DNA of 64,000 nucleotides from Nitrospiraceae bacterium. GTDB lineage: Bacteria > Nitrospirota > Nitrospiria > Nitrospirales > Nitrospiraceae. The notes below the pieces were generated by a model. That model was not told the origin of the DNA. It did no database searches and saw only the letters and a list, made by a program, of their open reading frames with translations. The translations under genes and the position numbers were made by a program. How positions within the stretch are numbered: position 1 is the first letter of the stretch; each line of letters starts with the position of its first letter. Location of the stretch: contig CAKKRE010000002.1 of NCBI GenBank assembly GCA_919902505.1, positions 62,001 to 126,000 of the forward strand, in the 5' to 3' direction. Below, one piece after another: positions 1 through 64,000 of the stretch.

Positions 1-2
1 CG

Positions 3-1556
3 GCGCTGGCGGAGGTCACCGACGACGTGACCTATGAAGTGATTCTGGTCGATAACGGATCGACGGACGGCGTGCAGGATTTTCTCCGGACGCTCGGGGG
101 TGACGTACAAGTGATCCGTAACGAAGAGAACCTCGGATTTGCCAAGGCCTGCAATCAGGGCGCGCGGGCGGCACGCGGCGAATTCCTGGTGTTTCTGAAT
201 AACGACACGATTCCATTGAAGGGATGGCTGTCGGCGCTGGTCGAGGACATCCGCGCCCACGCGGAGGTGGCGGTGGTGGGCAGCAAACTCCTCTTCGAAG
301 ACGGGTCGATCCAACATGCCGGCGTTGCCTTCTCACGTGAATGTCTGATGCCTTACCATATGTATCGTGGAGGTCGCGCCGAGGCTGCCTGTGCAAACAG
401 ACGGCGCGAATTGCAGTGCGTCACTGCCGCATGCATGCTCGTGCGCCGTAGCGTCTTTGAGCAGGTGGATGGATTCGACGAAGGCTATCGAAACGGCTTT
501 GAGGATGTCGATCTCTGTCTCAAAATTCGGAAGCAAGCGTGGAAGATCGTCTATCAACCCAAGAGTGTGCTCTATCACCTGGAAAGCAAGACACCGGGCA
601 GAAAAGCTCATGACCTCGACAATGGTCGCCGTCTCCATGAACGCTGGGGCGACTGTTGGTGGCTGACGGATGAAGATCTCCTGTACTTTGAGGACGGATA
701 TGCCCTTCACACGCATGTCACCGACGGCATGCTGGGCTACCGTCTTCAAGTGATTGCCGACCCGGAGACCAAGACCGAACGGGCGATCCTGGCAGAGGTC
801 CAGGGTGCGGCCCATCGCCGCGACATCAATGCCGTCTCCGCCTACCTCGCGCGCGTGGATGAGTGGCCCGCCGACCCATGGATCCTGCGTTGGGGGGTGC
901 TCGTCTGTCTCGGGGGCACCCGACCCAAACTGGCTATTCCATTCTGGCGGCGCATCCTCACCTTCGAGGAAGACTCCTATGCCCGTATCGGACTGGCGAA
1001 GCAAGCGCTGAAAACAGGCGCGTTCGATGAGGCGGACCTCCATGTGACGGCGCTGTTGGAACATGAACCTACGCACGGGGAGGGGTGGCTGCTGCGCGGC
1101 ATTGTCGCCATGCAGGTCAATGCCTATCAGGATGCGGAACAAGCGTTCGAGCGGGCGAAACGTTTCGGTGGCGATCGACGCAAAGCCTCCTTGGGCATCG
1201 TCATGGCAGCGATGGGCGCCGGCCGCACCGAGGCAGCCTGGACGGAATCGACGACCTTGTGCGCCGATGAGCCGGACGATGAAGAATGCATGCACTGGAT
1301 GCTCAAATGCGGAACGATGCTTCAACGCTGGGACGCCCTGGCGTCACGCCTCTCGTCGTTTGTCGCCCGCAATCCGGGCAATATCGCTATGCGATTTGCC
1401 CTGGCGGGCGTATGGCTGAGAGCGGGACGTCGGGCGGATGCCCAGCGGGAATATGACTGGTTGCGCGCCATGGCCCCAGGGTTGGAGGGCATGGACGAAT
1501 TGGCACAACAACTGACCGGATTCGAACGTCGCCTGGTGCCGAATCATGCCGCATGA
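3..1556 (+). CDS. Family 2 glycosyltransferase with C-terminal TPR-like region (5' end outside window)
   Basis: The reading frame is open from the first bases, so the gene starts upstream; the GTG at 27 lies inside the fold and is not the start. The visible N-terminal part is a GT-A family 2 domain: EVILVDNGSTDG forms the nucleotide-binding strand, FLNNDT is the DxD-like metal motif, and the GFDE and FEDVDL segments are the usual acceptor-side motifs. From about residue 260 the protein becomes helical with TPR-like repeats (for example EADLHVTALLEHEPTHGEGW). It overlaps the next gene by 11 bases. With three more transferase-type genes it sits just upstream of fliC, so a role in flagellin glycosylation is inferred, not shown. 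Confidence 0.85.
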   Translation, partial: ALAEVTDDVTYEVILVDNGSTDGVQDFLRTLGGDVQVIRNEENLGFAKACNQGARAARGEFLVFLNNDTIPLKGWLSALVEDIRAHAEVAVVGSKLLFEDGSIQHAGVAFSRECLMPYHMYRGGRAEAACANRRRELQCVTAACMLVRRSVFEQVDGFDEGYRNGFEDVDLCLKIRKQAWKIVYQPKSVLYHLESKTPGRKAHDLDNGRRLHERWGDCWWLTDEDLLYFEDGYALHTHVTDGMLGYRLQVIADPETKTERAILAEVQGAAHRRDINAVSAYLARVDEWPADPWILRWGVLVCLGGTRPKLAIPFWRRILTFEEDSYARIGLAKQALKTGAFDEADLHVTALLEHEPTHGEGWLLRGIVAMQVNAYQDAEQAFERAKRFGGDRRKASLGIVMAAMGAGRTEAAWTESTTLCADEPDDEECMHWMLKCGTMLQRWDALASRLSSFVARNPGNIAMRFALAGVWLRAGRRADAQREYDWLRAMAPGLEGMDELAQQLTGFERRLVPNHAA

Positions 1557-2739
1557 GCCCTCTGCGGCGCGCCGCGATCTCTTGATTCAACTGGCCCGAT
1601 TGGGGGATCTGGTTCAAACGCTTCCCGCTGTCGAAGCCTTGCAGGAGGTCTATCCGGACCGAACGCTGGACGTCCTCTGTGCGGCCCCTTTGACAGCGGT
1701 CCTCGCCGGAGCCAGGCATATTGGTCGTGTCATTCCCTGGGACGGGGCACAATGGCGTGCCTGGGCCGATCGCTGGCAGGACAATCCGACTCACACCCTG
1801 CAAGCCATGCAAGCCTATGTCGCCGCTCTCGCTGAAATGGCATACGACCGTGTGTATCCGTTGAATCAGCATGTTCGAAGCCATCTTTTGACGCGGTTGT
1901 TTTCAGGCCGTTCCTTGCGCGAGGACGAACAGGATCACGTTGAGGCGCGCATACGTCCATGGGCCGAGTATCTCCGACATATCGCGCCACACCGTGGGAA
2001 CAATCGGGTGCATCTGGCCGATGCCTGGTGCGGCATGAGTGGAGTCCGGCCACGAGGTCGGGCGCCGCTCTTCCAGCCTCCGGCCGTCGAGTTTCCCGAC
2101 GACCTCGCTCCCATCGGCGAACGGAAGGGGCTCTGGGTCGCGCTGGTCACCGGCGCAGGAGAAGCGGATCGCTGCGTCCCGCCGGCCACATGGAGCCGAT
2201 GGACCAAAGAGTTTCTGAGCCAGGCGGACGAAGGACAGGTCGTGCTGATCGGAAGCGGACAGGAGCGTGAAACCGGACAGGCCATTCTCGAATCGATTCC
2301 CACGTTGCTCCAAGGACGTGTCTGGGATGCGACCGGCCGCACAACCATCCCTCAGTTAATGAAGCTCCTCCACAAGTGCCGCTGGGTGATCGGAGCCGAC
2401 ACCGGTCCGCTTCATTTGGGCACGTTGATGGGAAGTCGAGCCATAGGATTCTATTTTTCTCATGCCCGGGTGCACGAAACCGGCCCCTACGGAGAAGGGC
2501 ATTGGGTCTATCAATATGCCACGCAGACCCGGCCTGACAGCTGGCCCATCATGGAAAGTATCGCGTTGATCTGTGGCGACCAGCGTCAGGCCGCGGCCGA
2601 TTGGACCCTCTGGAGGAATCGTATGGACCACTGGGGAACGAATTTTGATGACGGTTCAGGACAGGAGAGCGTCCAGTGCGTCCGCGCGACTGTCTGGCGA
2701 AACCTTTCTCCAACCCTGTGCGAATCGGTTGCCGCATGA
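1546..2739 (+). CDS. Family 9 (heptosyltransferase-like) glycosyltransferase
   Basis: About 397 residues with the GT9 layout. The N-terminal Rossmann part begins with LLIQLARLGDLVQTLPAVEAL, and the C-terminal donor-binding part carries the GADTGPLHLG signature. GT9 enzymes move heptose or related sugars from nucleotide donors. Its place in a tight operon of transferases ahead of the flagellin gene suggests a flagellin or surface glycan acceptor rather than LPS core, but this is inference. It overlaps the gene before it by 11 bases, and its stop overlaps the next start as ATGA, which suggests translational coupling. Confidence 0.85.
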   Translation: MPHEPSAARRDLLIQLARLGDLVQTLPAVEALQEVYPDRTLDVLCAAPLTAVLAGARHIGRVIPWDGAQWRAWADRWQDNPTHTLQAMQAYVAALAEMAYDRVYPLNQHVRSHLLTRLFSGRSLREDEQDHVEARIRPWAEYLRHIAPHRGNNRVHLADAWCGMSGVRPRGRAPLFQPPAVEFPDDLAPIGERKGLWVALVTGAGEADRCVPPATWSRWTKEFLSQADEGQVVLIGSGQERETGQAILESIPTLLQGRVWDATGRTTIPQLMKLLHKCRWVIGADTGPLHLGTLMGSRAIGFYFSHARVHETGPYGEGHWVYQYATQTRPDSWPIMESIALICGDQRQAAADWTLWRNRMDHWGTNFDDGSGQESVQCVRATVWRNLSPTLCESVAA

Positions 2740-4553
2740 ACAGATTCAACGACAACATCGATCAGTTGGCCGCACAGGATGCAGCTTTCGCGGTGGCGGT
2801 GAAAGCTTCGGCGGGCGGCGCGCTCACCATCGAGCCGGCGCGGAGTGGCGTCCCTTCAGCGAGACGATCCGGCCGGTGGATTCACAGCGCCTATGATCCA
2901 CTCCGCGAAGCGGACACCTGGGCTGACACCCATGCGCCCGCCTGTCGGGAAGGCGAGACCGTCGTCGTGGCCGGCGTCGGGCTGCTGTACCACATTGAGG
3001 CCCTTCGGAAACGAGTGGCGTCGGAGATTGCGGTTGCGGTGCTGATCTCCGACCTCGACGAATTCCATGACGCGCTCGTCGCGCGGCCCCTCGGGTCATG
3101 GGCCGACGACATCCTTTGGCTCTCCGGACCGCCGGTTGAAATCGCTGACCGGCTGAGCAAGACGGGCCGGCCGCTGCGATGTCTGTCCTATGCTCCGGCC
3201 ACGCAGAGTGATTCGGACTTCCACAGCGCCTTCGAGCAAGCCTTGCGTCGCAGTATTGCGCGACAGGCTGGTGGACAGCTGACGATTGCGCTGGTGGGGC
3301 CCATCTATGGCGGTTCCCTCCCGATCGCGCGCTATGTGAGACGGGCGCTGGAAACGCTCGGGCACCAGGTGCAATGGATCGATCACAGTGTGCATGCGTC
3401 GAGTTACGAAGCGATGGGGGCGCTGAAAGATGGGCGCAATCGCCAACTGATGCAAGGTCGCCTGGCCGAAGTCTTGAGCCAATGGACCTTGGCCTCTCTG
3501 GCCGAGTCACCTCCCGACCTCGTCTTGTCGCTGGCTCAGGCCCCGTTGACCTTGCCGGTGCTGGAGCATCTTCGCAAGAAGAAGTTGCTGACCGCCATGT
3601 GGTTCGTGGAGAACTATCGGCACCTAACCTATTGGCAACAAATGGCGCCGGGTTACGACTTTTGGTTCGTGTTTCAACGGGGAGCCTGTCTCGATGCGTT
3701 CCGGCAGGCGGGCGCGCGACAGGTCAGTTTCCTGCCCATGGCGGCCGACCCCGAATTGCATTGTCCGCTGGATCTGTCGGATGACGAACGGCGCACCTAT
3801 GGCGCGGATGTCTCCTTCGTCGGCGCAGGGTATCCGAATCGCCGGCGTCTGTTCCCGGCACTGCTGCGCCGACCCTGGTCGTTCAAACTCTGGGGGAATG
3901 AGTGGGACGGAGCCGACGAACTCCGCTCCGTTCTGCAACTCAATGGCGCACGGATCGATACCGACACTTGCATGAAGGTGTTCAACGCTACGGCGATCAA
4001 TTTGAATGTTCATTCCACGACCGGCGCGGGCCTTGATCCGCAAGCCGATTTCGTCAATCCACGGACCTTCGAACTGGCGGCCTGCGGCGCCTTTCAGTTG
4101 GTCGATTTCCGCTCCCAGTTGCCGGAATTTTTCACCGAGCGGGAGTTAGTCTCGTTCCGGAACTTCGATGAAATTCCAGGACTCGTGGGGCAATGGCTCG
4201 GAGATCCGGCGGCTCGACAGGCCATGGCCGATGCCGCCCGCACACGGGTCTTGGGCGCGCATACCTATGTGCATCGGATGCGGGATTTGTTAGGCCAAAT
4301 AGGATTGTCCCAGCCCGATCGAGTCGGGGCCGTGTTGCGAGGCGACCGACAGCAAGAAGCCCTGCTGGCGCGTTGCGCCGGAGATGCGCCGCTGGAATCG
4401 CTGCTCAAGGCCTTGCCAGCCGGGCAGCGAGTTGAGTTGAAGGATGTCGCCGCACGAATTCGCAGCAAAGGCTCGACCGCGACGCTCAAGCGGGAAGAAT
4501 TGATGGTGCTGATGTTGGATGAATACCGGAGCGAGACACGCGATTTGTTATGA
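2736..4553 (+). CDS. CgeB-like glycosyltransferase (GT-B fold)
   Basis: The start at 2736 is preferred because it makes an ATGA overlap with the upstream stop; the frame is open 60 bases further upstream. The protein is about 605 residues. Residues about 150-480 resemble the CgeB/DUF3880 family: a helical acceptor domain (FVENYRHLTYWQQMAPGYDF) followed by a family 1-type donor domain with CGAFQLVDFRSQLPEFF and a following SFRNFDEI segment. Such genes are common in flagellin and spore-coat glycosylation clusters. The last about 100 residues are helical and have no assignment. It is coupled to the next gene by another ATGA overlap. Confidence 0.75.
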   Translation: MNRFNDNIDQLAAQDAAFAVAVKASAGGALTIEPARSGVPSARRSGRWIHSAYDPLREADTWADTHAPACREGETVVVAGVGLLYHIEALRKRVASEIAVAVLISDLDEFHDALVARPLGSWADDILWLSGPPVEIADRLSKTGRPLRCLSYAPATQSDSDFHSAFEQALRRSIARQAGGQLTIALVGPIYGGSLPIARYVRRALETLGHQVQWIDHSVHASSYEAMGALKDGRNRQLMQGRLAEVLSQWTLASLAESPPDLVLSLAQAPLTLPVLEHLRKKKLLTAMWFVENYRHLTYWQQMAPGYDFWFVFQRGACLDAFRQAGARQVSFLPMAADPELHCPLDLSDDERRTYGADVSFVGAGYPNRRRLFPALLRRPWSFKLWGNEWDGADELRSVLQLNGARIDTDTCMKVFNATAINLNVHSTTGAGLDPQADFVNPRTFELAACGAFQLVDFRSQLPEFFTERELVSFRNFDEIPGLVGQWLGDPAARQAMADAARTRVLGAHTYVHRMRDLLGQIGLSQPDRVGAVLRGDRQQEALLARCAGDAPLESLLKALPAGQRVELKDVAARIRSKGSTATLKREELMVLMLDEYRSETRDLL

Positions 4554-6226
4554 ACAAGCAAGTGCTGCTCATCAATATCACCCGGATGGGCGATCTCGTG
4601 CAGATGGGCACGTTGCTGCAACGCCTTCAGCATGAGTGGCCGGGAGCCGCCGTCGATCTGGTCGTGGATCGACGGTTCGCTCCGATCGCGAAACTCCTGC
4701 CTCATCTCCGGCACATTTTCGATTATGACTTTCATCGTCTGGTCGACGAGAGTCGCGCGCAAACGAAGGATGTCGTGACCCTCTACCGTGAGATGACAGG
4801 CTGGGCGGCGCCGTTAATCGAGGCCCGGTACGACCGCGTCGTAAATTTGACCTTCAATCGCAGGAGCGGACTGCTGGCTTCCTACGTCGGCGCCAAAGAG
4901 ATTCGAGGTATCGCGGCTCCCAAAGACGGGGACGTGGCCATTCATAACCCCTGGATGGCGTACCTCACGGATGTACACAGTCAACGTCAGTTCAATCACT
5001 TTAATCTGGTGGATATTTACGCCTTGGGTGGAAGCGGGACCGGACCGTTTGCGCCCTTGTCGCTCGACATTTCTCCGGGCACGGCGCAATGGGCGCGTGA
5101 TTTTTTCGCGTCCCACGGCGGACAACAGCAGCCCTGGATCGCGGTGCAAGTCGGAGCCAGCGATCCGATGAAAGCCTGGCGACCTGAACTCTTCGGACAG
5201 ACCCTGGCCGCGCTGAGTCGGCAGACACCGGTCGGGTATGTGTTTATCGGGACGGAAAGCGAACGGAAGGCGATTGAAACGGCACAGATTGCGTATCGGC
5301 AAGCCGACGGACATGCGCCTCTCTGCGACGCGGTCGGACGGACGACGCTGCCTCAGCTCGCGGCGGTGCTGGCCCAGTGCCGACTCCTGCTGACCAACGA
5401 CACCGGCCCCATGCATCTCGCAGTTGGAGTAGGAACGCCGGTGATCGATCTCTCGGTCGGGCATGTCGACTTTCGCGAGACAGGTCCCTATGGGCCGGGA
5501 CATTGGATCGTCCAGCCGGATATGGGGTGCGCGCCGTGTGGATTCGATCAGGTCTGTTTGCACCACGCCTGCAAGGATCGGCTGGTGCCGGACCAGATTG
5601 CCGCGCTGTGCCAGCATGTGCTCAATGGAGCCGCATTTCCAGAAAAATTAACCGGCATCAAGATCTATCGGTCGCGCGTCGATGAGGACGGCCTGGGGAG
5701 CACTGAACTTCATGCCGGACGGGAAGATCCCACGGTCAGCTGGTATGGCCGATTCTGGCGTCGGTTCTGGTTCGAACAATTTACGGGCCGCCCCAGTCTG
5801 GTCCCCATGGTTCAGGAGCCTCCGTCAGACTGGAAGGAGGGCATGGCACTTCTGAATCAGCTGATGCCTCTCGCAGCCGGATTGGTATCCAGAGCGGAGG
5901 AACTGGTGCGTTTGACCGCCCGACGGCCGTTGCCGATCAGTGCCCTGCAGCAGATGCAGCTGGAGGAGAACGGGGAACGTCAGCAGGTGGTGGCGCTCAG
6001 CCTGCAATCCCCGGCGACCGCATCCCTGGCGGTGGCCCTCGTGCGGGACACGCACAATGACGACGGCAACGAACTCACCGGCATGGCTGAATCCCGTCTC
6101 GCAACCTATCGACGCTGGCAGAAGAGGCTGCAGAAGGTCGCGGCCGGCTTTCGTTCGTTCGAGACACCACAAGGGCTTACATCGCAGGGGAAGCCTCGGG
6201 CCATCCCCATGGCGCGGATCGGGTAA
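4550..6226 (+). CDS. Family 9 (heptosyltransferase-like) glycosyltransferase with C-terminal extension
   Basis: A 558-residue protein that starts in an ATGA overlap. The first about 360 residues are a second GT9 domain, with LLINITRMGDLVQMGTLL at the start and LTNDTGPMHLAVGVGTPVID as donor signature, then the cysteine pattern CAPCGFDQVCLHHAC often seen in heptosyltransferase II relatives. A helical extension of about 190 residues, not normal for GT9, ends the protein. It is probably the last gene of the transferase operon. Together with the gene at 1546 this makes two GT9 enzymes in one cluster, so the glycan is probably made of several sugars. Confidence 0.82.
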   Translation: MNKQVLLINITRMGDLVQMGTLLQRLQHEWPGAAVDLVVDRRFAPIAKLLPHLRHIFDYDFHRLVDESRAQTKDVVTLYREMTGWAAPLIEARYDRVVNLTFNRRSGLLASYVGAKEIRGIAAPKDGDVAIHNPWMAYLTDVHSQRQFNHFNLVDIYALGGSGTGPFAPLSLDISPGTAQWARDFFASHGGQQQPWIAVQVGASDPMKAWRPELFGQTLAALSRQTPVGYVFIGTESERKAIETAQIAYRQADGHAPLCDAVGRTTLPQLAAVLAQCRLLLTNDTGPMHLAVGVGTPVIDLSVGHVDFRETGPYGPGHWIVQPDMGCAPCGFDQVCLHHACKDRLVPDQIAALCQHVLNGAAFPEKLTGIKIYRSRVDEDGLGSTELHAGREDPTVSWYGRFWRRFWFEQFTGRPSLVPMVQEPPSDWKEGMALLNQLMPLAAGLVSRAEELVRLTARRPLPISALQQMQLEENGERQQVVALSLQSPATASLAVALVRDTHNDDGNELTGMAESRLATYRRWQKRLQKVAAGFRSFETPQGLTSQGKPRAIPMARIG

Positions 6227-6270
6227 CCGTATACGACACACGTTTGACACTCGGCGAAAGGAGTCCGACC

Positions 6271-6813
6271 ATGCATATCACCCTCGACGGCGAACAGTGG
6301 CAGATGCCGGATGACACTTCTCTCATAAACGCCCTGGCTGTTCTCAGCGACAAAGCCCATGCCCAACATCGCATCGTGACGTCGTTGACGGTCGGCGGGA
6401 GGGCCATCAGCGATCGCGATTTGGATCCGGCCTTTTTGAATCAACGGGGACAGGATGTGGGCGAGGTGGCCGGGCGGTCGCAATCGCTACACGCCATCAT
6501 TACAGACGCGAAACAGGCTATTGACCGGTTTGCCGCGCAGTTGCGAGCCGATGGCCTGGTCCTGCTCGGCCCGCTACGCTCGGGCACCGGGCAGGTGGGA
6601 ACCATCGATACCTGGCTCGGGAGGCTGGCGGACTACACCGAAATGTTGGAAGCCGGGCATGCCCAGGGGGTTGAAGGGTTGTCGTCTGCGGCGTTGCTTC
6701 CGTGGATCCAGGAACTGTTGGGGGCACGAACCACGGCCGACCCGATCCGTGTCGCGGATCTTCTGGAATACGAATTATTGCCGCGGCTCGCTGACGCCCA
6801 TCTGGCTGCTTAG
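6271..6813 (+). CDS. Conserved-looking hypothetical protein upstream of flagellin
   Basis: The start at 6271 has a good ribosome site (GAAAGGAG, about 7 bases upstream); in-frame codons further upstream lack one. About 180 residues, no signal peptide or membrane segment. The first 60 residues look like a small beta-alpha fold (MHITLDGEQWQMPDDTSL), and the rest is helical with an acidic C-terminus (ADLLEYELLPRLADAHLAA). I do not recognise a family. Its place between the transferase operon and fliC suggests a motility or flagellin-modification accessory, by position only. Confidence 0.7.
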   Translation: MHITLDGEQWQMPDDTSLINALAVLSDKAHAQHRIVTSLTVGGRAISDRDLDPAFLNQRGQDVGEVAGRSQSLHAIITDAKQAIDRFAAQLRADGLVLLGPLRSGTGQVGTIDTWLGRLADYTEMLEAGHAQGVEGLSSAALLPWIQELLGARTTADPIRVADLLEYELLPRLADAHLAA

Positions 6814-6891
6814 GGCTCATTGTTCTCCGATATGGTGTACCGACCGGTACTGCTCTTCATTGCAGGCATTTTCTGCACATCCTGAACCACT

Positions 6892-6918
6892 TAAGTCTTC
6901 CCGACAGCCTACCGATAA
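6892..6918 (+). promoter_or_regulatory. Sigma-28 (FliA) type promoter for fliC
   Basis: TAAG, 15 bases, then ACCGATAA. This fits the flagellar sigma-28 pattern TAAA-N15-GCCGATAA at all but two positions, with exact spacing. It lies 134 bases before the flagellin start, in a 238-base region without a gene, so the transcript would have a leader of about 125 bases. Seen directly; use by FliA is inferred. Confidence 0.75.
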
Positions 6919-7051
6919 GGGGCACAGCAAGACGGTAGCAAGGCGCAGCGGGGATGTGGCCACATCTTCACCAGACCTGGTTACCACCTCGTCGGCACGG
7001 ACGCTGGCGAATCTCGAAGAGTAGTGCGGAAGCTTCAGGAGGAAGTACGTC

Positions 7052-7879
7052 ATGGCATTAGTCGTCAATACAAACGTTGCGTCTTTGGCGGCACAGCGGA
7101 ACCTCGGAATCAATCAGGCCCAATTGGGGCGGTCAGTTGAGCGGTTGTCGTCGGGGTTGCGGATTACTCGTGCGTCGGATGACGCGGCGGGGTTGGGCGT
7201 GTCCGAAACCTTGCGGGCGCAAATCCGCAGCATCAACCAGGCGAACCGAAATGCCAGTGATGGCATCAGTTTGACTCAGATCGCCGATGGCGCAGCCTCT
7301 TCGATCGGCAGCCTGTTGGGACGTATGCGAGAGCTGGCGACACAATCCGCGAGTGGAACCCTCGGGACGACCGAGCGGTCCTACTTGGATCAGGAATTTG
7401 TGGCATTACGTTCGGAAATCGACCGTATTTCAACAACGACGGAATTTAACGGTCAGGCGCTTCTGAGCGGGAGCAGCAACACCTTCGATGTGTTCATCGG
7501 CTTCAAGAGCGGAACAGGCAACTCGTTGTCGGTTGCGTTGACCGACTTGGATGTTGCATCGGTTGGTTTGACAGGCGCGAGCGTGTCGACGGCTGCTGGA
7601 GCCCAGACCATGCTGGCCACGATTGATGGGGCCATTAGCTCAGTGGCAACCGCTCGTTCGAATTACGGGTCGATTCAGAGCCGCTTCGAAGTCGCGATTC
7701 AGAACTTGACGGTCACGGCCGAGAACTTCACCGCGGCCGAATCGCGGATTCGAGACGCGGACATTGCGCATGAAACATCTGTGTTCACGAAGAACCAGAT
7801 CCTCACCCAATCCGGCATCGCGATTTTGGCTCAGGCCAATTCGCTGCCACAGCAAGCGCTGACGCTGCTGCGAGGATAA
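7052..7879 (+). CDS. fliC: Flagellin
   Basis: Flagellin, the filament subunit, 275 residues. The conserved D0/D1 N-terminus (MALVVNTNVASLAAQRNLG, then LSSGLRITRASDDAAGLG) and the C-terminal half (ESRIRDADIAHETSVFTKNQILTQSG, ending LTLLRG) are both present. The middle is very short, so the variable D2/D3 surface domains are largely missing; this is a minimal flagellin. A strong ribosome site (AGGAGG) sits before the ATG. Only one flagellin gene is in the window. Ser/Thr-rich stretches around residues 130-190 are possible glycosylation sites, in keeping with the upstream transferases. Confidence 0.97.
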   Translation: MALVVNTNVASLAAQRNLGINQAQLGRSVERLSSGLRITRASDDAAGLGVSETLRAQIRSINQANRNASDGISLTQIADGAASSIGSLLGRMRELATQSASGTLGTTERSYLDQEFVALRSEIDRISTTTEFNGQALLSGSSNTFDVFIGFKSGTGNSLSVALTDLDVASVGLTGASVSTAAGAQTMLATIDGAISSVATARSNYGSIQSRFEVAIQNLTVTAENFTAAESRIRDADIAHETSVFTKNQILTQSGIAILAQANSLPQQALTLLRG

Positions 7880-7889
7880 GGTATCATCC

Positions 7890-7923
7890 GTGGGTGCCCC
7901 GCTTGTTAGAGCGGGGTACCCAC
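7890..7923 (+). terminator. Strong stem-loop between fliC and flaG
   Basis: Two 14-base arms (7890-7903 and 7910-7923) pair along their whole length with one G-U wobble around a 6-base loop. No T run follows, so it is not a classic intrinsic terminator. It starts 10 bases after the fliC stop and may stabilise the 3' end of the flagellin mRNA and lower read-through into flaG. The structure is seen; the role is inferred. Confidence 0.6.
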
Positions 7924-7945
7924 AGACTGAGCCAGGGAGGATAAC

Positions 7946-8305
7946 ATGGTTCACGACGTATCGAACAATACGGACCTCCTCGCAGCCGCTGCCAATGCGA
8001 GTCAGACTGTTCCTCAGTATCCCCCTGTACGGAGTCCGGAGAAACAAGTTTCCGTGCCTGAGCCGTCAGGGGGTGAGGTCAATAAGAAGGAACTCGACCA
8101 GGCGCTCACTCGAGTGCGTGAGGTGTTTCAGAAGGCTGATTCCAGAGTTGAGTTTTCGATTGACCCGGACCTTGATCGGGTTGTGGTGAGGATCCTTGAT
8201 GGGGAATCCGGCACTGTGATCCGGCAGATTCCGCAACAGGAAGTCATCGACCTTGCAAAGAGGTTGGAGACGCCGACCGGGTTGCTTCTGCATCGCAAGG
8301 TGTAG
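7946..8305 (+). CDS. flaG: FlaG family protein
   Basis: 119 residues. The C-terminal about 75 residues match FlaG: a helix (LDQALTRVREVFQKADSRVEF) then SIDPDLDRVVVRILDGESGTVIRQIPQQEVI. FlaG influences filament length in several bacteria. The N-terminal 45 residues are low-complexity and poorly conserved, as is usual. The gene sits between fliC and fliD as in many flagellar clusters and has an AGGAGGA-like ribosome site before the ATG. Confidence 0.9.
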   Translation: MVHDVSNNTDLLAAAANASQTVPQYPPVRSPEKQVSVPEPSGGEVNKKELDQALTRVREVFQKADSRVEFSIDPDLDRVVVRILDGESGTVIRQIPQQEVIDLAKRLETPTGLLLHRKV

Positions 8306-8335
8306 CCTGCTGCTTCACGACATGAAAGGGATGTC

Positions 8336-9727
8336 ATGGCGATCAGTTTCGGCGGGTTAGGAAATGGTGTGGACTTTGGTCAAGTCGTGTCCGAGTTGAC
8401 CAAAGTCCAACGCCTGCCTATCGACGCCTTGACGAAGAAAAAGAAAGACCTGCAGACCAAGCTCACCGATTACGGTTCCTTGGGCAACAAGCTGCTCGCC
8501 CTGCAGAGCGCGGCGAATGCCATCCGCCTTCCCAGCAGCTTCGATCGATCTGCCAGCACGGTCAGCGACGACAAGATTCTTACGGCTCAAGCCGGCGCGG
8601 GAGCCTCCACGGGCAGTTATACGGTGCAAGTCACTCAGCTGGCCAAAGCCAACCAAATTACGAACAAAGCCGTCAAGGCTGTCTCCGGCACCACTGAGGT
8701 GGTCTCGAGCGGCGCCGGCACCTTTACCTTTCGGGTCGGGAGCGGAACCGACCGAACGGTCGCCCTCAGCGCCGGCGCCACGCTCGACGACCTTCGTTCG
8801 GCCATTAACGATCACGGAGCCGGTGTGACCGCCTCCGTGATCAACACCGGAACGGAAGCGAGCCCGGCCTATCGATTGACGTTGACCGCAACCTCATCAG
8901 GCGCGGCCAATGCCATCACCGTTGTGACCGATACGACCACGCTCGATTTCACCAACACAAGCGGGGCGGGCGGCAACGATACGTTGCAGGCAGGGCAGAA
9001 TGCCATCGTGGTCATCGGCGATCCCGACGAAACCCCGATTTCCATTGAACGCGCCGGCAATGTGATCAGCGATGCGATTCCGGACGTCACCCTCACCCTC
9101 AAATCGAAAACCGTCACGACTCCCGCTCCGGAACCGGTCACGGTCAATATCAGCAGCGATCCCGAGGGCGTCAAGACCAATATTAAAGCGCTGGTCACCG
9201 CCTACAACGACATCGTGAAGTTCGTCAACGAGCGGACCGGGTACGACATTGCGACGAAGACCGGCGGGATTTTCTTTAACGAGAGCACGGCGAAAAACGT
9301 CTTGAGCCAGTTGCGCACCGCAGTCTCGGGGGAGGTCGCTGGACTCTCCACCTATAAGACGCTTGGCGCGGTCGGCTTTAAAACGGAACGCGACGGGACC
9401 CTCACCATCGAAGACGCCAAATTGGACTCGGCGTTGGCGAGCAATTATGCCGCGACTCGGGCCTTGTTTGTGACGCAGCCGACCACAAACGGCATCGCGG
9501 ACCGTATCGTGAAAGCGGTCGATTTCCTCGACAGCATCGACAGCGGCGCCTTCACGATTCGAAAAAACTCCATCACCAGTCAGATCGGTAGACTCACGGA
9601 TGAAATCGGGCGGAAGGAAGATGCCGCTTCGCGATATGAAGAGCGGCTGCGACTGCAGTTCGCCTCATTAGACGGCTTACTCCAAAAACTACAAGGACAA
9701 ACCAGCGCCCTCCAGGCGTTACGATAA
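8336..9727 (+). CDS. fliD: Flagellar filament cap protein
   Basis: 463 residues, typical for FliD/HAP2. The N-terminal FliD_N part (GLGNGVDFGQVVSELTKVQ, then coiled coil) and the C-terminal FliD_C part (SDPEGVKTNIKALVTAYNDIV and a long helical end) are both clear, with a Thr/Ala-rich beta domain between (about residues 80-260). The cap protein sits at the filament tip and helps flagellin fold and insert. It is followed closely by fliS, so the two are probably cotranscribed. Confidence 0.95.
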   Translation: MAISFGGLGNGVDFGQVVSELTKVQRLPIDALTKKKKDLQTKLTDYGSLGNKLLALQSAANAIRLPSSFDRSASTVSDDKILTAQAGAGASTGSYTVQVTQLAKANQITNKAVKAVSGTTEVVSSGAGTFTFRVGSGTDRTVALSAGATLDDLRSAINDHGAGVTASVINTGTEASPAYRLTLTATSSGAANAITVVTDTTTLDFTNTSGAGGNDTLQAGQNAIVVIGDPDETPISIERAGNVISDAIPDVTLTLKSKTVTTPAPEPVTVNISSDPEGVKTNIKALVTAYNDIVKFVNERTGYDIATKTGGIFFNESTAKNVLSQLRTAVSGEVAGLSTYKTLGAVGFKTERDGTLTIEDAKLDSALASNYAATRALFVTQPTTNGIADRIVKAVDFLDSIDSGAFTIRKNSITSQIGRLTDEIGRKEDAASRYEERLRLQFASLDGLLQKLQGQTSALQALR

Positions 9728-9742
9728 CCACATAGGGTCACC

Positions 9743-10135
9743 ATGATCGCCACTGCCGCCAACGCCTATCAACAGACGCAAGTCATGACCGCCAACCGGG
9801 TGCAACTGATCGTGCTGCTGTACGACTCCGCGATTCAATCGATGGAGCTGGCCCGGGAAGCCATTCTGACGAACAACTACAAAGACAAGGCTCGTTTTCT
9901 CGATCGCAGTATCGCGATTGTCGGAGAACTGTCCAGCGTCCTGGACTTCGAACGAGGCGGGGAGATCGCGGTCTCGTTGCACCGGTTGTATGACTACATG
10001 GTGCAGCAGTGTATCCAGGCCAACCTTCGACATAACGGCAAGCACCTCGACGGACCGATTCGCTGCCTGACGACACTGCGGGAAGGCTGGCAAGTGGTCG
10101 CGAGGCAAGAAGCGGTGGCCCATGTCGGCAGCTAA
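9743..10135 (+). CDS. fliS: Flagellin export chaperone
   Basis: 130 residues, all helical. The N-terminal NAYQQTQVMTANRVQLIVLL and YDSAIQSMELA segments are the FliS signature. FliS binds the disordered C-terminus of flagellin in the cytoplasm and keeps it unfolded until export. It starts 15 bases after fliD, and its 3' end overlaps the next gene by 14 bases. Confidence 0.93.
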   Translation: MIATAANAYQQTQVMTANRVQLIVLLYDSAIQSMELAREAILTNNYKDKARFLDRSIAIVGELSSVLDFERGGEIAVSLHRLYDYMVQQCIQANLRHNGKHLDGPIRCLTTLREGWQVVARQEAVAHVGS

Positions 10136-10466
10136 GTCACCCGATCCCGCTTTTCTCCACGACCGCCGCTCCATCGAACGGCTCACCATCCAAGCGCTGG
10201 AGGCCGCTCGGGCCGGTGACTGGGATCAAGTCGACGCCTGTTATAGCGCGCGTGGACTCAGCCTGACCTCCTGTGCGCTCGATCGCCCATTCGCGCAACA
10301 GCTGCTGAGGATGGATGAAGAGGTTCGCTCGGCCATCCTGGTGGCGCAAGCCGCGATATCCGGCCAATTGGCCGATGCCGCTCAGGTGAAACGACACCTG
10401 CGCCAATTACGTGAAAGTAGCGGACAACTGGCCTCCGAACGTGTCACGATACATCGTGAAGCCTGA
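10122..10466 (+). CDS. FliT-like flagellar chaperone (putative)
   Basis: 114 residues, helical and acidic in the middle, placed directly after fliS with a 14-base overlap. That is the position and size of fliT, the FliD export chaperone. Sequence similarity to FliT is weak by eye; the helices LTIQALEAARAGDWDQVDACY and FAQQLLRMDEEVRSAILVAQ fit the expected four-helix pattern. The assignment rests mainly on context. Confidence 0.6.
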   Translation: MSAAKSPDPAFLHDRRSIERLTIQALEAARAGDWDQVDACYSARGLSLTSCALDRPFAQQLLRMDEEVRSAILVAQAAISGQLADAAQVKRHLRQLRESSGQLASERVTIHREA

Positions 10467-10521
10467 CGCGCCTGAGTCCGGGCGACAGGCTGGCCCTGTT
10501 CCTCCACCGCAGAGGTTCGGT

Positions 10522-11133
10522 ATGACTTCGTCACATGACCGGTTTCGTCGCTCCCCCCCCACCGACTTCAAGAATGATGACCGCCGCGAATGGTTACGCA
10601 TCGACGATCGCTTGCTGCTCGAGTACCGTCGTTTCGACGAACCAGCCGAGGCTATGAACGCCCATCTCCCTCCGGCGACAGAAGATACGATCGCCACGGC
10701 GGTGTCGAAACCGACTATCGATCTGCTGGTCCGGGCAGGGGAGACCTTTGCAGGCTCGCCGCTATTACCCTGGGTCTCCAAAATCGACTGGATGCTGGAG
10801 ACGATTCTCAAGTCCCTCGTGAAAAGTCATCCCGGCAGTGTCGCCATCGCACGGCTGACCGATGTGGATATCAGCGCCGGCGGGCTGGGTTTCGATACCC
10901 CGCGTCAGTTTCAGGCAGAGGACCTGTTGGTGCTGAAGGTGATCCTACCGCCGTTCAGCATGATCGAGGCGACGGCGCGCATCATTCGGGTGACTCCGGC
11001 CGAGAGGGACTCGACGGGCTATCATGTCGCCACACAGTTTGTGGAGTTGGGCGGGGACGAGCAGGAGCTGATTATCCGGCATATTCTGCAGGTGCAGGCC
11101 GAACGCCTGCGGGCGAGAAGAGCGGCACATTAG
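10522..11133 (+). CDS. PilZ domain protein (likely c-di-GMP receptor)
   Basis: The start at 10522 is chosen for the AGAGGT ribosome site 5 bases upstream; the frame is open to 10411. About 203 residues. RREWLR near the N-terminus supplies the RxxxR motif and DISAGGLGF the (D/N)xSxxG motif that bind c-di-GMP in PilZ. The two motifs are about 100 residues apart instead of the usual 20-30, with a helical insert between (KIDWMLETILKSLVKSH). A role in controlling motility by c-di-GMP is inferred from its place in the flagellar cluster. The gene runs convergent with flhG. Confidence 0.75.
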   Translation: MTSSHDRFRRSPPTDFKNDDRREWLRIDDRLLLEYRRFDEPAEAMNAHLPPATEDTIATAVSKPTIDLLVRAGETFAGSPLLPWVSKIDWMLETILKSLVKSHPGSVAIARLTDVDISAGGLGFDTPRQFQAEDLLVLKVILPPFSMIEATARIIRVTPAERDSTGYHVATQFVELGGDEQELIIRHILQVQAERLRARRAAH

Positions 11134-11184
11134 GCGGCCGCGAAGGGCGTACCGCGATCACGGCCACCTGGTCGGCATCGGGGG

Positions 11185-12114
11185 TTAAGCGGCTTGTTCG
11201 GGTGACGGGACGGTTTCAGCCGGAGTCGTGATCGGGCGGGCGAGTAACGTCAGTAAAGTCTGTGCGGCTTTCTCGAGAGCCAGGGCTGCGGGCGCCGTGG
11301 GCTCGAATTCGACGACCGGAAGATAACTACGCACTGCACGTGTCATCGCCGGATCATCCGGAATCTCCCCCAGCATCATCAGATCCCCGCCGACATATTC
11401 CTGCAATAGCTTCTTCAACTGCAGCACATTCACTCGCGACTTCCCGGACACCCGATTCACGATCAGGGAGGGATGAAACCCCTGGAGTGTCCGGCCGGCG
11501 GTTTCCTTGGCATTGGGATCGGTTTCGCTGACCGCCTGGATGACCTCGTCGATACTGCAGAAATCCCGATCGGAGAGCGTCTCGGTGACGGCATCGCGCG
11601 ACAGGAAGGCCGACAAAACACGGCGAATCGCCGCCAGCTTGATAAAGCGGTAGAGGTCGAGCACGGAGGTCGGATCCGGGGTCGCGATCGTCAGGTAATG
11701 GTCGGCCATGAGGAAAAAGTCCAGCGCGTGATAACTGGTGCCTGCGCCGATATCGACAATGATGACATCGGCTTGCAGTTGCCGGAAATGGCGAATCAAG
11801 CGCTTTTTCTTGGCATAGGGCAGATTGGCCGTCGCCAGGGTATCGCCTGTGCCGGGAATCAACTGCAGAAAGGGGTGTGCCGAGACCTGCTGGAGGACCT
11901 CTTCAAGGCGTTCGACCCGTCGTTCCACAAAATCCGTCAAGGTGCGGGGAGGGTTGAGCATGCCGAACAGAATATGGGCATCCGCGCCACCCACGTCCAG
12001 ATCCGCCAACACTACCCGCTTGCCTCGCTTGGCCAAGAGCATGGACAGATTGGCAGCGATCACGCTTTTTCCGACACCGCCCTTGCCTGAGCCGACTGAC
12101 ACGATCGTTGCCAT
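11185..12114 (-). CDS. flhG: MinD/ParA-like ATPase, FlhG type
   Basis: 309 residues from the ATG at 12114 (MATIVSVGSGKGGVGKS). The frame is open about 48 codons upstream but that part is not conserved-looking. The deviant Walker A motif KGGVGKS with signature lysine, LADLDVGGADAH (switch I region) and IIVDIGAGTSYHALDF (Walker B region) are all present. FlhG/MinD2-type proteins set flagellum number and place through FlhF and FliM/N. It is on the opposite strand to all its neighbours and diverges from the small HTH gene. Confidence 0.85.
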   Translation of the reverse strand: MATIVSVGSGKGGVGKSVIAANLSMLLAKRGKRVVLADLDVGGADAHILFGMLNPPRTLTDFVERRVERLEEVLQQVSAHPFLQLIPGTGDTLATANLPYAKKKRLIRHFRQLQADVIIVDIGAGTSYHALDFFLMADHYLTIATPDPTSVLDLYRFIKLAAIRRVLSAFLSRDAVTETLSDRDFCSIDEVIQAVSETDPNAKETAGRTLQGFHPSLIVNRVSGKSRVNVLQLKKLLQEYVGGDLMMLGEIPDDPAMTRAVRSYLPVVEFEPTAPAALALEKAAQTLLTLLARPITTPAETVPSPEQAA

Positions 12115-12311
12115 AGGGACTGGTCTCTCTCCATTCAGTGTGTGTGCCGTCTCTTCTTTCGGTCTGCCTGGAGCGAAACATGAGCAAATTCGACTGGCAA
12201 CTAAGTAGACCCCTCGTAACCGCTGAATCGTCCTACCGTGCCTATTAAAGCTCATCATCTAAGAACGGGCAACTAAAGTTTGAGACGGCGCCCACCGATA
12301 TCGTATCCATC

Positions 12312-12542
12312 ATGAACGATGTCATTACAGCAACAACCAACGCAAACCTCGACGGTGCATCGCCTTCGGACAGCGAAATTCTAACCGTGTTGGATGTGGC
12401 GCGCTTTCTGCGCGTCCCCAAATCCACGGTCTATAAGCTCGCGCGCCTCGGACAACTGCCGGCGTCCAAAATCGGAAAGCATTGGCGGTTTCTCCGACGC
12501 GATATTCACGACTGGATGCACAACCGAACTCAGCAGAACTGA
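12312..12542 (+). CDS. Excisionase-type helix-turn-helix DNA-binding protein
   Basis: 76 residues. The core ILTVLDVARFLRVPKSTVYK, then a wing ending HWRFLRRDIHDWMHNR, is the MerR-like winged HTH of the excisionase/DNA-binding family (TIGR01764 type). It is divergent from the MinD-like gene and just upstream of cheR. There is no phage or integron gene near, so it is more likely a small regulator of the motility genes than a true excisionase. It may bind the about 200-base divergent region. Confidence 0.8.
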   Translation: MNDVITATTNANLDGASPSDSEILTVLDVARFLRVPKSTVYKLARLGQLPASKIGKHWRFLRRDIHDWMHNRTQQN

Positions 12543-12651
12543 TCTCGTTCTGAGAGAGCGTCTGTAGAGTCAACAGGAACACGAGCGGCACGGACGAACC
12601 GATGCCCGCCGCTCGCGCCTATCACCACGGACGGGTTAGACGAGGCAATCG

Positions 12652-13515
12652 ATGGCTGACACAAATACGGCAAGAAAAGTGGAAGTCGCCGCGCCCAAGC
12701 TGTCTCCCGACACGTTCAAACAGCTGAGGGATTTGATCTATGAAAAGACCGGCATTTTTTTTCAGGACAATAAGACCTATCTGTTGGAGAGCCGATTACT
12801 GCCTCGATTGCATGCCTGCCGGTGCCAGACCTTTGACAGTTATCTGAACTTCCTGCGTTTCGACGCCTATCGGGATCGTGAGGTCACCGAACTTTATACG
12901 GTCATCACAACGAACGAGACCTATTTCTTTCGCGACGAGGCTCAGCTTGAGAGCTTCATGAAGGTCATGGTTCCGGAAGTGATGAAGACCAACGCGGGGA
13001 CGAAACAGATCCGCATTTGGAGTGCAGCCTGCTCGACCGGAGATGAACCCTATACCCTCGCGCTGTTGTTGCGGGACTATCCGCCGCTCGCCGGCTGGAC
13101 CATCGACATTCTCGCGACAGATATCAGCGAAAATGTCCTGACCATCGCGCGCACCGCGACCTACAGCTCCCATTCCCTGCGCAAAGTGCCTCCGGCTATG
13201 CTCGCAAAGTATTTCACCGGGAAGAAAGAGCAGCAGACGCTCGTGCCACAGGTGAAGGACATGGTGCGGTTCATGAACGTGAACCTCTACGACCGCCCCA
13301 GACTCAAGCTGATTCGTGGCATCGACATCGTGTTCTGTCGAAACTGCCTGATCTATTTCGACGAGAAAGCCAAAGCACAGATCGTCTCGGATCTACGTGA
13401 TGCCTTACGCCCCAAGGGCTATTTGATGATCGGATTTTCCGAGACGTTGCACGACACCACCGGGCATTTCAAAACCATTCATGCAGACCGTTCCGTTATT
13501 CATGAGAAACAGTAA
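12652..13515 (+). CDS. cheR: Chemotaxis protein methyltransferase
   Basis: 287 residues, normal for CheR. The N-terminal helical domain (DTFKQLRDLIYEKTGIFF) precedes the SAM-dependent methyltransferase domain with IWSAACSTGDEPYTLALLL (SAM loop), DILATDIS and VFCRNCLIYFD. CheR methylates receptor glutamates, counter to CheB. It is the first gene of the che operon; cheY starts 12 bases later. Confidence 0.95.
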   Translation: MADTNTARKVEVAAPKLSPDTFKQLRDLIYEKTGIFFQDNKTYLLESRLLPRLHACRCQTFDSYLNFLRFDAYRDREVTELYTVITTNETYFFRDEAQLESFMKVMVPEVMKTNAGTKQIRIWSAACSTGDEPYTLALLLRDYPPLAGWTIDILATDISENVLTIARTATYSSHSLRKVPPAMLAKYFTGKKEQQTLVPQVKDMVRFMNVNLYDRPRLKLIRGIDIVFCRNCLIYFDEKAKAQIVSDLRDALRPKGYLMIGFSETLHDTTGHFKTIHADRSVIHEKQ

Positions 13516-13527
13516 GGAGGATGAGTC

Positions 13528-13908
13528 ATGCCAGCCGATCCAAACATGAAGATTCTCGTCGTCGATGACATGTCCACCATGCGCCGCATCGTCAAGAACA
13601 TCCTGAAGCAGCTGGGTTTCAACAATTTGGAAGAAGCTGAAAACGGTCAGGAGGCGCTGACCAAGCTGAAGGCGGACACCTATGGGTTCGTGGTGTCCGA
13701 TTGGAACATGCCGGTCATGATGGGCATCGATATGTTGCGCGCCATTCGTGCGGACGAAAAACTGAAGAAAATCCCTGTGCTGATGGTCACAGCCGAAGCG
13801 CAGAAAGAGAATCTGATGGAGGCCGTCCAGGCCGGCGTCAGCAACTATGTCGTCAAGCCGTTCACCGCCGAGACGATGCAGGAGAAGATCAACAAGATTT
13901 TCAAGTAA
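13528..13908 (+). CDS. cheY: Chemotaxis response regulator CheY
   Basis: 126 residues, a single receiver domain. Asp13/Asp14 form the acidic pocket, Asp58 in [10 protein letters not shown] is the phosphorylation site, Thr88 and Lys110 are the switch residues. The ribosome site TAAGGAGG supports the start at 13528. Phospho-CheY binds the flagellar switch. cheZ follows 26 bases after its stop. Confidence 0.96.
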
Positions 13909-13934
13909 TCGGCTCTTAACCGGTGAGGGTCACG

Positions 13935-14585
13935 ATGGCACAACCACAGGCGGCAGCAAAAACGCAGAATGTGGTCAATGAGGATGAGCCGGCGGAGAAG
14001 GCACCCGACACGAAGCTCTACGAGGAGCTCGGAGAGTTGGCCCGGTTCATCGATACCACGATGAAAACGCTCTCGGAATTCAGCGCCCCGGTCAATGCAT
14101 CCACGGAGCAGTTGCCGCAAGCGCAGACCCATCTCTTGAATCTCAAAACTCAGACCGAACAGGGGACGCATCGAGTGATGCTGGAAGTGGAGGCCATCCA
14201 GGACAACCACGCCCAGATCAGCAAGATGCTGAAGGAGATGACACAGACGTTCCAGCAAGCGAAGGTGTCCCCCGCGTTCATACAACAGATGCAAACCCTG
14301 GGGCAGGCCCTCGGACAGGACGACAAGCGGCTGCTGGATATCATGACGGCCCTGTCGTTCCAGGACCTGGTGGCGCAGAGCGTCAATAAACTCGTTACGA
14401 TTCTGGATGAAGTCGAGCATAAGCTGCTTCAACTCGTGGTGGTCTTCGGTCCCTATCAAAAACAGGCTGCGAAGACCGATCAGGGCAAAGCCAGCGAAAT
14501 GTTGAAGCAACTCGAAGCGACCAAGAACACGTCGATGGACCAGGATCTCGCGGACGAAATCTTGAAGCAATTCGGTTTTAACTGA
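13935..14585 (+). CDS. cheZ: CheY-phosphate phosphatase CheZ
   Basis: The start at 13935 is preferred to a GTG 12 bases upstream because GAGGG lies just before it. About 216 residues. The long hairpin helices carry ALSFQDLVAQSVNKL, in which Asp144 and Gln148 match the two catalytic residues of the E. coli CheZ motif QDLTGQ. The C-terminal DQDLADEILKQFGFN matches the CheY-binding tail. CheZ removes phosphate from CheY. It is typical of Proteobacteria and less usual elsewhere. Middle gene of the che operon. Confidence 0.93.
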   Translation: MAQPQAAAKTQNVVNEDEPAEKAPDTKLYEELGELARFIDTTMKTLSEFSAPVNASTEQLPQAQTHLLNLKTQTEQGTHRVMLEVEAIQDNHAQISKMLKEMTQTFQQAKVSPAFIQQMQTLGQALGQDDKRLLDIMTALSFQDLVAQSVNKLVTILDEVEHKLLQLVVVFGPYQKQAAKTDQGKASEMLKQLEATKNTSMDQDLADEILKQFGFN

Positions 14586-14593
14586 GGTGGGTT

Positions 14594-16462
14594 ATGAGCG
14601 ATGAAATGCAGGAAATACTCAACGACTTCCTGACCGAATCCAATGAAATGCTGGAAGTGTTGGACCAGCGATTCGTCACGCTGGAATCCGATCCCAACAA
14701 TACGGATCTCCTGAACGAAATCTTTCGTGCGATGCATAGCATGAAAGGATCCGCCGGCTTTCTGGGTTTCAACCATCTGGTGGACGTTGCGCATCGCGGG
14801 GAGAATATTCTCAACAAGCTGCGCCAGGCCGAAATGGCCGTCAATCCGGCGATCATCAGCGTCATTCTTGAAACCATCGATGTCATCAAAGCGATCATGG
14901 CCGACATTCGCGAATCGGGCACCGACAACCACGTCGCGACGGCAGCCATTGCATCCAAGCTGGACGATATCATTAACGGTACGGTAAGCACCGCGGCCCC
15001 AGCCGCCGCACCGAAAGTCGAAGCCGCCGCACCCGTACAGGAGACTCCTGCCCTTCCGCCGCCAACACTGGGCGAGATTCTGGTGAATGAAGGCCTGGCC
15101 TCCAAAGATCAGGTTCTTGATGCGCTTAACGCCCAACAGCACCAGCCGGATCCGAAGACACCTCTGGGAGAGATTCTTCTCCAGGCCAAAGCCATTACCG
15201 AGCGCGCCCTCGATCAGGCACTTCATAAGCAGGAGAAGCAGCCCAAACCGGCCGAAGAAGACGCCACGATTCGGGTAGAAACCAAACGCCTTGACAGTGT
15301 GATGAATCTGGTCGGGGAGTTGGTCTTGGGTCGCAATCGTCTGATCAAGATCGGGACGCAGTTGGAACAAAATCATGAGGCCGATCCCCAAGTGCGCGTC
15401 TTGAGCGAAACGCTCGCGCAACTCAATCTGGTGACCACGGACCTGCAGCTCGCCGTCATGAAGACCCGTATGCTGCCGATCAAGAAGGTGTTTGCCAAGT
15501 TGCCTCGCATGGTGCGTGACCTCTCGCAGAAGCTGAACAAGCAGGTTCATCTCGAAATGCGCGGCGAGGAAACCGAACTGGATAAGTCCGTCGCCGACGA
15601 AATCGGAGACCCGCTCGTGCACTTGGTGCGCAACGCCATCGATCATGGCATTGAAACTCCGGCAGAACGGCAGGCAAAGGGCAAGCAGGCAGGAGGGCAG
15701 CTGACCATTGCCGCCAGCCAGGAAGGCAACAGCATCGTCATTCGCATCAATGACGACGGTCGCGGCATTCAGGTCGAGAAGATCAAAGCCAAGGCGCTGG
15801 CCAAAGGTTTAATCAGTGAAGCCGAACTCGCGACGATGGAACATCGCGAAGTCTTGAACCTCATTTTTCTTCCGGGATTCAGCACGGCAGAACAGGTGAC
15901 CGATGTGTCGGGTCGTGGCGTGGGCATGGATGTGGTACGCACCAACATTCGAAAGATCAACGGCAGCGTGGATTTGGAATCCGAGCCCGGCAAAGGCAGC
16001 CAGGTCATCATCAAGCTGCCGCTGACCATTGCGATCATTCAGGCGTTGATGGTCGAAGTTGAACGCTCGATTTTCGCCATCCCACTGAGCACCGTGATCG
16101 AAGCGGTCCTGATCTCACGTTCGGACATCAAAACGATCAACGGGCGTGAAGTGCTGCATTTGCGAGATCGTGTCCTGCCGCTGATCCGCCTGGCGCAGGA
16201 ATTTGATATCCCGACAGACAAAGAGCGGGAACGGTTTTATGTGGTCGTCGCCGCGTTGGGCGATCGACGAGTCGGCGTGGTGGTCGACGAACTGCGCTCG
16301 CAGGAGGAAGTCGTCATCAAGTCCATCTGGGATTACCTGGAAACGATCAAAGGCGTGTCAGGAGCCACCATTACCGGCGAGGGTAAGGTCGTGTTGATTC
16401 TGGACACTTCGGAATTGGTCCAGAACGCCCAGGCCTGGCACAACTCCGGGATGGCCGTCTAA
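14594..16462 (+). CDS. cheA: Chemotaxis histidine kinase with MshEN-like repeats
   Basis: 622 residues. Order: Hpt domain (His48 in FRAMHSMKGSAGF), Ala/Pro linker, two repeats of an MshEN-like motif (LGEILVNEGLASKDQVLDAL at 159-178 and LGEILLQAKAITERALDQAL at 191-210), dimerisation helices, HATPase domain (N box about 341-352, G1 DDGRGI about 387-392, G2 GRGVGMDVV), CheW-like domain to the end. The usual CheY-binding P2 domain is replaced by the repeats. MshEN domains in GspE/MshE bind c-di-GMP, but here the Arg before LG is missing in both copies. The kinase core is complete. Confidence 0.94.
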   Translation: MSDEMQEILNDFLTESNEMLEVLDQRFVTLESDPNNTDLLNEIFRAMHSMKGSAGFLGFNHLVDVAHRGENILNKLRQAEMAVNPAIISVILETIDVIKAIMADIRESGTDNHVATAAIASKLDDIINGTVSTAAPAAAPKVEAAAPVQETPALPPPTLGEILVNEGLASKDQVLDALNAQQHQPDPKTPLGEILLQAKAITERALDQALHKQEKQPKPAEEDATIRVETKRLDSVMNLVGELVLGRNRLIKIGTQLEQNHEADPQVRVLSETLAQLNLVTTDLQLAVMKTRMLPIKKVFAKLPRMVRDLSQKLNKQVHLEMRGEETELDKSVADEIGDPLVHLVRNAIDHGIETPAERQAKGKQAGGQLTIAASQEGNSIVIRINDDGRGIQVEKIKAKALAKGLISEAELATMEHREVLNLIFLPGFSTAEQVTDVSGRGVGMDVVRTNIRKINGSVDLESEPGKGSQVIIKLPLTIAIIQALMVEVERSIFAIPLSTVIEAVLISRSDIKTINGREVLHLRDRVLPLIRLAQEFDIPTDKERERFYVVVAALGDRRVGVVVDELRSQEEVVIKSIWDYLETIKGVSGATITGEGKVVLILDTSELVQNAQAWHNSGMAV

Positions 16463-16559
16463 CGGTCGTCACCGGCGGGTAAGCAGAGACAGGTGAGGGA
16501 TAGTCGCCTGCGTAGGCTACCGCGATAGATGAACAGCGACGTGCGAGATCGGAGGAAGT

Positions 16560-17540
16560 ATGTCCACTCTCATCAATGAAATCGATGCTCGAACCAGATT
16601 GGCCGGGGCCAATCAGATGGAATTGCTGCTGTTTAAACTCGGTACGAACGAAATCTTCGGGATCAACGTGTTCAAGGTGCGTGAAGTGATGAAATTACCG
16701 GAGCTCACCCAGATTCCGGAGGCAGACAGCCGCATCGTGGGGATGGCCAATATTCGTGGAATCATGGTTCCCGTGGTGGGCCTTAAACGCAGCTTGGGAT
16801 TGGGAACGGAAAACGAGGGTCAACCGGGAGGTCCGGCAGGGACACATCCCTATTTGATCGTGTCCGAGTACAACGGAAGTTTGCAGGGCTTTCTCGTCGC
16901 AGGAGTCGATCGAATCATTCGCTTCTCATGGTCAGCCATCAAGACGCCACCGGCGATCGTCAGAGAAAACAACAAAGGCGCGGTCACGGCCGTCACGATG
17001 CTTGAGGATGGACGCATGGTTCTGATTCTGGATGTCGAGAAAGTGCTGAACGACATTTGTCCCCGTTCGGACGATGAGGTGTTTGCCGGTATGGTGGCCG
17101 CTCCGGCGCTTAAATCAAAGTGCATGTTGTTTGCCGACGATTCATCCGTGGCTCGGATGCAGATTCGTAAAGCGTTGGAACGTCTCGAGATGTCCTACAT
17201 CATGGCGACCACCGGAGGGGAGGCCTGGGCGAAGCTGCAAGCACTCGCAGATCAGGCGACGGCGGAAGGCAAGGAGCGGGTGGATCAGATTCAATGCATT
17301 CTCAGCGACATTGAGATGCCGGAAATGGATGGATTCACATTGACCAAGCACATTCGTGCCGACCCGAGACTGGCCCACTTGCCTGTCATGTTGCACTCTT
17401 CGTTGACCGGTGCCTGCAACATGGAAAAGGGCAAGGCAGTCGGGGCGACCGACTATATCACGAAATTCGACGCCAAAATGTTGGGAGAGAAACTCGCCTT
17501 CCATATAGACGAGTCCAACCAGCAAGCGAAGGCGGCATAA
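16560..17540 (+). CDS. cheV: Chemotaxis coupling protein CheV
   Basis: 326 residues: a CheW-like domain (about 15-165; LLLFKLGTNEIFGINVFKVREV) fused to a receiver domain (about 180-320). LFADDSSVARMQ is the acidic pocket and ILSDIEMPEMDG holds the phosphorylated Asp. CheV couples receptors to CheA and may help adaptation through its own phosphorylation. GGAGGA just before the ATG is a strong ribosome site. A separate cheW is downstream, so two couplers are present. Confidence 0.94.
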   Translation: MSTLINEIDARTRLAGANQMELLLFKLGTNEIFGINVFKVREVMKLPELTQIPEADSRIVGMANIRGIMVPVVGLKRSLGLGTENEGQPGGPAGTHPYLIVSEYNGSLQGFLVAGVDRIIRFSWSAIKTPPAIVRENNKGAVTAVTMLEDGRMVLILDVEKVLNDICPRSDDEVFAGMVAAPALKSKCMLFADDSSVARMQIRKALERLEMSYIMATTGGEAWAKLQALADQATAEGKERVDQIQCILSDIEMPEMDGFTLTKHIRADPRLAHLPVMLHSSLTGACNMEKGKAVGATDYITKFDAKMLGEKLAFHIDESNQQAKAA

Positions 17541-17580
17541 GCACTGAATTCAGGACCGACCGCTGATCCGAAGACGCACT

Positions 17581-17607
17581 TAAGCTTTCGGAACAGACGG
17601 CCGATGT
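17581..17607 (+). promoter_or_regulatory. Possible sigma-28 promoter before cheB
   Basis: TAAG, exactly 15 bases, then GCCGATGT. The spacing and six of eight bases of the -10 element fit sigma-28. It is in the cheV-cheB gap and would start transcription about 8 bases before the preferred cheB start at 17622, giving almost no leader. It could serve the cheB-mcp-cheW part as a separate flagellar-class unit. Weaker than the site before fliC. Confidence 0.4.
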
Positions 17608-17621
17608 ATCGGCTAAAGGTT

Positions 17622-18719
17622 ATGGCACTTCCACTGTCTCAGGCACAGCGTCCAGCGAATCCGGTCCGCGTTCTGGTCGTGGACGACTCGGCCTTCATGC
17701 GAAAAAGTCTGACGACCATGCTCGAAGAGGGCAAACAGATCCACGTAGTGGGTGTGGCGAGAAACGGTGAGGAAGCCGTTCAACAGGTTCAGCAGTTGAA
17801 GCCCGATGTCGTCACGATGGATGTGGAAATGCCGGGAATGACGGGACTGCAGGCGTTGCAGCAAATCATGTCGAAGTTCCCCGTGCCGGTCATTATGGTC
17901 AGTTCGATCACCGTGGAAGGCGCTCAAGAAACCCTGCAAGCACTGGAATGGGGCGCGGTGGATTTTGTGCCGAAACAACTCGATGGTGTCGTATCCAAGA
18001 TTGCGGACATTCAACAACAGCTGGTGTCCAAAGTGCTGGCCGCCAGATATGCCGGCGCGAAACTGAAAAAGATTCCGATGACGGGCGTCACGAAGTCGTC
18101 TGCCATGCAGGTCAAAGCGTTGAGCAGCCAATCGGTGAGTGTGACTCGCGGCACCAAGCTCATTGCGATCGGATGCTCCACGGGGGGGCCGCAGGCCTTG
18201 TTTGAAATCATGCCGATGATCCCGGCGGATTGTCCGGCTGGAATCGTCATCGTCCAGCACATGCCCAAATTCTTTACCAAGCCCTTCGCCGAACGCCTGA
18301 ATAGCCTATGTCCTTTGGATGTGCGTGAAGCCGTCGAGGGGGATGAAGTGAAACCCGGCCGCGTGCTCGTCGCTCCCGGCGGGATGCAGTTCCGCATCGT
18401 CAAAAAAACGATTACGAGTTCAGTCGTCAAGTTGTCGCCTAATGTGGAAAACCATCCTCACGCTCCGTCGGTCGACATCATGTTGAAATCCGTGGCGGCG
18501 CTGTATGGCGAACGCACGATCGGGGTGATCTTAACCGGAATGGGCCACGACGGATTGGAAGGAATGAAAGCGATCAAGGCGGCGAAGGGGCGAACGGTGG
18601 CGCAAGACGAAGCCTCGAGTATCGTGTACGGCATGCCGAAAGCCGTAGTGGAAGCCGGGTGCGCAGAAAAAGTGGTTTCGCTCTCCAAAGTCATCGGCGA
18701 AATCATGAATATGGTGTGA
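17622..18719 (+). CDS. cheB: Chemotaxis methylesterase/deamidase CheB
   Basis: About 365 residues from the ATG at 17622; an ATG at 17604 is in frame but overlaps the possible -10 element. The receiver domain holds Asp67 in VTMDVEMPGMTG. The C-terminal methylesterase domain carries its triad: Ser186 in IAIGCSTGGPQAL, His213 in VIVQHMPKFF and Asp310 in GVILTGMGHDGLEG. CheB removes methyl groups from receptors after phosphorylation by CheA. Confidence 0.94.
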   Translation: MALPLSQAQRPANPVRVLVVDDSAFMRKSLTTMLEEGKQIHVVGVARNGEEAVQQVQQLKPDVVTMDVEMPGMTGLQALQQIMSKFPVPVIMVSSITVEGAQETLQALEWGAVDFVPKQLDGVVSKIADIQQQLVSKVLAARYAGAKLKKIPMTGVTKSSAMQVKALSSQSVSVTRGTKLIAIGCSTGGPQALFEIMPMIPADCPAGIVIVQHMPKFFTKPFAERLNSLCPLDVREAVEGDEVKPGRVLVAPGGMQFRIVKKTITSSVVKLSPNVENHPHAPSVDIMLKSVAALYGERTIGVILTGMGHDGLEGMKAIKAAKGRTVAQDEASSIVYGMPKAVVEAGCAEKVVSLSKVIGEIMNMV

Positions 18720-18767
18720 CAGGAATCGTCAACTCAATCGTTCACACATGGAGAGGTAGGAGGAGTT

Positions 18768-20453
18768 ATGGGGAGCATGATGAAAAGTATGACGATCGGC
18801 CCGAAGTTCATCTTGTCGATTTCCGTGGCGGCGTTCGTCGCCATTGCTATCGGGCTCTTCGTGTTGTATCAGCAGGAAGAAGACAAGATGGACATGATGT
18901 TGTCCGGGCGTGCCCAGGTTCTGTCTCAGCAGATCATGATCGGGCGCGCCTATATCGCCACCAACTATGCCGCCAAGATCAAAAAGTCGAAAGCCGGTTC
19001 TGAGATTCAGGTGCTCAAAGACCATAGCGGCAACCCGGATGCCATTCCGGTGCCTGCTACTGCGGTTCGAGAAATGGGCGAGGAGGCCAGCCGGACAGGC
19101 CTGTATAACGCCAGGCTGGTGAGTCAGAATCCCGTGAACCCGGCCAACTCTCCGAAGGACAATTTTGAGAACGAGGCCATCAGGGCCATCATGGGCGGAG
19201 CAGAGAGTTACGCTCGCCGGGATGATGTCAACGGAGTGCCGACCTATCGTCGTGCCATGATAGATAAGGCGACGACCGCTGCCTGCATCAGCTGCCATAC
19301 CAGCAACCAGGTCGGCGACACGCTCGGCATATTGAGCGTGTCTCTGCCGATGGGGCCGGCGATTGTACTCTCCAATAAGTCTATGTGGCAGACCGGCGGA
19401 CTGATGGCCGGTATCGTTGTGATCATCATGGTGATCACGTACTTCCTGCTCCGCAACATTGTGCTGCAGCCGTTGGCCAAAATGAGCGACATTTTGCGCG
19501 ACATTGCGAAGGGCGAGGGCGACCTCACCAAGCGTGTGCCTTGTGAGGGCAACGACGAAATCGCGCACATGGGCAAGTACTTCAACGAGTTTATCGAAAA
19601 GTTACAGCACATGATTAAGAAGGTCGCTCACGTGACGGACAAAGTCGCTTCCGCCTCGGTTGAATTGTCAGCGACCGCCGAGGAGATCTCGAAGGGCACC
19701 GACACCTTGACGTCGCGCGCGTCTCAAACTGCCGCTGCGGTGGAGGAGATGAATGCGACCGTCGGACAAGTTGCGCAGAACTCCGGCAAAGCAGCCAGTC
19801 TGGCGCAAGACACCGTGAAAACCGCTCAAGAGGGTGGAACCGTGGTGTCGAGCACCATCTCCGGTATGCAACAGCTGTCTGAAGCTGTGTCGAATTCCGC
19901 AACCATCATCTCTGATTTGGGCAAATCGTCCGACCAGATCGGCGAGATTGTGCGAACGATCGAAGACATCGCCGACCAGACCAATTTGCTGGCCTTGAAC
20001 GCGGCCATTGAAGCGGCTCGAGCCGGTGAACAGGGTCGGGGATTCGCCGTGGTGGCCGATGAAGTCCGGAAACTTGCGGAACGGACCACCAAAGCGACCA
20101 AGGAAATCGGCGACATGATCCGCCAGATCCAGCACGATACACGGGGCGCTGTGGACTCGATGCAGCAGGGTACCCAGAAAGTCACGGCCGGTGTGGATCT
20201 GGTCAATAAGACCGGTGACGCCCTGTCGCAGATCGTGCGCATGGTCTCAGAGAGCGCCGATATGATCCGACAGATCGCCGTGGCATCGGAAGAGCAATCT
20301 GTGGCGACGCAGCAGATCGCGAGCGACATCGAAAACGTGGCGAAGGTCACTAAAGAGTCGTCGTCCGGCGCACATGAGTCGGCGAAGGCAAGCCAGGACC
20401 TGAGCCAGTTGGCGGTCGAATTGCAGGGGATCGTGGGTGGATTCAAGCTCTAA
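18768..20453 (+). CDS. Methyl-accepting chemotaxis protein with Tll0287-like haem-c sensor
   Basis: 561 residues. TM1 is about 13-34 and TM2 about 209-228; a periplasmic region of about 175 residues lies between. It contains the Tll0287/DUF3365 pattern ([14 protein letters not shown] ... [14 protein letters not shown]) and ends with [10 protein letters not shown], a CxxCH c-type haem motif (Cys173, Cys176, His177). A HAMP domain follows, then the signalling hairpin ([20 protein letters not shown]). No CheR-docking pentapeptide is at the C-terminus (ends GGFKL). The motif suggests redox, NO or O2 sensing; the ligand is unknown. It lies inside the che operon between cheB and cheW. Confidence 0.92.
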
Positions 20454-20479
20454 GCAGCAACCACGAGAAGGAGCCCAGC

Positions 20480-20998
20480 ATGAGTGCGACTGAACAACAG
20501 GTGCAATCTCACTACCAGGCGACCGCAGAAAATTCTGCGGACCGTCTGGAGGAGAAGAACGGTGACGATCTGCTGCAGTTCGTGATTTGTCTGATCGGGA
20601 GCGAAGAGTTCGCGGTGGATGTCCTCAGTGTGCAGGAGATCAACCGGATCGTGGAGGTCACGCGAGTTCCAAAGACGCCCTCCTATGTGGAGGGCGTCAT
20701 CAATCTGCGTGGCCGCATTATTCCCGTGCTGGACCTCCGGAAACTCTTCGGCCTCAGCGGGGCCCAACAGACCACTCAGACGCGAATCGTGGTGGTCTCG
20801 GTGCAGGCACGACTGGTCGGGCTGATCGTGGATTCAGTGGAAGAGGTGTTGCGGGTACCGAGAAGCGCCATTGAGCCGCCGCCTTCGGTCGGCACAATGG
20901 CCGGTGCTGAATTCACCCAGGGAGTCGGGCGGATCGATGACCGCCTCCTCATTCTGGTGGATCTGAGCCGGCTGCTCTTGGCCCGGGAAGCAGCGTAA
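20480..20998 (+). CDS. cheW: Chemotaxis coupling protein CheW
   Basis: 172 residues with a 30-residue polar N-terminal extension before the CheW domain. LQFVICLIGSEEFAVDVLSV, then VEGVINLRGRIIPVLDLRK and LVGLIVDSVEEVLRVP are the standard segments. CheW bridges receptors and CheA. It is the last gene of the che operon. Confidence 0.94.
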   Translation: MSATEQQVQSHYQATAENSADRLEEKNGDDLLQFVICLIGSEEFAVDVLSVQEINRIVEVTRVPKTPSYVEGVINLRGRIIPVLDLRKLFGLSGAQQTTQTRIVVVSVQARLVGLIVDSVEEVLRVPRSAIEPPPSVGTMAGAEFTQGVGRIDDRLLILVDLSRLLLAREAA

Positions 20999-21056
20999 GA
21001 AGCTGCCTGACCGTGAGTGGGGTGCGACAGAGGCGTTACGATCATCCAGGGGTGCG

Positions 21057-21299
21057 TTAGGAACTCTGGGGGTCGGAAGAGGGTGGCAGGGAGGGTCCGC
21101 GGCGGCTTCGGGCGTCAAGGACCCTCTCAAGCAACTGCAACGACTCCGTCAACACATCCGAGGCGCAATGCAAAGTGACATGAAATTGTTGCATGGCTTC
21201 CGGCCAACGCCCTTCTTGCTGCAGGACCTGAAACTTCCGATGTTGCTCATCGAGAATGGCTTGTTTGGCATCGAGCATCAAGCTATCGGCAGGACCCAC
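21057..21299 (-). CDS. Small hypothetical protein opposite the che-mot junction
   Basis: About 80 residues on the minus strand in the 430-base gap between cheW and motA. The preferred start is a GTG at 21299 with GGAGGT 6 bases upstream; an in-frame TTG at 21317 is an alternative. The sequence is helical and amphipathic (AILDEQHRKFQVLQQEGRW, then DVLTESLQLLERVLDARSRR), like small export chaperones of the FlgN/FliT size, but I see no family signature. An ORF on the other strand is judged a shadow. Confidence 0.5.
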   Translation of the reverse strand: MGPADSLMLDAKQAILDEQHRKFQVLQQEGRWPEAMQQFHVTLHCASDVLTESLQLLERVLDARSRRGPSLPPSSDPQSS

Positions 21300-21428
21300 A
21301 AGAGCACCTCCATGCAAGACAATTGTGACTCGACCGCACGCTATCAGAGTGTTTCCGAACGACGCAAGCCCACCATTCTGGGTACAGCGATGCGCGGCGT
21401 CCGGACGCAGTGGTGAGGTAATCGACCA

Positions 21429-22199
21429 GTGGATATCGCAACAATCTTAGGTGTCGTCATCGCAATCGGGTCCATCCTGGGCGGCCAGGCGCTCGAAGGC
21501 GGTCATATCGGATCAGTCCTCCAACTGACGGCATTTATCATCGTCATGGGAGGGACGATCGGAGCCTGTTGCGTCCAAAACCCCCTCTCCGTCGTCCTGA
21601 AATCCATCAGCATGGTCTCGCTGGCGCTGACCAATCCTCCTCACGACGTGAAAGGCACCATCACCCAGATCCTCGACCTGGCCAACGTCTCACGCAAGCA
21701 GGGGTTACTCGCGTTGGAAGGAAAACTGAAGGACCTGCACGATCCATTTTTTAAAAAGGGCATCCAGTTGATCGTCGATGGAACCGACCCGAAACTGCTC
21801 CAGGAAATCCTGGAAATCGAGGTCGAACACCATGAAGAGGAAGGGGTCCATGCGGCCAAGGTCTGGGAAGCCGCCGGCGGATATGCGCCCACCGTCGGGA
21901 TTCTTGGCGCCGTACTCGGGTTGATCCACGTGATGGAAAACTTGGCCGACCCGTCAAAACTCGGCGGTGGTATCGCCGTTGCCTTCGTTGCAACGGTCTA
22001 CGGCGTCGGTGCGGCGAACCTGTTCTTCCTGCCGATCGGCAACAAGATGAAGTTCAAACTGAAGGAAGAGGCCGGGTTGCGCACCATGGTCATTATGGGG
22101 CTCGTCGGTCTGGCTCAGGGCGAAAACCCCCGGCTCCTGCAGGAAAAACTCGAAAGTTTCCTCCCTCCGCATGAGCGCACCAAAGAAGACAAGAAATAA
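21429..22199 (+). CDS. motA: Flagellar motor stator protein MotA
   Basis: 256 residues with GTG start (GAGGTA upstream). Four membrane segments: about 2-20, 30-50, and the pair near 150-170 and 182-200 (GGYAPTVGILGAVLGLI; GGIAVAFVATVYGVGAANL). The cytoplasmic loop between TM2 and TM3 holds the charged residues that touch FliG. The GILGAVLGLI and GGIAVAF segments fit the proton-type MotA family. motB follows after 81 bases. Confidence 0.95.
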   Translation: MDIATILGVVIAIGSILGGQALEGGHIGSVLQLTAFIIVMGGTIGACCVQNPLSVVLKSISMVSLALTNPPHDVKGTITQILDLANVSRKQGLLALEGKLKDLHDPFFKKGIQLIVDGTDPKLLQEILEIEVEHHEEEGVHAAKVWEAAGGYAPTVGILGAVLGLIHVMENLADPSKLGGGIAVAFVATVYGVGAANLFFLPIGNKMKFKLKEEAGLRTMVIMGLVGLAQGENPRLLQEKLESFLPPHERTKEDKK

Positions 22200-22280
22200 C
22201 GTCGCTCGTCGTGCGGAAACGTATCTCGTGGCCTAGAGCTGACACTTCACGTTTCACGTGAGACGATTCACGGGGATTCA

Positions 22281-23060
22281 ATGGCGAAAAAGAAACACGA
22301 GGAGCACGAAAACCACGAACGCTGGCTGGTGTCCTATGCGGACTTCATCACGTTGTTGTTCGCCTTTTTCGTTGTGATGTATTCGGTGTCGTCGGTCAAC
22401 GAGGGCAAATATCGCACGGTGAGCGACTCGATCAAGGCCGCGTTGAATCCGGTGAACAGTATCCCGTCCAGCCGGCTCCCCTTCAGCATCGGCGACACAA
22501 AACCGAAAATGATCCCGCCCGAACCAGAGCCTGTCAACGATCCCGTCATCCGCAGAATGCGAGAAATCGTGTCCAGGATCAATCCCCTCCTCAAGGGAGA
22601 GATAGCGGACGTTAAAATTGTAGAAACCGGCCACGGGTCCATTATGATTTCCTTACCGGAATCCATTCTCTTTCAAAGCGGGGAAGCGCGGGTGCGTTCG
22701 GAAGCATTGCCGTTCCTGAAAGCTCTTTCCGAGGTTCTGCTCGAAATGGGTCGCCACATTCGAATTCTCGGTCATACGGACAATGTGCCAATCAGAACGG
22801 CGCAGTTTCCTTCGAACTGGGAACTCTCCGCCGTGCGAGCGGTCATGGTCGTCAGAATTTTCTCGGAGCTCTATGAGGTGCCGATTACGCACCTCTCAGC
22901 CACCGGTTTTGCCGACTCAAAGCCGGTCGCAACGAACGATACCCCTGAAGGGCGGACTAAGAACCGGCGGGTAGAAATCATCATTCTTGAGAACCATGCC
23001 AACGAAGAAACGCTCGATGCATTGTTGCCCAATGAAGGTGCCTCGGCTCGACTTCCCTGA
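22281..23060 (+). CDS. motB: Flagellar motor stator protein MotB
   Basis: 259 residues. A short basic N-terminus precedes the single membrane segment; Asp21 in LVSYADFITLLFAFFVVM is the proton-carrying aspartate. A plug-like linker follows, then the OmpA-like peptidoglycan-binding domain (VRIFSELYEVP, ATGFADSKPVATNDTPEG, KNRRVEIII). MotA/MotB form the torque-generating channel. A copy of the palindromic intergenic repeat starts right after its stop. Confidence 0.95.
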   Translation: MAKKKHEEHENHERWLVSYADFITLLFAFFVVMYSVSSVNEGKYRTVSDSIKAALNPVNSIPSSRLPFSIGDTKPKMIPPEPEPVNDPVIRRMREIVSRINPLLKGEIADVKIVETGHGSIMISLPESILFQSGEARVRSEALPFLKALSEVLLEMGRHIRILGHTDNVPIRTAQFPSNWELSAVRAVMVVRIFSELYEVPITHLSATGFADSKPVATNDTPEGRTKNRRVEIIILENHANEETLDALLPNEGASARLP

Positions 23061-23192
23061 TACACGCGCGCCGGGTGCCAAGGCCGGCCGACGCAGGCGT
23101 ACTGGCAGTCCGTCGAGGAGGCCGAACGAGAACAGCCCCGCCGGGCGAGAGAATCGGACGCCGGAGCAGGCATTCATGAATAGTCCGGGTTA
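23061..23192 (+). repeat. Palindrome-ended intergenic repeat, copy A (left end missing)
   Basis: Its right end is TCATGAATAGTCCGGGTTA (23174-23192). The inner 100 bases align closely with copy E near 30100 (a shared stretch of GTCCGTCGAG, then GGCCGAACGAGAACA and CGGACGCCGGAGCAG). The left inverted repeat is not recognisable, so this copy is truncated or degenerate. It starts directly after the motB stop codon. Confidence 0.7.
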
Positions 23193-23226
23193 GATCGATG
23201 TGGGTCATGACCGAAGGAAGTAGACC

Positions 23227-23697
23227 ATGGACCTCAAGGCGAGCCTCTGGTATTTCGTTCTCTTCAGCGTGACGGCGGCCTACCTGATCGTCCTGGCAGG
23301 CGTTCGATCCGCCAAGTCCCACGATGTGTCTCATCATTCGCATCGCATGATGGTGGGGTGCACGATCACCGGCATCTGGCTGGTGGCCTACGTACTCAAA
23401 CAACTTCTCTTCGGACGTGAGTCCTTCCGAGGATCCGAGAGTCAGTATTGGTCGCTCTACGTGCCCGTATTCGCGATGCATATGTTGTTCGCCGTCACGA
23501 CCATCGGGTTAGGCGCGTACAATCTTTATATGGGCCTGCATCGCCTGCGATACGGGAGCGTGGGGGCCATGGTGGCCGGCATGACCACCCACCGCAGGAT
23601 AGGTACTGCCCTCGTCTGGACGTTCAGCGGGACGATGGTCACGGCCTACCTCGTCTATCTCATGCTGTTCGTATGGTTTAACCCGCATTATTCATGA
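23227..23697 (+). CDS. DUF420 family membrane protein
   Basis: 156 residues with four membrane segments (about 7-25, 43-62, 78-98, 128-150). The histidine pattern (DVSHHSHRMM ... AMHMLFAV ... TTHRRIGTALVWTFSGTMV) fits DUF420/YozB proteins, some of which take part in haem-copper oxidase assembly. The last five codons and the stop lie inside the left arm of repeat copy B, so the native C-terminus may have been replaced. There is no oxidase gene nearby. Confidence 0.75.
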   Translation: MDLKASLWYFVLFSVTAAYLIVLAGVRSAKSHDVSHHSHRMMVGCTITGIWLVAYVLKQLLFGRESFRGSESQYWSLYVPVFAMHMLFAVTTIGLGAYNLYMGLHRLRYGSVGAMVAGMTTHRRIGTALVWTFSGTMVTAYLVYLMLFVWFNPHYS

Positions 23698-23873
23698 CGG
23701 TTCGTCGCGAAAGTGCGGAGTCGCGAAGCGAGACGGGCGCGCGGAGCCGGGAGGGAGGAAGGCATCCTTGAACAGGATGTCGACCAACCGAGCGGCGAGC
23801 CCGCCCGCCGACAGGCTGGTCGCAGCTGCGAATCCGCGATTGCAGCAGAAGCGCTCATGAATAATGCGGGTTA
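23679..23873 (+). repeat. Palindrome-ended intergenic repeat, copy B
   Basis: 195 bases with perfect 19-base terminal inverted repeats: TAACCCGCATTATTCATGA at 23679-23697 and its exact reverse complement at 23855-23873. No coding potential. The interior shares GACGGTTCGTCGCGAAA with copies C and D, and starts within the end of the DUF420 gene. The rest of the gap to 24038 shows no feature I can name. Confidence 0.88.
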
Positions 23874-24037
23874 AGGGGTAAGGCGTGGAATGTTCGATCA
23901 TTTTACCGGCGTCTTCATGAGGACACATTAAACTCGGTGCCGCCGAGGCCGTCCGGCCGCTCAACGATATTGCGACGACCATTTTGAACCATGTCACCCG
24001 TGCCTGATCGTTCACCTTTGCGCGTAGAGGAGCCATC

Positions 24038-24376
24038 ATGAAAATTACCCAGGAAATTCATAACAAGAAAGCCACTCTGAGACTCGAAGGCAACTTTACC
24101 TACACGCAGCGCAAAGCGTTTCAGGAAGTGCTGAAGACCATCTGCACCGATCACGTGGAGGAAGTCGTGATCGACCTGTCACAGGTGGTGTTTCTCGACA
24201 GCGCGGCGTTGGGATTGCTGATGATCACTCATCGGCAATTGGGAGCCGATAAACGCAAGCTCTCGCTGGCGTATCCTCAGCCGACGGTTCGTCAGATCAT
24301 CGAACTGGCGAATTTGCACAAGACGATCCCGATGATCGAGTCCGGGGTGTCGAGCCTGGCGAAGAAAATCGCATAA
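24038..24376 (+). CDS. STAS-domain anti-sigma factor antagonist (first copy)
   Basis: 112 residues, one STAS domain. VVIDLSQVVFLDSAALGLLM holds the conserved Ser that is phosphorylated in the SpoIIAA/RsbV family. Such proteins bind an anti-sigma or kinase partner only when not phosphorylated. It begins an operon with a second STAS protein, a PP2C phosphatase, an Hpt protein and a HATPase protein: all parts of a partner-switching circuit. Confidence 0.9.
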   Translation: MKITQEIHNKKATLRLEGNFTYTQRKAFQEVLKTICTDHVEEVVIDLSQVVFLDSAALGLLMITHRQLGADKRKLSLAYPQPTVRQIIELANLHKTIPMIESGVSSLAKKIA

Positions 24377-24408
24377 GGCTTTTTCTCCAGTCATGAGAGG
24401 AGCCTACT

Positions 24409-24759
24409 ATGCAGATCACTGAACGCCGTATCGGGCAGTCCATCATTCTCGATTTGACGGGAGAACTGAGCTACGCCAATCGCACTACGTTCAAAGCTGC
24501 GGTGGAGCGAAGTAAGCACAGCGGCTGTCGGCACCTGATTTTGAACATGCAAGGTGTTCGTTTTCTGGATAGTTCGGCTCTCGGCACGTTGGCGCTGTTG
24601 GCCCAGAGTTTTCCCGCCACGCAAGGCATGGTCAGCCTCCTGAACCCCCAGAGCTATGTCAAAGAAATCATCACCCTGGCAAATCTCCACCAGATCCTGC
24701 CGGTCTATACTTCGGAACAGGATGCCCTTGCGGGGAGCCGTCTTCCCGCGGCCGGATAA
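24409..24759 (+). CDS. STAS-domain anti-sigma factor antagonist (second copy)
   Basis: 116 residues, a diverged paralogue of the preceding gene (shared ITLANLHQILPVYTSE and IIELANLHKTIPMIES endings). The phospho-site is the Ser in VRFLDSSALGTLAL. Two STAS antagonists in tandem suggest two outputs or partners for one switch. It is 32 bases from the first STAS gene, and the response regulator follows after 23 bases. Confidence 0.9.
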   Translation: MQITERRIGQSIILDLTGELSYANRTTFKAAVERSKHSGCRHLILNMQGVRFLDSSALGTLALLAQSFPATQGMVSLLNPQSYVKEIITLANLHQILPVYTSEQDALAGSRLPAAG

Positions 24760-24782
24760 ATCCGCTATCAGGAGCAGCAGAC

Positions 24783-26048
24783 GTGGCTGAGCCAGCGCAT
24801 CGCATCGAGGATGAACCTCTTGCCGGTAAGGCCGCCAAGCCTACGCCGGTCATCCTTCTCGTCGACGACGATGAGATGACCCGTATCAGTATGGCCGGGC
24901 GGCTGAAACGGTTGGGCTACCGTGTCATCGAAGCCGGCGATGGAGTTGCCGGATTGGCAGCTGTCCGCGCACAGCGTCCGGATCTGGTGATCCTCGATTG
25001 GATGATGCCGGGTCTGGACGGCCCTAGCGTCTGCGAGGCGATCCGTGCGGATGGGGAGTTACGGTCCAGCCAAGTCGTGCTCATGACCGCGCACGACCAG
25101 CCCGGACAAATTGCGGAGGGTCTCTCGCGCGGGGCCGACGATTTTCTCAGCAAGGCGGCGAGCAAGCAGGAAGTCCTGGCACGGGTGCAGGCCAGCCTCC
25201 GATCCAGTGCGCTGGTCCGTGAAATCGAACGCACGCGCGACGATCTCGATCGTTCTCATCGGCTGCTGTCCGCAAAGCAAGCCGAACTGGAGAGCGAACT
25301 GCAATCGGCTGCGGAATTCGTGCGCGCGCAGCTTCCTCTGCCCGGCATGCCGGCTCCGGGAATCGGCATGCAGTGGGCCTACCAACCGTCTCTCGCTTTG
25401 GGCGGCGACTTGTTTCAGGTCGGCGCCTGGGGCTCCGAGACGCTCGGTCTCTATATTCTCGATGCGTCGGGCCACGGTGTGGCCGCGGCCTTGCGCGCCG
25501 TCGCATTGATGAGTTTTTTGCGTGAAGAGAATCTCGCGAAAGCCGTCGGAAGTTTCGATCCGGGGGCCATCATCACGGAAGCGAACCGTCGGTTTCCGCT
25601 GACCCAGGACGGGGAATATTTCACCCTGTGGGTCGGGCGTCTGCATCTTCCGTCGCAGACCGTATCGTATGCAGCAGCGGGGCACTGCGGCGCATTTCTC
25701 CATTCCCTGCAAGGGGCCTCGCAATGGTTATCGTCGGCGAGCCTCCCGCTCGGGTTCGACCCGACCATCACCTTCGACAGTGCGACCGCACAATTGCGGC
25801 CTCGGGATCGTCTGTATCTCCTGAGTGATGGGATCTATGAAGCCCCGTCGCCGACCGGGGAGCTGTGGGGCAGGGAACGCTTGCAGGCCACACTGGAAAG
25901 CCACCGTAACCACACGTTGGCGCACAGCATCGGAGATACCATGACCACCGCTCGACAATGGCTAGGGGGCGACATTTTCCCCGACGACGTGGCGCTCCTC
26001 GGCGTCGAAGTGTTGGACAGCTCAGGTCCGGCAAAGGAGAAGTCGTAA
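24783..26048 (+). CDS. Response regulator with PP2C (SpoIIE/RsbU-type) phosphatase output
   Basis: 421 residues. Receiver domain about 20-140 (ILLVDDDEMTRISMAGRLKR; phospho-Asp in LVILDWMMPGLDG), coiled-coil linker about 150-185, then a PP2C domain (about 195-415). Metal-binding positions are seen in LALGGDLF, ILDASGHGVAAAL, LLSDGIYEA and FPDDVALLGVEV. In GGDLFQ the usual second aspartate after GGD is Gln, a change that may affect metal binding. It probably dephosphorylates one or both STAS proteins when its receiver is phosphorylated. Confidence 0.9.
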   Translation: MAEPAHRIEDEPLAGKAAKPTPVILLVDDDEMTRISMAGRLKRLGYRVIEAGDGVAGLAAVRAQRPDLVILDWMMPGLDGPSVCEAIRADGELRSSQVVLMTAHDQPGQIAEGLSRGADDFLSKAASKQEVLARVQASLRSSALVREIERTRDDLDRSHRLLSAKQAELESELQSAAEFVRAQLPLPGMPAPGIGMQWAYQPSLALGGDLFQVGAWGSETLGLYILDASGHGVAAALRAVALMSFLREENLAKAVGSFDPGAIITEANRRFPLTQDGEYFTLWVGRLHLPSQTVSYAAAGHCGAFLHSLQGASQWLSSASLPLGFDPTITFDSATAQLRPRDRLYLLSDGIYEAPSPTGELWGRERLQATLESHRNHTLAHSIGDTMTTARQWLGGDIFPDDVALLGVEVLDSSGPAKEKS

Positions 26049-26407
26049 TGGATGGTCAACCCGTCATGGACCTGGCGTCCGCCATGGAACGGTTCGACGG
26101 CGATCAGGACTTGTTTCTGACCCTGGCCGAGATGTTCCTCGAGCGTTCACCCGCAACACTCACTGCAATCCAGACAGCCCTCGCCGACAAGAATCTTCCG
26201 ATGCTGGCCAAGGAAGCGCACAAACTGAAAGGATCGGCCATGGAGTTCTGTGCCCGCCCGACCGTGGCCGCCGCGGGGCAGCTTGAAGAATCGGCCCGAC
26301 GGTCGGCCCTGAACGAGATCGCAGCAATCGGAGAGCGGGTCCATGCCGAAGTTCAGCGATTGACGGCCGCCCTGCAGGTGATCATCGAGAAGGGATTTCC
26401 TTCATGA
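26048..26407 (+). CDS. Histidine phosphotransfer (Hpt) domain protein
   Basis: 119 residues from the ATG at 26048, which overlaps the preceding TAA by one base (TAATG). The phospho-His is in AKEAHKLKGSAMEF. A free Hpt protein between two receiver proteins suggests a phosphorelay: a hybrid kinase elsewhere passes phosphate through this protein to the receivers at 24783 and/or 26404. No kinase is coded in this operon. Confidence 0.88.
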   Translation: MDGQPVMDLASAMERFDGDQDLFLTLAEMFLERSPATLTAIQTALADKNLPMLAKEAHKLKGSAMEFCARPTVAAAGQLEESARRSALNEIAAIGERVHAEVQRLTAALQVIIEKGFPS

Positions 26408-27303
26408 CACGTCCCGCCTCATCCAGAACACTGTTGATCGTAGAGCCTTGCGCCGAAACACTGGCCATGGTCATGGAACAGGCGAAAATGCGAGGCCTCT
26501 CGACTCTGACAGCGCCGGATCCGCAGGTAGCCTTGGCCATGATGGACATGGCGTCTCCGGATGTCCTCCTGACCGATCTCTTTCTTCCCCAGCCGGACGG
26601 ATTCAGGCTCATCCGCGAAGCGCTCAAACGCAGCGCACGGACGGCCGTCATCGCGACCACCGAAGCGGGAAATGAACAGGCCCTTCTGGAAGCCGTTCGA
26701 GCCGGTGCAGGAGATTGTCTGTACAAACCGGCCCTGGCAGAAGACCTGGGCATGGCCCTGGATCGGGCACTTCAAAGAATCCCCCGGACCATCGACGATG
26801 TCCCGGGCATCGAGCAGTTGGAGTATCGCCTGGTCATCGGCAGCGATCCCGGCGACGTGGAATCCTGCGTGACCTGGCTGATTGAGAGTACGGCTATGGG
26901 GCTTGCTGAAACCCAACGGCTGCACCTTCGCACGACCTTGATCGAGTTGATCGTCAATGCAGTGGAACATGGCAGCCTTGAAATCTTTTATCATGAAAAA
27001 CATGAGGCGTTGAGTACCGACCGGTTTGAGGCCTTGATCGAAGAACGCCGCCGCAACCCCCGGTTTGCCACGCGTCGCGTCATCGTCCGGGCGCTGTATG
27101 ACAAGTTGCACCGTCGCATGCGGTATGCGATCACGGATGAAGGAAACGGCTTCACCTGGAACCGCTTCCTGACGCGATCGGATCAACCCTGCGACAGTCG
27201 CGACACAAACGGGCGCGGTGTGTTTCTTGCCAAAGCCTTCTTCCCCGATCTGACCTACAATGAGCGTGGCACTGAAGTCACGTTTTCGGTGGCGCTGCCG
27301 TAG
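26404..27303 (+). CDS. Receiver plus HATPase (RsbW-like) regulator
   Basis: 299 residues that start in an ATGA overlap. A receiver domain (about 8-125; phospho-Asp in VLLTDLFLPQPDG) is joined to a HATPase_c domain with N box ELIVNAVEHG, G1 DEGNGF and G2 NGRGVFLAKAF, as in anti-sigma factor kinases. A His kinase dimerisation domain is absent. It is the likely STAS-protein kinase of the switch. Its stop codon (TAG, 27301-27303) is the first three bases of repeat copy C. Confidence 0.88.
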   Translation: MTRPASSRTLLIVEPCAETLAMVMEQAKMRGLSTLTAPDPQVALAMMDMASPDVLLTDLFLPQPDGFRLIREALKRSARTAVIATTEAGNEQALLEAVRAGAGDCLYKPALAEDLGMALDRALQRIPRTIDDVPGIEQLEYRLVIGSDPGDVESCVTWLIESTAMGLAETQRLHLRTTLIELIVNAVEHGSLEIFYHEKHEALSTDRFEALIEERRRNPRFATRRVIVRALYDKLHRRMRYAITDEGNGFTWNRFLTRSDQPCDSRDTNGRGVFLAKAFFPDLTYNERGTEVTFSVALP

Positions 27304-27440
27304 CCCGGACTACTCATGACGGTTCGTCGCGAAATCGTCGAGCCACGTCGCGGGACCGAGGGGCGAGCCCGTCGGCCGAAGGCTCGTCGCAGCAGCGGAT
27401 CGGCGATTGCAGCAAATGCGCTTGTGATTCCTGCGGGCTA
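27301..27440 (+). repeat. Palindrome-ended intergenic repeat, copy C
   Basis: About 140 bases, shorter than copies B and D. Left end TAGCCCGGACTACTCATGA (27301-27319); right end at 27422-27440 is a weaker inverted match ending CTGCGGGCTA. The interior shares GACGGTTCGTCGCGAAA with copy B. It provides the stop codon of the upstream gene and the -35 region of the likely hicBA promoter. Confidence 0.75.
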
Positions 27441-27467
27441 GGCATGCATGTGCCAAGCTTCTATAAT
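27439..27467 (+). promoter_or_regulatory. Likely sigma-70 promoter of hicBA
   Basis: TAGGCA (27439-27444), 17 bases, TATAAT (27462-27467). The -10 is a perfect match and four of six -35 bases match. It lies 47 bases before the hicB start. The -35 begins inside the end of repeat copy C. Confidence 0.6.
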
Positions 27468-27513
27468 AGCCGTCGCATGGCGATACCATTAAACAGTTGA
27501 GAGGCGAGGAGCT

Positions 27514-27738
27514 ATGGTGATACGAAGCTATACGGCAATCGTCGAAAAAGAAGGAGCAGGATATGTCGCACTCTGCCCGGAACTCGATGTGGGCAGCCAG
27601 GGCGAGACGGTTGAATCGGCAACAGCGAACCTCAAAGAGGCCGTCGAACTGTTTCTAGAATGCGCCGATTCGGGCGAGGTCGAGCGCCGGCTTCACACGC
27701 AGGTGTTCGTAACCAGATTCGAAGCGGCCCATGGGTAG
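27514..27738 (+). CDS. hicB: HicB-type antitoxin
   Basis: 74 residues. The partial RNase H-like fold of HicB is seen in SYTAIVEKEGAGYVALCPEL, followed by TVESATANLKEAVELFLE. HicB proteins bind and block HicA. No clear C-terminal DNA-binding domain is present, so it is the short form. The antitoxin is first and overlaps the toxin gene by 8 bases, as expected for a coupled pair. Confidence 0.9.
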   Translation: MVIRSYTAIVEKEGAGYVALCPELDVGSQGETVESATANLKEAVELFLECADSGEVERRLHTQVFVTRFEAAHG

Positions 27739-27952
27739 ACTCCGGGTGCTCTCCGGGCGAGAAGTCTGCAGCATCTTGGAGCAACACGGATTTCGGGCGG
27801 TTCGACAGCGGGGCAGTCATATCGCCATGCAGCGGCAGACCGACCTCGGCACGGTGACGGTGCCCGTCCCCAACCATCCGGAACTGAAAATCGGGACGCT
27901 TCTGTCGATTATCCGGCAGAGCCGCATCACGCGCAGCGCCTTCGAAGAGTAA
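27731..27952 (+). CDS. hicA: HicA-type mRNA interferase toxin
   Basis: 73 residues with the double-stranded RNA-binding-like HicA fold. SGREVCSILEQHGFRAVRQR leads to GSHIAMQ, which holds the conserved catalytic His, and VPVPNHPELKIGTLLSIIRQ follows. HicA toxins cut mRNA. It overlaps hicB and is the last gene of the pair. Confidence 0.9.
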   Translation: MGRLRVLSGREVCSILEQHGFRAVRQRGSHIAMQRQTDLGTVTVPVPNHPELKIGTLLSIIRQSRITRSAFEE

Positions 27953-28090
27953 AATCACAAATCCTGGCAATGCACTCTCTCCCAGCAGGCCGCGACGTAA
28001 GCCTGCCTCGATGAAGGCCGCTTGACGGAAATACATGCGCGGTCTATTCTCTCCCTCCAGTCGCGTTCTACCCCCTATTAGAGGCACAGC

Positions 28091-28330
28091 ATGACAGCAT
28101 TCTCACGCGTCGCGTTTTCTGTCCTGGTCGTATGCGTACTGGCTGGGTGCAGTACCAGCGAATGGGTGCATCCGAATCGCCCGAAAGACCAATTCACCTT
28201 GGATTACAACAAGTGTCAAGCCGACACCATGCGTGATCCCAAGCTGCAACAGGGTATTCAGTTGCTCATCATTCAGGCCACCGAACGCTGCGTCCAGAAA
28301 CAGGGATGGCGCTTGGTCGAAAAAGAGTAG
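28091..28330 (+). CDS. Small lipoprotein
   Basis: 79 residues. The signal peptide (about 1-20) ends in a lipobox, VLAGC, so the mature protein would begin at the Cys and be about 60 residues. The mature part has two more Cys (KCQADTMRD, ATERCVQKQGW) that could pair. Similar small lipoproteins occur widely, with no known function. It has its own leader and is followed by repeat copy D. Confidence 0.75.
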   Translation: MTAFSRVAFSVLVVCVLAGCSTSEWVHPNRPKDQFTLDYNKCQADTMRDPKLQQGIQLLIIQATERCVQKQGWRLVEKE

Positions 28331-28420
28331 GCGAGCGCGTCTAAATCGTTTCTAGGCAGACCAGGCCTCATCTCGAATAACTCGCGACCCATGCCATTTT
28401 ACAGGGCTCAGCGTTCAGCC

Positions 28421-28614
28421 TAACCCACATTATTCATGAGCGCTTCTACTGCAACCGCCGATCCGCTGCTGCGACGAGCCTTCGGCCGGCGGGCTCGCCC
28501 ATCGGACCCTTCACGTACTGCACGAGTACGCGTCGGGGCCTCCGGGCTCCGCGCGCCGGTCTCGCGACGCGCCTCAGCGATTTCGTGACGAACCGTCATG
28601 AATAATGCGGGCTA
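28421..28614 (-). repeat. Palindrome-ended intergenic repeat, copy D (inverted orientation)
   Basis: 194 bases with terminal repeats TAACCCACATTATTCATGA (28421-28439) and TCATGAATAATGCGGGCTA (28596-28614), inverted with two mismatches. The interior is in opposite orientation to copy B: TTTCGTGACGAACCGTC is at the right side. No coding potential. Confidence 0.88.
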
Positions 28615-28684
28615 ATATCTGTTTGAACCGCAGATCGGCACCGCGGGATCAACTCACTCGCACTCGTGGCCAGCACCGTTTTTG

Positions 28685-28713
28685 TTGACGGGCGAGTCAG
28701 GCTCCGCTATGTA
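28685..28713 (+). promoter_or_regulatory. Possible sigma-70 promoter upstream of wecB
   Basis: TTGACG (28685-28690), exactly 17 bases, TATGTA (28708-28713). Five of six -35 bases and four of six -10 bases match. It is the best promoter match in the 570-base region between the lipoprotein and wecB. Transcription would start near 28720, at the ribosome site of the small ORF that follows. Confidence 0.45.
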
Positions 28714-28734
28714 CATGAGGAGGCGCCCTTCGCC

Positions 28735-28896
28735 ATGGCAGCCCTGTTGGTTTCACCACGTGCTGCTCGGATCAGTCGGGGCCGTGCATCGGAATCGGGC
28801 CGTCTTTCAGCTCACCGTCTCTTGAGCATTGAACCTTATCGCCTTGTCTTGCCGCGAGGACGCACTCGAACATGGCACAAACCCAGACAGGATTAG
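28735..28896 (+). CDS. Possible 53-residue leader ORF before wecB
   Basis: An ATG at 28735 with GAGGAGG about 11 bases upstream begins a 53-codon frame that ends 4 bases before wecB. The product would be basic (SPRAARISRGRASESGRL) and matches no family that I know. Because it ends so close to wecB, it could couple translation. It could equally be chance; no codon-level test was possible. Confidence 0.3.
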   Translation: MAALLVSPRAARISRGRASESGRLSAHRLLSIEPYRLVLPRGRTRTWHKPRQD

Positions 28897-28900
28897 ACGT

Positions 28901-30001
28901 ATGAAACGTATCGATCTCATTGCCGGCGCCAGGCCGAATTTCATGAAAATCGCGCCGATCATCGACGCCTTGAATGCCGCTCGCTCGAAGGGCAGCGAGT
29001 TGCGGTTCCGCCTTATCCATACGGGACAACACTACGACCGCGCCATGTCGGGAAGCTTTTTCGAAGAGCTCGGCATACCGGATCCGGACATTAATCTGGA
29101 GGTGGGGTCGGGGACGCAGGCCGAGCAGACCGCGGGCATTATGGTGAATTACGAGCGGGTGCTGACGAAAGAGAAGAGCGACCTCTGCCTCGTCGTGGGG
29201 GACGTGACCTCGACCATGGCCTGTTCGATCGTGGCCCGCAAGATGGGCATTCCCGTGGCCCATGTGGAAGGCGGCATCCGCTCGAACGATTGGACCATGC
29301 CGGAAGAGATCAACCGAGTCGTGACGGATTCCATTACCAATTGGTTCTTCACCACCAGCGACACCGCCAACGAAAATCTGCGCCGGGCCGGTGTGACGGA
29401 TGACCGGATCTTCTTCGTCGGCAACACCATGATCGACACGTTATTGAAGCAGCTCCCGCGTTTGCGTCCGCCGGCCTGTTGGAGCGCGCTCGCGCTGGAA
29501 CCGAACCGGTATTGTGTCGTGACCCTGCACCGTCCTGCGAATGTGGACGGCGAGCAGCAATTGCTAGGACTGCTGAAGGCCATTGCGGACGGCACCCAGG
29601 GGCTGCCGGTAGTCTTTCCGGTGCACCCGCGGACCGCCAAGAACCTGCGCGAAGCCGGCAAGACGCTGCCCTCCATGCACTATGTCGATCCGCTGGGCTA
29701 CCTCGAATTCAACTATCTCGTCAAACACGCCCGCGGAGTGATCACCGATTCTGGCGGCATCACCGAAGAAACGACCGTGCTCGGAGTGCCCTGCCTGACC
29801 TTGCGCGATAACACCGAACGGCCGGAAACCGTCACGATCGGCACCAACGAGTTGATCGGAACCGATCCGAGGAAACTGCCACCCGCGCTGGCACGCTTGA
29901 TGGCGGGACAGTGGAAGAAGGGCGCGATTCCTCCTCGTTGGGACGGGAAGACGGCCGAGCGCATCGTGGGACATCTGGAAGGGCTGCTAGCCTCTGAATA
30001 A
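28901..30001 (+). CDS. wecB: UDP-N-acetylglucosamine 2-epimerase (non-hydrolysing)
   Basis: 366 residues from the ATG at 28901 (MKRIDLIAGARPNFMKIAPI), the normal length. Signature segments are seen: IHTGQHYDRAMSGSFFEELG, VVGDVTSTMAC, HVEGGIRS, NRVVTDS, VVTLHRPANVD, ITDSGGITEET and LTLRDNTERPET. The enzyme makes UDP-ManNAc for surface polysaccharides. It has no partner wecC here. Truncated copies of its last about 35-70 codons recur at seven places downstream. Their sequence agrees more with each other (PPKWDG) than with this gene (PPRWDG). Confidence 0.95.
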   Translation: MKRIDLIAGARPNFMKIAPIIDALNAARSKGSELRFRLIHTGQHYDRAMSGSFFEELGIPDPDINLEVGSGTQAEQTAGIMVNYERVLTKEKSDLCLVVGDVTSTMACSIVARKMGIPVAHVEGGIRSNDWTMPEEINRVVTDSITNWFFTTSDTANENLRRAGVTDDRIFFVGNTMIDTLLKQLPRLRPPACWSALALEPNRYCVVTLHRPANVDGEQQLLGLLKAIADGTQGLPVVFPVHPRTAKNLREAGKTLPSMHYVDPLGYLEFNYLVKHARGVITDSGGITEETTVLGVPCLTLRDNTERPETVTIGTNELIGTDPRKLPPALARLMAGQWKKGAIPPRWDGKTAERIVGHLEGLLASE

Positions 30002-30020
30002 AGCGGTCGAAGGGACACGG

Positions 30021-30197
30021 GCCCGGATTACTCATGAATGCCGTCGCGAGGCGTGCGAGACCGAAGCCCGCCGTGGCTTCTCGCAAGCGAGGCCGACGTA
30101 GGCGTACTCGCAGTCCGTCGAGAAGGCCGAACGAGAACAACCCCGCCGGGGGAGAGGATCGGACGCCGGAGCAGATATTCATGAATAGTCCGGGCTA
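30021..30197 (+). repeat. Palindrome-ended intergenic repeat, copy E
   Basis: About 177 bases. Left arm GCCCGGATTACTCATGA (30021-30037), right arm TCATGAATAGTCCGGGCTA (ending 30197). The inner part matches copy A. It lies 19 bases after the wecB stop, between wecB and vapBC. Confidence 0.8.
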
Positions 30198-30225
30198 AGA
30201 CAATGACCTTGTGCTTCTTCTATCG

Positions 30226-30258
30226 TTACGCTAATGTAATGAATCGCTGTTACTGTAA
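30226..30258 (+). promoter_or_regulatory. Candidate VapB operator
   Basis: Two short palindromes with the same outer bases, TTAC and GTAA: one 14 bases long (30226-30239) and one 9 bases long (30250-30258), just before the vapB start at 30268. AbrB-fold antitoxins usually bind such sites in their own promoter. Inferred from position. Confidence 0.4.
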
Positions 30259-30267
30259 GGAGGCAGA

Positions 30268-30507
30268 ATGTCCACGTCGACGTTGACGAGCAAAGGCCAA
30301 ACCACCATACCGATAGAGGTGCGGAAGCAGCTGAATCTCCATCCCGGAGATCGTCTGGAGTTTGTGATCGATGAAGATGGACGTGTCTTGATTTTGCCCG
30401 CGAGTATCGATGCATCGGAACTTGCTGGCATGCTCAAGCGGCCCGCTAAGCCGGTCAGTGTCACTGCGATGAATCAAGCGATTCGCAAGCGCGGAGCACG
30501 GCGATGA
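30268..30507 (+). CDS. vapB: AbrB/MazE-fold antitoxin (VapB)
   Basis: 79 residues. The swapped-hairpin AbrB fold is clear: LTSKGQTTIPIEVRKQLNL then GDRLEFVIDEDGRVLILP. The C-terminal tail, which would bind the toxin, is basic. GTAAGGAGG before the ATG is a strong ribosome site. It overlaps vapC by an ATGA. Confidence 0.9.
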   Translation: MSTSTLTSKGQTTIPIEVRKQLNLHPGDRLEFVIDEDGRVLILPASIDASELAGMLKRPAKPVSVTAMNQAIRKRGARR

Positions 30508-30899
30508 TCGGAATCGATACCAATGTCCTCATCAGACATTTGGTGCAGGACGATCCCGGACAGTCGCGCGCTGCAACCCACATCATTACGAAGCAATGCA
30601 CACGTGACGATCCGGGGTTCATCAATCGCATCGTGTTGTGTGAAATGGTCTGGGTTCTGGAAAGCGCGTATGGGTATTCAAAGGAGACCGTTGTGAGCGT
30701 GCTGGACAAACTCTTGCGAACGAGTCAGTTTAAGATAGAGGATCCTCAGTCAACGTGGACGGCCTTTCGTATGTATCAAAATGGAAAGGCGGACTTTGCG
30801 GATTGTCTGTTGGGAGCCACCAATCGGTTAGCCGGCTGCGATTCGACGGTCACCTTCGATCAAGCCGCAAGCAAGTTGGAAGGATTCCGGGCGCTATAG
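30504..30899 (+). CDS. vapC: PIN-domain toxin (VapC)
   Basis: 131 residues. The PIN acidic residues are Asp in MIGIDTNVLIRHL, Glu in ETVVSVLDKL and Asp in ADFADCLLGATN. VapC toxins are Mg-dependent RNases, often on tRNA. The wecB 3' remnant begins 3-4 bases after the stop codon, with no gap. Confidence 0.9.
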   Translation: MIGIDTNVLIRHLVQDDPGQSRAATHIITKQCTRDDPGFINRIVLCEMVWVLESAYGYSKETVVSVLDKLLRTSQFKIEDPQSTWTAFRMYQNGKADFADCLLGATNRLAGCDSTVTFDQAASKLEGFRAL

Positions 30900-30902
30900 A
30901 CC

Positions 30903-31112
30903 CCCTGCCTGCCCTTGCGCGATAACACCGAACGGCCGGAAACCGTCACGATCGGCACCAACGAACTGATCGGAACCGATCCGAGGAAACTGCCACCCGC
31001 GCTGACACGCTTGATGGCCGGACAGTGGAAGAAAGGCGCGATTCCTCCCAAATGGGACGGGCGAACAGCGGCGCGGATCATCGAGCATCTGGAGCACCTA
31101 CTGGCGGGATAA
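30903..31112 (+). pseudogene. wecB 3'-end copy R1
   Basis: About 70 codons that match the end of wecB (DNTERPETVTIGTNELIGTD, then a normal stop), with no start or N-terminal part. It begins right after the vapC stop. The downstream flank (CCTCCAATGCCGAAACCTGA and on to about 31200) is shared with copies R2 and R5 but not with the intact wecB. Probably not translated. Confidence 0.88.
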
Positions 31113-31218
31113 TAAAGAAGCCTCCAATGCCGAAACCTGAGCCTGCAAGAAGAAACAACTCCGCCAGGCCCACGCGCGAGAAGTCATGTGCGATTGCAAG
31201 ACCTGACCCTATTTGTTG

Positions 31219-31385
31219 CGATCGGCACCAATGAACTGATCGGAACCGATCCGAGGAAACTGCCACCCGCGCTGGCACGCTTGATGGCGGGACAGTGGAA
31301 GAAGGGCGCGATTCCTCCCAAATGGGACGGCAAAGCGGCGGAGCGGATCGTGGCACATCTGGAACATCTCTTGGCGCGACAATAA
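31219..31385 (+). pseudogene. wecB 3'-end copy R2
   Basis: The last about 55 codons of wecB (IGTNELIGTDPRKLPPALAR and on to the stop), in frame and near-identical to R1. It is separated from R1 only by a 106-base spacer that holds no gene. The shared downstream flank is split by the insertion at 31395. Confidence 0.88.
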
Positions 31386-31394
31386 AGAAGCCTC

Positions 31395-31600
31395 TAACAG
31401 GTTGCGGAAAAACTCGGATTTTGCACCATACATCGCGATCAGCTCACGGCGTGTGTTGGTATCAGAATAGCTGCAGGATGCGCAAAAAGGCCGTCCAGCA
31501 AGGCCACAGCGAGCGAAGAGGCGAATCGTACTGGTGCCGTACAGTGAGCCTCTGAGCGAGGCGAGAACGCCGCTGGCGGACTTTTTCCGCATCCTGCTAA
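31395..31600 (+). mobile_element. MITE-like palindromic insertion
   Basis: About 206 bases with imperfect terminal inverted repeats: left TAACAGGTTGCGGAAAAACT, right GACTTTTTCCGCATCCTGCT followed by AA. An inner GCAGGATGCGCAAAAAGGCC repeats the end. No ORF. It splits a flank that is whole in R1 (31113-31150) and R5 (33532-33570), so it is a real insertion. Such elements are moved by a transposase coded elsewhere. Confidence 0.8.
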
Positions 31601-31657
31601 GGGCGAAACCTGAGCCTGCAAGACCAAACAACAATCTCCAATAGGATGGAGGACACC

Positions 31658-31918
31658 ATGAAAGAATTGAATCGCATCACCATGGACCCAGCGGTCATGG
31701 GGGGAAAACCCTGTATCCGGAGTATGCGAGTAACCGTCGGGACAATCGTGGGTTTAATGGCGGCGGGAAAAGCGATTGAGGAAGTGTTGGCGGCATATCC
31801 CTACATCGAACGGGAAGATGTTTTGCAAGCCTTAACCTACGCAGCCTGGCGCTCAGAGGAAAAAGATCTTCCGTTGGTATTAGCCAGAGAGCCGAAGCGG
31901 CGCATTGTTCATTCTTGA
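31658..31918 (+). CDS. DUF433 protein (orphan antitoxin-like)
   Basis: 86 residues from the ATG at 31658, chosen for GGATGGAGG just upstream. ITMDPAVMGGKPCIRSMRVT, then VGLMAAGKAIEEVLAAYPYI and EDVLQALTYAAW are the DUF433 HTH pattern. DUF433 genes are usually paired with a DUF5615 PIN-like toxin gene, as at 35394-35992 here. No partner follows, so it is an orphan, possibly from loss of the toxin. Confidence 0.85.
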   Translation: MKELNRITMDPAVMGGKPCIRSMRVTVGTIVGLMAAGKAIEEVLAAYPYIEREDVLQALTYAAWRSEEKDLPLVLAREPKRRIVHS

Positions 31919-31956
31919 ATCTGGCTCGAGATGTTGCCGGACTGTTCAGATGAAGA

Positions 31957-31999
31957 CCAAGCGGCCCGAGACCGTCACGGTCGCCACCAACGAACTCAT
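31957..31999 (+). pseudogene. wecB 3'-region fragment R3
   Basis: About 43 bases match the wecB region coding RPETVTIGTNEL (here RPETVTVATNEL). It is a short, decayed copy between the orphan DUF433 gene and brnTA, where the array pattern predicts one. Confidence 0.6.
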
Positions 32000-32053
32000 C
32001 TCTCTCCTTTTTCTCTTCTCGCGCCGGCATTCGTCGAGAATCCCGAAGAGCCC

Positions 32054-32082
32054 TTGACGTACATACATTGCGTATGTACACT
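32054..32082 (+). promoter_or_regulatory. brnTA promoter with embedded palindromic operator
   Basis: TTGACG (32054-32059), 17 bases, TACACT (32077-32082). The spacer holds a perfect palindrome: GTACATAC, ATTGC, GTATGTAC (32059-32079). BrnA antitoxins repress their own promoter, so this is a natural operator. Transcription would begin about 32089. Confidence 0.55.
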
Positions 32083-32088
32083 TTTCCC

Positions 32089-32379
32089 GTGAGATTCGAA
32101 TGGGACGAGGAAAAACGAACAACGAACCTTGCCAAACATGGCATTGATTTCCTGGACGTCCCGGAGATCTTCACCGGCCCCATGTTGGTAGGACCGGACG
32201 TTCGAAACGACTACGGCGAATCCATGAAAATCGGCTTCGGATTCATTCGCGGGCGGCTCATGGCGGTCGTATGTACAGAGCGTGCCGGGACCATCCGTAT
32301 CATCTCCGCACGAAAGGCAAACACTCTTGAAGAAGCGCGCGACAAAGAAACGGTCGAGGACGAATTGGGCAACAATTGA
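32089..32379 (+). CDS. brnT: BrnT-type ribonuclease toxin
   Basis: About 96 residues. BrnT has a RelE-like fold; VRFEWDEEKRTTNLAKHGID, DYGESMKIGFGFIRGRLMAV and IRIISARKAN are its usual segments. The start is uncertain: GTG at 32089 fits the promoter as a leaderless mRNA, while ATG at 32074 would add five residues but lies inside the operator and before the predicted transcription start. It overlaps brnA. Confidence 0.88.
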   Translation: MRFEWDEEKRTTNLAKHGIDFLDVPEIFTGPMLVGPDVRNDYGESMKIGFGFIRGRLMAVVCTERAGTIRIISARKANTLEEARDKETVEDELGNN

Positions 32380-32593
32380 TGCGCTCCGGGACAAGGAAAT
32401 CGATACATCCGACATCCCGGAACAAGGGAATGCCTTCCTCAAGCGCGCCGTGCTCAGGCTTCCCGAACCGAAGACCGCGGTCACCATCCGCTTGGATCGT
32501 CAGGTCTTGGATTGGTTCAAAGCAAAAGGGCCCGGGTATCAGACGCGAATCAACGCGCTGCTGCGGGCCTACATGGAAGCGCATCGATCGTGA
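32327..32593 (+). CDS. brnA: BrnA-type antitoxin
   Basis: About 88 residues. The start is taken as TTG at 32327, since the family begins with a basic stretch (KKRATKKRSRTNW); the frame is open to 32282. IDALRDKEIDTSDIPE is the toxin-binding part, and VTIRLDRQVLDWFKAKGPGY and QTRINALLRAYMEAH form the ribbon-helix-helix DNA-binding end. It overlaps brnT by 53 bases. Confidence 0.88.
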   Translation: MKKRATKKRSRTNWATIDALRDKEIDTSDIPEQGNAFLKRAVLRLPEPKTAVTIRLDRQVLDWFKAKGPGYQTRINALLRAYMEAHRS

Positions 32594-32617
32594 ACCTGTT
32601 CACTGCCCGCCAACGTC

Positions 32618-32733
32618 CGCCGGCCTTGACACGCTTGATGGCCGGGCAGTGGAAGAAGGGCGCGATTCCGCCCAAATGGGACGGGAAGGCGGCGGAGAAA
32701 ATTGTGAATTGGCTGGAGAAAGTCCTGGCATGA
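32618..32733 (+). pseudogene. wecB 3'-end copy R4
   Basis: About 38 codons in frame with the wecB stop region (LTRLMAGQWKKGAIPPKWDG). It begins 24 bases after brnA. Its downstream flank (GACGGAGCAGGGAAGTCCGA) is shared with R6 but differs from R1/R2/R5, so the copies fall into two flank groups. Confidence 0.85.
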
Positions 32734-32804
32734 CGGAGCAGGGAAGTCCGATAGCGCGGGAACAACAATGACTCTCGACCCCTTTTCCTCTCCCATTTGT
32801 AATC

Positions 32805-33053
32805 ATGAACATTAGGTTGCATCCGCACGCTAGAGGTCGATTGGAGGAACGAGGAGCAACGGAGGAAGATGTCCGGCTCACAGTCGAAAACGGCGAGCGC
32901 TTCGCTGCAAAATACGGAAGAGCCGGGTTTCGTCGCAACTTCCCGTTTAACCGTGAGTGGATCGGCAAGCACTATGCGACCAAACAGGTTGAAGCCTATG
33001 CGGTAGAAGAACAAGGGTGGCTGGTCATCACTGTCGTGGTCAAATTCTTCTGA
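32805..33053 (+). CDS. DUF4258 protein (toxin-like)
   Basis: 82 residues. RLHPHARGRLEERGATEEDV is the DUF4258 start, followed by the basic KHYATKQVEAYAVEEQ and a beta strand ITVVVKFF. DUF4258 proteins resemble the RelE/BrnT-fold toxins and are often paired with a DUF2283 gene, as here. Toxicity is predicted, not known. Confidence 0.82.
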   Translation: MNIRLHPHARGRLEERGATEEDVRLTVENGERFAAKYGRAGFRRNFPFNREWIGKHYATKQVEAYAVEEQGWLVITVVVKFF

Positions 33054-33066
33054 ACAAGGAGACCGT

Positions 33067-33297
33067 ATGAAGCTCAGCTATGATGTTAAATACAACATTG
33101 CGTATCTGCGTTTGCACGAAAAGACGGAGCACGTCATCACCATTAAAGTCAGTGATGAGATGAACATCGACATGGCGCCGGATGGCACCGTCTACGGGAT
33201 CGAATTGTTGAATGCGAAGGAACAATTGGCGGATGACCATGGCGCCCTGATCGTGGAATCGGAAGGGCAGCGCCGTGAAATTCCCCTGACCGCATAA
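33067..33297 (+). CDS. DUF2283 protein (antitoxin-like)
   Basis: 76 residues. LSYDVKYNIAYLRLHE, then VSDEMNIDMAPDGTVYGIEL is the DUF2283 pattern. It begins 13 bases after the DUF4258 gene with AAGGAG before the ATG. It is the probable antitoxin of the pair. The next wecB copy (R5) starts about 8 bases after its stop. Confidence 0.82.
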   Translation: MKLSYDVKYNIAYLRLHEKTEHVITIKVSDEMNIDMAPDGTVYGIELLNAKEQLADDHGALIVESEGQRREIPLTA

Positions 33298-33304
33298 GCG
33301 ATCC

Positions 33305-33531
33305 TTGCGTAGCGCTGCGCGACAACACCGAGCGCCCGGAGACGAGACGGGAATCCGATCAGTCCAACCCGCGCCTGTCTCGCCTGTCTCGCGTTTCACG
33401 CGCCGCGGTTTGTGGGCCCTTGCGCGATTGATGGCAGGCCAGTGGAAGAAGGGCGCGATTTCGCCAAAAGGGACGGCAAAGCGGCGGAGCGAATTGTCGC
33501 GCATCTGGAGCACCTCCTGGCGCGACAATAG
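33305..33531 (+). pseudogene. wecB 3'-end copy R5 (mosaic)
   Basis: Two wecB parts, about 33311-33345 (DNTERPET) and 33418-33531 (LARLMAGQWKKGAI to the stop), flank about 70 bases of unrelated sequence. The second part has a frameshift after the Ile codon. The downstream flank matches R1 up to the GCGATTGCAAGACCT stretch near 33620. Confidence 0.82.
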
Positions 33532-33758
33532 AGAAGCCTCCAAGGCCGAAACCTGAGCCTGCTAGAAGAAGCTTCCCCGCCAGGCCTGCGCCCGAGAAGT
33601 ACGGTGCGATTGCAAGACCTTGTTTGTTCTGCGTGTTGCTTCGCCTCCTGTTCTCCTCCCCCAGGAAACGTGCCGGTTGATGTGCCGGCAGGCTTGAGAC
33701 AAAATGGGAAGAGGAGAGAGTAGTTGCATGATTTGCAAAGGCAGTGCATATTATCCGC

Positions 33759-34928
33759 ATGTGGATTGCGAGGAAAGTTCAAGGACTCATCCGGCGCATG
33801 GCGAAGCAGTTTCCCGCCGTGCTCATCACCGGGGCGAGACAGACCGGCAAGACGTCGCTGCTGCGGCATCTCTATCCCGGCGCCTCCTACCTGACCCTCG
33901 ATCTCCCGGCGAACGCGGAGGCCGCGCGCACCGCACCCGACGAGTTGCTCAAGGCCTATCCGCCACCGGTGATCGTCGACGAAATTCAGTACGCTCCGTC
34001 GCTCCTGCGTCATCTCAAAGTCCGAATCGACCAGGATCGCTCGCCCGGCCGCTTTCTGTTGACCGGCTCGCAAGTGTTCCCGCTCATGCACGGCGTGTCG
34101 GAGAGCTTGGCGGGGCGCTGCGCGGTGCTGAATCTGCACACACTGGCGAGGGCCGAATTGCTCGCGGCGGGTCATGCGATCGAGGAGTCTCGCTACCTGT
34201 TTCTCGGCGGATATCCTGAACTGCACCTCGGGACCGACCCCGATCTGTGGTTTCCCGCGTACGTAGCCACCTATCTCGAACGCGACGTGCGCAACGTGCT
34301 GCGTGTTGCGGACCTTCCGGAGTTCAATCGATTTCTGCGCGCCTGCGCGCTACGGACGTCACAGATGGTCAATTACTCCGACCTTGCGCGGGATACGGGC
34401 ATCGCCCCCAATACCGCGCGCAAATGGGCAGGGCTGCTCCAGACATCGGGAGTGGTGGCCATGATCGAACCGTATTTCGGCAATCGCACCAAGCGGCTGA
34501 TCAAAGCGCCCAAGCTCGCATTCCTCGATACCGGTCTGGCGGCGTTTCTCGCGGGATTCCGTTCGGTGCGTGAGCTGACGGCATCCACGCTCGCCGGGGC
34601 CTTCTGGGAGTCGTATGTCTTTGGCCAGATCCTTCGCCAAGCGGCGAGCCGCGCCGATGCCGCGCCGGTCGGCTACTGGCGCACCGCGGGGGGGCCAGAG
34701 GTGGATGTGGTGATTGAGCGAGCCGGCGCCCTCATTGCGGTCGAATGCAAATGGAAAGAGCATCCGGGGCCAGCGGACGCCGGCGGGCTCAAGGCCCTGG
34801 AGGCCGCCGAACCAGGACGAGTGAAGCAGAAGATGATCGTGTGTCGCACGAAAGCAGCCTACCGGCTACCCGATGGAACCTGGGTCGTGAACCCCTCCGA
34901 TGCGCTGAAACGGTTGACTTCAACATGA
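33759..34928 (+). CDS. AAA ATPase with DUF4143 domain
   Basis: About 389 residues from the ATG at 33759 (GTG at 33744 is in frame). The AAA_14 domain has Walker A GARQTGKTSLL, Walker B PVIVDEIQYAP and sensor LLTGSQVF; a winged HTH (NYSDLARDTGIAPNTARKW) and a DUF4143 nuclease-like part (EVDVVIERAGALIAVECKW, with the E-x-K of PD-(D/E)xK enzymes) follow. Such proteins are common in defence and TA-rich islands; their role is unknown. It has the same place between two wecB copies as the toxin-antitoxin pairs. Confidence 0.88.
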   Translation: MWIARKVQGLIRRMAKQFPAVLITGARQTGKTSLLRHLYPGASYLTLDLPANAEAARTAPDELLKAYPPPVIVDEIQYAPSLLRHLKVRIDQDRSPGRFLLTGSQVFPLMHGVSESLAGRCAVLNLHTLARAELLAAGHAIEESRYLFLGGYPELHLGTDPDLWFPAYVATYLERDVRNVLRVADLPEFNRFLRACALRTSQMVNYSDLARDTGIAPNTARKWAGLLQTSGVVAMIEPYFGNRTKRLIKAPKLAFLDTGLAAFLAGFRSVRELTASTLAGAFWESYVFGQILRQAASRADAAPVGYWRTAGGPEVDVVIERAGALIAVECKWKEHPGPADAGGLKALEAAEPGRVKQKMIVCRTKAAYRLPDGTWVVNPSDALKRLTST

Positions 34929-34936
34929 CGCCGGCG

Positions 34937-35036
34937 TTTGATGGCAGGCCAGTGGAAGAAGGGCGCGACCCTGCCACACTGAGACGGCAAGGCCGCGGAG
35001 CGGATCGTGGCACATGTAGAAACAGTATTGCCATGA
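34937..35036 (+). pseudogene. wecB 3'-end copy R6
   Basis: About 100 bases: LMAGQWKKGA is readable, then a changed segment with an in-frame stop (CACTGAGAC) where the others have PPKWDG, then the AERIVAH region. It begins 9 bases after the ATPase stop. The flank after it matches that of R4. Of the copies near wecB this is among the most decayed. Confidence 0.82.
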
Positions 35037-35220
35037 CGGCGCAGGGGAGTCCGATGGAGCGGGGAAAGGCCATGACTCTCGCCCCCGTTTCATCGATCTC
35101 CGACGGCACGTCCCTTCAGCAAGATCTCGACATGTGGAAAGGCAATGCGTAGAATGACTCGCGGAGGGAGGTTCTGGCTTGAATGAAGGAGGTCATCCTT
35201 ACCGACCATCGAGATTCATG

Positions 35221-35393
35221 ATGAACAGATTCTTCGATGCTTGGATCAACGCTCTCCAGAAGGAAAAAAAACGGCGTTACGACAGCTTCTGAGGGGACTG
35301 GAGCGTCTTGACCGACTCGTCGATAAGAATCGCGAACAACTCGAGGCCGTATGCAGGGCCCGTGGGGTGGATGTCGGTTTGAAGGAGGGCACG
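35221..35393 (+). other. Possible frameshifted small coding region before DUF433
   Basis: An ATG at 35221 opens MNRFFDAWINALQKEKK and stops after 23 codons. A run of eight A (35264-35271) lies in it. With one shift there, the frame goes on as ALRQLLRGLERLDRLVDK and joins the DUF433 frame. It may be a decayed or slippage-read gene, or chance. The region 35037-35220 holds the R6 flank and no feature I recognise. Confidence 0.3.
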
Positions 35394-35630
35394 ATGCCAA
35401 CGCAGCTGGTCGAATCGAACCCGTCGATCATGATGGGCAAACCGGTTATTGCCGGAACACGCATCACGGTTGAACTGATACTTGAAAAGCTTGCTGCCGG
35501 TGAGTCTCCGGAACAGATTATCGCCGCGCACTCGCGTTTGACCCGGGAAGCCGTTTCGGCAGCCTTGGACTTTGCGGCTAAAGCGCTGCGAGCGGACGTG
35601 ATTTATCCGACTCCTGATCAGGCCGCATGA
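35394..35630 (+). CDS. DUF433 antitoxin-like protein
   Basis: 78 residues from the ATG at 35394, chosen for AAGGAGGG upstream. NPSIMMGKPVIAGTRITVEL and LEKLAAGESPEQIIAAHSRL are the DUF433 pattern. Its stop overlaps the next start as ATGA, so it is coupled to the PIN-like gene. It is a distant paralogue of the orphan at 31658. Confidence 0.88.
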   Translation: MPTQLVESNPSIMMGKPVIAGTRITVELILEKLAAGESPEQIIAAHSRLTREAVSAALDFAAKALRADVIYPTPDQAA

Positions 35631-35992
35631 GATTCGTCGCCGATGAAGGCGTCGATCGAGCAATCGTCGAGCGTCTGCGGCAGGACGGGCACAACGTCAC
35701 GTACATCGCCGAGATCACCCCCGGAATCAGCGATGACAATGTATTGAAAGCAGCGACCGAGCAAGGCTCGCCATTGATCACGACGGACAAAGATTTCGGT
35801 GAATTGATATTTCGCCAACGTCGCCTCGATGCCGGGGTGATTCTGGTGCGGCTGGCCGGCATGACTCAAGCAGCAAAGGCCGAAGCGGTCGCGGCGGCCG
35901 TGAAGGTACATGGCGATCAGATGCGCAACGCCTTCAGCGTCATTTCTGCGGGGATGGTCAGAATCCGTCCGCAGGATGCGAAACCGGCTTGA
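35627..35992 (+). CDS. DUF5615 PIN-like toxin
   Basis: 121 residues. MRFVADEGVDRAIVERLRQD and ITTDKDFGELIFRQRR carry the acidic residues of the PIN-like DUF5615 family. It forms a DUF433/DUF5615 pair, a predicted VapBC-like system. 35993-36186, after it, holds no gene I can support. Confidence 0.87.
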   Translation: MRFVADEGVDRAIVERLRQDGHNVTYIAEITPGISDDNVLKAATEQGSPLITTDKDFGELIFRQRRLDAGVILVRLAGMTQAAKAEAVAAAVKVHGDQMRNAFSVISAGMVRIRPQDAKPA

Positions 35993-36186
35993 GCGGCGTG
36001 TTCTTCATTTAGGAACGAGGGATCTCCGTTTACGGCGTGAATGACCGGCGAACACACCGTGCGTTCGGAGACGCCAATCTGGGCCCCCATTTCCTTGTTC
36101 CGCGCGTCGAGCAGGCGCGCGCTGGACGCGCTCGTCGATGCCATCCGGTCCTTCAACCGGCAACTCACAAAGTATGTGCTCGCCTA

Positions 36187-38259
36187 TCAGTCGATCCCCA
36201 CGAAGCGCAAACGAGTCATGAATTCATGCGGGATCGGACCGGTGTAGTCGACTCGCAGCGTCGTAATCGGATGCTTTGAGCCGTACCGTTTCGAAGCCCA
36301 TCCGCCCACCGGTTGCACGCTACCCTCACAGAGAGTACTCGCGCCACCTTCAACGGTGAGCAGGAGCGGGTGCTCGAACCCTTCCAAACGATAACCTCCC
36401 TCCACGGGAATCGGCCGGCAGCCCAAATGCCAATTGAGTTCCACATGATGGGTGCCGGTGCCCGTCAGCCAGTCCCAAATCATCCAGGAGCCGGGCGGCT
36501 CATACGACACCCCGCGTAAATGCGTCACACCCAATCGCGCCTTGTATCCATAATGCCTCGCGATCACGGTGATTTTCCCCTCCGGCGTCTCATCTTTGTA
36601 GACCAGGTGCGTCTCGAAGGGCAGTGACCAGGCCAACGGGCCGTCCTGGACCGCCTGGTCCAGCCCATCGATGGTCACCGTATTGTGGGCCCGTGTACTG
36701 CGAAAATACATCCGCCACTCTTCATTGCCGGTGCAGGTATAGGTGCCCGGGTCGATCAACACATCACGCGCGCCGACCTGAAGAAACAGAGACAGCGCGT
36801 CGGCATGACCGTGCACATACCGGGGGGCCATGCCCAATGCACCATGATCGAAAATCGCCTTGTCCTGCATCCGGCCGCGAATAATCGAATAGCCGGAGAG
36901 ATGAAAGGTGGTCAGCCCGGGGGAGTGCGGCTTGTTGGGGTGCCCGAAATGCATGTACGGAGAGAGCGCGTGTTCATCCTCACCTTCCCCGATCCGCGGC
37001 AGGCTCCCGTCGGTGGGATTGCGGAACTCCGAGAGAAAATCGCGGCTGCGCGCGAACACCTGGCGGATCTTCTCCGGAACGGGCGCCTGCCGATGATCGA
37101 GCAGCGCCGACACCATCCCGTAGAGATCCGTACAAAACTGAAGGTACCCGACTCCCTGTTCCTGACTACCGCCGTCATGACTGATATGCCGGGGAGTTTC
37201 TTCTTCCAATAGGTAATGCCCGAAGGCGAGCCATCGCTCGGCCATGTCCATTTCAGGCAAGAGACTGCCGGCATAGATCAACGCCACCGCCGCCGCCAAC
37301 GTGTCATGAGGAGTGGTCAGGCGCAGTGACAGGCGTTTCCGGATCAGCTCCGCATGGCCGAACATGAGGGTCAGCATCGCAGGCCACAGTGGCGCAGAGC
37401 TGGGCACCGACGGACGGAGTGCATCCACGGCATGACAGACCGCCAGCAGTCGAAGTGCGCATTCCGTCGGGGAGATGTAGTGGATCCCGGTCAAAAAAGG
37501 ATTCGCCTCGACCCAGGAGACGAGCTGGGCTTCCACCGCCGCCCCGGCGCTGGTGCGCACGGCCGGGTCAGCCTGTTGCGCCAGCAGGGCCAGGAGCACC
37601 AGGTGCTGAAGGCGTGAAGGCTCCCAGGCGATACGAATATCTCCGCAGGGGTTGCGCGCATGAACCGGAATGTCGGCAAAAAACCGGCGCGGCCACAGCG
37701 CTCCCGTATCCGGCGCTCGATGCCAACAGGAGCCATCGGGGGCCCAGGCCCAGGAATACCCGAAGATGGTGACGACGCCTTTGAGCAAAGTATCCAACTG
37801 TCCGTCATCGGCCGGAAGTTGCCAGGGCAGGGAAGGCAGCAGCGGCGAGGAACTTGTGCAGAATGCGAAGCGCGACACATCCTGCGCGGAAAATTGTCGA
37901 TGCAGCGAGTGCCGACCGAGTCCCTGCCGCAGGTGGAGCAGCGAAAACAGCGCCCGTTCCCTCGCGTGGCTCCACCATTCCACACGTCCCGGCGCAGCCA
38001 GCGCTTTCACCGACGAGACGAGGCGTTGGGGAAGGGCATTGGGATTGAATGAAAGCGTTACGCGCAATGACAAGCCATACAGAATGAGTGGGAAAGAAAA
38101 TTGTGAACAAGGCTCCGCCCATTCGGCCTTGGTAAGGTGCACCGTCGATGAAGGCACAGTACATTCGTCGAACGCTGAGGTCAATGCCGAAATACCACGT
38201 AAAGACCGGCCGTCAGTCCTGACACAGTTCAGTGCTGCAATCCGCCGTGAGTGTGTCAC
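36187..38259 (-). CDS. Heparinase II/III family polysaccharide lyase-like protein
   Basis: Up to 690 residues; the true start may be later, as the first about 40 residues are not typical. The N-terminal alpha-toroid (WWSHARERALFSLLHL; EANPFLTGIHYISPTECALR; HISHDGGSQEQGVGYLQF) and the C-terminal beta part (GHADALSLFLQVGARDVLID, then FRSTRAHNTVTIDG) match the family. These enzymes trim or degrade uronate polymers and are often found in exopolysaccharide loci. No signal peptide is clear. It is opposite to its neighbours, and its 5' end is duplicated at 40.5 kb. Confidence 0.85.
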   Translation of the reverse strand: MTHSRRIAALNCVRTDGRSLRGISALTSAFDECTVPSSTVHLTKAEWAEPCSQFSFPLILYGLSLRVTLSFNPNALPQRLVSSVKALAAPGRVEWWSHARERALFSLLHLRQGLGRHSLHRQFSAQDVSRFAFCTSSSPLLPSLPWQLPADDGQLDTLLKGVVTIFGYSWAWAPDGSCWHRAPDTGALWPRRFFADIPVHARNPCGDIRIAWEPSRLQHLVLLALLAQQADPAVRTSAGAAVEAQLVSWVEANPFLTGIHYISPTECALRLLAVCHAVDALRPSVPSSAPLWPAMLTLMFGHAELIRKRLSLRLTTPHDTLAAAVALIYAGSLLPEMDMAERWLAFGHYLLEEETPRHISHDGGSQEQGVGYLQFCTDLYGMVSALLDHRQAPVPEKIRQVFARSRDFLSEFRNPTDGSLPRIGEGEDEHALSPYMHFGHPNKPHSPGLTTFHLSGYSIIRGRMQDKAIFDHGALGMAPRYVHGHADALSLFLQVGARDVLIDPGTYTCTGNEEWRMYFRSTRAHNTVTIDGLDQAVQDGPLAWSLPFETHLVYKDETPEGKITVIARHYGYKARLGVTHLRGVSYEPPGSWMIWDWLTGTGTHHVELNWHLGCRPIPVEGGYRLEGFEHPLLLTVEGGASTLCEGSVQPVGGWASKRYGSKHPITTLRVDYTGPIPHEFMTRLRFVGID

Positions 38260-38740
38260 GATAAGACATCGTCTGTATGGATCTGGAGTCAGTGGCGAAC
38301 GGCACTAACACTACGTAGCGGAATTGTGATAAGGAACAAGGCTCTCAGGTCAGGTGGGTGATTCTGCCCGACCGACGGCACTCCAGGTGTGCTGTTGAGC
38401 CAAGAGAGAGGGAGCAACGCGACGCGTGAAAAAAGCACTCATCACCGGTATCAGCGGACAAGACGGGTCGTATCTGGCAGAACTACTGCTGGCCAAAGGT
38501 TATGAGGTCCATGGGATTGTCCGTCGCTCCAGCTCCTTAAACACAGCCCGCATCGATGGCATTTATCAAGACCCCCACGTGCCGGAAGCACGCTTGCGGC
38601 TCGTCTACGGAGACCTGAATGACGCCAGCTCGCTCAATAAGATTCTGCATACCATCCGCGCCGATGAGGTCTAGAATTTGGGGGCCCAAAGCCATGTGCG
38701 CGTGAGCTTCGACGTGCCGGAGTATAACGCTGGAGTGAAC
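37956..38740 (+). repeat. Direct repeat, left copy (heparinase 5' end to gmd 5' end)
   Basis: It pairs with 40540-41324 at one fixed offset (2584 bases). Positions 37956-38192 are base-identical to 40540-40776. Then about 100 bases have diverged, and 38300-38620 is again near-identical (the ACTAACACTACGTA leader and the gmd start). After about 38625 the copies differ mostly at third codon positions. It therefore is a mosaic. Confidence 0.85.
38426..38740 (+). pseudogene. Truncated gmd copy with nonsense codon
   Basis: The first about 83 codons of GDP-mannose 4,6-dehydratase ([20 protein letters not shown]) are intact, then TAG at 38672-38674 replaces the Tyr codon of the whole gene. Similarity goes on for about 20 codons ([17 protein letters not shown]) and then ends. 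The complete gene is at 41010. The following 380 bases (38741-39128) hold no gene I can support. Confidence 0.88.
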
Positions 38741-39128
38741 TTTGAAGGGGAGGTGGTATGCGAGGTAGTGCGAACCCCTAGAGTCAGCCAGGCGGCTGCC
38801 TGGAGGTCAATCGTGCCACACAGCTCATGGCGTTCGAGGCCATGCGGGAATCACCGGCGCCCATATTCACGAGGGTTTGTGAAGGAGCCCGGTTGTGCGT
38901 ACAACGTGATGCGTAACTTGCGAGGAAGTTTGAAGTGGCACGTTGCCAGTTCCCGTTAGCCAACAGCCAGAAACTCGGAACCCGAAATTCAAAACCGAAG
39001 GTAACGAACGGCGCTTCACACGCGACGAGCGACGAACTGTTGCGCGGGAGAGTCTTGTCGCTTGCGCAGAAGGCTTCATGAAGGGGACGGGCCAGGTAGG
39101 TTGTATGCCGGCTGATCGAGGTCAGAGA

Positions 39129-39607
39129 GTGAATCGCATTGATCTCATCGCGGGAGCGAGGCTGGGGGCAGCAGTTGTTGCGGCTGCTGGAGGGCATAGC
39201 CGAAGGCACGCGAGATCTGCTCGTGATATTCCCGTCCATGCGCGCCCCGCCAAAAATGTGCGTGAAGCCGGGAAGACGCTGCCATCCATGCACTCTATCG
39301 ATACGTTCGGTTACCTCGAATTCAAGTATCTCGCCAAGCACGCTCGTGGAGTGATGACCGATTCGGAAGGCATTACCGAACAAACGACCGTGCTCGGAGT
39401 CTCCTGCCTGCCCTTGCGTGACAGCACCGAACGGACCGCACGATCGGGACGATCGGACTCATCCGGACCGATCCAAACAAACCGCTTCCCGCACTGGGTC
39501 GATTGATGGGGGGACAATGGAAAAACGGCGCGATCCCTCCGAAATGGGGCGGCAAGGCGGCCGAGCGGATCGGCGAGCATCTGGAACGAACACTGGCGAG
39601 AAAATGA
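39129..39607 (+). pseudogene. Internally deleted wecB copy R7
   Basis: It has both ends of wecB: NRIDLIAGAR at the start, then a jump of about 600 bases to the part that matches EQQLLGLLKAIADGTQGLPV, then the rest to the stop (GQWKNGAIPPKWGGKAAERI). There are frameshifts near 39230 and 39430-39510. It shows that longer wecB copies than R1-R6 once were present. The flank after the stop weakly resembles that of R1. Confidence 0.85.
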
Positions 39608-39695
39608 AAACGCCTCAACACCGAAGTCTGAATGTGCTAAGCGCTCAGCGAGGCGAACGAACGATGATCGAGGGCAAGCCTTCTGTGTCACACAT

Positions 39696-39947
39696 TCAGG
39701 CGATATACTTATGTGTAGAAATGCGGGCGTATGCTTGTTCGGAAATGAAGCGACGGGCTTGGCGAAATATGGCGCGTAGAGTGCCGGGATCTAATTCGGC
39801 GTGCAGGGGGACCGTCAAGACGTGGCGTGTCTCCGCGATTTCACGCGCCAGCTTAACGTGGCTGCCTCGCTGGGAGACCTGCAGGAAGCCAAAACCAAGG
39901 AGGATGGTCAGGACATCGCGTCCGGCAAGTCTACGAAGCTTGGGCAT
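39696..39947 (-). CDS. hicA: HicA-type toxin (second locus)
   Basis: 83 residues on the minus strand. LAGRDVLTILLGFGFLQVSQ leads to RGSHVKLAR with the catalytic His, then LTVPLHAELDPGTLRAIFRQ. It overlaps the antitoxin gene by 17 bases; the antitoxin is first, as in the other locus. The extended C-terminus (RISTHKYIA) is not typical. Confidence 0.87.
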   Translation of the reverse strand: MPKLRRLAGRDVLTILLGFGFLQVSQRGSHVKLAREIAETRHVLTVPLHAELDPGTLRAIFRQARRFISEQAYARISTHKYIA

Positions 39948-40176
39948 GGACCGGGTCCAACTCCATGGTCAGCAGCAAGGTCGGTTTCTCTCGCAAGCCC
40001 AAGGCCGCCAGGTGCTCTCCCTCCAGATGCAACGCAGTGGCTTCTTGAAGATGCGTGACGGTTTCATCCAACGTCCGCCCTTGAGTGACGACGGCAATCT
40101 CGACGCATTCAGCCACATAGCCGGCCTCGTCACCGGGGCGAATCACGGCCTTAATGGTTTGCTGCAAGGAGCTCAT
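39931..40176 (-). CDS. hicB: HicB-type antitoxin (second locus)
   Basis: About 81 residues from the ATG at 40176, chosen for AGGAGGG upstream; the frame is open 28 codons further. KAVIRPGDEAGYVAECVEIA and TQGRTLDETVTHLQEATALH are HicB features. It lies between the wecB copy R7 and the heparinase remnant, inside the duplicated region, and opposite to other modules. Confidence 0.85.
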   Translation of the reverse strand: MSSLQQTIKAVIRPGDEAGYVAECVEIAVVTQGRTLDETVTHLQEATALHLEGEHLAALGLREKPTLLLTMELDPVHAQAS

Positions 40177-40439
40177 GAGTCCCTCCTGTGACCGAGTTCG
40201 GAGAATAACCTTGTTCATGACATGAGGCAAGCGAATCCTTGCGCAGGGAGCCTGCGCCATCTCGTTGGTACCTGCGTCGACGATCCCGCCTCGCTGTCCT
40301 GTTAGCCGGTCCGGAATGGGGCGACACCGTCATGTAAGGAAGAAAAGGACACCAACGGTCTTGGACGAACAAAGGAGGCGTGACGAGTTCCTCTGGTCTA
40401 TCTGGTGGGTCAGGTCTGTGAGGTTCATTGAGGTGGTCT

Positions 40440-40790
40440 GAATTAACGAGCCAACGCGACAGATCCTGCGCCGTAAACTGGCGGTCGAGTGAGCCTCGCC
40501 TGAATCGCTGTTGCAGATGGAGCAGGGAAAACAGACCGCGTTCCCTCGCGTGGCTCCACCATTCCACACGTCCCGGCGCAGCCAGCGCTTTCACCGACGA
40601 GACGAGGCGTTGGGGAAGGGCATTGGGATTGAATGAAAGCGTTACGCGCAATGACAAGCCATACAGAATGAGTGGGAAAGAAAATTGTGAACAAGGCTCC
40701 GCCCATTCGGCCTTGGTAAGGTGCACCGTCGATGAAGGCACAGTACATTCGTCGAACGCTGAGGTCAATGCCGAAAAACCACGTACCCAT
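40440..40790 (-). pseudogene. 5' remnant of a second heparinase-like gene
   Basis: The minus strand codes the heparinase N-terminal part again (SALTSAFDECTVPSSTVHLT to WWSHARERGLFSLLHL and a diverged part to about QDLSRW), but the rest of the gene is missing. 40540-40776 is base-identical to the whole gene. The rest of 40177-41009 has only the diverged leader of gmd; no other gene is seen. Confidence 0.82.
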
Positions 40791-41324
40791 GAATAGAAGG
40801 ATGCAACCACGAGCAGGAGCAAAGCGAGACAGTTGCGTCAGAATGAGACAGTCGGCGTATGGATTTTCAGTCGGGGCAGGATGGCACTAACACTACGTAA
40901 CGGAATTGTGATAAGGAACAAGGCTCTCCAAGTCAGCTGGGGTCACTTTACGTGATTCTCGACACCCGCAGGTGCGCTGCTGACAAACAACGAGGGACCA
41001 ACGCAACGCGTGAAAAAAGCACTCATCACCGGTATCAGCGGACAAGACGGGTCGTATCTGGCAGAACTACTGCTGGCCAAAGGTTATGAGGTCCATGGGA
41101 TTGTCCGTCGCTCCAGTTCCTTAAACACAGCCCGCATCGATGGCATTTATCAAGACCCCCACGTGCTGGAAGCACGCTTGCGGCTCGTCTACGGAGACCT
41201 GAATGACGCCAGTTCCCTGAATCGTATTCTGCGAACGATTCAACCGGATGAAATTTACAACCTGGGCGCCCAGAGCCACGTGCGCGTCAGCTTCGACGTG
41301 CCGGAATACACGGCTGAAGTCACG
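40540..41324 (+). repeat. Direct repeat, right copy (heparinase remnant to gmd 5' end)
   Basis: The partner of 37956-38740. The two copies enclose the truncated gmd, R7 and the second hicBA. Recombination between them would delete about 2.6 kb and leave one heparinase gene and one whole gmd. Confidence 0.85.
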
Positions 41325-42020
41325 GCACTCGGAGCCGTTCGCCTCCTGGAGGCCATCCGGGAGTCGGGAATCAAACCCAAGTTTTACCAGGCCTCCTCCA
41401 GCGAAATGTTCGGCAAGGTGCAGGAAATTCCGCAGCGGGAACACACGCCGTTCTACCCGCGCAGTCCCTATGGCGCCGCCAAAGTGTATGCCCACTGGAT
41501 CACGGTTAATTACCGTGAGGCCTACGATCTCTTTGCCTGCAGCGGTATTTTATTCAATCATGAATCTCCGCGACGCGGTGAGACCTTCGTCACCCGTAAA
41601 ATCACGCGGGCCGCGGCTCGAATCAAGTTGGGGGTTCAGAAAGATCTGTATCTCGGCAATCTCGACGCCAAACGCGACTGGGGATTCGCCGGTGACTACG
41701 TCCAGGCCATGTGGATGATGCTGCAGGCCGACCGGCCGGACGACTATGTCATCGCGACGGGTGAGACGCATACGGTCAGAGAATTTCTCGACCGTGCGTT
41801 CGGCCACCTTGATATGGACTGGCAACAATACGTGAAAATCGACCCCCGTTATTACCGCCCCACGGAAGTCGACCTGTTGATCGGCGATGCGTCCAAAGCC
41901 AAGCGGACGCTGGGATGGGAGCCGAAAGTGTCGTTTGAAGAGTTGGTGACCATGATGGTGGAAGCGGATGTGCGAGCGGAACGGCAGACGTTGGAGGGAA
42001 CGGGCGCAGGGAGAGGATAA
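41010..42020 (+). CDS. gmd: GDP-mannose 4,6-dehydratase
   Basis: 336 residues, GTG start, a short-chain dehydrogenase of the normal length. [15 protein letters not shown] is the NADP-binding loop; Ser-Ser-Ser near [10 protein letters not shown], Tyr and Lys in [10 protein letters not shown] are the catalytic set. It makes GDP-4-keto-6-deoxy-mannose, which fcl turns into GDP-fucose. It opens the polysaccharide locus. Confidence 0.95.
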
Positions 42021-42028
42021 CGCTTAAG

Positions 42029-42500
42029 AAGGTCAAGGCTGAGGCTGAGGTAAAAGTACAGAGATCGATATTCAAACCTCAAACCTTAGCTTTAGCCTTT
42101 CCTGAGGGATAGGCTGTGTATCGCTCATTCGAGGAGATGCCGGTCTGGAAGAAAGCCATGGACCTGGCTCAACAGATATTTGCGTTGACCGAGGGGCTTC
42201 CCAAAAAGGAAGACTACGGATTGACCTCCCAGATCAGGCGATCGGCACTCTCTGTCTCTGGAAATCTAGCCGAAGGTTTTGGCCGCCATCATACGAAGGA
42301 CAAGATGAATTTTTACTATGCTTCCCGTGGCTCACTGACAGAGACCAAAAGCCATCTCATCTATGCCCAGAGGGTTGGCTACCTGAAAAGGGATGATCAC
42401 CGTCTCGCCCTGAAACTCATCGACGACATCTGGAAAGAGTTGAATGCATTGATCCGTTCCCTTAGAAATAAGACTTACCCTCAACCTTAGCCTTGACCTA
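42029..42500 (+). mobile_element. S23/IVS-like element with flanking inverted repeats
   Basis: Arms at 42029-42056 (AAGGTCAAGGCTGAGGCTGA and on) and 42475-42500 (reverse complement TAGGTCAAGGCTAAGGTTGA and on) agree at about 23 of 26 positions and enclose one four-helix gene. This is the layout of 23S rRNA intervening sequences, but here it sits between gmd and fcl. Confidence 0.6.
42116..42490 (+). CDS. Four-helix bundle protein (S23/IVS family)
   Basis: 124 residues with GTG start. FEEMPVWKKAMDLAQQIFAL, LTSQIRRSALSVSGNLAEGF and NFYYASRGSLTETKSHL are the S23-type pattern. The protein forms a pentameric ring in known structures; its function is not known. It lies inside a pair of inverted repeats and on the same strand as the sugar genes. 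Confidence 0.88.
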   Translation: MYRSFEEMPVWKKAMDLAQQIFALTEGLPKKEDYGLTSQIRRSALSVSGNLAEGFGRHHTKDKMNFYYASRGSLTETKSHLIYAQRVGYLKRDDHRLALKLIDDIWKELNALIRSLRNKTYPQP

Positions 42501-42516
42501 AATCTGGTTTTTGCCT

Positions 42517-43479
42517 ATGCCATCTTTCTTTTCGGACAAAAGAGTTGTCGTCACCGGAGGTGCCGGGTTCCTGGGCTCAGTCGTCGTGGCACAGCTCCGA
42601 GAGCAGGGCTGCCGAAATATCTGGGTGCCCAGAAGCCAGGACTATGACCTCGTGCAGATGGAGGCGGTGCGGCGGCTCTATGCCGATGCGGCACCGGATA
42701 TCGTGTTGCACTTGGCGGCGCGGGTCGGAGGCATCGGCGCCAATCAAGCCAATGCCGGCCGGTTCTTCTACGACAATCTCATGATGGGCACGCAGTTGAT
42801 GGAAATTGGTCGGCAGCGGGGACTGGAAAAATTCGTGGCACTCGCCACAATTTGTGCCTATCCTAAATACACCCCGGTTCCTTTCCGCGAAGAAGATCTG
42901 TGGGCCGGATACCCGGAAGAAACCAATGCGCCTTACGGCCTAGCCAAGAAAATGATGCTGGTCCAGGCTCAGGCCTACCGGCAGCAATATGGATTTAACG
43001 CCATTGTGCTTTTTCCAGTGAACCTCTATGGTCCTGGCGACAATTTCGATAGGCAGACCTCGCATGTCATTCCGGCCCTCATCAGGAAGTGTGTGGAGGC
43101 GCAAGCCAAGGGCGAGGAGCAGGTCGTGCTGTGGGGAGATGGCTCGCCGTCGCGGGAGTTTCTCTATGTAGACGACGCAGCCCGAGCCATTCTGTTAGCG
43201 GCTGAACATTACAATGGTAGTGAGCCGATCAATGTCGGGACCGGAGAGGAGATCACGATCCTGGCGCTGGCCGAACTGATCGCCGAAGAAATCGGGTTCA
43301 CGGGGGAATTGGTCTGGGATGCCACGAAACCCAACGGGCAACCGCGCCGCTGCCTGGAGGTGAGCAGGGCCAAACAGCTATTTGGATTTGAGGCCAAGGA
43401 GGAATTACGCGAAGGCATTAAAAAGACGGTGGCCTGGTACCGTTGCCACCAGACGGTTGTCAGAGAAGTGGTGTTTTGA
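42517..43479 (+). CDS. fcl: GDP-L-fucose synthase
   Basis: 320 residues from the ATG at 42517. [18 protein letters not shown] is the NADP loop; the Tyr-x3-Lys is in [10 protein letters not shown], and [14 protein letters not shown] and [13 protein letters not shown] are family segments. It epimerises and reduces the gmd product to GDP-L-fucose. The gap to 43632 (152 bases) shows nothing I can name. Confidence 0.93.
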
Positions 43480-43631
43480 TATACCAGCGCAGCGTTCTTC
43501 GCCTTACCGGAAATTCTCCTTTCCTGAACGGCCGGATCGACCTGTAGGACTCTTAATCCGGGTTAGCCGGGGGAAACATGGAGATGGCGTACAGTGAGAG
43601 GAGCAGTAGCTCCACAGAGTGAGGGTCTGCA

Positions 43632-44468
43632 ATGATTGGCGCTTTACAAATAGGAACTGTCCCCTGGACGAACGAAGACATGCGGAAATCGCTCAGAGAA
43701 TTCGTAGAGGTCTATGAACGACGGCCAATACGAGATAATTCTGGAGGCATGCAGGCCCCGCATATGTTCTTAGCATGGTTCGTACTGAAAACCCTCAGTC
43801 CTAAAGCGATTATTGAAAGTGGGTTATGGCTTGGACAAGGAACGTGGTTATTCGAACAAGCATGTCCTGCCGCTGATCTCCATTGCATAGACATCGATTT
43901 GAGCCGACTTCAATACAGATCGAATCGTGCAACATACTATAATCGCGACTTCTCGACGATTGATTGGAGCAACGTGTCAAAGAACGAAACCGCACTGTTT
44001 TTCGATGACCACCAGAATGCGTATCAAAGGGTCATGACCGCAAAATGGTTTGGATTCTCACATCTTCTCTTTGAGGACAACTATCCACCATCCCGGGGCG
44101 ACTGTTACTCTCTCAAAAAGGTTTTTGCACAGTCGGGTTTCGCACCTACTTCATCAGGACAAACATCGCTCACATCCGCAATAAAAAATCAATTGGCTTC
44201 TCTGTTTAAGCCCACATTGCCAGCAGGCGCCCACATCCCGCCCAATAGTGTCGATGCGCAGTATTTAAGACGAAATATTATAACGTATCATGAGTTGCCT
44301 CCTGTCTTTAAGGTCGACAAAACTCGATGGGGAGATCCTTGGGATAACCAGAATTACCCCACTCCGACGCCGGTCCTCTCTTCAGTCGAGGAACCTTATC
44401 AGCAGGTGTTTGTTGACGAGGCGATGTCTTACACCTGGATGAGCTATGTAAAAATGAAACATGGCTGA
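43632..44468 (+). CDS. Hypothetical protein with Rossmann-like fold
   Basis: 278 residues. IIESGLWLGQGTWLFEQACP, LHCIDIDLS and ALFFDDHQNAYQRV give a methyltransferase-like Rossmann pattern, as in CmcI-type hydroxylases and sugar O-methyltransferases, but the SAM loop is unusual (GLWLGQGTW). It may be a glycan-modifying enzyme. The gene is clearly more AT-rich than those before 43 kb, a sign of transfer. Confidence 0.6.
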   Translation: MIGALQIGTVPWTNEDMRKSLREFVEVYERRPIRDNSGGMQAPHMFLAWFVLKTLSPKAIIESGLWLGQGTWLFEQACPAADLHCIDIDLSRLQYRSNRATYYNRDFSTIDWSNVSKNETALFFDDHQNAYQRVMTAKWFGFSHLLFEDNYPPSRGDCYSLKKVFAQSGFAPTSSGQTSLTSAIKNQLASLFKPTLPAGAHIPPNSVDAQYLRRNIITYHELPPVFKVDKTRWGDPWDNQNYPTPTPVLSSVEEPYQQVFVDEAMSYTWMSYVKMKHG

Positions 44469-44559
44469 CTGAGGTGGTACCGCCTTGTGTTATGCGTGAA
44501 AGATAAACTTCGAATCTTGCATCTGAATAATCACCATCTTCCTCTCAAAAAGGACTGCT

Positions 44560-45327
44560 ATGAATACACTCGGCAAAATCAGTACAAAAACAAAAACAAT
44601 TATCCAGGGAGTGGGTTTCGACATTATTCGTCGCGGGTCCCCTGTTCAACGCTTCCATTCAAATCATTATCTGCGCCATAACGCACGAAGGCTCGAACAC
44701 TTGTCGAGTTTGCGGATCCCCGTGGCCGGGCGGTCCATCCTAGAAGTTGGCGCTGGAATTGGCGATCATTCACATTACTACATTGATAGGGCATGCAGGA
44801 TAACGATAACAGAAGCTCGAGCGGAGAATCTCCGCTATTTAAAAAAACGCTATTTGAATTGCCATGTTCAGCATCTTGATATGGAATCTCCTTCCCACAT
44901 CGAAGGCGCTCCATTTGATGTGGTTCATTGTTATGGTCTTCTATACCACTTAAGCAAACCCAAAGAAGCATTAATGTTTCTCAGTCAGAATACTAAGGGA
45001 ATGTTGCTTCTCGAAACATGTGTTTCATTTGGTGAAAATGAGGCAATAAATCTCATAAAGGAGTCGCAATCTTCTCCGACACAGGCTCACTCCGGAACCG
45101 GCTGCAGGCCAACAAGAGCATGGTTATTTAGAGAGCTGCGAGGTCTTTACAAATATGTGTATCTTCCGAAAACACAGCCGTGCCATGAAGAATTTCCAAT
45201 CGATTGGACTGCTCCCGAGAAGCACAAGGCAAGCTTACAGAGAGCTATATTTGTCGCTTCTAATGAACCGTTGGAGAACGAAAACCTAACACCTTTTTTG
45301 ATTCTTCAACAGACGCGACATGAATAA
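44560..45327 (+). CDS. Class I SAM-dependent methyltransferase
   Basis: 255 residues. ILEVGAGIGDHSHYYIDRAC is the SAM loop, ITITEARAENLRYLKKRY the acidic second strand, and FDVVHCYGLLYHLSKPKEAL the post-II region. The substrate is probably a sugar residue. AT-rich. Its 3' end overlaps the integrase remnant by 8 bases. Confidence 0.82.
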   Translation: MNTLGKISTKTKTIIQGVGFDIIRRGSPVQRFHSNHYLRHNARRLEHLSSLRIPVAGRSILEVGAGIGDHSHYYIDRACRITITEARAENLRYLKKRYLNCHVQHLDMESPSHIEGAPFDVVHCYGLLYHLSKPKEALMFLSQNTKGMLLLETCVSFGENEAINLIKESQSSPTQAHSGTGCRPTRAWLFRELRGLYKYVYLPKTQPCHEEFPIDWTAPEKHKASLQRAIFVASNEPLENENLTPFLILQQTRHE

Positions 45328-45514
45328 TCTCTTCGTCATACCTATGGCTCACCGTGGAAGTCTGCGCAAGTACATTCAAGAGCAATGCGGTCATAGTTCT
45401 ATTCACGTGACGATGGACATCTATGCCCATCTTTTTCCGAGTGGGAACAAGGAAAGGAGGGCCAAGCTTGGCGACATTCAAACGCCGAAAGTCGCACCCC
45501 AGACAGACCCTTGA
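45320..45514 (+). pseudogene. C-terminal remnant of a tyrosine recombinase (integrase)
   Basis: About 64 codons. YIQEQCGHSSIHVTMDIYAH and LFPSGNKE match the end of phage-type integrases: the H of the GHSS motif and the nucleophile Tyr are kept, but the N-terminal four-fifths, with the catalytic Arg and Lys, are gone. It lies 40 bases from a tRNA fragment, so it is likely a scar of an integrated element. Confidence 0.8.
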
Positions 45515-45555
45515 AGGTTCAGGAGTTGGCAACTGAATGATAACCTATTGATTTA

Positions 45556-45601
45556 TGGAGCCGGCGAGTGGAATCGAACCACCGACCTGGGTTTACGAAT
45601 C
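45556..45601 (-). tRNA. 3' fragment of a tRNA-Thr(CGT)-like gene (probable att site)
   Basis: On the minus strand: anticodon loop TTCGTAA, the variable part, the T arm with GGTTCGATTCC and the acceptor 3' strand CGCCGGCTCCA with CCA. The 5' half is missing: the bases before the loop (GTTAGA) cannot pair with the stem ACCCA, and no matching acceptor 5' strand is found. It is the kind of segment an integrase duplicates as its attachment site. Confidence 0.6.
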
Positions 45602-45689
45602 TAACAAGGTGAATTTACCAAACGCTCGGTGTCCAGTCGGTTTCCCCGTTTCTTCAACGTTTGTATTCGTTTGAAAGTTTCTGATTAGG

Positions 45690-46598
45690 ATGTCCTACCC
45701 TGAAATTCAAAAATTCCTTATCGCCTATCCGTTTGTGAGGACACTCCTGCAGCCTGCGCTTGCTGCCAGGAGATATTGGTTTGCCAGACAAAGACATTAC
45801 AAAGAAACAGTGCATAGACGTCTGCAAGAAATTCTTGTCGAAGACCCGATCATCCACATCGATCAGTTTCAAGGCAGTTTTGGACTTGATGTTCGATCTG
45901 ACCTATTTGCCAGACAAATACTTGACGAGAATTATGAGCCGGAGTTGATTCCGTTTTGTCGCCGATTCCTGGCTCCTGGAAGAGACGTGATAGATGTGGG
46001 TGCCAATGTAGGATTCTATTCTGTCTTCTTTGCAAGATTGATTCAAGATCGACAGAAGGTACTCTCTGTGGAACCTACGACAAGCGCGCTCAAGAGGCTT
46101 TATAGAAACTTGCAGAGAAATGATGTCGAGGACAGGGTAATCGTGTACGAAGGTGTGGCTTCAAACTGTGAAGAAACTATTCAGATCAATGTCATTGAAG
46201 GCAAGGAAGAATATTCCACAGTTGGGAAAGTCAAACATCCTTCAGTCACAGGGCTGATTTACACGACTCAAGAGGTGAAGAGTGCCATGCTGGATACGCT
46301 TGTGGCGAAATATTCGCTCGATCCAGGGTTCATCAAAATTGATGTAGAGGGAGCGGAAAAGGGGGTAATTGAGGGTTGCAGAAAGACTTTGGAAACCCAT
46401 AGGCCGGTGATTCTTTCCGAACTATCGGATAGCCTGTTAAAAGCTAATGGCACTTCTGCTCAAGAGGTGATTACGCTCATCCAACAGTATGACTATCTCG
46501 TTATCGATCCCTGCTTCCCCACAGCAGTACCGGGTTCTAGAGAGTATGGCGATATTTTATGCGTGCCCAAAGAAGTCGGCTTTGCGCCTAACGCTTAA
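45690..46598 (+). CDS. FkbM family methyltransferase
   Basis: 302 residues. DVIDVGANVGFYSVFFARLI is the SAM loop; VLSVEPTTSALKRLYRNL, then LDPGFIKIDVEGAEKGVIEG are the FkbM family pattern. FkbM-type enzymes methylate hydroxyl groups on sugars and polyketides. It starts about 90 bases beyond the tRNA fragment. Confidence 0.88.
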   Translation: MSYPEIQKFLIAYPFVRTLLQPALAARRYWFARQRHYKETVHRRLQEILVEDPIIHIDQFQGSFGLDVRSDLFARQILDENYEPELIPFCRRFLAPGRDVIDVGANVGFYSVFFARLIQDRQKVLSVEPTTSALKRLYRNLQRNDVEDRVIVYEGVASNCEETIQINVIEGKEEYSTVGKVKHPSVTGLIYTTQEVKSAMLDTLVAKYSLDPGFIKIDVEGAEKGVIEGCRKTLETHRPVILSELSDSLLKANGTSAQEVITLIQQYDYLVIDPCFPTAVPGSREYGDILCVPKEVGFAPNA

Positions 46599-46677
46599 GA
46601 AGGTGTTGTAAGGGAAGACTCATTCCCTTCGGCATAGGACCTTCGTTACACATTGCACTCTCCAGTTGTGAACCATC

Positions 46678-48186
46678 ATGGAAAAGCCCAACGTATTCCG
46701 TAACGCAATAATGGCAACCATCCAAGTCACTGTCGCGGGTCTCGTGATGCTGGCCATGTATCGCTTCTTGCTCGGAACTATCGGAGTTGACAAAATCGGG
46801 GTTTGGTCCTTGGTGCTCGCCACCACCAGTGTCACGCGAATCAGCGAACTCGGTCTCTCCGGTAGTGTCGTAAAATTTTCCGCCAAGTATCTGGCGCTGC
46901 ACGAGGAAAAACGGGCTGCGGAGGTGATCGAAACCGCGGCCAGCTCGGTCGCCCTCATATTGGGTCTCGTATTATTACTGTTATATCCGGCACTGACTTT
47001 ACTCATTGATTACCTCGTGCCGGCCAATATGCTTACCGACGCCCAGCTCGTGCTGCCATACGCCGTCATGTCGTTGTGGCTCATGGTGATTGCGACGGTA
47101 TTTCTTTCCGGGCTGGATGGCATACAACGCGCCGATTTGCGAGGGCTGATCATCGTGTGCGGTCAAGTACTGTATTTGTCGATGGTCTACGCTCTGGTGC
47201 CGAGTGAGGATATGAAGGGCCTCGGCATATCTCACGTGGCCCAAGCTGGTTTTGTGCTGCTTGCAGGATGGGTCGCCATTAGAAGCAAACTGAGCTGGCT
47301 GGGCATGCTTCCTTACCGATGGTCATCGTCTGCGTTTCGAGAAATGTTCGGTTACGCGATCAATTTCCAGATCAATGGTATTGCGCAGCTGCTTTTCGAG
47401 CCAACGACGAAGGCGCTGCTGAGTAAATTCGGCGGCCTCTCGTCGGTTGCCTATTACGAAATGGCAAACCGCATGATTATGCAGATCCGTTCATTGCTTG
47501 TCGCAGCCAATCAAGTCGTCGTTCCTGTCGTTGCCTCCCTGCTGGAGAAAGATCCCTCGCGCGTACCCGCCGCATACCGGAGATGTTATGAGGTGATGTT
47601 TTATTTGTCTGTGCCCGCATACTCACTAATACTCCTGGCCATTCCTGCGATATCTGAACTATGGGTCGGCAGATACGAATTTCTGTTCGTCACCTTCTCG
47701 TTCATACTTACAGCGTGTTGGTTCTTCAACACTTTGGCCAGCCCTGCGTATTTTTCTTATGCGGGAATAGGTCGGCTGCGCTGGAATACTCTTTCTCATC
47801 TGCTCATGGGAGCATGCAATGTGCTGTTCGGCTATATCTTTGCCACGATGTGGGGCGGTATCGGAGTCGTAAGCGGGACCGCTTGTGCCCTGCTGGTAGG
47901 AAGCGTTGTTCCCATCGCTGCATTCCACAGTGAGTACAAGCTTGCCCTGACTGATCTTTTCCCGAAAGAATCACGGATGCTGACCTTCACGAGTATCGCT
48001 GCGAGTGCCGGAAGCCTGTTTGTTTTTTACAACATGCGCGAGACCGTATCTTGGACCGCTGTATTCTTAATGGGTGCCGGCATCTTCTCCATGGCTGTTG
48101 GCCCGCTGATGTGGCAGCACAAGACACGCAGCTTCCTCACCGACGGCATCTGGGCACTCTGCATGAAGGCGCCTGGAAGCAATTGA
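46678..48186 (+). CDS. Polysaccharide flippase (Wzx-like, MATE/MVF-type)
   Basis: 502 residues with 12-14 membrane segments. It begins ATIQVTVAGLVMLAMYRFLL and has the ISELGLSGSVVKFSAKYLAL segment usual in Polysacc_synt proteins. It flips lipid-linked repeat units across the inner membrane in Wzx/Wzy-type pathways. It is the first membrane protein of the assembly group. Confidence 0.88.
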   Translation: MEKPNVFRNAIMATIQVTVAGLVMLAMYRFLLGTIGVDKIGVWSLVLATTSVTRISELGLSGSVVKFSAKYLALHEEKRAAEVIETAASSVALILGLVLLLLYPALTLLIDYLVPANMLTDAQLVLPYAVMSLWLMVIATVFLSGLDGIQRADLRGLIIVCGQVLYLSMVYALVPSEDMKGLGISHVAQAGFVLLAGWVAIRSKLSWLGMLPYRWSSSAFREMFGYAINFQINGIAQLLFEPTTKALLSKFGGLSSVAYYEMANRMIMQIRSLLVAANQVVVPVVASLLEKDPSRVPAAYRRCYEVMFYLSVPAYSLILLAIPAISELWVGRYEFLFVTFSFILTACWFFNTLASPAYFSYAGIGRLRWNTLSHLLMGACNVLFGYIFATMWGGIGVVSGTACALLVGSVVPIAAFHSEYKLALTDLFPKESRMLTFTSIAASAGSLFVFYNMRETVSWTAVFLMGAGIFSMAVGPLMWQHKTRSFLTDGIWALCMKAPGSN

Positions 48187-48216
48187 ATTGATGTTCTATT
48201 CTTTAGGTCCACGACC

Positions 48217-49419
48217 ATGAACATTCTGATTGTCGAACCTTTCGCGAGCGGCCACCACGGGAAGTATCTTCAGTGGATCACGAGCTCTATCATTGCTCGT
48301 GGGCACCACATACAGCTCGGGACATTCAAGGAAAGCCTGGATCATTCTGCAATGCAGGAAGTGCTATCCTCATGCGGCCAGAACCTTTCTGTCGTCAGCG
48401 AACCCGCACAGCGATACGCGAGCATTGAGGGGAAAGTATGGAGTATGGCCAGGGAGATGCTGAAGTTTCGACGAATTATGGCGAGCCTCTATGCCGAGGC
48501 TGTGCAACGCGAGCGAGTCGACATGGTGCTGTTGCCATACCTGGATTATTGCACGTATGCATTGGCGCTACTCGGGTCCCCCTTTGGCCGAACCGCTTGG
48601 AGCGGGATCGTTATGCGGTCCGCTTTTCACTACTCTTCCATGGGTGTCAAGGCTCCACAGACACGCAGCGACCCCTGGAAGGAACGACTCTTTCACCGCC
48701 TTTTGAGCAGCCGTCATCTACGGGCGCTGTTTACGATAGACAAGACATTACAGGAATATATCCACGGTTCCGGGCGCCCACACGCCTCGCGGCTTCACTA
48801 TATTCCCGACGTGACCGAACCGATGCCAGCAATGAACCGTCAGCAGGCAAGACAGCTGTTAGGGATACCAGTGTCCGGGAAGGTCATACTCGTCTATGGT
48901 GCGCTCTCTTCTAGAAAAGGTATCGACGTTCTTATGCAGGCGACCGAGAACGATGCCTTTCCATCGGATGTTCATATTGTATTGAGCGGCGAGCAGCCGG
49001 CAGAGGTCGAGGACATTTTGCGATCGGCAACCGCTGATCGATTACGCTTGGATTACCGGTTACATGAAATTAAACGATACCTTACTAATGCGGAATCGGC
49101 TGCGGTATTTTCGGCTGCGGACTTCGTCTGGGTTGGGTATCGGCGGCACTATTTAATGAGCGGGATACTCGTGCAGGCAGCTTCTGCGGGGTTGCCCGTA
49201 ATCGCCTGCGAAGAAGGCCTTATTGGATGGTTAACAAGGCGATACAGAGCCGGGATAGTAGTGTCCACCTCCAGCCCGCCTTCGATCGCTCGAGCAGTAA
49301 AGGAGCTTTGCGATAATCCGGAACTCGCGCACGAGTACGGCGAGAACGGCCGCATGGCATACGCGTCGCATACGCAAGAGAACGTAGGACGGATCATGCT
49401 CGATGCGATTGAGGTATAA
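48217..49419 (+). CDS. Family 4 glycosyltransferase
   Basis: 400 residues with the GT-B fold. An N-terminal VEPFASGHHGKYLQWI opens the acceptor domain; the donor domain has VILVYGALSSRKGIDVLMQA and the EX7E-like stretch near AASAGLPVIACEEGL. It is one of three GT4 enzymes in the locus. Its stop is followed by the next start after 4 bases. Confidence 0.85.
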   Translation: MNILIVEPFASGHHGKYLQWITSSIIARGHHIQLGTFKESLDHSAMQEVLSSCGQNLSVVSEPAQRYASIEGKVWSMAREMLKFRRIMASLYAEAVQRERVDMVLLPYLDYCTYALALLGSPFGRTAWSGIVMRSAFHYSSMGVKAPQTRSDPWKERLFHRLLSSRHLRALFTIDKTLQEYIHGSGRPHASRLHYIPDVTEPMPAMNRQQARQLLGIPVSGKVILVYGALSSRKGIDVLMQATENDAFPSDVHIVLSGEQPAEVEDILRSATADRLRLDYRLHEIKRYLTNAESAAVFSAADFVWVGYRRHYLMSGILVQAASAGLPVIACEEGLIGWLTRRYRAGIVVSTSSPPSIARAVKELCDNPELAHEYGENGRMAYASHTQENVGRIMLDAIEV

Positions 49420-49423
49420 GCAC

Positions 49424-51496
49424 ATGCAAAAGTACCAAACCTATCTGTTGGGTGCCCTACTAATAATTATCACTGCGATAGACCTACCAATCGCGGAGGG
49501 CGCTAACTTGACATTTTTTGTGTCTCCTCTCGTCGGTGCTGACAGCAATCCTGGTACTGAGGAAAAACCATTTGCGAGCCTTGAACGAGCTCGAGATGCT
49601 CTTCGCGAATTAAAGAAGAACAATAGAAGCAAATTGCCCGTAGGCGCCACCGTTGTGTTGCGAGAGGGCACCTACCACATGACGCAAACATTTGTCCTAA
49701 CGCAGGAGGACTCGGGCACCAACGATGCCCCGATCGTCTACCAGGCGTATGGTGGAGAAGAGGTCAGATTATCAGGTGGCTTGGCAATTCCCTTTGAACG
49801 CTTTCAACCTGTGACAAGCACAGATGAACTCAGTCAAATTGATGGCGAGGCTCGAGACCATGTCCTACGCGCGAACCTAAAAGACATGGAACTGGCACAC
49901 TCGATCGAGTCACGTTGGGACAGAAGCCTCCCAGGAAAACCGGAAAGACCGGCGCCCGAAGAATTTATTTTTGATGACGAGGCGATGCAACTTGCTCGTT
50001 GGCCCAACAATGGATGGACAAGAATCTCACAGGTGGTTACTCCTGGTCCGGTGTTAAGAGGTGGAGCTTCAACCGGAGAGCCTGCGAGTTTGCGTGTCGA
50101 CACAGACCGCCCCTCGCGGTGGACTAATACAGATGTCTGGCTAAGAGGGTTTTGGAAATGGGATTATTTCGATGAATCGCTCGCGATCAAGTCCATCGAT
50201 CCCGCGAATCGATTATTTACTCTTGACGGATCCACTCTGTACGGAATTAAAGCCGGCGCCCGATACTTTGCATTCAATATTCTGAGGGAACTCGATCAGG
50301 AAGGGGAGTACTTTGTAGATCGCGAGAGAGCCGTTCTGTTCTTCTGGCCTCCACAGCGACTCTCGAAATGGCGAGCGAGACTCACTCTGCTGTCGGAGCC
50401 GGTGCTCTCCTTAAGCGGCGCGTCCTACATCACATTTCGCGGAGTGATCATTGAGGAAGGAAGAGACGATGCTGTTCACGTCCAAGGAGGTCAAGGGAAC
50501 CACATTGTCAATTGCACCATTCGGAATTTCGGAAAGGACGGCGTCGTCATTACTGGGGGACAGGAGCATGAGGTGTCGAACTCCAGCATCTACAATATCG
50601 GGCTGCGTGGCGTCGTCATCTCAGGAGGAGATCGCAAGAAACTGAAACCAGCCGGTCATGCGTTAGTCAGCAATCACATCCATCACTATGGCCGTCGTGG
50701 AACGACCTACCCCGGTGTCGATATAGACGGAGTAGGAATTCATGTTGTACGCAATTCGATTCATGATGCGCCCCATACAGGAATTCAGTTCATGGGCAAT
50801 GATCATGTCATCGAACTAAATGAGATTCACCACGTTTGCGCGGAGACTACAGATGCCGGCGCGATATACACCGGCCGTGATTGGACGGTGCGAGGGAACA
50901 TCATTCGACACAATTTCATTCACGATCTTTTGGGAATGGACAATAAAGGCGATGTCTCCGCCATCTATCTGGATGATCTCGCGAGCGGGACTTCAATGAC
51001 AGGTAACGTATTGGCACGCGTGCGTCGAGGAGTGAAGATTGGAGGTGGGCGCGACAACATCGTAGAAAACAATGTGTTTGTGAATTGTGATACCTCTTTT
51101 TCTGTGGATGCGCGCGCGGTTACTTGGGGAAGTAAATTCTTGTCGAATGATGGTGTGCTGAGAAAACGTTTGGATAGGCTTCCTTATCAAACCGCTCCAT
51201 GGAGCACGCGGTACCCGCAGCTAAGTCAGATACTGAATGATGATCCCGGCATACCTAAGCGAAATGTCGTGAGACGCAATGTCATGTACCAGTGCGCGCA
51301 GACCAGCATTGATCCCATCGCTCGGTTCTATGGAGCAATTCAGGATAATTGGGAGACCGATTCCGACCCAGGGTTTGACGACATGAGCACCGATAACTTC
51401 GGAATGAAGGGAGGCGCTTTGGTTGAAGCCAAGATTCCGGGATGGGATAACATCCCGTTTGGGAAAATCGGCGTTCACAAAGCGATTGACGAATGA
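49424..51496 (+). CDS. Exported right-handed beta-helix protein
   Basis: About 690 residues from the ATG at 49424 (the in-frame ATG at 49403 overlaps the previous gene). The signal peptide is about 1-25 (TYLLGALLIIITAIDLPIAE). FFVSPLVGADSNPGTEEKPF is typical of secreted beta-helix proteins; repeats run about 330-560 (NHIVNCTIRNFGKDGVVITG; NSIHDAPHTGIQFMGNDHVI). Such proteins are often polysaccharide lyases or epimerases. No catalytic residues could be fixed by eye. Confidence 0.82.
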   Translation: MQKYQTYLLGALLIIITAIDLPIAEGANLTFFVSPLVGADSNPGTEEKPFASLERARDALRELKKNNRSKLPVGATVVLREGTYHMTQTFVLTQEDSGTNDAPIVYQAYGGEEVRLSGGLAIPFERFQPVTSTDELSQIDGEARDHVLRANLKDMELAHSIESRWDRSLPGKPERPAPEEFIFDDEAMQLARWPNNGWTRISQVVTPGPVLRGGASTGEPASLRVDTDRPSRWTNTDVWLRGFWKWDYFDESLAIKSIDPANRLFTLDGSTLYGIKAGARYFAFNILRELDQEGEYFVDRERAVLFFWPPQRLSKWRARLTLLSEPVLSLSGASYITFRGVIIEEGRDDAVHVQGGQGNHIVNCTIRNFGKDGVVITGGQEHEVSNSSIYNIGLRGVVISGGDRKKLKPAGHALVSNHIHHYGRRGTTYPGVDIDGVGIHVVRNSIHDAPHTGIQFMGNDHVIELNEIHHVCAETTDAGAIYTGRDWTVRGNIIRHNFIHDLLGMDNKGDVSAIYLDDLASGTSMTGNVLARVRRGVKIGGGRDNIVENNVFVNCDTSFSVDARAVTWGSKFLSNDGVLRKRLDRLPYQTAPWSTRYPQLSQILNDDPGIPKRNVVRRNVMYQCAQTSIDPIARFYGAIQDNWETDSDPGFDDMSTDNFGMKGGALVEAKIPGWDNIPFGKIGVHKAIDE

Positions 51497-51511
51497 CCCG
51501 CCTCTGGCTCC

Positions 51512-52846
51512 ATGGTTAATCTCGCGATCTATGCCCTCATGCTCGTCGCCTTATTTGTAGGAACCTGGTTCCGGCCGGCGATAGCCTTGGCCACCTTGGT
51601 ATGCGTTCAGGTTCTGGATGTCTGGGGGCAGTTAGCCAGTCCATGGCTATTCAAGCATACGCAATTTACGAACTTGTTCATGGTTTCCTGCATAGGCCTC
51701 GGCATCTATCGTGCATGGTTGTATGGAGTACGTCGCCATCTCATGACTCCGTGGGTGCAGATTTTGCTTACCGGCCTGTTGATGTATGCCGCACTGTCGC
51801 TCTGGTGGACTCCGGCATTCAAGGAAGGGATTGTGGAGTGGAGTAAGTACTGGCCCTATATCATCATAAATGTATGGGTGGCGCCGCTACTGCTTCGACG
51901 CAACACCGACCTTTATTATGGCTTGAGTGCGATCCTGATTCTTGGCACCGGATTGGCAATTCTCTTTGATGTGTTGGTGCGGTGGGACGCGCGAACGGTG
52001 GTGACGTTTTGGGACTCAAGCACAACGATTTGGAATGCCTTGGCCTTCGCTCATATGGCGGGATACGTCACTATGGCTGCTGTCTTGCTGAATCAGGACA
52101 AGAGCTGGCGATGGTCAGTAATCAAATATACTGCTATAGCGGCATGTATCGTGCTGGTCCTCAAGTCAGAAACTCGTGCACAATTTTTCCTCATGGTCAT
52201 TATCCCAATCGTGTTTTTGCCTTTGAGCAAACCAGTGTCCAGCATCAAGACCTATCTTTCTTGGATCATCCTAGCTGCATGCGTGGCAACCACATCCATC
52301 TATGCCTACGATGCCTTGGTTCAAGAAAAACGTTGGTCATCACAGAGAGTTCAATCAGATTGGGATATTCGGGTTCGGATGGTATCGGCTCTACTCCATC
52401 ATTGGTCGAGGGCATCCTCTCAGGACCCGTCGGCGCTCATGTTGGGTCTTGGAAACTCAGCCTCGTTTTCGGCGAACATCGCGGGCTTTCATCCGCACAT
52501 GGTTACTCTCGAGGTGCTGGGGGAAGAAGGACTTATTGGGGTAGGCTTGCTGGCGCTGTTGTTGTGGGCGTCATGGCGAACGATGCGTGCCGCCTATGGT
52601 CTTGTAAAGCACGATCCCATGCAACGAGGCATTATGGCGACCCTCGCAGCGACGTTCCTCTTCGACTTCTTGCTGTCTTTCAAGTCAGGCTCATTGGTAG
52701 GGTTCGGCACGCAAATGTTTTTGTTTATTGTTTTAATGGAGAGACAGGTTGCCATTCTTGCAGCCGAAAAACATGAAAGAGCGGGAGATCAGCAGTTGCA
52801 AGCAGCAGCACATTATTCCGATTCCGATCTTGTGAAAGTGGTTTAG
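51512..52846 (+). CDS. O-antigen ligase/polymerase-like membrane protein (Wzy type)
   Basis: 444 residues with about 11 membrane segments and a large periplasmic loop (about 275-340: LVQEKRWSSQRVQSDWDIRV, GNSASFSANIAGFHPHMVTL), as in WaaL/Wzy proteins. It probably joins repeat units into the polymer. The basic and aromatic NxxFH-like part (FHPHMVTLEVLGEEGLIGVG) is a family feature. Confidence 0.82.
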   Translation: MVNLAIYALMLVALFVGTWFRPAIALATLVCVQVLDVWGQLASPWLFKHTQFTNLFMVSCIGLGIYRAWLYGVRRHLMTPWVQILLTGLLMYAALSLWWTPAFKEGIVEWSKYWPYIIINVWVAPLLLRRNTDLYYGLSAILILGTGLAILFDVLVRWDARTVVTFWDSSTTIWNALAFAHMAGYVTMAAVLLNQDKSWRWSVIKYTAIAACIVLVLKSETRAQFFLMVIIPIVFLPLSKPVSSIKTYLSWIILAACVATTSIYAYDALVQEKRWSSQRVQSDWDIRVRMVSALLHHWSRASSQDPSALMLGLGNSASFSANIAGFHPHMVTLEVLGEEGLIGVGLLALLLWASWRTMRAAYGLVKHDPMQRGIMATLAATFLFDFLLSFKSGSLVGFGTQMFLFIVLMERQVAILAAEKHERAGDQQLQAAAHYSDSDLVKVV

Positions 52847-52896
52847 AAAGCACTCTCGTAAAGCATCCCGCGTACTCCATCCGATAGCAGGGGTTT

Positions 52897-54084
52897 ATGC
52901 CAACAGTCGCCATTCTTCAGAGAATCCTGCCGCATTACAGGCTTGCGTTCTTTCGTCGATTGCACCAGCAACTTCAGCTCCATGACATCGGTCTCAAGCT
53001 GATGTATGGTCAGGAGAGAAGGGGTGCCGTACCGCGCACCGTGCACCTTGACGAACCGTGGGCCATACGTGTCGAAAACAGCTATTGGTCATTCGGCAGC
53101 CAAGAACTTGTTTGGCAGCCGGCGCTGAGGTACTTGCCAGGTGTTGACGCTGTTATCGTTGAACAGGCGAACCGGCTGCTTATCAACCATTATCTTCTTC
53201 TTCGTCGAAGACTCAACAAGGGCCCTCGCTTAGCCTATTGGGGCCACGGGCAAAATCTCCAAGCCGAAAATAGTCACAGCGCGGGCGAATGTTTGAAGCG
53301 CCGACTTTCGTCCCATGTCGACTGGTGGTTCGCCTATACGACGCTCAGCGCGGACATTGCAGCCAAGACAGGTTTCCCAAAAGAGAGAATCACAACCGTT
53401 CAGAACACCATTGATCTGCGTGAATTCTTGGCGGCAAAAGAGATTACGAACGAAGCTGACCGCGTCGCACTGAAAGCTAGCCTAGGGATTAAGAGCAACA
53501 ACGTGTGTTTGTACTGTGGCGGAATCTACTCGGACAAACGCATGCCCTTCTTGCTTGAAGCATGTTCCAAAATAAAAGTTCGGCTGCCGGATTTCGAAAT
53601 GATCATCGTGGGGGATGGTCCGGATCGACATTTAATCGAAACAGCGGCAGAGACCAGACCCTGGCTCCATTATATAGGTCCGAAGTACGGTGCGGATCGT
53701 GTACCATACTTCTTGATCAGCAAGGCGCTGTTGATGCCTGGATTGGTCGGACTGGCCGTCGTCGATAGTTTCGTCGCCGGCACTCCACTGTTTACAACCG
53801 ATCTTTCCATGCACGGTCCGGAGATCGCGTATCTTACGAACGGCGTAAACGGCGTCATCGCAACCAATACAACAGACGCGTATGCAGATGCTGTCATCGA
53901 GTACTTAAATTGTGAATCAATGCAAGCAAGTTTACAACGGGGCTGTTTGGAGAGCGCGAGCAAGTATTCGTTAGAGAATATGATCAACAATTTTACCTGC
54001 GGAGTTCGAGATTGGCTGGCGGATCAATCCGCGACAGCAGATGCCCGGATGAGCAGTTGCGTTAGTTGTATTTCTCAATTGTGA
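52897..54084 (+). CDS. Family 4 glycosyltransferase
   Basis: 395 residues. The start MPTVAILQRILPHYRLAFFR is typical of GT4 enzymes in such loci. VCLYCGGIYSDKRMPFLLEA and DFEMIIVGDGPDRHLIETAA are donor-domain segments; the sugar-binding stretch near KALLMPGLVGLAVVDSFVAG replaces the usual E-x7-E. Second of three. Confidence 0.85.
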   Translation: MPTVAILQRILPHYRLAFFRRLHQQLQLHDIGLKLMYGQERRGAVPRTVHLDEPWAIRVENSYWSFGSQELVWQPALRYLPGVDAVIVEQANRLLINHYLLLRRRLNKGPRLAYWGHGQNLQAENSHSAGECLKRRLSSHVDWWFAYTTLSADIAAKTGFPKERITTVQNTIDLREFLAAKEITNEADRVALKASLGIKSNNVCLYCGGIYSDKRMPFLLEACSKIKVRLPDFEMIIVGDGPDRHLIETAAETRPWLHYIGPKYGADRVPYFLISKALLMPGLVGLAVVDSFVAGTPLFTTDLSMHGPEIAYLTNGVNGVIATNTTDAYADAVIEYLNCESMQASLQRGCLESASKYSLENMINNFTCGVRDWLADQSATADARMSSCVSCISQL

Positions 54085-54117
54085 CCAGTTTTGGTCGCCG
54101 GTCAGTACGGAGCGCAA

Positions 54118-54810
54118 ATGGAGCAGAAATACGACAAGTTTTATAACTCATCGCTTGGCAAAGAAGACTTTAAGGACATACGCCTCGATACTTGGCCTAA
54201 AGATCGTGTTCAGGCCATCCTCGCTGTTGGAGGGGTGGGGGAGACCATTCTCGATATCGGCTGCGGCTCCGGCCATCTCCTCTACCAATTCAGACATCGA
54301 TTTAAGAAATTGGTGGGCCTGGAATACTCGCAGCACCGCCTGGAGCAAGCTGGAGTGAATCTCCAGGATTTTTGCTTCATTCCGATCCATGGAACCGCAG
54401 AGAATTTATCAGCGGTTGAGTCAGACTCTGTGGATCGCATCGTTTCTGCGGATACAATCGAGCATATTCCAGACGTCTATGAAGCCATGGGGGAAATGTA
54501 TAGGGTACTCAAGCCTGGTGGAGTTATGGTCATGAACACACCCAATATTGCTTTCATCAAGAAAAGAGTCTTACTCATGATCGGCCGCTTTCCCTCCACA
54601 TCGCAAACCAATGAAGGCCTGGGAAGCGACATTTTGTTCGATGGCGGACATCTCCACTATTTCACATTCCGGTCATTGCGCCTGTTGTTGGAACGGTTCG
54701 GTTTTAAGATGGTGAGCAAAATGGGTTACGGCCGATTCGGCGCAGTCCACAATTTCTGGCCATCATTACTGAGCGGTGGTGTACAGTGGGTCGCAATCAA
54801 GAATCCCTGA
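54118..54810 (+). CDS. Class I SAM-dependent methyltransferase
   Basis: About 230 residues from the ATG at 54118, chosen for GGAGC upstream; a TTG at 54091 is in frame. ILDIGCGSGHLLYQFRHRF is the SAM loop and DSVDRIVSADTIEHIPDVYE and VLKPGGVMVMNTPN the following motifs. It overlaps the frame of the next gene near its end. The substrate is unknown. Confidence 0.87.
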   Translation: MEQKYDKFYNSSLGKEDFKDIRLDTWPKDRVQAILAVGGVGETILDIGCGSGHLLYQFRHRFKKLVGLEYSQHRLEQAGVNLQDFCFIPIHGTAENLSAVESDSVDRIVSADTIEHIPDVYEAMGEMYRVLKPGGVMVMNTPNIAFIKKRVLLMIGRFPSTSQTNEGLGSDILFDGGHLHYFTFRSLRLLLERFGFKMVSKMGYGRFGAVHNFWPSLLSGGVQWVAIKNP

Positions 54811-54824
54811 CGCCAGCGGATGAG

Positions 54825-56018
54825 ATGAAAGTTCTTTTGGCTCATAACTTCTATCGTTCCGGCTCACCCAGTGGTGAAGACGCCGTGTATCGAAGCGAGC
54901 GCAATCTGCTGGAGACCACAGCGGATGTGATTAGTTATGAACGTCACAATGATGATATCGACGTCTCAACAATAACCGATAAGCTCAGGCTCGTCGTCGA
55001 AACCGGTTGGTCGCGCAAGGTCTATGAGGAACTCAGCACGATCATACGTAAAGCGCAGCCCGATATCGCACATTTCCATAACACCTTTCCGCAGATTTCA
55101 CCGAGTGCTTATGCGGCATGTCGTGACAACAATGTTCCCGTCGTTCAAACCCTCCACAATTTCCGTTTTATCTGCCCTGGGGGATTGTTGCTCCGTGACG
55201 GTCGCCCTTGCGAAGACTGTATTGGGACGAATTTATTTCCCGCTTTGCGATACCGATGTTACAGGAATTCATTGCCGGAAACTGCAGCAGTGGTTTGGAT
55301 GCTGGCCAAGAATCGTTGGGATAGAACCTACCAGACTTTGGTAAATCGATATATCGCATTGACTGAGTTTGCATCCAGTCGGTTAATAGCGGGCGGATTA
55401 CCGAGAGAGCGTATTGTGGTGAAGCCTAATTTTGTTGCCGATATTCCAATGCCCGGCGACGGGAAAGGCGGCTATGCAGTGTACGTTGGACGTCTGAGCG
55501 TAGAGAAGGGCCTTCGTACCGTGATGTCAGCATGGAAACATTTACCGGAAGTGCCGCTGAAAATACTTGGGGAAGGCCCTTTGCGACAAGAGTTAGAGCA
55601 GGCAATAGCCCGTGACAATCTTCCCGTCGACTACCTCGGCTTTTGCGACCGCACTACCATTGTCGATCTGGTGGGCCGCGCAGCATTCCAGATTGTTCCC
55701 TCCGAATGGTATGAGGGATTCCCGATGGTGATCGTAGATGCCTTTGCCTGCGGCACACCGGTAGTTTCTTCGCGTATAGGGAGCTTAGATGAAATTGTAG
55801 AAGAAGGCATAACGGGAATGAAGTTTGAGCCCCGCAATCCTGTGGACCTTGCAAATAAAGTCCGCGCCCTATGGGCCGACCCGGCCCGACAGATCAGTTT
55901 GCGTAGCACAACCCGAGAAATATTCGATACACACTTTTCTGGCGTAAAGAATCACGAAGCTTTGATGAAGATATACGAAGCAGCTATCAATGATCATCTT
56001 GGAACCATTAGAGAATAG
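54825..56018 (+). CDS. Family 4 glycosyltransferase
   Basis: About 397 residues from the ATG at 54825 (MKVLLAHNFYRSGSPSGEDA); the frame is open to 54786. VVQTLHNFRFICPGGLLLRD and PCEDCIGTNLFPALRYRCYR are segments of a common EPS GT4 group with a Cys cluster. The donor domain has VYVGRLSVEKGLRTVMSAWK and EGFPMVIVDAFACGTPVVSS with the E-x7-E. Its stop touches the next start. Confidence 0.88.
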   Translation: MKVLLAHNFYRSGSPSGEDAVYRSERNLLETTADVISYERHNDDIDVSTITDKLRLVVETGWSRKVYEELSTIIRKAQPDIAHFHNTFPQISPSAYAACRDNNVPVVQTLHNFRFICPGGLLLRDGRPCEDCIGTNLFPALRYRCYRNSLPETAAVVWMLAKNRWDRTYQTLVNRYIALTEFASSRLIAGGLPRERIVVKPNFVADIPMPGDGKGGYAVYVGRLSVEKGLRTVMSAWKHLPEVPLKILGEGPLRQELEQAIARDNLPVDYLGFCDRTTIVDLVGRAAFQIVPSEWYEGFPMVIVDAFACGTPVVSSRIGSLDEIVEEGITGMKFEPRNPVDLANKVRALWADPARQISLRSTTREIFDTHFSGVKNHEALMKIYEAAINDHLGTIRE

Positions 56019-56789
56019 ATGGCACTGCGCGACTTAGGGATTCTTCTCAACGTCCCGATTGACTCCAAATCTCTGCACGTATCTACACAAGATGCGCTCC
56101 AAGCAATTGAGCACAAAGCTGACAGAATTGTCTTTGTCTGTGCCAATCCGCACTCCATTGTTGTCGCGCAAAGCGATCCTTCTTTTCTGAAGGCGTTTCA
56201 CCAGGCCACTCTCGTCGTTCCAGATGGAGTGGGCGTGACTCTCATGGCGAGATTGGCAGGAGTCAGCGTAGGACCACGGATTACAGGAGCAGATTACTTT
56301 TTTTCTGTCATGAAAGCCATCAACAGTCGAGGACACGGCCGAGTATTCTTTTTCGGCTCGACAGTACGGGTGCTTGACTTGGTTGCAAAAAGATTCAAGA
56401 CAGATTTTCCATCACTAACTCTGTGCGGGACCTATTCACCTCCCTTCGGCTTATGGTCGAGAGATGAAAATGCAAAGATGGTGGCAACAATAAATCAAGC
56501 CCAACCCGATATTCTCTGGGTCGGCATGACTGCTCCCAAACAAGAGAAATGGGTCGAAGAGAATCGGCATCGACTGGACGTCCCAATAATAGCCTCGGTC
56601 GGCGCGGTCTTTGACTTTTATGCAGGAACTTATGAGCGAGCCCCAGACTGGATGTGCCGCACCGGACTTGAGTGGGCCTATCGGTTCATTAGGGAACCTC
56701 GACGCATGTGGAAGCGGTATTTTATCAGCTCTCCGAAGTTTATCCTCCTCGTAGTGTGGAGTCACATACTTGGTTTCGATAGCAAGTGA
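56019..56789 (+). CDS. WecG/TagA/CpsF family glycosyltransferase (GT26)
   Basis: 256 residues. VCANPHSIVVAQSDPSFLKA, LVVPDGVGVTLMARLAG and RITGADYFFSVM carry the family Asp and Thr/Asn. LWVGMTAPKQEKWVEENRH and SVGAVFDFYAGTYERAPDWM are the usual C-terminal motifs. This family adds the second sugar to undecaprenyl-linked intermediates; some use UDP-ManNAc, which fits the wecB gene upstream. It starts directly after the preceding stop. Confidence 0.9.
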   Translation: MALRDLGILLNVPIDSKSLHVSTQDALQAIEHKADRIVFVCANPHSIVVAQSDPSFLKAFHQATLVVPDGVGVTLMARLAGVSVGPRITGADYFFSVMKAINSRGHGRVFFFGSTVRVLDLVAKRFKTDFPSLTLCGTYSPPFGLWSRDENAKMVATINQAQPDILWVGMTAPKQEKWVEENRHRLDVPIIASVGAVFDFYAGTYERAPDWMCRTGLEWAYRFIREPRRMWKRYFISSPKFILLVVWSHILGFDSK

Positions 56790-57219
56790 CTCGACTGTGT
56801 CTTTCTGCGACAGTACCTGTTCGCCTCTCCTGAGTGACCCCATAGTGCCAAATCCATACACCGCCTTATGGCCCTAGTCAGACTCCCTGAGAGATTCTTT
56901 TTTCATTAAAATGTCTTGCGCCAGAGTTTCGCTTTCAGTAAGCTGCACTGCAACTAGCAATACGTAGTAATATTCACAGACGCGCTACACAAGCGAGGTG
57001 GCTAAACCTTTCGTTTTATTTCCCGCCGATGGTTCTACCTCGCAGTGTGGCATTCCGTTCAAATCCGTTTGTTTCGGCTCTGAGTTTCTAACTGACAGAA
57101 TGACCGCGTTCGCTCCTATTCGGTCTCGCCATGAGGGGAGCGGAGTTAGTACACGCATACGACGAGTTGTCACGCTCTAATTTCGACAATATGAGACCCC
57201 GTTTGCACTAGAAGGACAA
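56790..57219 (+). other. 430-base gap before the initiating transferase gene
   Basis: AT-rich, non-coding in appearance. One 60-codon frame (GTG at 56998) has no family pattern and is not called. It should hold the promoter of the 57220 gene; an AGAAGGA ribosome site lies just before it, but I cannot point to a convincing promoter pair, riboswitch or terminator. Confidence 0.4.
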
Positions 57220-58644
57220 ATGTTACGAAAGCAGTCCAAAGTAGTAGATGTTCTGCAGTACCTGTGTGATGTCATTGCTCTGATCACAATGTTCTTATGT
57301 GCGTATTGGGTACGCGATACCCTCTTGTCATCGTTCCACACCGGACACCTTGTCCCCTTGCGCAGGTATTTGGAGTTAATGGTCCCCATCGTCGGGATGT
57401 GGTCTCTTGTACTTTATTATTATGGTTTGTATGAAGCGCATCGTGCCGAAACACTCCGGCTCGAGCTAAAAAAACTTTTAAAGGTCGCAGGGGTAGGAAC
57501 ATTGATCAGCGGAACTCTAGCCTTCACTCTTAAACTAGATTTTACCAGTCGTCTTTTCATCGTCTTGTTTGGAGGCATGGCGCTGATTGGGCTCTCTGCT
57601 TCGAGAATTATGGTTAGGGGGATCACGGATCACATCAGGCGACAAGGACTTAGCTATCGCAATATTCTTGTTATTGGAACTGGTAAGCGTGTGAACGAAT
57701 TGATAAAGATTGTTGAAGATCACAAAGAGTGGGGGCTGCGGCTCGTAGGGCTTATCACTGACAGGACACATAAGCATTCGCGCAAGCTCGACCAATATTC
57801 GATTCTTGACAATGCCGCTGCGGTCCGCAATATTTTAGAGAATCATGTTGTCGACGAAGTCATCATCGCTGTTCCTCAGAAACGATTGGATGACTTTCAA
57901 GAAACATTTCTTACCTGTGAAGAACTGGGCGTTCCAGTGCGTGTGGCGATGAATTTATTCCCGTGCACGATTGCCAAAATGGGGGTGGATTATCTGGGGG
58001 GGATTTCGTTCTTAACTTTTTCCACCACGCCACAGGATGAACTGGTATTAGCATGCAAGCGCGTATTCGACATCGTTGCAGCATTAGTAGGTCTTGTACT
58101 CCTATGTCCTCTCTGGGTTCTCATTGCGCTTATGATCAAACTCACCTCATCGGGTCCCGTCTTGTTCGGACAAACTCGTGTTTCTTTGAATGGTAGACAG
58201 TTTAGGATGTATAAATTTCGATCGATGGTCGAGGATGCAGAGGTGCGGCAGAAGGAACTCTTGAATTTCAATGAAATGGATGGTCCCGTATTTAAATTAA
58301 AGAATGATCCACGCGTGACTTCTATAGGGAGGTTACTACGGAAAACAAGTTTGGATGAATTTCCGCAACTCATCAATGTTCTGAAAGGCGAGATGAGCAT
58401 CGTGGGTCCGCGGCCTCCATTGCCTGCAGAGGTGGACCAGTATCAACCTTGGCAGCGAAGACGGCTTAGTATGAGACCGGGATTGACTTGTCTGTGGCAG
58501 ATTAGTGGACGTAATACCATAAGAGACTTTAATCAATGGATGAGACTGGACCTACAGTACATCGATAATTGGTCGTTAGAATTGGATTTGCGAATTTTTG
58601 CTAAAACCTTTCTTGTCGTATTGCGTGGTCGAGGCGCTGGCTAG
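57220..58644 (+). CDS. Polyprenyl glycosylphosphotransferase (initiating enzyme)
   Basis: 474 residues. Four N-terminal membrane segments, a CoA-binding-like domain (about 145-255), one more membrane segment (about 285-310; VFDIVAALVGLVLLCPLWVL) and the WbaP/WcaJ-type catalytic end with MYKFRSMVEDAE, TSLDEFPQLINVLKGEMSI and VGPRPPLPAEV. It moves a sugar-1-phosphate to undecaprenyl phosphate, the first step of polymer assembly. Confidence 0.93.
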   Translation: MLRKQSKVVDVLQYLCDVIALITMFLCAYWVRDTLLSSFHTGHLVPLRRYLELMVPIVGMWSLVLYYYGLYEAHRAETLRLELKKLLKVAGVGTLISGTLAFTLKLDFTSRLFIVLFGGMALIGLSASRIMVRGITDHIRRQGLSYRNILVIGTGKRVNELIKIVEDHKEWGLRLVGLITDRTHKHSRKLDQYSILDNAAAVRNILENHVVDEVIIAVPQKRLDDFQETFLTCEELGVPVRVAMNLFPCTIAKMGVDYLGGISFLTFSTTPQDELVLACKRVFDIVAALVGLVLLCPLWVLIALMIKLTSSGPVLFGQTRVSLNGRQFRMYKFRSMVEDAEVRQKELLNFNEMDGPVFKLKNDPRVTSIGRLLRKTSLDEFPQLINVLKGEMSIVGPRPPLPAEVDQYQPWQRRRLSMRPGLTCLWQISGRNTIRDFNQWMRLDLQYIDNWSLELDLRIFAKTFLVVLRGRGAG

Positions 58645-58693
58645 ATTTACAAATGGGCTGCCCCACCGGCTTTCAAGTGCCCCGCGAAGCTAA

Positions 58694-58791
58694 GGAAGGT
58701 CTGATTAATTGGAAGAACCAGACAGCGACGAGTTAGATCCCCTGTGTTTTAGACGCCGACTGATCAAAATTGGGAATTAATCAGACCTTCT
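58694..58791 (+). mobile_element. 98-base MITE, IS5-type ends
   Basis: The ends GGAAGGTCTGATTAATT and AATTAATCAGACCTTCT are inverted repeats (16 of 17 bases). CTAA occurs on both sides (58690-58693 and 58792-58795), as a 4-base target duplication that fits the YTAR preference of IS5-type elements. It is too short to code a protein. Confidence 0.75.
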
Positions 58792-58907
58792 CTAACTTGG
58801 TGCCTCAGAGGCTAATAGAGGGGGCTCCGGAAATTCGGACAGTGTGCTAAGTGGTAGCCTGGCTTCACCGAAGCCACCCGAGGGTGGCGAACCAGAGGAG
58901 CGAGGCG

Positions 58908-59207
58908 ATGAAGAGAACGAGACGCAATCACGGGGCGGCCTTCAAGGCCCAGGTGGCCTTGGCGGCGTGCAAGGGCGACAAGACGCTGGCCGAACTCGCC
59001 GAGCAATTTGGCGTCCATCCCACCCAGATCACCGAATGGAAGCGACATTTGCTGGCGCGGGCCGCGGATGTGTTTGGCGGGACCAAACCGACAGCGGATA
59101 CACCGGATCTCAAAACGCTCCATGCCAAGATTGGGCAACTGGCGTTGGAGAATGATTTTTTAGAAGGCGCGCTCACAAAGGCGGGCTTGCTGAGCGCAAC
59201 GCGATGA
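58908..59207 (+). CDS. IS3-family transposase subunit OrfA
   Basis: About 99 residues from the ATG at 58908. RNHGAAFKAQVALAACKGDK and LAELAEQFGVHPTQITEWKR form the HTH, followed by a leucine-zipper-like helix (LKTLHAKIGQLALENDFLEG). It overlaps orfB by an ATGA, so frameshift fusion is not needed here, unlike classical IS3. Confidence 0.93.
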   Translation: MKRTRRNHGAAFKAQVALAACKGDKTLAELAEQFGVHPTQITEWKRHLLARAADVFGGTKPTADTPDLKTLHAKIGQLALENDFLEGALTKAGLLSATR

Positions 59208-60034
59208 TTGACCGAACCCATACCCTCCCGGTTCTTCGACAATGCCAGCTGCTGAAGGTCTCGCGGTCCACCGCATACTACCAGCCCACGCCGGTATCCG
59301 CTGCAGCGCTGGCCCTGATGCGGCGAATGGACGAACTCCATCTGCGTCACCCGTTTGCCGGTGCGCGCATGCTGCGCGATCTGCTGCGGCAAGAGGGCCA
59401 GGTGATTGGGCGACGGCACGTCGCGACGCTGATGCGACGCATGGGGATTGAGGCCCTGTATCGCAAGCCGCATTTCAGCCACCGGCATCCGGCCCATCGG
59501 ATCTACCCCTATCTCCTACGCGATCTGGCGATCTCACGGCCTAATCACGCCTGGACCGCCGATATCACCTACATCCCGATGGCGCGGGGTTTCGTGTATC
59601 TCTTCGCCGTCCTCGACTGGGCGAGTCGTCGGGTACTGGCGTGGCGGCTCTCCAACACGTTGACGACCGATTTCTGCCTCGACGCGGTGCAGGAGGCGAT
59701 CACCCGGTATGGCCCCCCGACCATCTTCAACACCGATCAAGGATGCCAGTTCACCAGCCAAGAGTTCACGGGACTCCTGACCCACCACGGCATCCAGATC
59801 AGCATGGACGGGAAAGGGTGTTGGTGGGACAACGTGTTCGTGGAACGACTCTGGAAGAGCATCAAATACGAGGAGGTCTATCTGCACGCCTATGAGACGG
59901 TCAACGCGGCACACCAGGGCTTGGAACGGTACCTCACCTTCTATAATCAGCAGCGCCCACACCGGGCGCTTGACGGCAAGACGCCCGACCAGGTGTACTC
60001 TGACAATCTGACGACACGGCTGACGGCCGCGTAG
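59204..60034 (+). CDS. IS3-family transposase subunit OrfB
   Basis: 276 residues. HTH_21-like start, then the rve integrase core with the DDE triad: Asp in AWTADITYIP, Asp in FNTDQGCQFTS and Glu in FVERLWKSIKYEEVYL. The frame is whole, so the element could be active. No other copy of it is in the window. Confidence 0.95.
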   Translation: MIDRTHTLPVLRQCQLLKVSRSTAYYQPTPVSAAALALMRRMDELHLRHPFAGARMLRDLLRQEGQVIGRRHVATLMRRMGIEALYRKPHFSHRHPAHRIYPYLLRDLAISRPNHAWTADITYIPMARGFVYLFAVLDWASRRVLAWRLSNTLTTDFCLDAVQEAITRYGPPTIFNTDQGCQFTSQEFTGLLTHHGIQISMDGKGCWWDNVFVERLWKSIKYEEVYLHAYETVNAAHQGLERYLTFYNQQRPHRALDGKTPDQVYSDNLTTRLTAA

Positions 60035-60079
60035 TCAGCAACCCGCCAGGCACCACTTAAGGAATGGCCTAGGCTGTCC

Positions 60080-60211
60080 AACCAACCGGAGCCACCTCTG
60101 TCGGGGCAGAAAGAAGAAGCCAGAGCCTTTCTCTCAAAAGCACTTCGAAGCGCAGAATCGTTTCAAGGGCGTCAAGAAGCGGAACAGTTGCTCGCAGAGA
60201 CGAGCGGATAG
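60080..60211 (+). pseudogene. 3' remnant of a gene cut by the IS (TPR-like)
   Basis: The frame that starts in the IS end and stops at TAG 60209-60211 reads KEEARAFLSKALRSAESF and GRQEAEQLLAETSG, a good TPR-like helical end. It is 12 bases before the Wza-like gene. The 5' part is not seen before the IS (58796-58836 has no such frame), so the interrupted gene also lost sequence. Confidence 0.6.
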
Positions 60212-60223
60212 GAGCCGTAACTC

Positions 60224-60835
60224 ATGCATGGTGTTATGCAAGTCTGTCACAGAATCACGCCTGGGCTCATCATCGGACTGCTCATGGTCAGCCAGTTGAG
60301 TTGTCAACTGTATGACGCCAAGACAGTCTCACCGGATTTGCCGGCCGCTGATTCGGGATATTTTCTCGGACCTGAAGATGTGCTCCTCATTTCGGTCTGG
60401 AAGGATGAACATCTGACGAGGGAAGTGGTCGTTAGGCCTGACGGCATGATTTCTTTTCCCCTGGTCGGAGATGTGCCGGCTGAAGGTCGAACGGTGGAGG
60501 AACTGCGGATAGACCTCGCAAAACGATTGATCAAATATATTCCTGCGGTGAACATCACGGTCGCCGTCATCAAGCCGTTGAGTTACAAGGTCTATGTCGT
60601 CGGGCGGGTGACGAAGCCCGGCGAATTCCTAGTCGGCCACTATACCGATGTGCTCCAAGCCTTGAGCCTCGCCGGCGGATTGACCCCCTTTGCGGCGGAA
60701 AACGACATCAAGGTCGTGCGCCGGGTCATGGGACAACAGCAGACGTTTCCGTTCCGGTACGGTGATGTGCGGAAGGGCATTGATCTGGAACAGAATATCA
60801 TCTTGCAGCGCGGCGACGTCGTGATGGTGCCATAA
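60224..60835 (+). CDS. Polysaccharide export lipoprotein (Wza-like)
   Basis: 203 residues. The signal peptide ends in LSC, a lipobox. YFLGPEDVLLISVWKDEHLT is the Poly_export start; KPLSYKVYVVGRVTKPGEFL and DVLQALSLAGGLTPFAAEND are the SLBB-type part. It is shorter than E. coli Wza (about 380 residues), as in many EPS export genes. It forms the outer-membrane or periplasmic channel for the polymer. Confidence 0.92.
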   Translation: MHGVMQVCHRITPGLIIGLLMVSQLSCQLYDAKTVSPDLPAADSGYFLGPEDVLLISVWKDEHLTREVVVRPDGMISFPLVGDVPAEGRTVEELRIDLAKRLIKYIPAVNITVAVIKPLSYKVYVVGRVTKPGEFLVGHYTDVLQALSLAGGLTPFAAENDIKVVRRVMGQQQTFPFRYGDVRKGIDLEQNIILQRGDVVMVP

Positions 60836-60838
60836 CTC

Positions 60839-62074
60839 GTGAAGTTGTCGTCGCTGAATTGGAAAAGGGGGAAGAACGCCCGGCAGTCAGGAAGAAGACT
60901 GGCTTACCTTACGGTTGTGTGTCTGATCCTGCACATCACCGTTCCAGGTTTTGCGGCCGAATGGTCACTCGTGCCCTCGATGAGCACCAAGGCGTATTAC
61001 AATGACAATCTGTTATTGACTCCATTGCCCCATGATCCGACCTATGGTTATTGGATCTCGCCAGGAGTGGAATTCGCCGGCAAGACCGAGCGGCTAGAGG
61101 TCAGCGGCAAGGGGGCTCTGGACTTCGTGGATTATTATGGAGGGGAGCCCAACCGATTCACGAATGTATTCTTGCCGTTGACGATGAAGTACCGGACGGA
61201 GCGAGACGAATGGGGATTCACCGGGGGGTTTACCAGAGACAACACTTTGATGGGGGAGCTACTCACGACAGGTTTAGTTCTTCGTTTCACCCAGCGAAAT
61301 CTATGGACGGTGAATCCTACGTGGGCGCATACGATTACGGAAAAATGGGCCTTCCAAAGTACGTTTCAATTTAACGATTCCAGCTACCAGGATGGGGGAC
61401 GCTTTGGCTTGGTCGATTATCAAGTTTTCGGAGGCTCGGCGGGATTCGTGTATCGGCCGACAGAACGGGATGAAATTCAACTGACAGGCACATACAATAA
61501 TTTTCATACGGCCAACGCGCCGTTTGGTCTGCGCGCCACCTATCCAGGGGCTATCCTGAGTGCATCCCGTGAGTTCACCGAAACGATGAAAGCGACGGTC
61601 TACGGGGGGCCGCGGTTTATTTCAACGACCTCCCAATCGGGAGGAACCAGCCAGACCACGCAGGAAAGTATTTGGGTCTACGGTGCCACTCTGATCAAGG
61701 AATTTGAACAGGCCAGGCTTCAGGTCACCGCGGCCCGCGATATTCTCCCAAGCGGTTTTGGCCTTCTCGTGCAAACTGACCGCCTTAGTCTGCTCACATC
61801 TTATGACCTAGCCGAAACGGTCACAGCATCCATTGATTTGTCAGGCTATTGGGTCTCCGGCGCTTCTCCTATCGCCAGAGGCGGAACCCTGCCGGAAAAT
61901 CAGCTGTTTTATTGTACGCCCAAGTTGCAGTGGAAATTTTCAGAATGGTGGAGGTTCGAGGCATCCTATTCGTATCGGCTACGGGATGCACAATCACTTT
62001 CTGATCCAGCGACGTCCAACGCTCTCACCTTGATGGTGACCTATTACCCTTCCAAGCTGGCATTTTCGGATTGA
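60839..62074 (+). CDS. Outer-membrane beta-barrel protein of the EPS locus
   Basis: 411 residues with GTG start. Signal peptide about 20-40 (LAYLTVVCLILHITVPGFAA). The rest is alternating beta strands with aromatic girdles (YYNDNLLLTPL; WRFEASYSYRLRDAQ) and an end of barrel type (LTLMVTYYPS). Such barrels stand beside Wza-like and Wzz-like genes in exosortase-type EPS loci. Cotranscribed with the export gene (3 bases apart). Confidence 0.82.
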   Translation: MKLSSLNWKRGKNARQSGRRLAYLTVVCLILHITVPGFAAEWSLVPSMSTKAYYNDNLLLTPLPHDPTYGYWISPGVEFAGKTERLEVSGKGALDFVDYYGGEPNRFTNVFLPLTMKYRTERDEWGFTGGFTRDNTLMGELLTTGLVLRFTQRNLWTVNPTWAHTITEKWAFQSTFQFNDSSYQDGGRFGLVDYQVFGGSAGFVYRPTERDEIQLTGTYNNFHTANAPFGLRATYPGAILSASREFTETMKATVYGGPRFISTTSQSGGTSQTTQESIWVYGATLIKEFEQARLQVTAARDILPSGFGLLVQTDRLSLLTSYDLAETVTASIDLSGYWVSGASPIARGGTLPENQLFYCTPKLQWKFSEWWRFEASYSYRLRDAQSLSDPATSNALTLMVTYYPSKLAFSD

Positions 62075-62107
62075 CTAAGCGTAAGTAAATCGGGAAAAGG
62101 ATATCCT

Positions 62108-63877
62108 ATGGCAGTGCAACAACGAGTTTCCGAGCAAGAGACCTCCATGAACCTTCATGACTATATGGCAGTCTTTCGCCGTCGACGCTTGATTGTCTTT
62201 GCTTCAGCCGGCCTCCTGTTAGGGTTGAGTGTGACAGCGGCAGTTCTCTGGCCTCCGACCTTCAAATCCACGGCAACGATTCTGATCGAAGAACAGGAAG
62301 TGCCTGCTGAGTTGGTCCATAGCACGATTACCAGTTACGCTGATCAGCGCATTGAGATGATCAAGCAGCAGGTCATGAGCCGTCCCAGTCTCTGGAAGGT
62401 TGTCGAACAGTACAATCTGTATCCTGAGATGAGACGTGAAAGCCCCACAGAAGGGGTCATCAAACGTTTCATCAAGGATATCGAAGTTGAGGTGATCAGC
62501 GCCGATGTCATCGACAAACGCACGCAGCATGCGACCAAGGCCACCATTGCCTTCACCGTGTCCTATAATAGTGGATCGCCTGACACCGCCCAACGCGTGG
62601 CGAATGAACTGACGAGCCTCTTTTTGGGTGAGAATCTCAAGAGCCGCGAACGTCACGCGCAGGAAACCACCACGTTCCTCAGACAGGAAGCGGAAAGCCT
62701 CGCGGCACATATTGAGGAAGTGGAGGCCAAACTGGCCACGTTCAAACAACGCGCAGCCGGTGCCTTGCCCGAGTTAATGCCGCTGAATCTCCAAATGATG
62801 AACCAGGCGGATCGTGAGCTGATGGACCTCGATCAGCAGATCCGCAGCCTTGAGGAGCGCAAGTCGTATCTCGATGGAGAATTGGCGACCATCAAGCCGA
62901 ATACACCCATCCTGTCCGTCACGGGAGAACGTATCCTCGATAGCGTTGAGCGATTACGTGGACTCCGGGCCGAATATGCCGGAGTGGCCGCGAATCTCTC
63001 ACCGGACCATCCGGACGTGATTAAGATGAAACAGGAAATCTCTGCGCTGGAGAGGGAAACCGGGGCGAATCCGGAGACTGAAGAGGTCGCCAAACAATTG
63101 ATCGATGCCAGGGCCAGGCAGGCCACACTCGCCGACCGCCTCGGGGAGAACCACCCCGATGTGTTACAGACCCAACGCATGATCGTGGCGCTGGAACGAG
63201 AACTCCGTCGGATCGGCACGGGTGTCGGCAACAAGCCGATGCAGCGTCCGGAAAATCCCGCCTACATCAACATTCAGGCACAACTCAATTCGGCGAATTC
63301 ATCTCTGCAAGCATTGAAAACCAGCCGTACGACCGTCAAGCAACGACTCCAGGATTATGCCAAACGCATCGAGCGGACTCCGGTGCTGGAACCGGACTAT
63401 CTGACGCTCGCGCGCGACCGCGACACCTCGTCCCAAAAATATCAGGACATTCGCTCGCGACTCCTGGAGGCCAAGGTGTCGGAAGGCCTCGAAGTGCAAC
63501 GGAAAGGTGAGCGGTTCTCGCTCATCGATCCTCCGGGGCTGCCGGAATCGCCGGAGAAGCCCAACCGGAAGGCCATTGTGCTGTTGGGGTTCATTCTCGC
63601 GCTGGCGGGCGGCGCAGGAAGCGCGGCGGTCGCGGAACACCTCGACCGCTCCATTCATACGCCGGAACAATTGGTTCGCTTGACGCAGACGTTCCCGCTG
63701 GCAGTCATTCCCTACATGCCGAACAGGGAAGACCTCACGCGCGCGTTGAAGCGCAGAAGAATGATTCGAACCGCAAGCCTGGGAGCGTTGGTTCTGCTCC
63801 TGCTCGTGAGTCATCTCTTCTGGACTCCATTAGATGTGCTCTGGTACGCCACGCTGAAACGGTTCGGCGTTGAATGA
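62108..63877 (+). CDS. Chain-length determinant protein (Wzz/GumC-like)
   Basis: 589 residues. Two membrane segments, about 31-53 and near the end (about 478-498, with a further one near 558-577). The Wzz domain (YMAVFRRRRLIVFASAGLLL; STATILIEEQEVPAELV) and long coiled coils (about 190-440) are of GumC type. No tyrosine kinase domain is fused; the next gene may code it. It controls polymer length and export. Confidence 0.9.
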   Translation: MAVQQRVSEQETSMNLHDYMAVFRRRRLIVFASAGLLLGLSVTAAVLWPPTFKSTATILIEEQEVPAELVHSTITSYADQRIEMIKQQVMSRPSLWKVVEQYNLYPEMRRESPTEGVIKRFIKDIEVEVISADVIDKRTQHATKATIAFTVSYNSGSPDTAQRVANELTSLFLGENLKSRERHAQETTTFLRQEAESLAAHIEEVEAKLATFKQRAAGALPELMPLNLQMMNQADRELMDLDQQIRSLEERKSYLDGELATIKPNTPILSVTGERILDSVERLRGLRAEYAGVAANLSPDHPDVIKMKQEISALERETGANPETEEVAKQLIDARARQATLADRLGENHPDVLQTQRMIVALERELRRIGTGVGNKPMQRPENPAYINIQAQLNSANSSLQALKTSRTTVKQRLQDYAKRIERTPVLEPDYLTLARDRDTSSQKYQDIRSRLLEAKVSEGLEVQRKGERFSLIDPPGLPESPEKPNRKAIVLLGFILALAGGAGSAAVAEHLDRSIHTPEQLVRLTQTFPLAVIPYMPNREDLTRALKRRRMIRTASLGALVLLLLVSHLFWTPLDVLWYATLKRFGVE

Positions 63878-63949
63878 TCGTTGTCAGCGGTCATATGGAT
63901 AGCGTGATGGGTGCGACGCATCTCGAACGCTGAACGAAAGGGGATTGCC

Positions 63950-64000
63950 ATGGAATGGTTTCAAGCCGCGCTGGATCGATACAAACAGCAACAGCCCCAG
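63950..64000 (+). CDS. Start of next gene (runs past window end)
   Basis: An ATG at 63950 with GAAAGGGGA upstream opens MEWFQAALDRYKQQQPQ and runs out of the window. In EPS loci the gene after GumC-like proteins is often a tyrosine autokinase, but 17 residues do not show this. The call is only that a gene starts here. Confidence 0.6.
   Translation, partial: MEWFQAALDRYKQQQPQ

Follow-up and report, generated by a model that had tools for sequence, protein, structure and literature searches.

The chemotaxis histidine kinase CheA encoded in the window, i.e., the whole 64,000-nucleotide stretch of Nitrospiraceae DNA that was analyzed, contains a module of two MshEN-type motifs between its P1 and P3 domains, and sequence and profile comparisons support that this module is homologous to the c-di-GMP-binding half of MshEN. 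With slightly more confidence than doubt, we propose that the module may still bind c-di-GMP and thereby make the P1-P3 connection more ordered or stiffer, by which kinase output would be changed. The gene, its domains and its surroundings are as follows.

10411..11133, + strand: PilZ-domain protein (c-di-GMP receptor family; Pfam PF07238, 4.7e-10), near the che cluster and listed for context only
12652..20998, + strand: chemotaxis gene cluster with genes for cheR, a cheY-like response regulator, cheZ, cheA, cheV-like, cheB, MCP and cheW, all but the response regulator assigned by Pfam
13528-13908, + strand: cheY-like response regulator, named from its sequence and not by Pfam
14594..16462, + strand: cheA, chemotaxis histidine kinase of 622 aa; Nitrospira
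14612..14890, + strand: P1 (Hpt) domain, aa 7-99, with an HSMKGS phosphorylation-site motif (Pfam PF01627, 2.6e-16)
14984..15064, + strand: Ala/Pro-rich variable linker, aa 131-157, pN/pS 0.57-0.63
15065..15136, + strand: MshEN motif I, TLGEILVNEGLASKDQVLDALNAQ, aa 158-181 (NF053729)
15137..15160, + strand: inter-motif linker, aa 182-189, 8 residues
15161..15232, + strand: MshEN motif II, PLGEILLQAKAITERALDQALHKQ, aa 190-213 (NF053729), pN/pS 0.008-0.034
15263..15466, + strand: P3 dimerization domain (H-kinase_dim), aa 224-291 (Pfam PF02895, 9.5e-17)
15608..16027, + strand: P4 ATPase domain (HATPase), aa 339-478 (Pfam PF02518, 8e-19)
16040..16429, + strand: P5 CheW-like domain, aa 483-612 (Pfam PF01584, 3.6e-27)

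P1, P3, P4 and P5 are all matched by Pfam and, together with the surrounding che genes, which are followed by motA and motB, identify the protein as a CheA kinase. Among named genomes its relatives are CheAs of Nitrospira, up to 94% identical over the full length, and a CheA search of the window's genome found this protein and a 1129-aa CheA-like protein only. No P2 or other CheY-binding family was matched by Pfam in the window CheA, and DUF4388 reached only 0.0046 on the module region, under its Pfam cut-off. Among the neighboring genes, the MCP of the cluster (18768-20453) combines a Tll0287-like sensor region (Pfam, 1.2e-15) with a CISCH (CxxCH) motif and, judging from the latter, may carry a c-type heme. 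The PilZ protein upstream of the cluster possesses RxxxR- and DxSxxG-like motifs (REWLR and DISAGG), while 24783-27303 encodes a REC-SpoIIE phosphatase and, after it, a REC protein that bears an anti-sigma-type ATPase domain, a possible partner-switch pair.

Searched against the whole CheA, the model NF053729 ("c-di-GMP-binding domain, MshE-related") matches with an E value of 5e-12 and 45.4 bits, above its curated cut-off of 38 bits; the score rises to 53.3 bits with neighbors in frame, and CheA is the sole locus of the window's genome above the cut-off. The two motifs agree with the consensus at 9 of 10 and 8 of 10 scored positions, respectively, and shuffling aa 101-225 20,000 times never yielded an equally good motif pair. 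As both peptides are also encoded, the claim of an earlier note that CheA carries two MshEN-like repeats stands, and so does their placement between the Hpt and kinase parts, given that aa 158-213 follow P1 (aa 7-99) and precede P3 (aa 224-291). Of the span given there, 15067-15230, the start is no codon start, and the first frame of the literal span gives stops. Motifs I and II are 8 residues apart, a spacing that spans 1-13 residues in Nitrospirota CheAs, and in MshE a 5-residue linker joins the two 24-residue motifs (PMC5013675). The ligand-contact set of L2, G3, L17, L21 and Q24 is complete in motif II, while motif I has V at position 17. PF05157, the Pfam model named MshEN, gave no match on CheA. 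In a 903-aa ATPase frame of the same genome, the PF05157 match adjoins the NF053729 match on its downstream side, and in the isolated ATPase peptide it begins past the two motifs. PF05157 is therefore silent on CheA because it describes the C-terminal MshEN subdomain, and the part of MshEN present in CheA is consequently the ligand-binding N-terminal half alone.

When compared alone with the PDB, the 67-residue region finds GSPII-C of Thermus PilF as its best match (E value 1.4e-7), followed by MshE (0.014) and PilB proteins. A profile of 22 CheA modules gives 4e-35 for PilF, 2e-12 for PilB and 5e-12 for MshE, with unrelated proteins never better than 0.3. The alignment with GSPII-C of T. thermophilus PilF (PDB chain 6f8l_G, residues 304-360) covers the two motifs from end to end; like CheA, this domain has Pro as the first residue of motif II and keeps Q24 in motifs I and II. 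GSPII-C differs from CheA in having Arg at position 1 of motif I, where CheA has Thr, in a third motif that follows and in being part of a traffic ATPase rather than a kinase. MshE of V. cholerae (PDB 5HTL) likewise has two 24-residue motifs with the L2, G3, L21 and Q24 pattern, but both its motifs start with Arg, its linker is shorter and it has the C-terminal subdomain, and the isolated N-terminal half of its MshEN binds c-di-GMP with a KD of 0.35 uM (PMC5013675). From a shallow alignment of 15 near-identical sequences, AlphaFold confidently predicted a helix-turn-helix for motif I (pLDDT 92-94) and a single long helix for motif II, so that the four-helix bundle was not reproduced; Foldseek with this region model found no MshEN and no PDB match. 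Full-length CheA, modeled from 14-15 close sequences, gave poor confidence and likewise no fold match. In the other motif copies position 13 is mostly Ser/Thr, and 25 of 75 have Pro at position 14, residues that by the rules of helix capping argue for a helix start there; the AlphaFold models are therefore counted neither as support for the MshEN fold nor as its refutation.

Among 14 Nitrospira CheAs, pN/pS drops from the linker preceding the module to 0.10-0.16 in motif I and to its lowest values in motif II, compared with 0.036-0.066 in P1 and 0.039-0.077 in P3-P4. The module is thus under strong purifying selection, and motif II more so than the catalytic core. Across Nitrospirota CheAs, Gly3, Leu6 and Gln24 are invariant in 75 of 75 distinct motif copies; positions 1, 3 and 24 were masked in the search model, and some selection bias may remain in this count as the training copies were picked with Gly3 and Gln24. 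In characterized MshEN proteins the guanine is read by the backbone amides of Gly3 and position 4, and Gln24 touches the phosphate-ribose part of the ligand (PMC5013675, PMC11731258, PMC12002112). XpsE and PilF GSPII-A, which are folded and non-binding, have lost such contact residues (PMC5013675, PMC12002112). The two pilus/secretion ATPases of the window's genome with Pfam MshEN matches (L001 and L002) have, by eye, lost both Gly3 and Gln24, which are mostly retained in the PilBs of other Nitrospirota; CheA may therefore hold the only intact MshEN of this genome. The Lys that motif II has as its tenth residue was considered as a sign of lost function and rejected, for Lys, Asn or Ser is common there in PilB motifs of Nitrospirota that otherwise match the consensus.

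The Arg that normally precedes the LG pair is absent from both repeats, as the earlier note had stated: position 1 is Thr in motif I and Pro in motif II, neither Arg nor Lys, and these residues are fixed in the genus. A survey of 39 distinct module-bearing Nitrospirota CheAs found Arg in both motifs of only two. Arg or Lys occurs in at least one motif of 30, and neither in the remaining nine, which include the window's lineage (Thr/Pro, Thr/Ala or Gln/Pro). L037, the nearest outgroup, combines Arg in the first motif with Pro in the second, and the position 1 pairs vary by CheA lineage (Q/P, R/P, P/K, P/R and E/L). PilF GSPII-B binds c-di-GMP at 6 nM with Lys and Leu at position 1, a change to Arg weakens its binding, and the affinity of GSPII-C, whose motif II begins with Pro, is close to that of MshEN (PMC11731258). 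The extended consensus reads R/K/L at position 1 (PMC11731258), and a relaxed search motif of 2016 allowed R, K, P and N (PMC5013675). In a GSPII-A construct of PilF, binding was abolished by a Ser as the first residue of motif II (PMC12002112), and the Thr of motif I is similar to that Ser. The missing Arg had been taken as a sign that binding may be lost. Its absence does mark the lineage, but it argues little for loss and does not decide binding, because GSPII-B (Lys/Leu) and GSPII-C (Pro) bind.

P1 of CheA is tethered by flexible linkers to the dimeric core and must reach P4 for phosphorylation. A bundle that is ordered by a ligand within this tether could therefore restrict or favor the access of P1 to P4. 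We propose that one four-helix module of the MshEN_N type, made of the two motifs and without the C-terminal subdomain, would lie in the P1-P3 linker and seat c-di-GMP between motifs I and II. Bound c-di-GMP would order or stiffen the connection and so make it a hinge between P1 and the kinase core; the stiffened tether would alter the access of P1 to the ATP site of P4 or to CheY/CheB, and the output of flagellar chemotaxis would be set directly by the cellular c-di-GMP level. The window's genome has five GGDEF matches and one EAL match, which together with the PilZ gene indicate c-di-GMP signaling near flagellar genes. c-di-GMP binding, and both the effect on kinase activity and its sign, are what we infer. 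The NF053729 match, GSPII-C of PilF as the best PDB match, the retention of Gly3 and Gln24 and the selection on motif II above that on the kinase core make binding the most likely reading of the sequence, against which stand the lack of Arg/Lys at position 1, a linker of 8 rather than 5 residues and an AlphaFold motif II without the MshEN fold. The wider proposal, that CheA itself is a c-di-GMP receptor in which arginine-free binding gates P1-to-kinase phosphotransfer in Nitrospira and also in other Nitrospirota, among which the module would have been gained or lost repeatedly, is made tentatively, at somewhat short of an even chance.

An alternative that we regard as unlikely, if far from negligible, is that c-di-GMP binding was lost in the Nitrospira lineage and that the module is a helical protein-docking or dimerization unit, which, for a CheA without P2, might for instance recruit CheY, CheB or a partner in the array. 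The absence of Arg/Lys at position 1 in this lineage, when most module-bearing CheAs have one and L037 has Arg in motif I, would fit such a loss, and a motif II that is nearly frozen over its full length is expected of an interface. An interface of this kind would, however, leave unexplained that Gly3 and Gln24 are kept in all copies, as the fold dispenses with them in PilF GSPII-A and XpsE (PMC12002112, PMC5013675). Little credence is given to the idea that the module binds another small molecule, such as a different cyclic dinucleotide, with specificity shifted by the residues at position 1. That base-stacking position is fixed as Thr/Pro in the genus yet differs among CheA lineages, and MshEN also binds cGAMP, albeit weakly (PMC5013675), but guanine recognition is by the backbone amides of positions 3-4, with Gly3 retained, and the genome encodes enzymes of c-di-GMP, GGDEF being the sole type of dinucleotide cyclase looked for.

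c-di-GMP acts on chemotaxis via receptors, adaptors and the motor. It reportedly enters the chemotaxis pathway through Tlp1, a PilZ chemoreceptor of Azospirillum, and through MapZ-CheR1 of P. aeruginosa; unlike the CheA module, these are said to use PilZ domains and to act at the receptor or at CheR. If the proposed hinge is real, the receptor module would govern the output of the entire array from within the kinase, its central enzyme; the bacteria concerned are nitrite oxidizers of importance in soils and wastewater. Binding is directly testable with the purified 65-residue region, and related CheAs, which differ naturally at position 1, form a ready-made series for assessing the contribution of the stacking residue. 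The type of fusion is not new, as CheA was named among the MshEN-associated domains by Wang et al. in 2016 (PMC5013675); the MshEN-CheAs listed there are fusions of the same kind, for which the text of that paper gives no member, position or test. A search of the open literature, outside which most subscription papers lie, found no report of any MshEN-CheA having been tested.

The repeats had also been described as standing in place of P2. This CheA indeed has no P2 that Pfam recognizes, but related CheAs without the module lack a recognizable P2 as well: Pfam found none in L043 and L072, and in the sister group of the window's clade (mainly L040-L056) the linker is long, seems unstructured and contains neither the module nor a recognizable P2. 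The module was therefore not simply put at a former P2 site. Sister CheAs of family f11 manage with an unstructured linker of similar length at the module's place, so that no module is required there, but that the module is a mere structured spacer from P1 to P3, with no ligand or partner, is hardly probable because invariant G3, L6 and Q24 and the low pN/pS of motif II would be unexpected. On a quick CheA tree (84 cores, 402 columns, SH-aLRT support only, mixture model off), the presence and absence of the motif pair takes five changes, at least four of them forced by well-supported branches, with gain and loss not distinguishable. In the longer, second CheA type (L077-L079 and L097-L109), 22 of the 39 modules have their motifs only 1 residue apart, compared with 5 in MshE. 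Such spacing may preclude an MshE-type bundle within one chain, and pairing of motifs between the two chains of a dimer is a possibility in these longer CheAs. The segment that precedes the module in them looked like a P2 domain, an assignment that was not confirmed by Pfam or PDB searches. In other Nitrospira genomes, a second MshEN-bearing CheA lies about 10 kb from the first (L079, L104 and L105, on G115:C15, G094:C5 and G055:C1).
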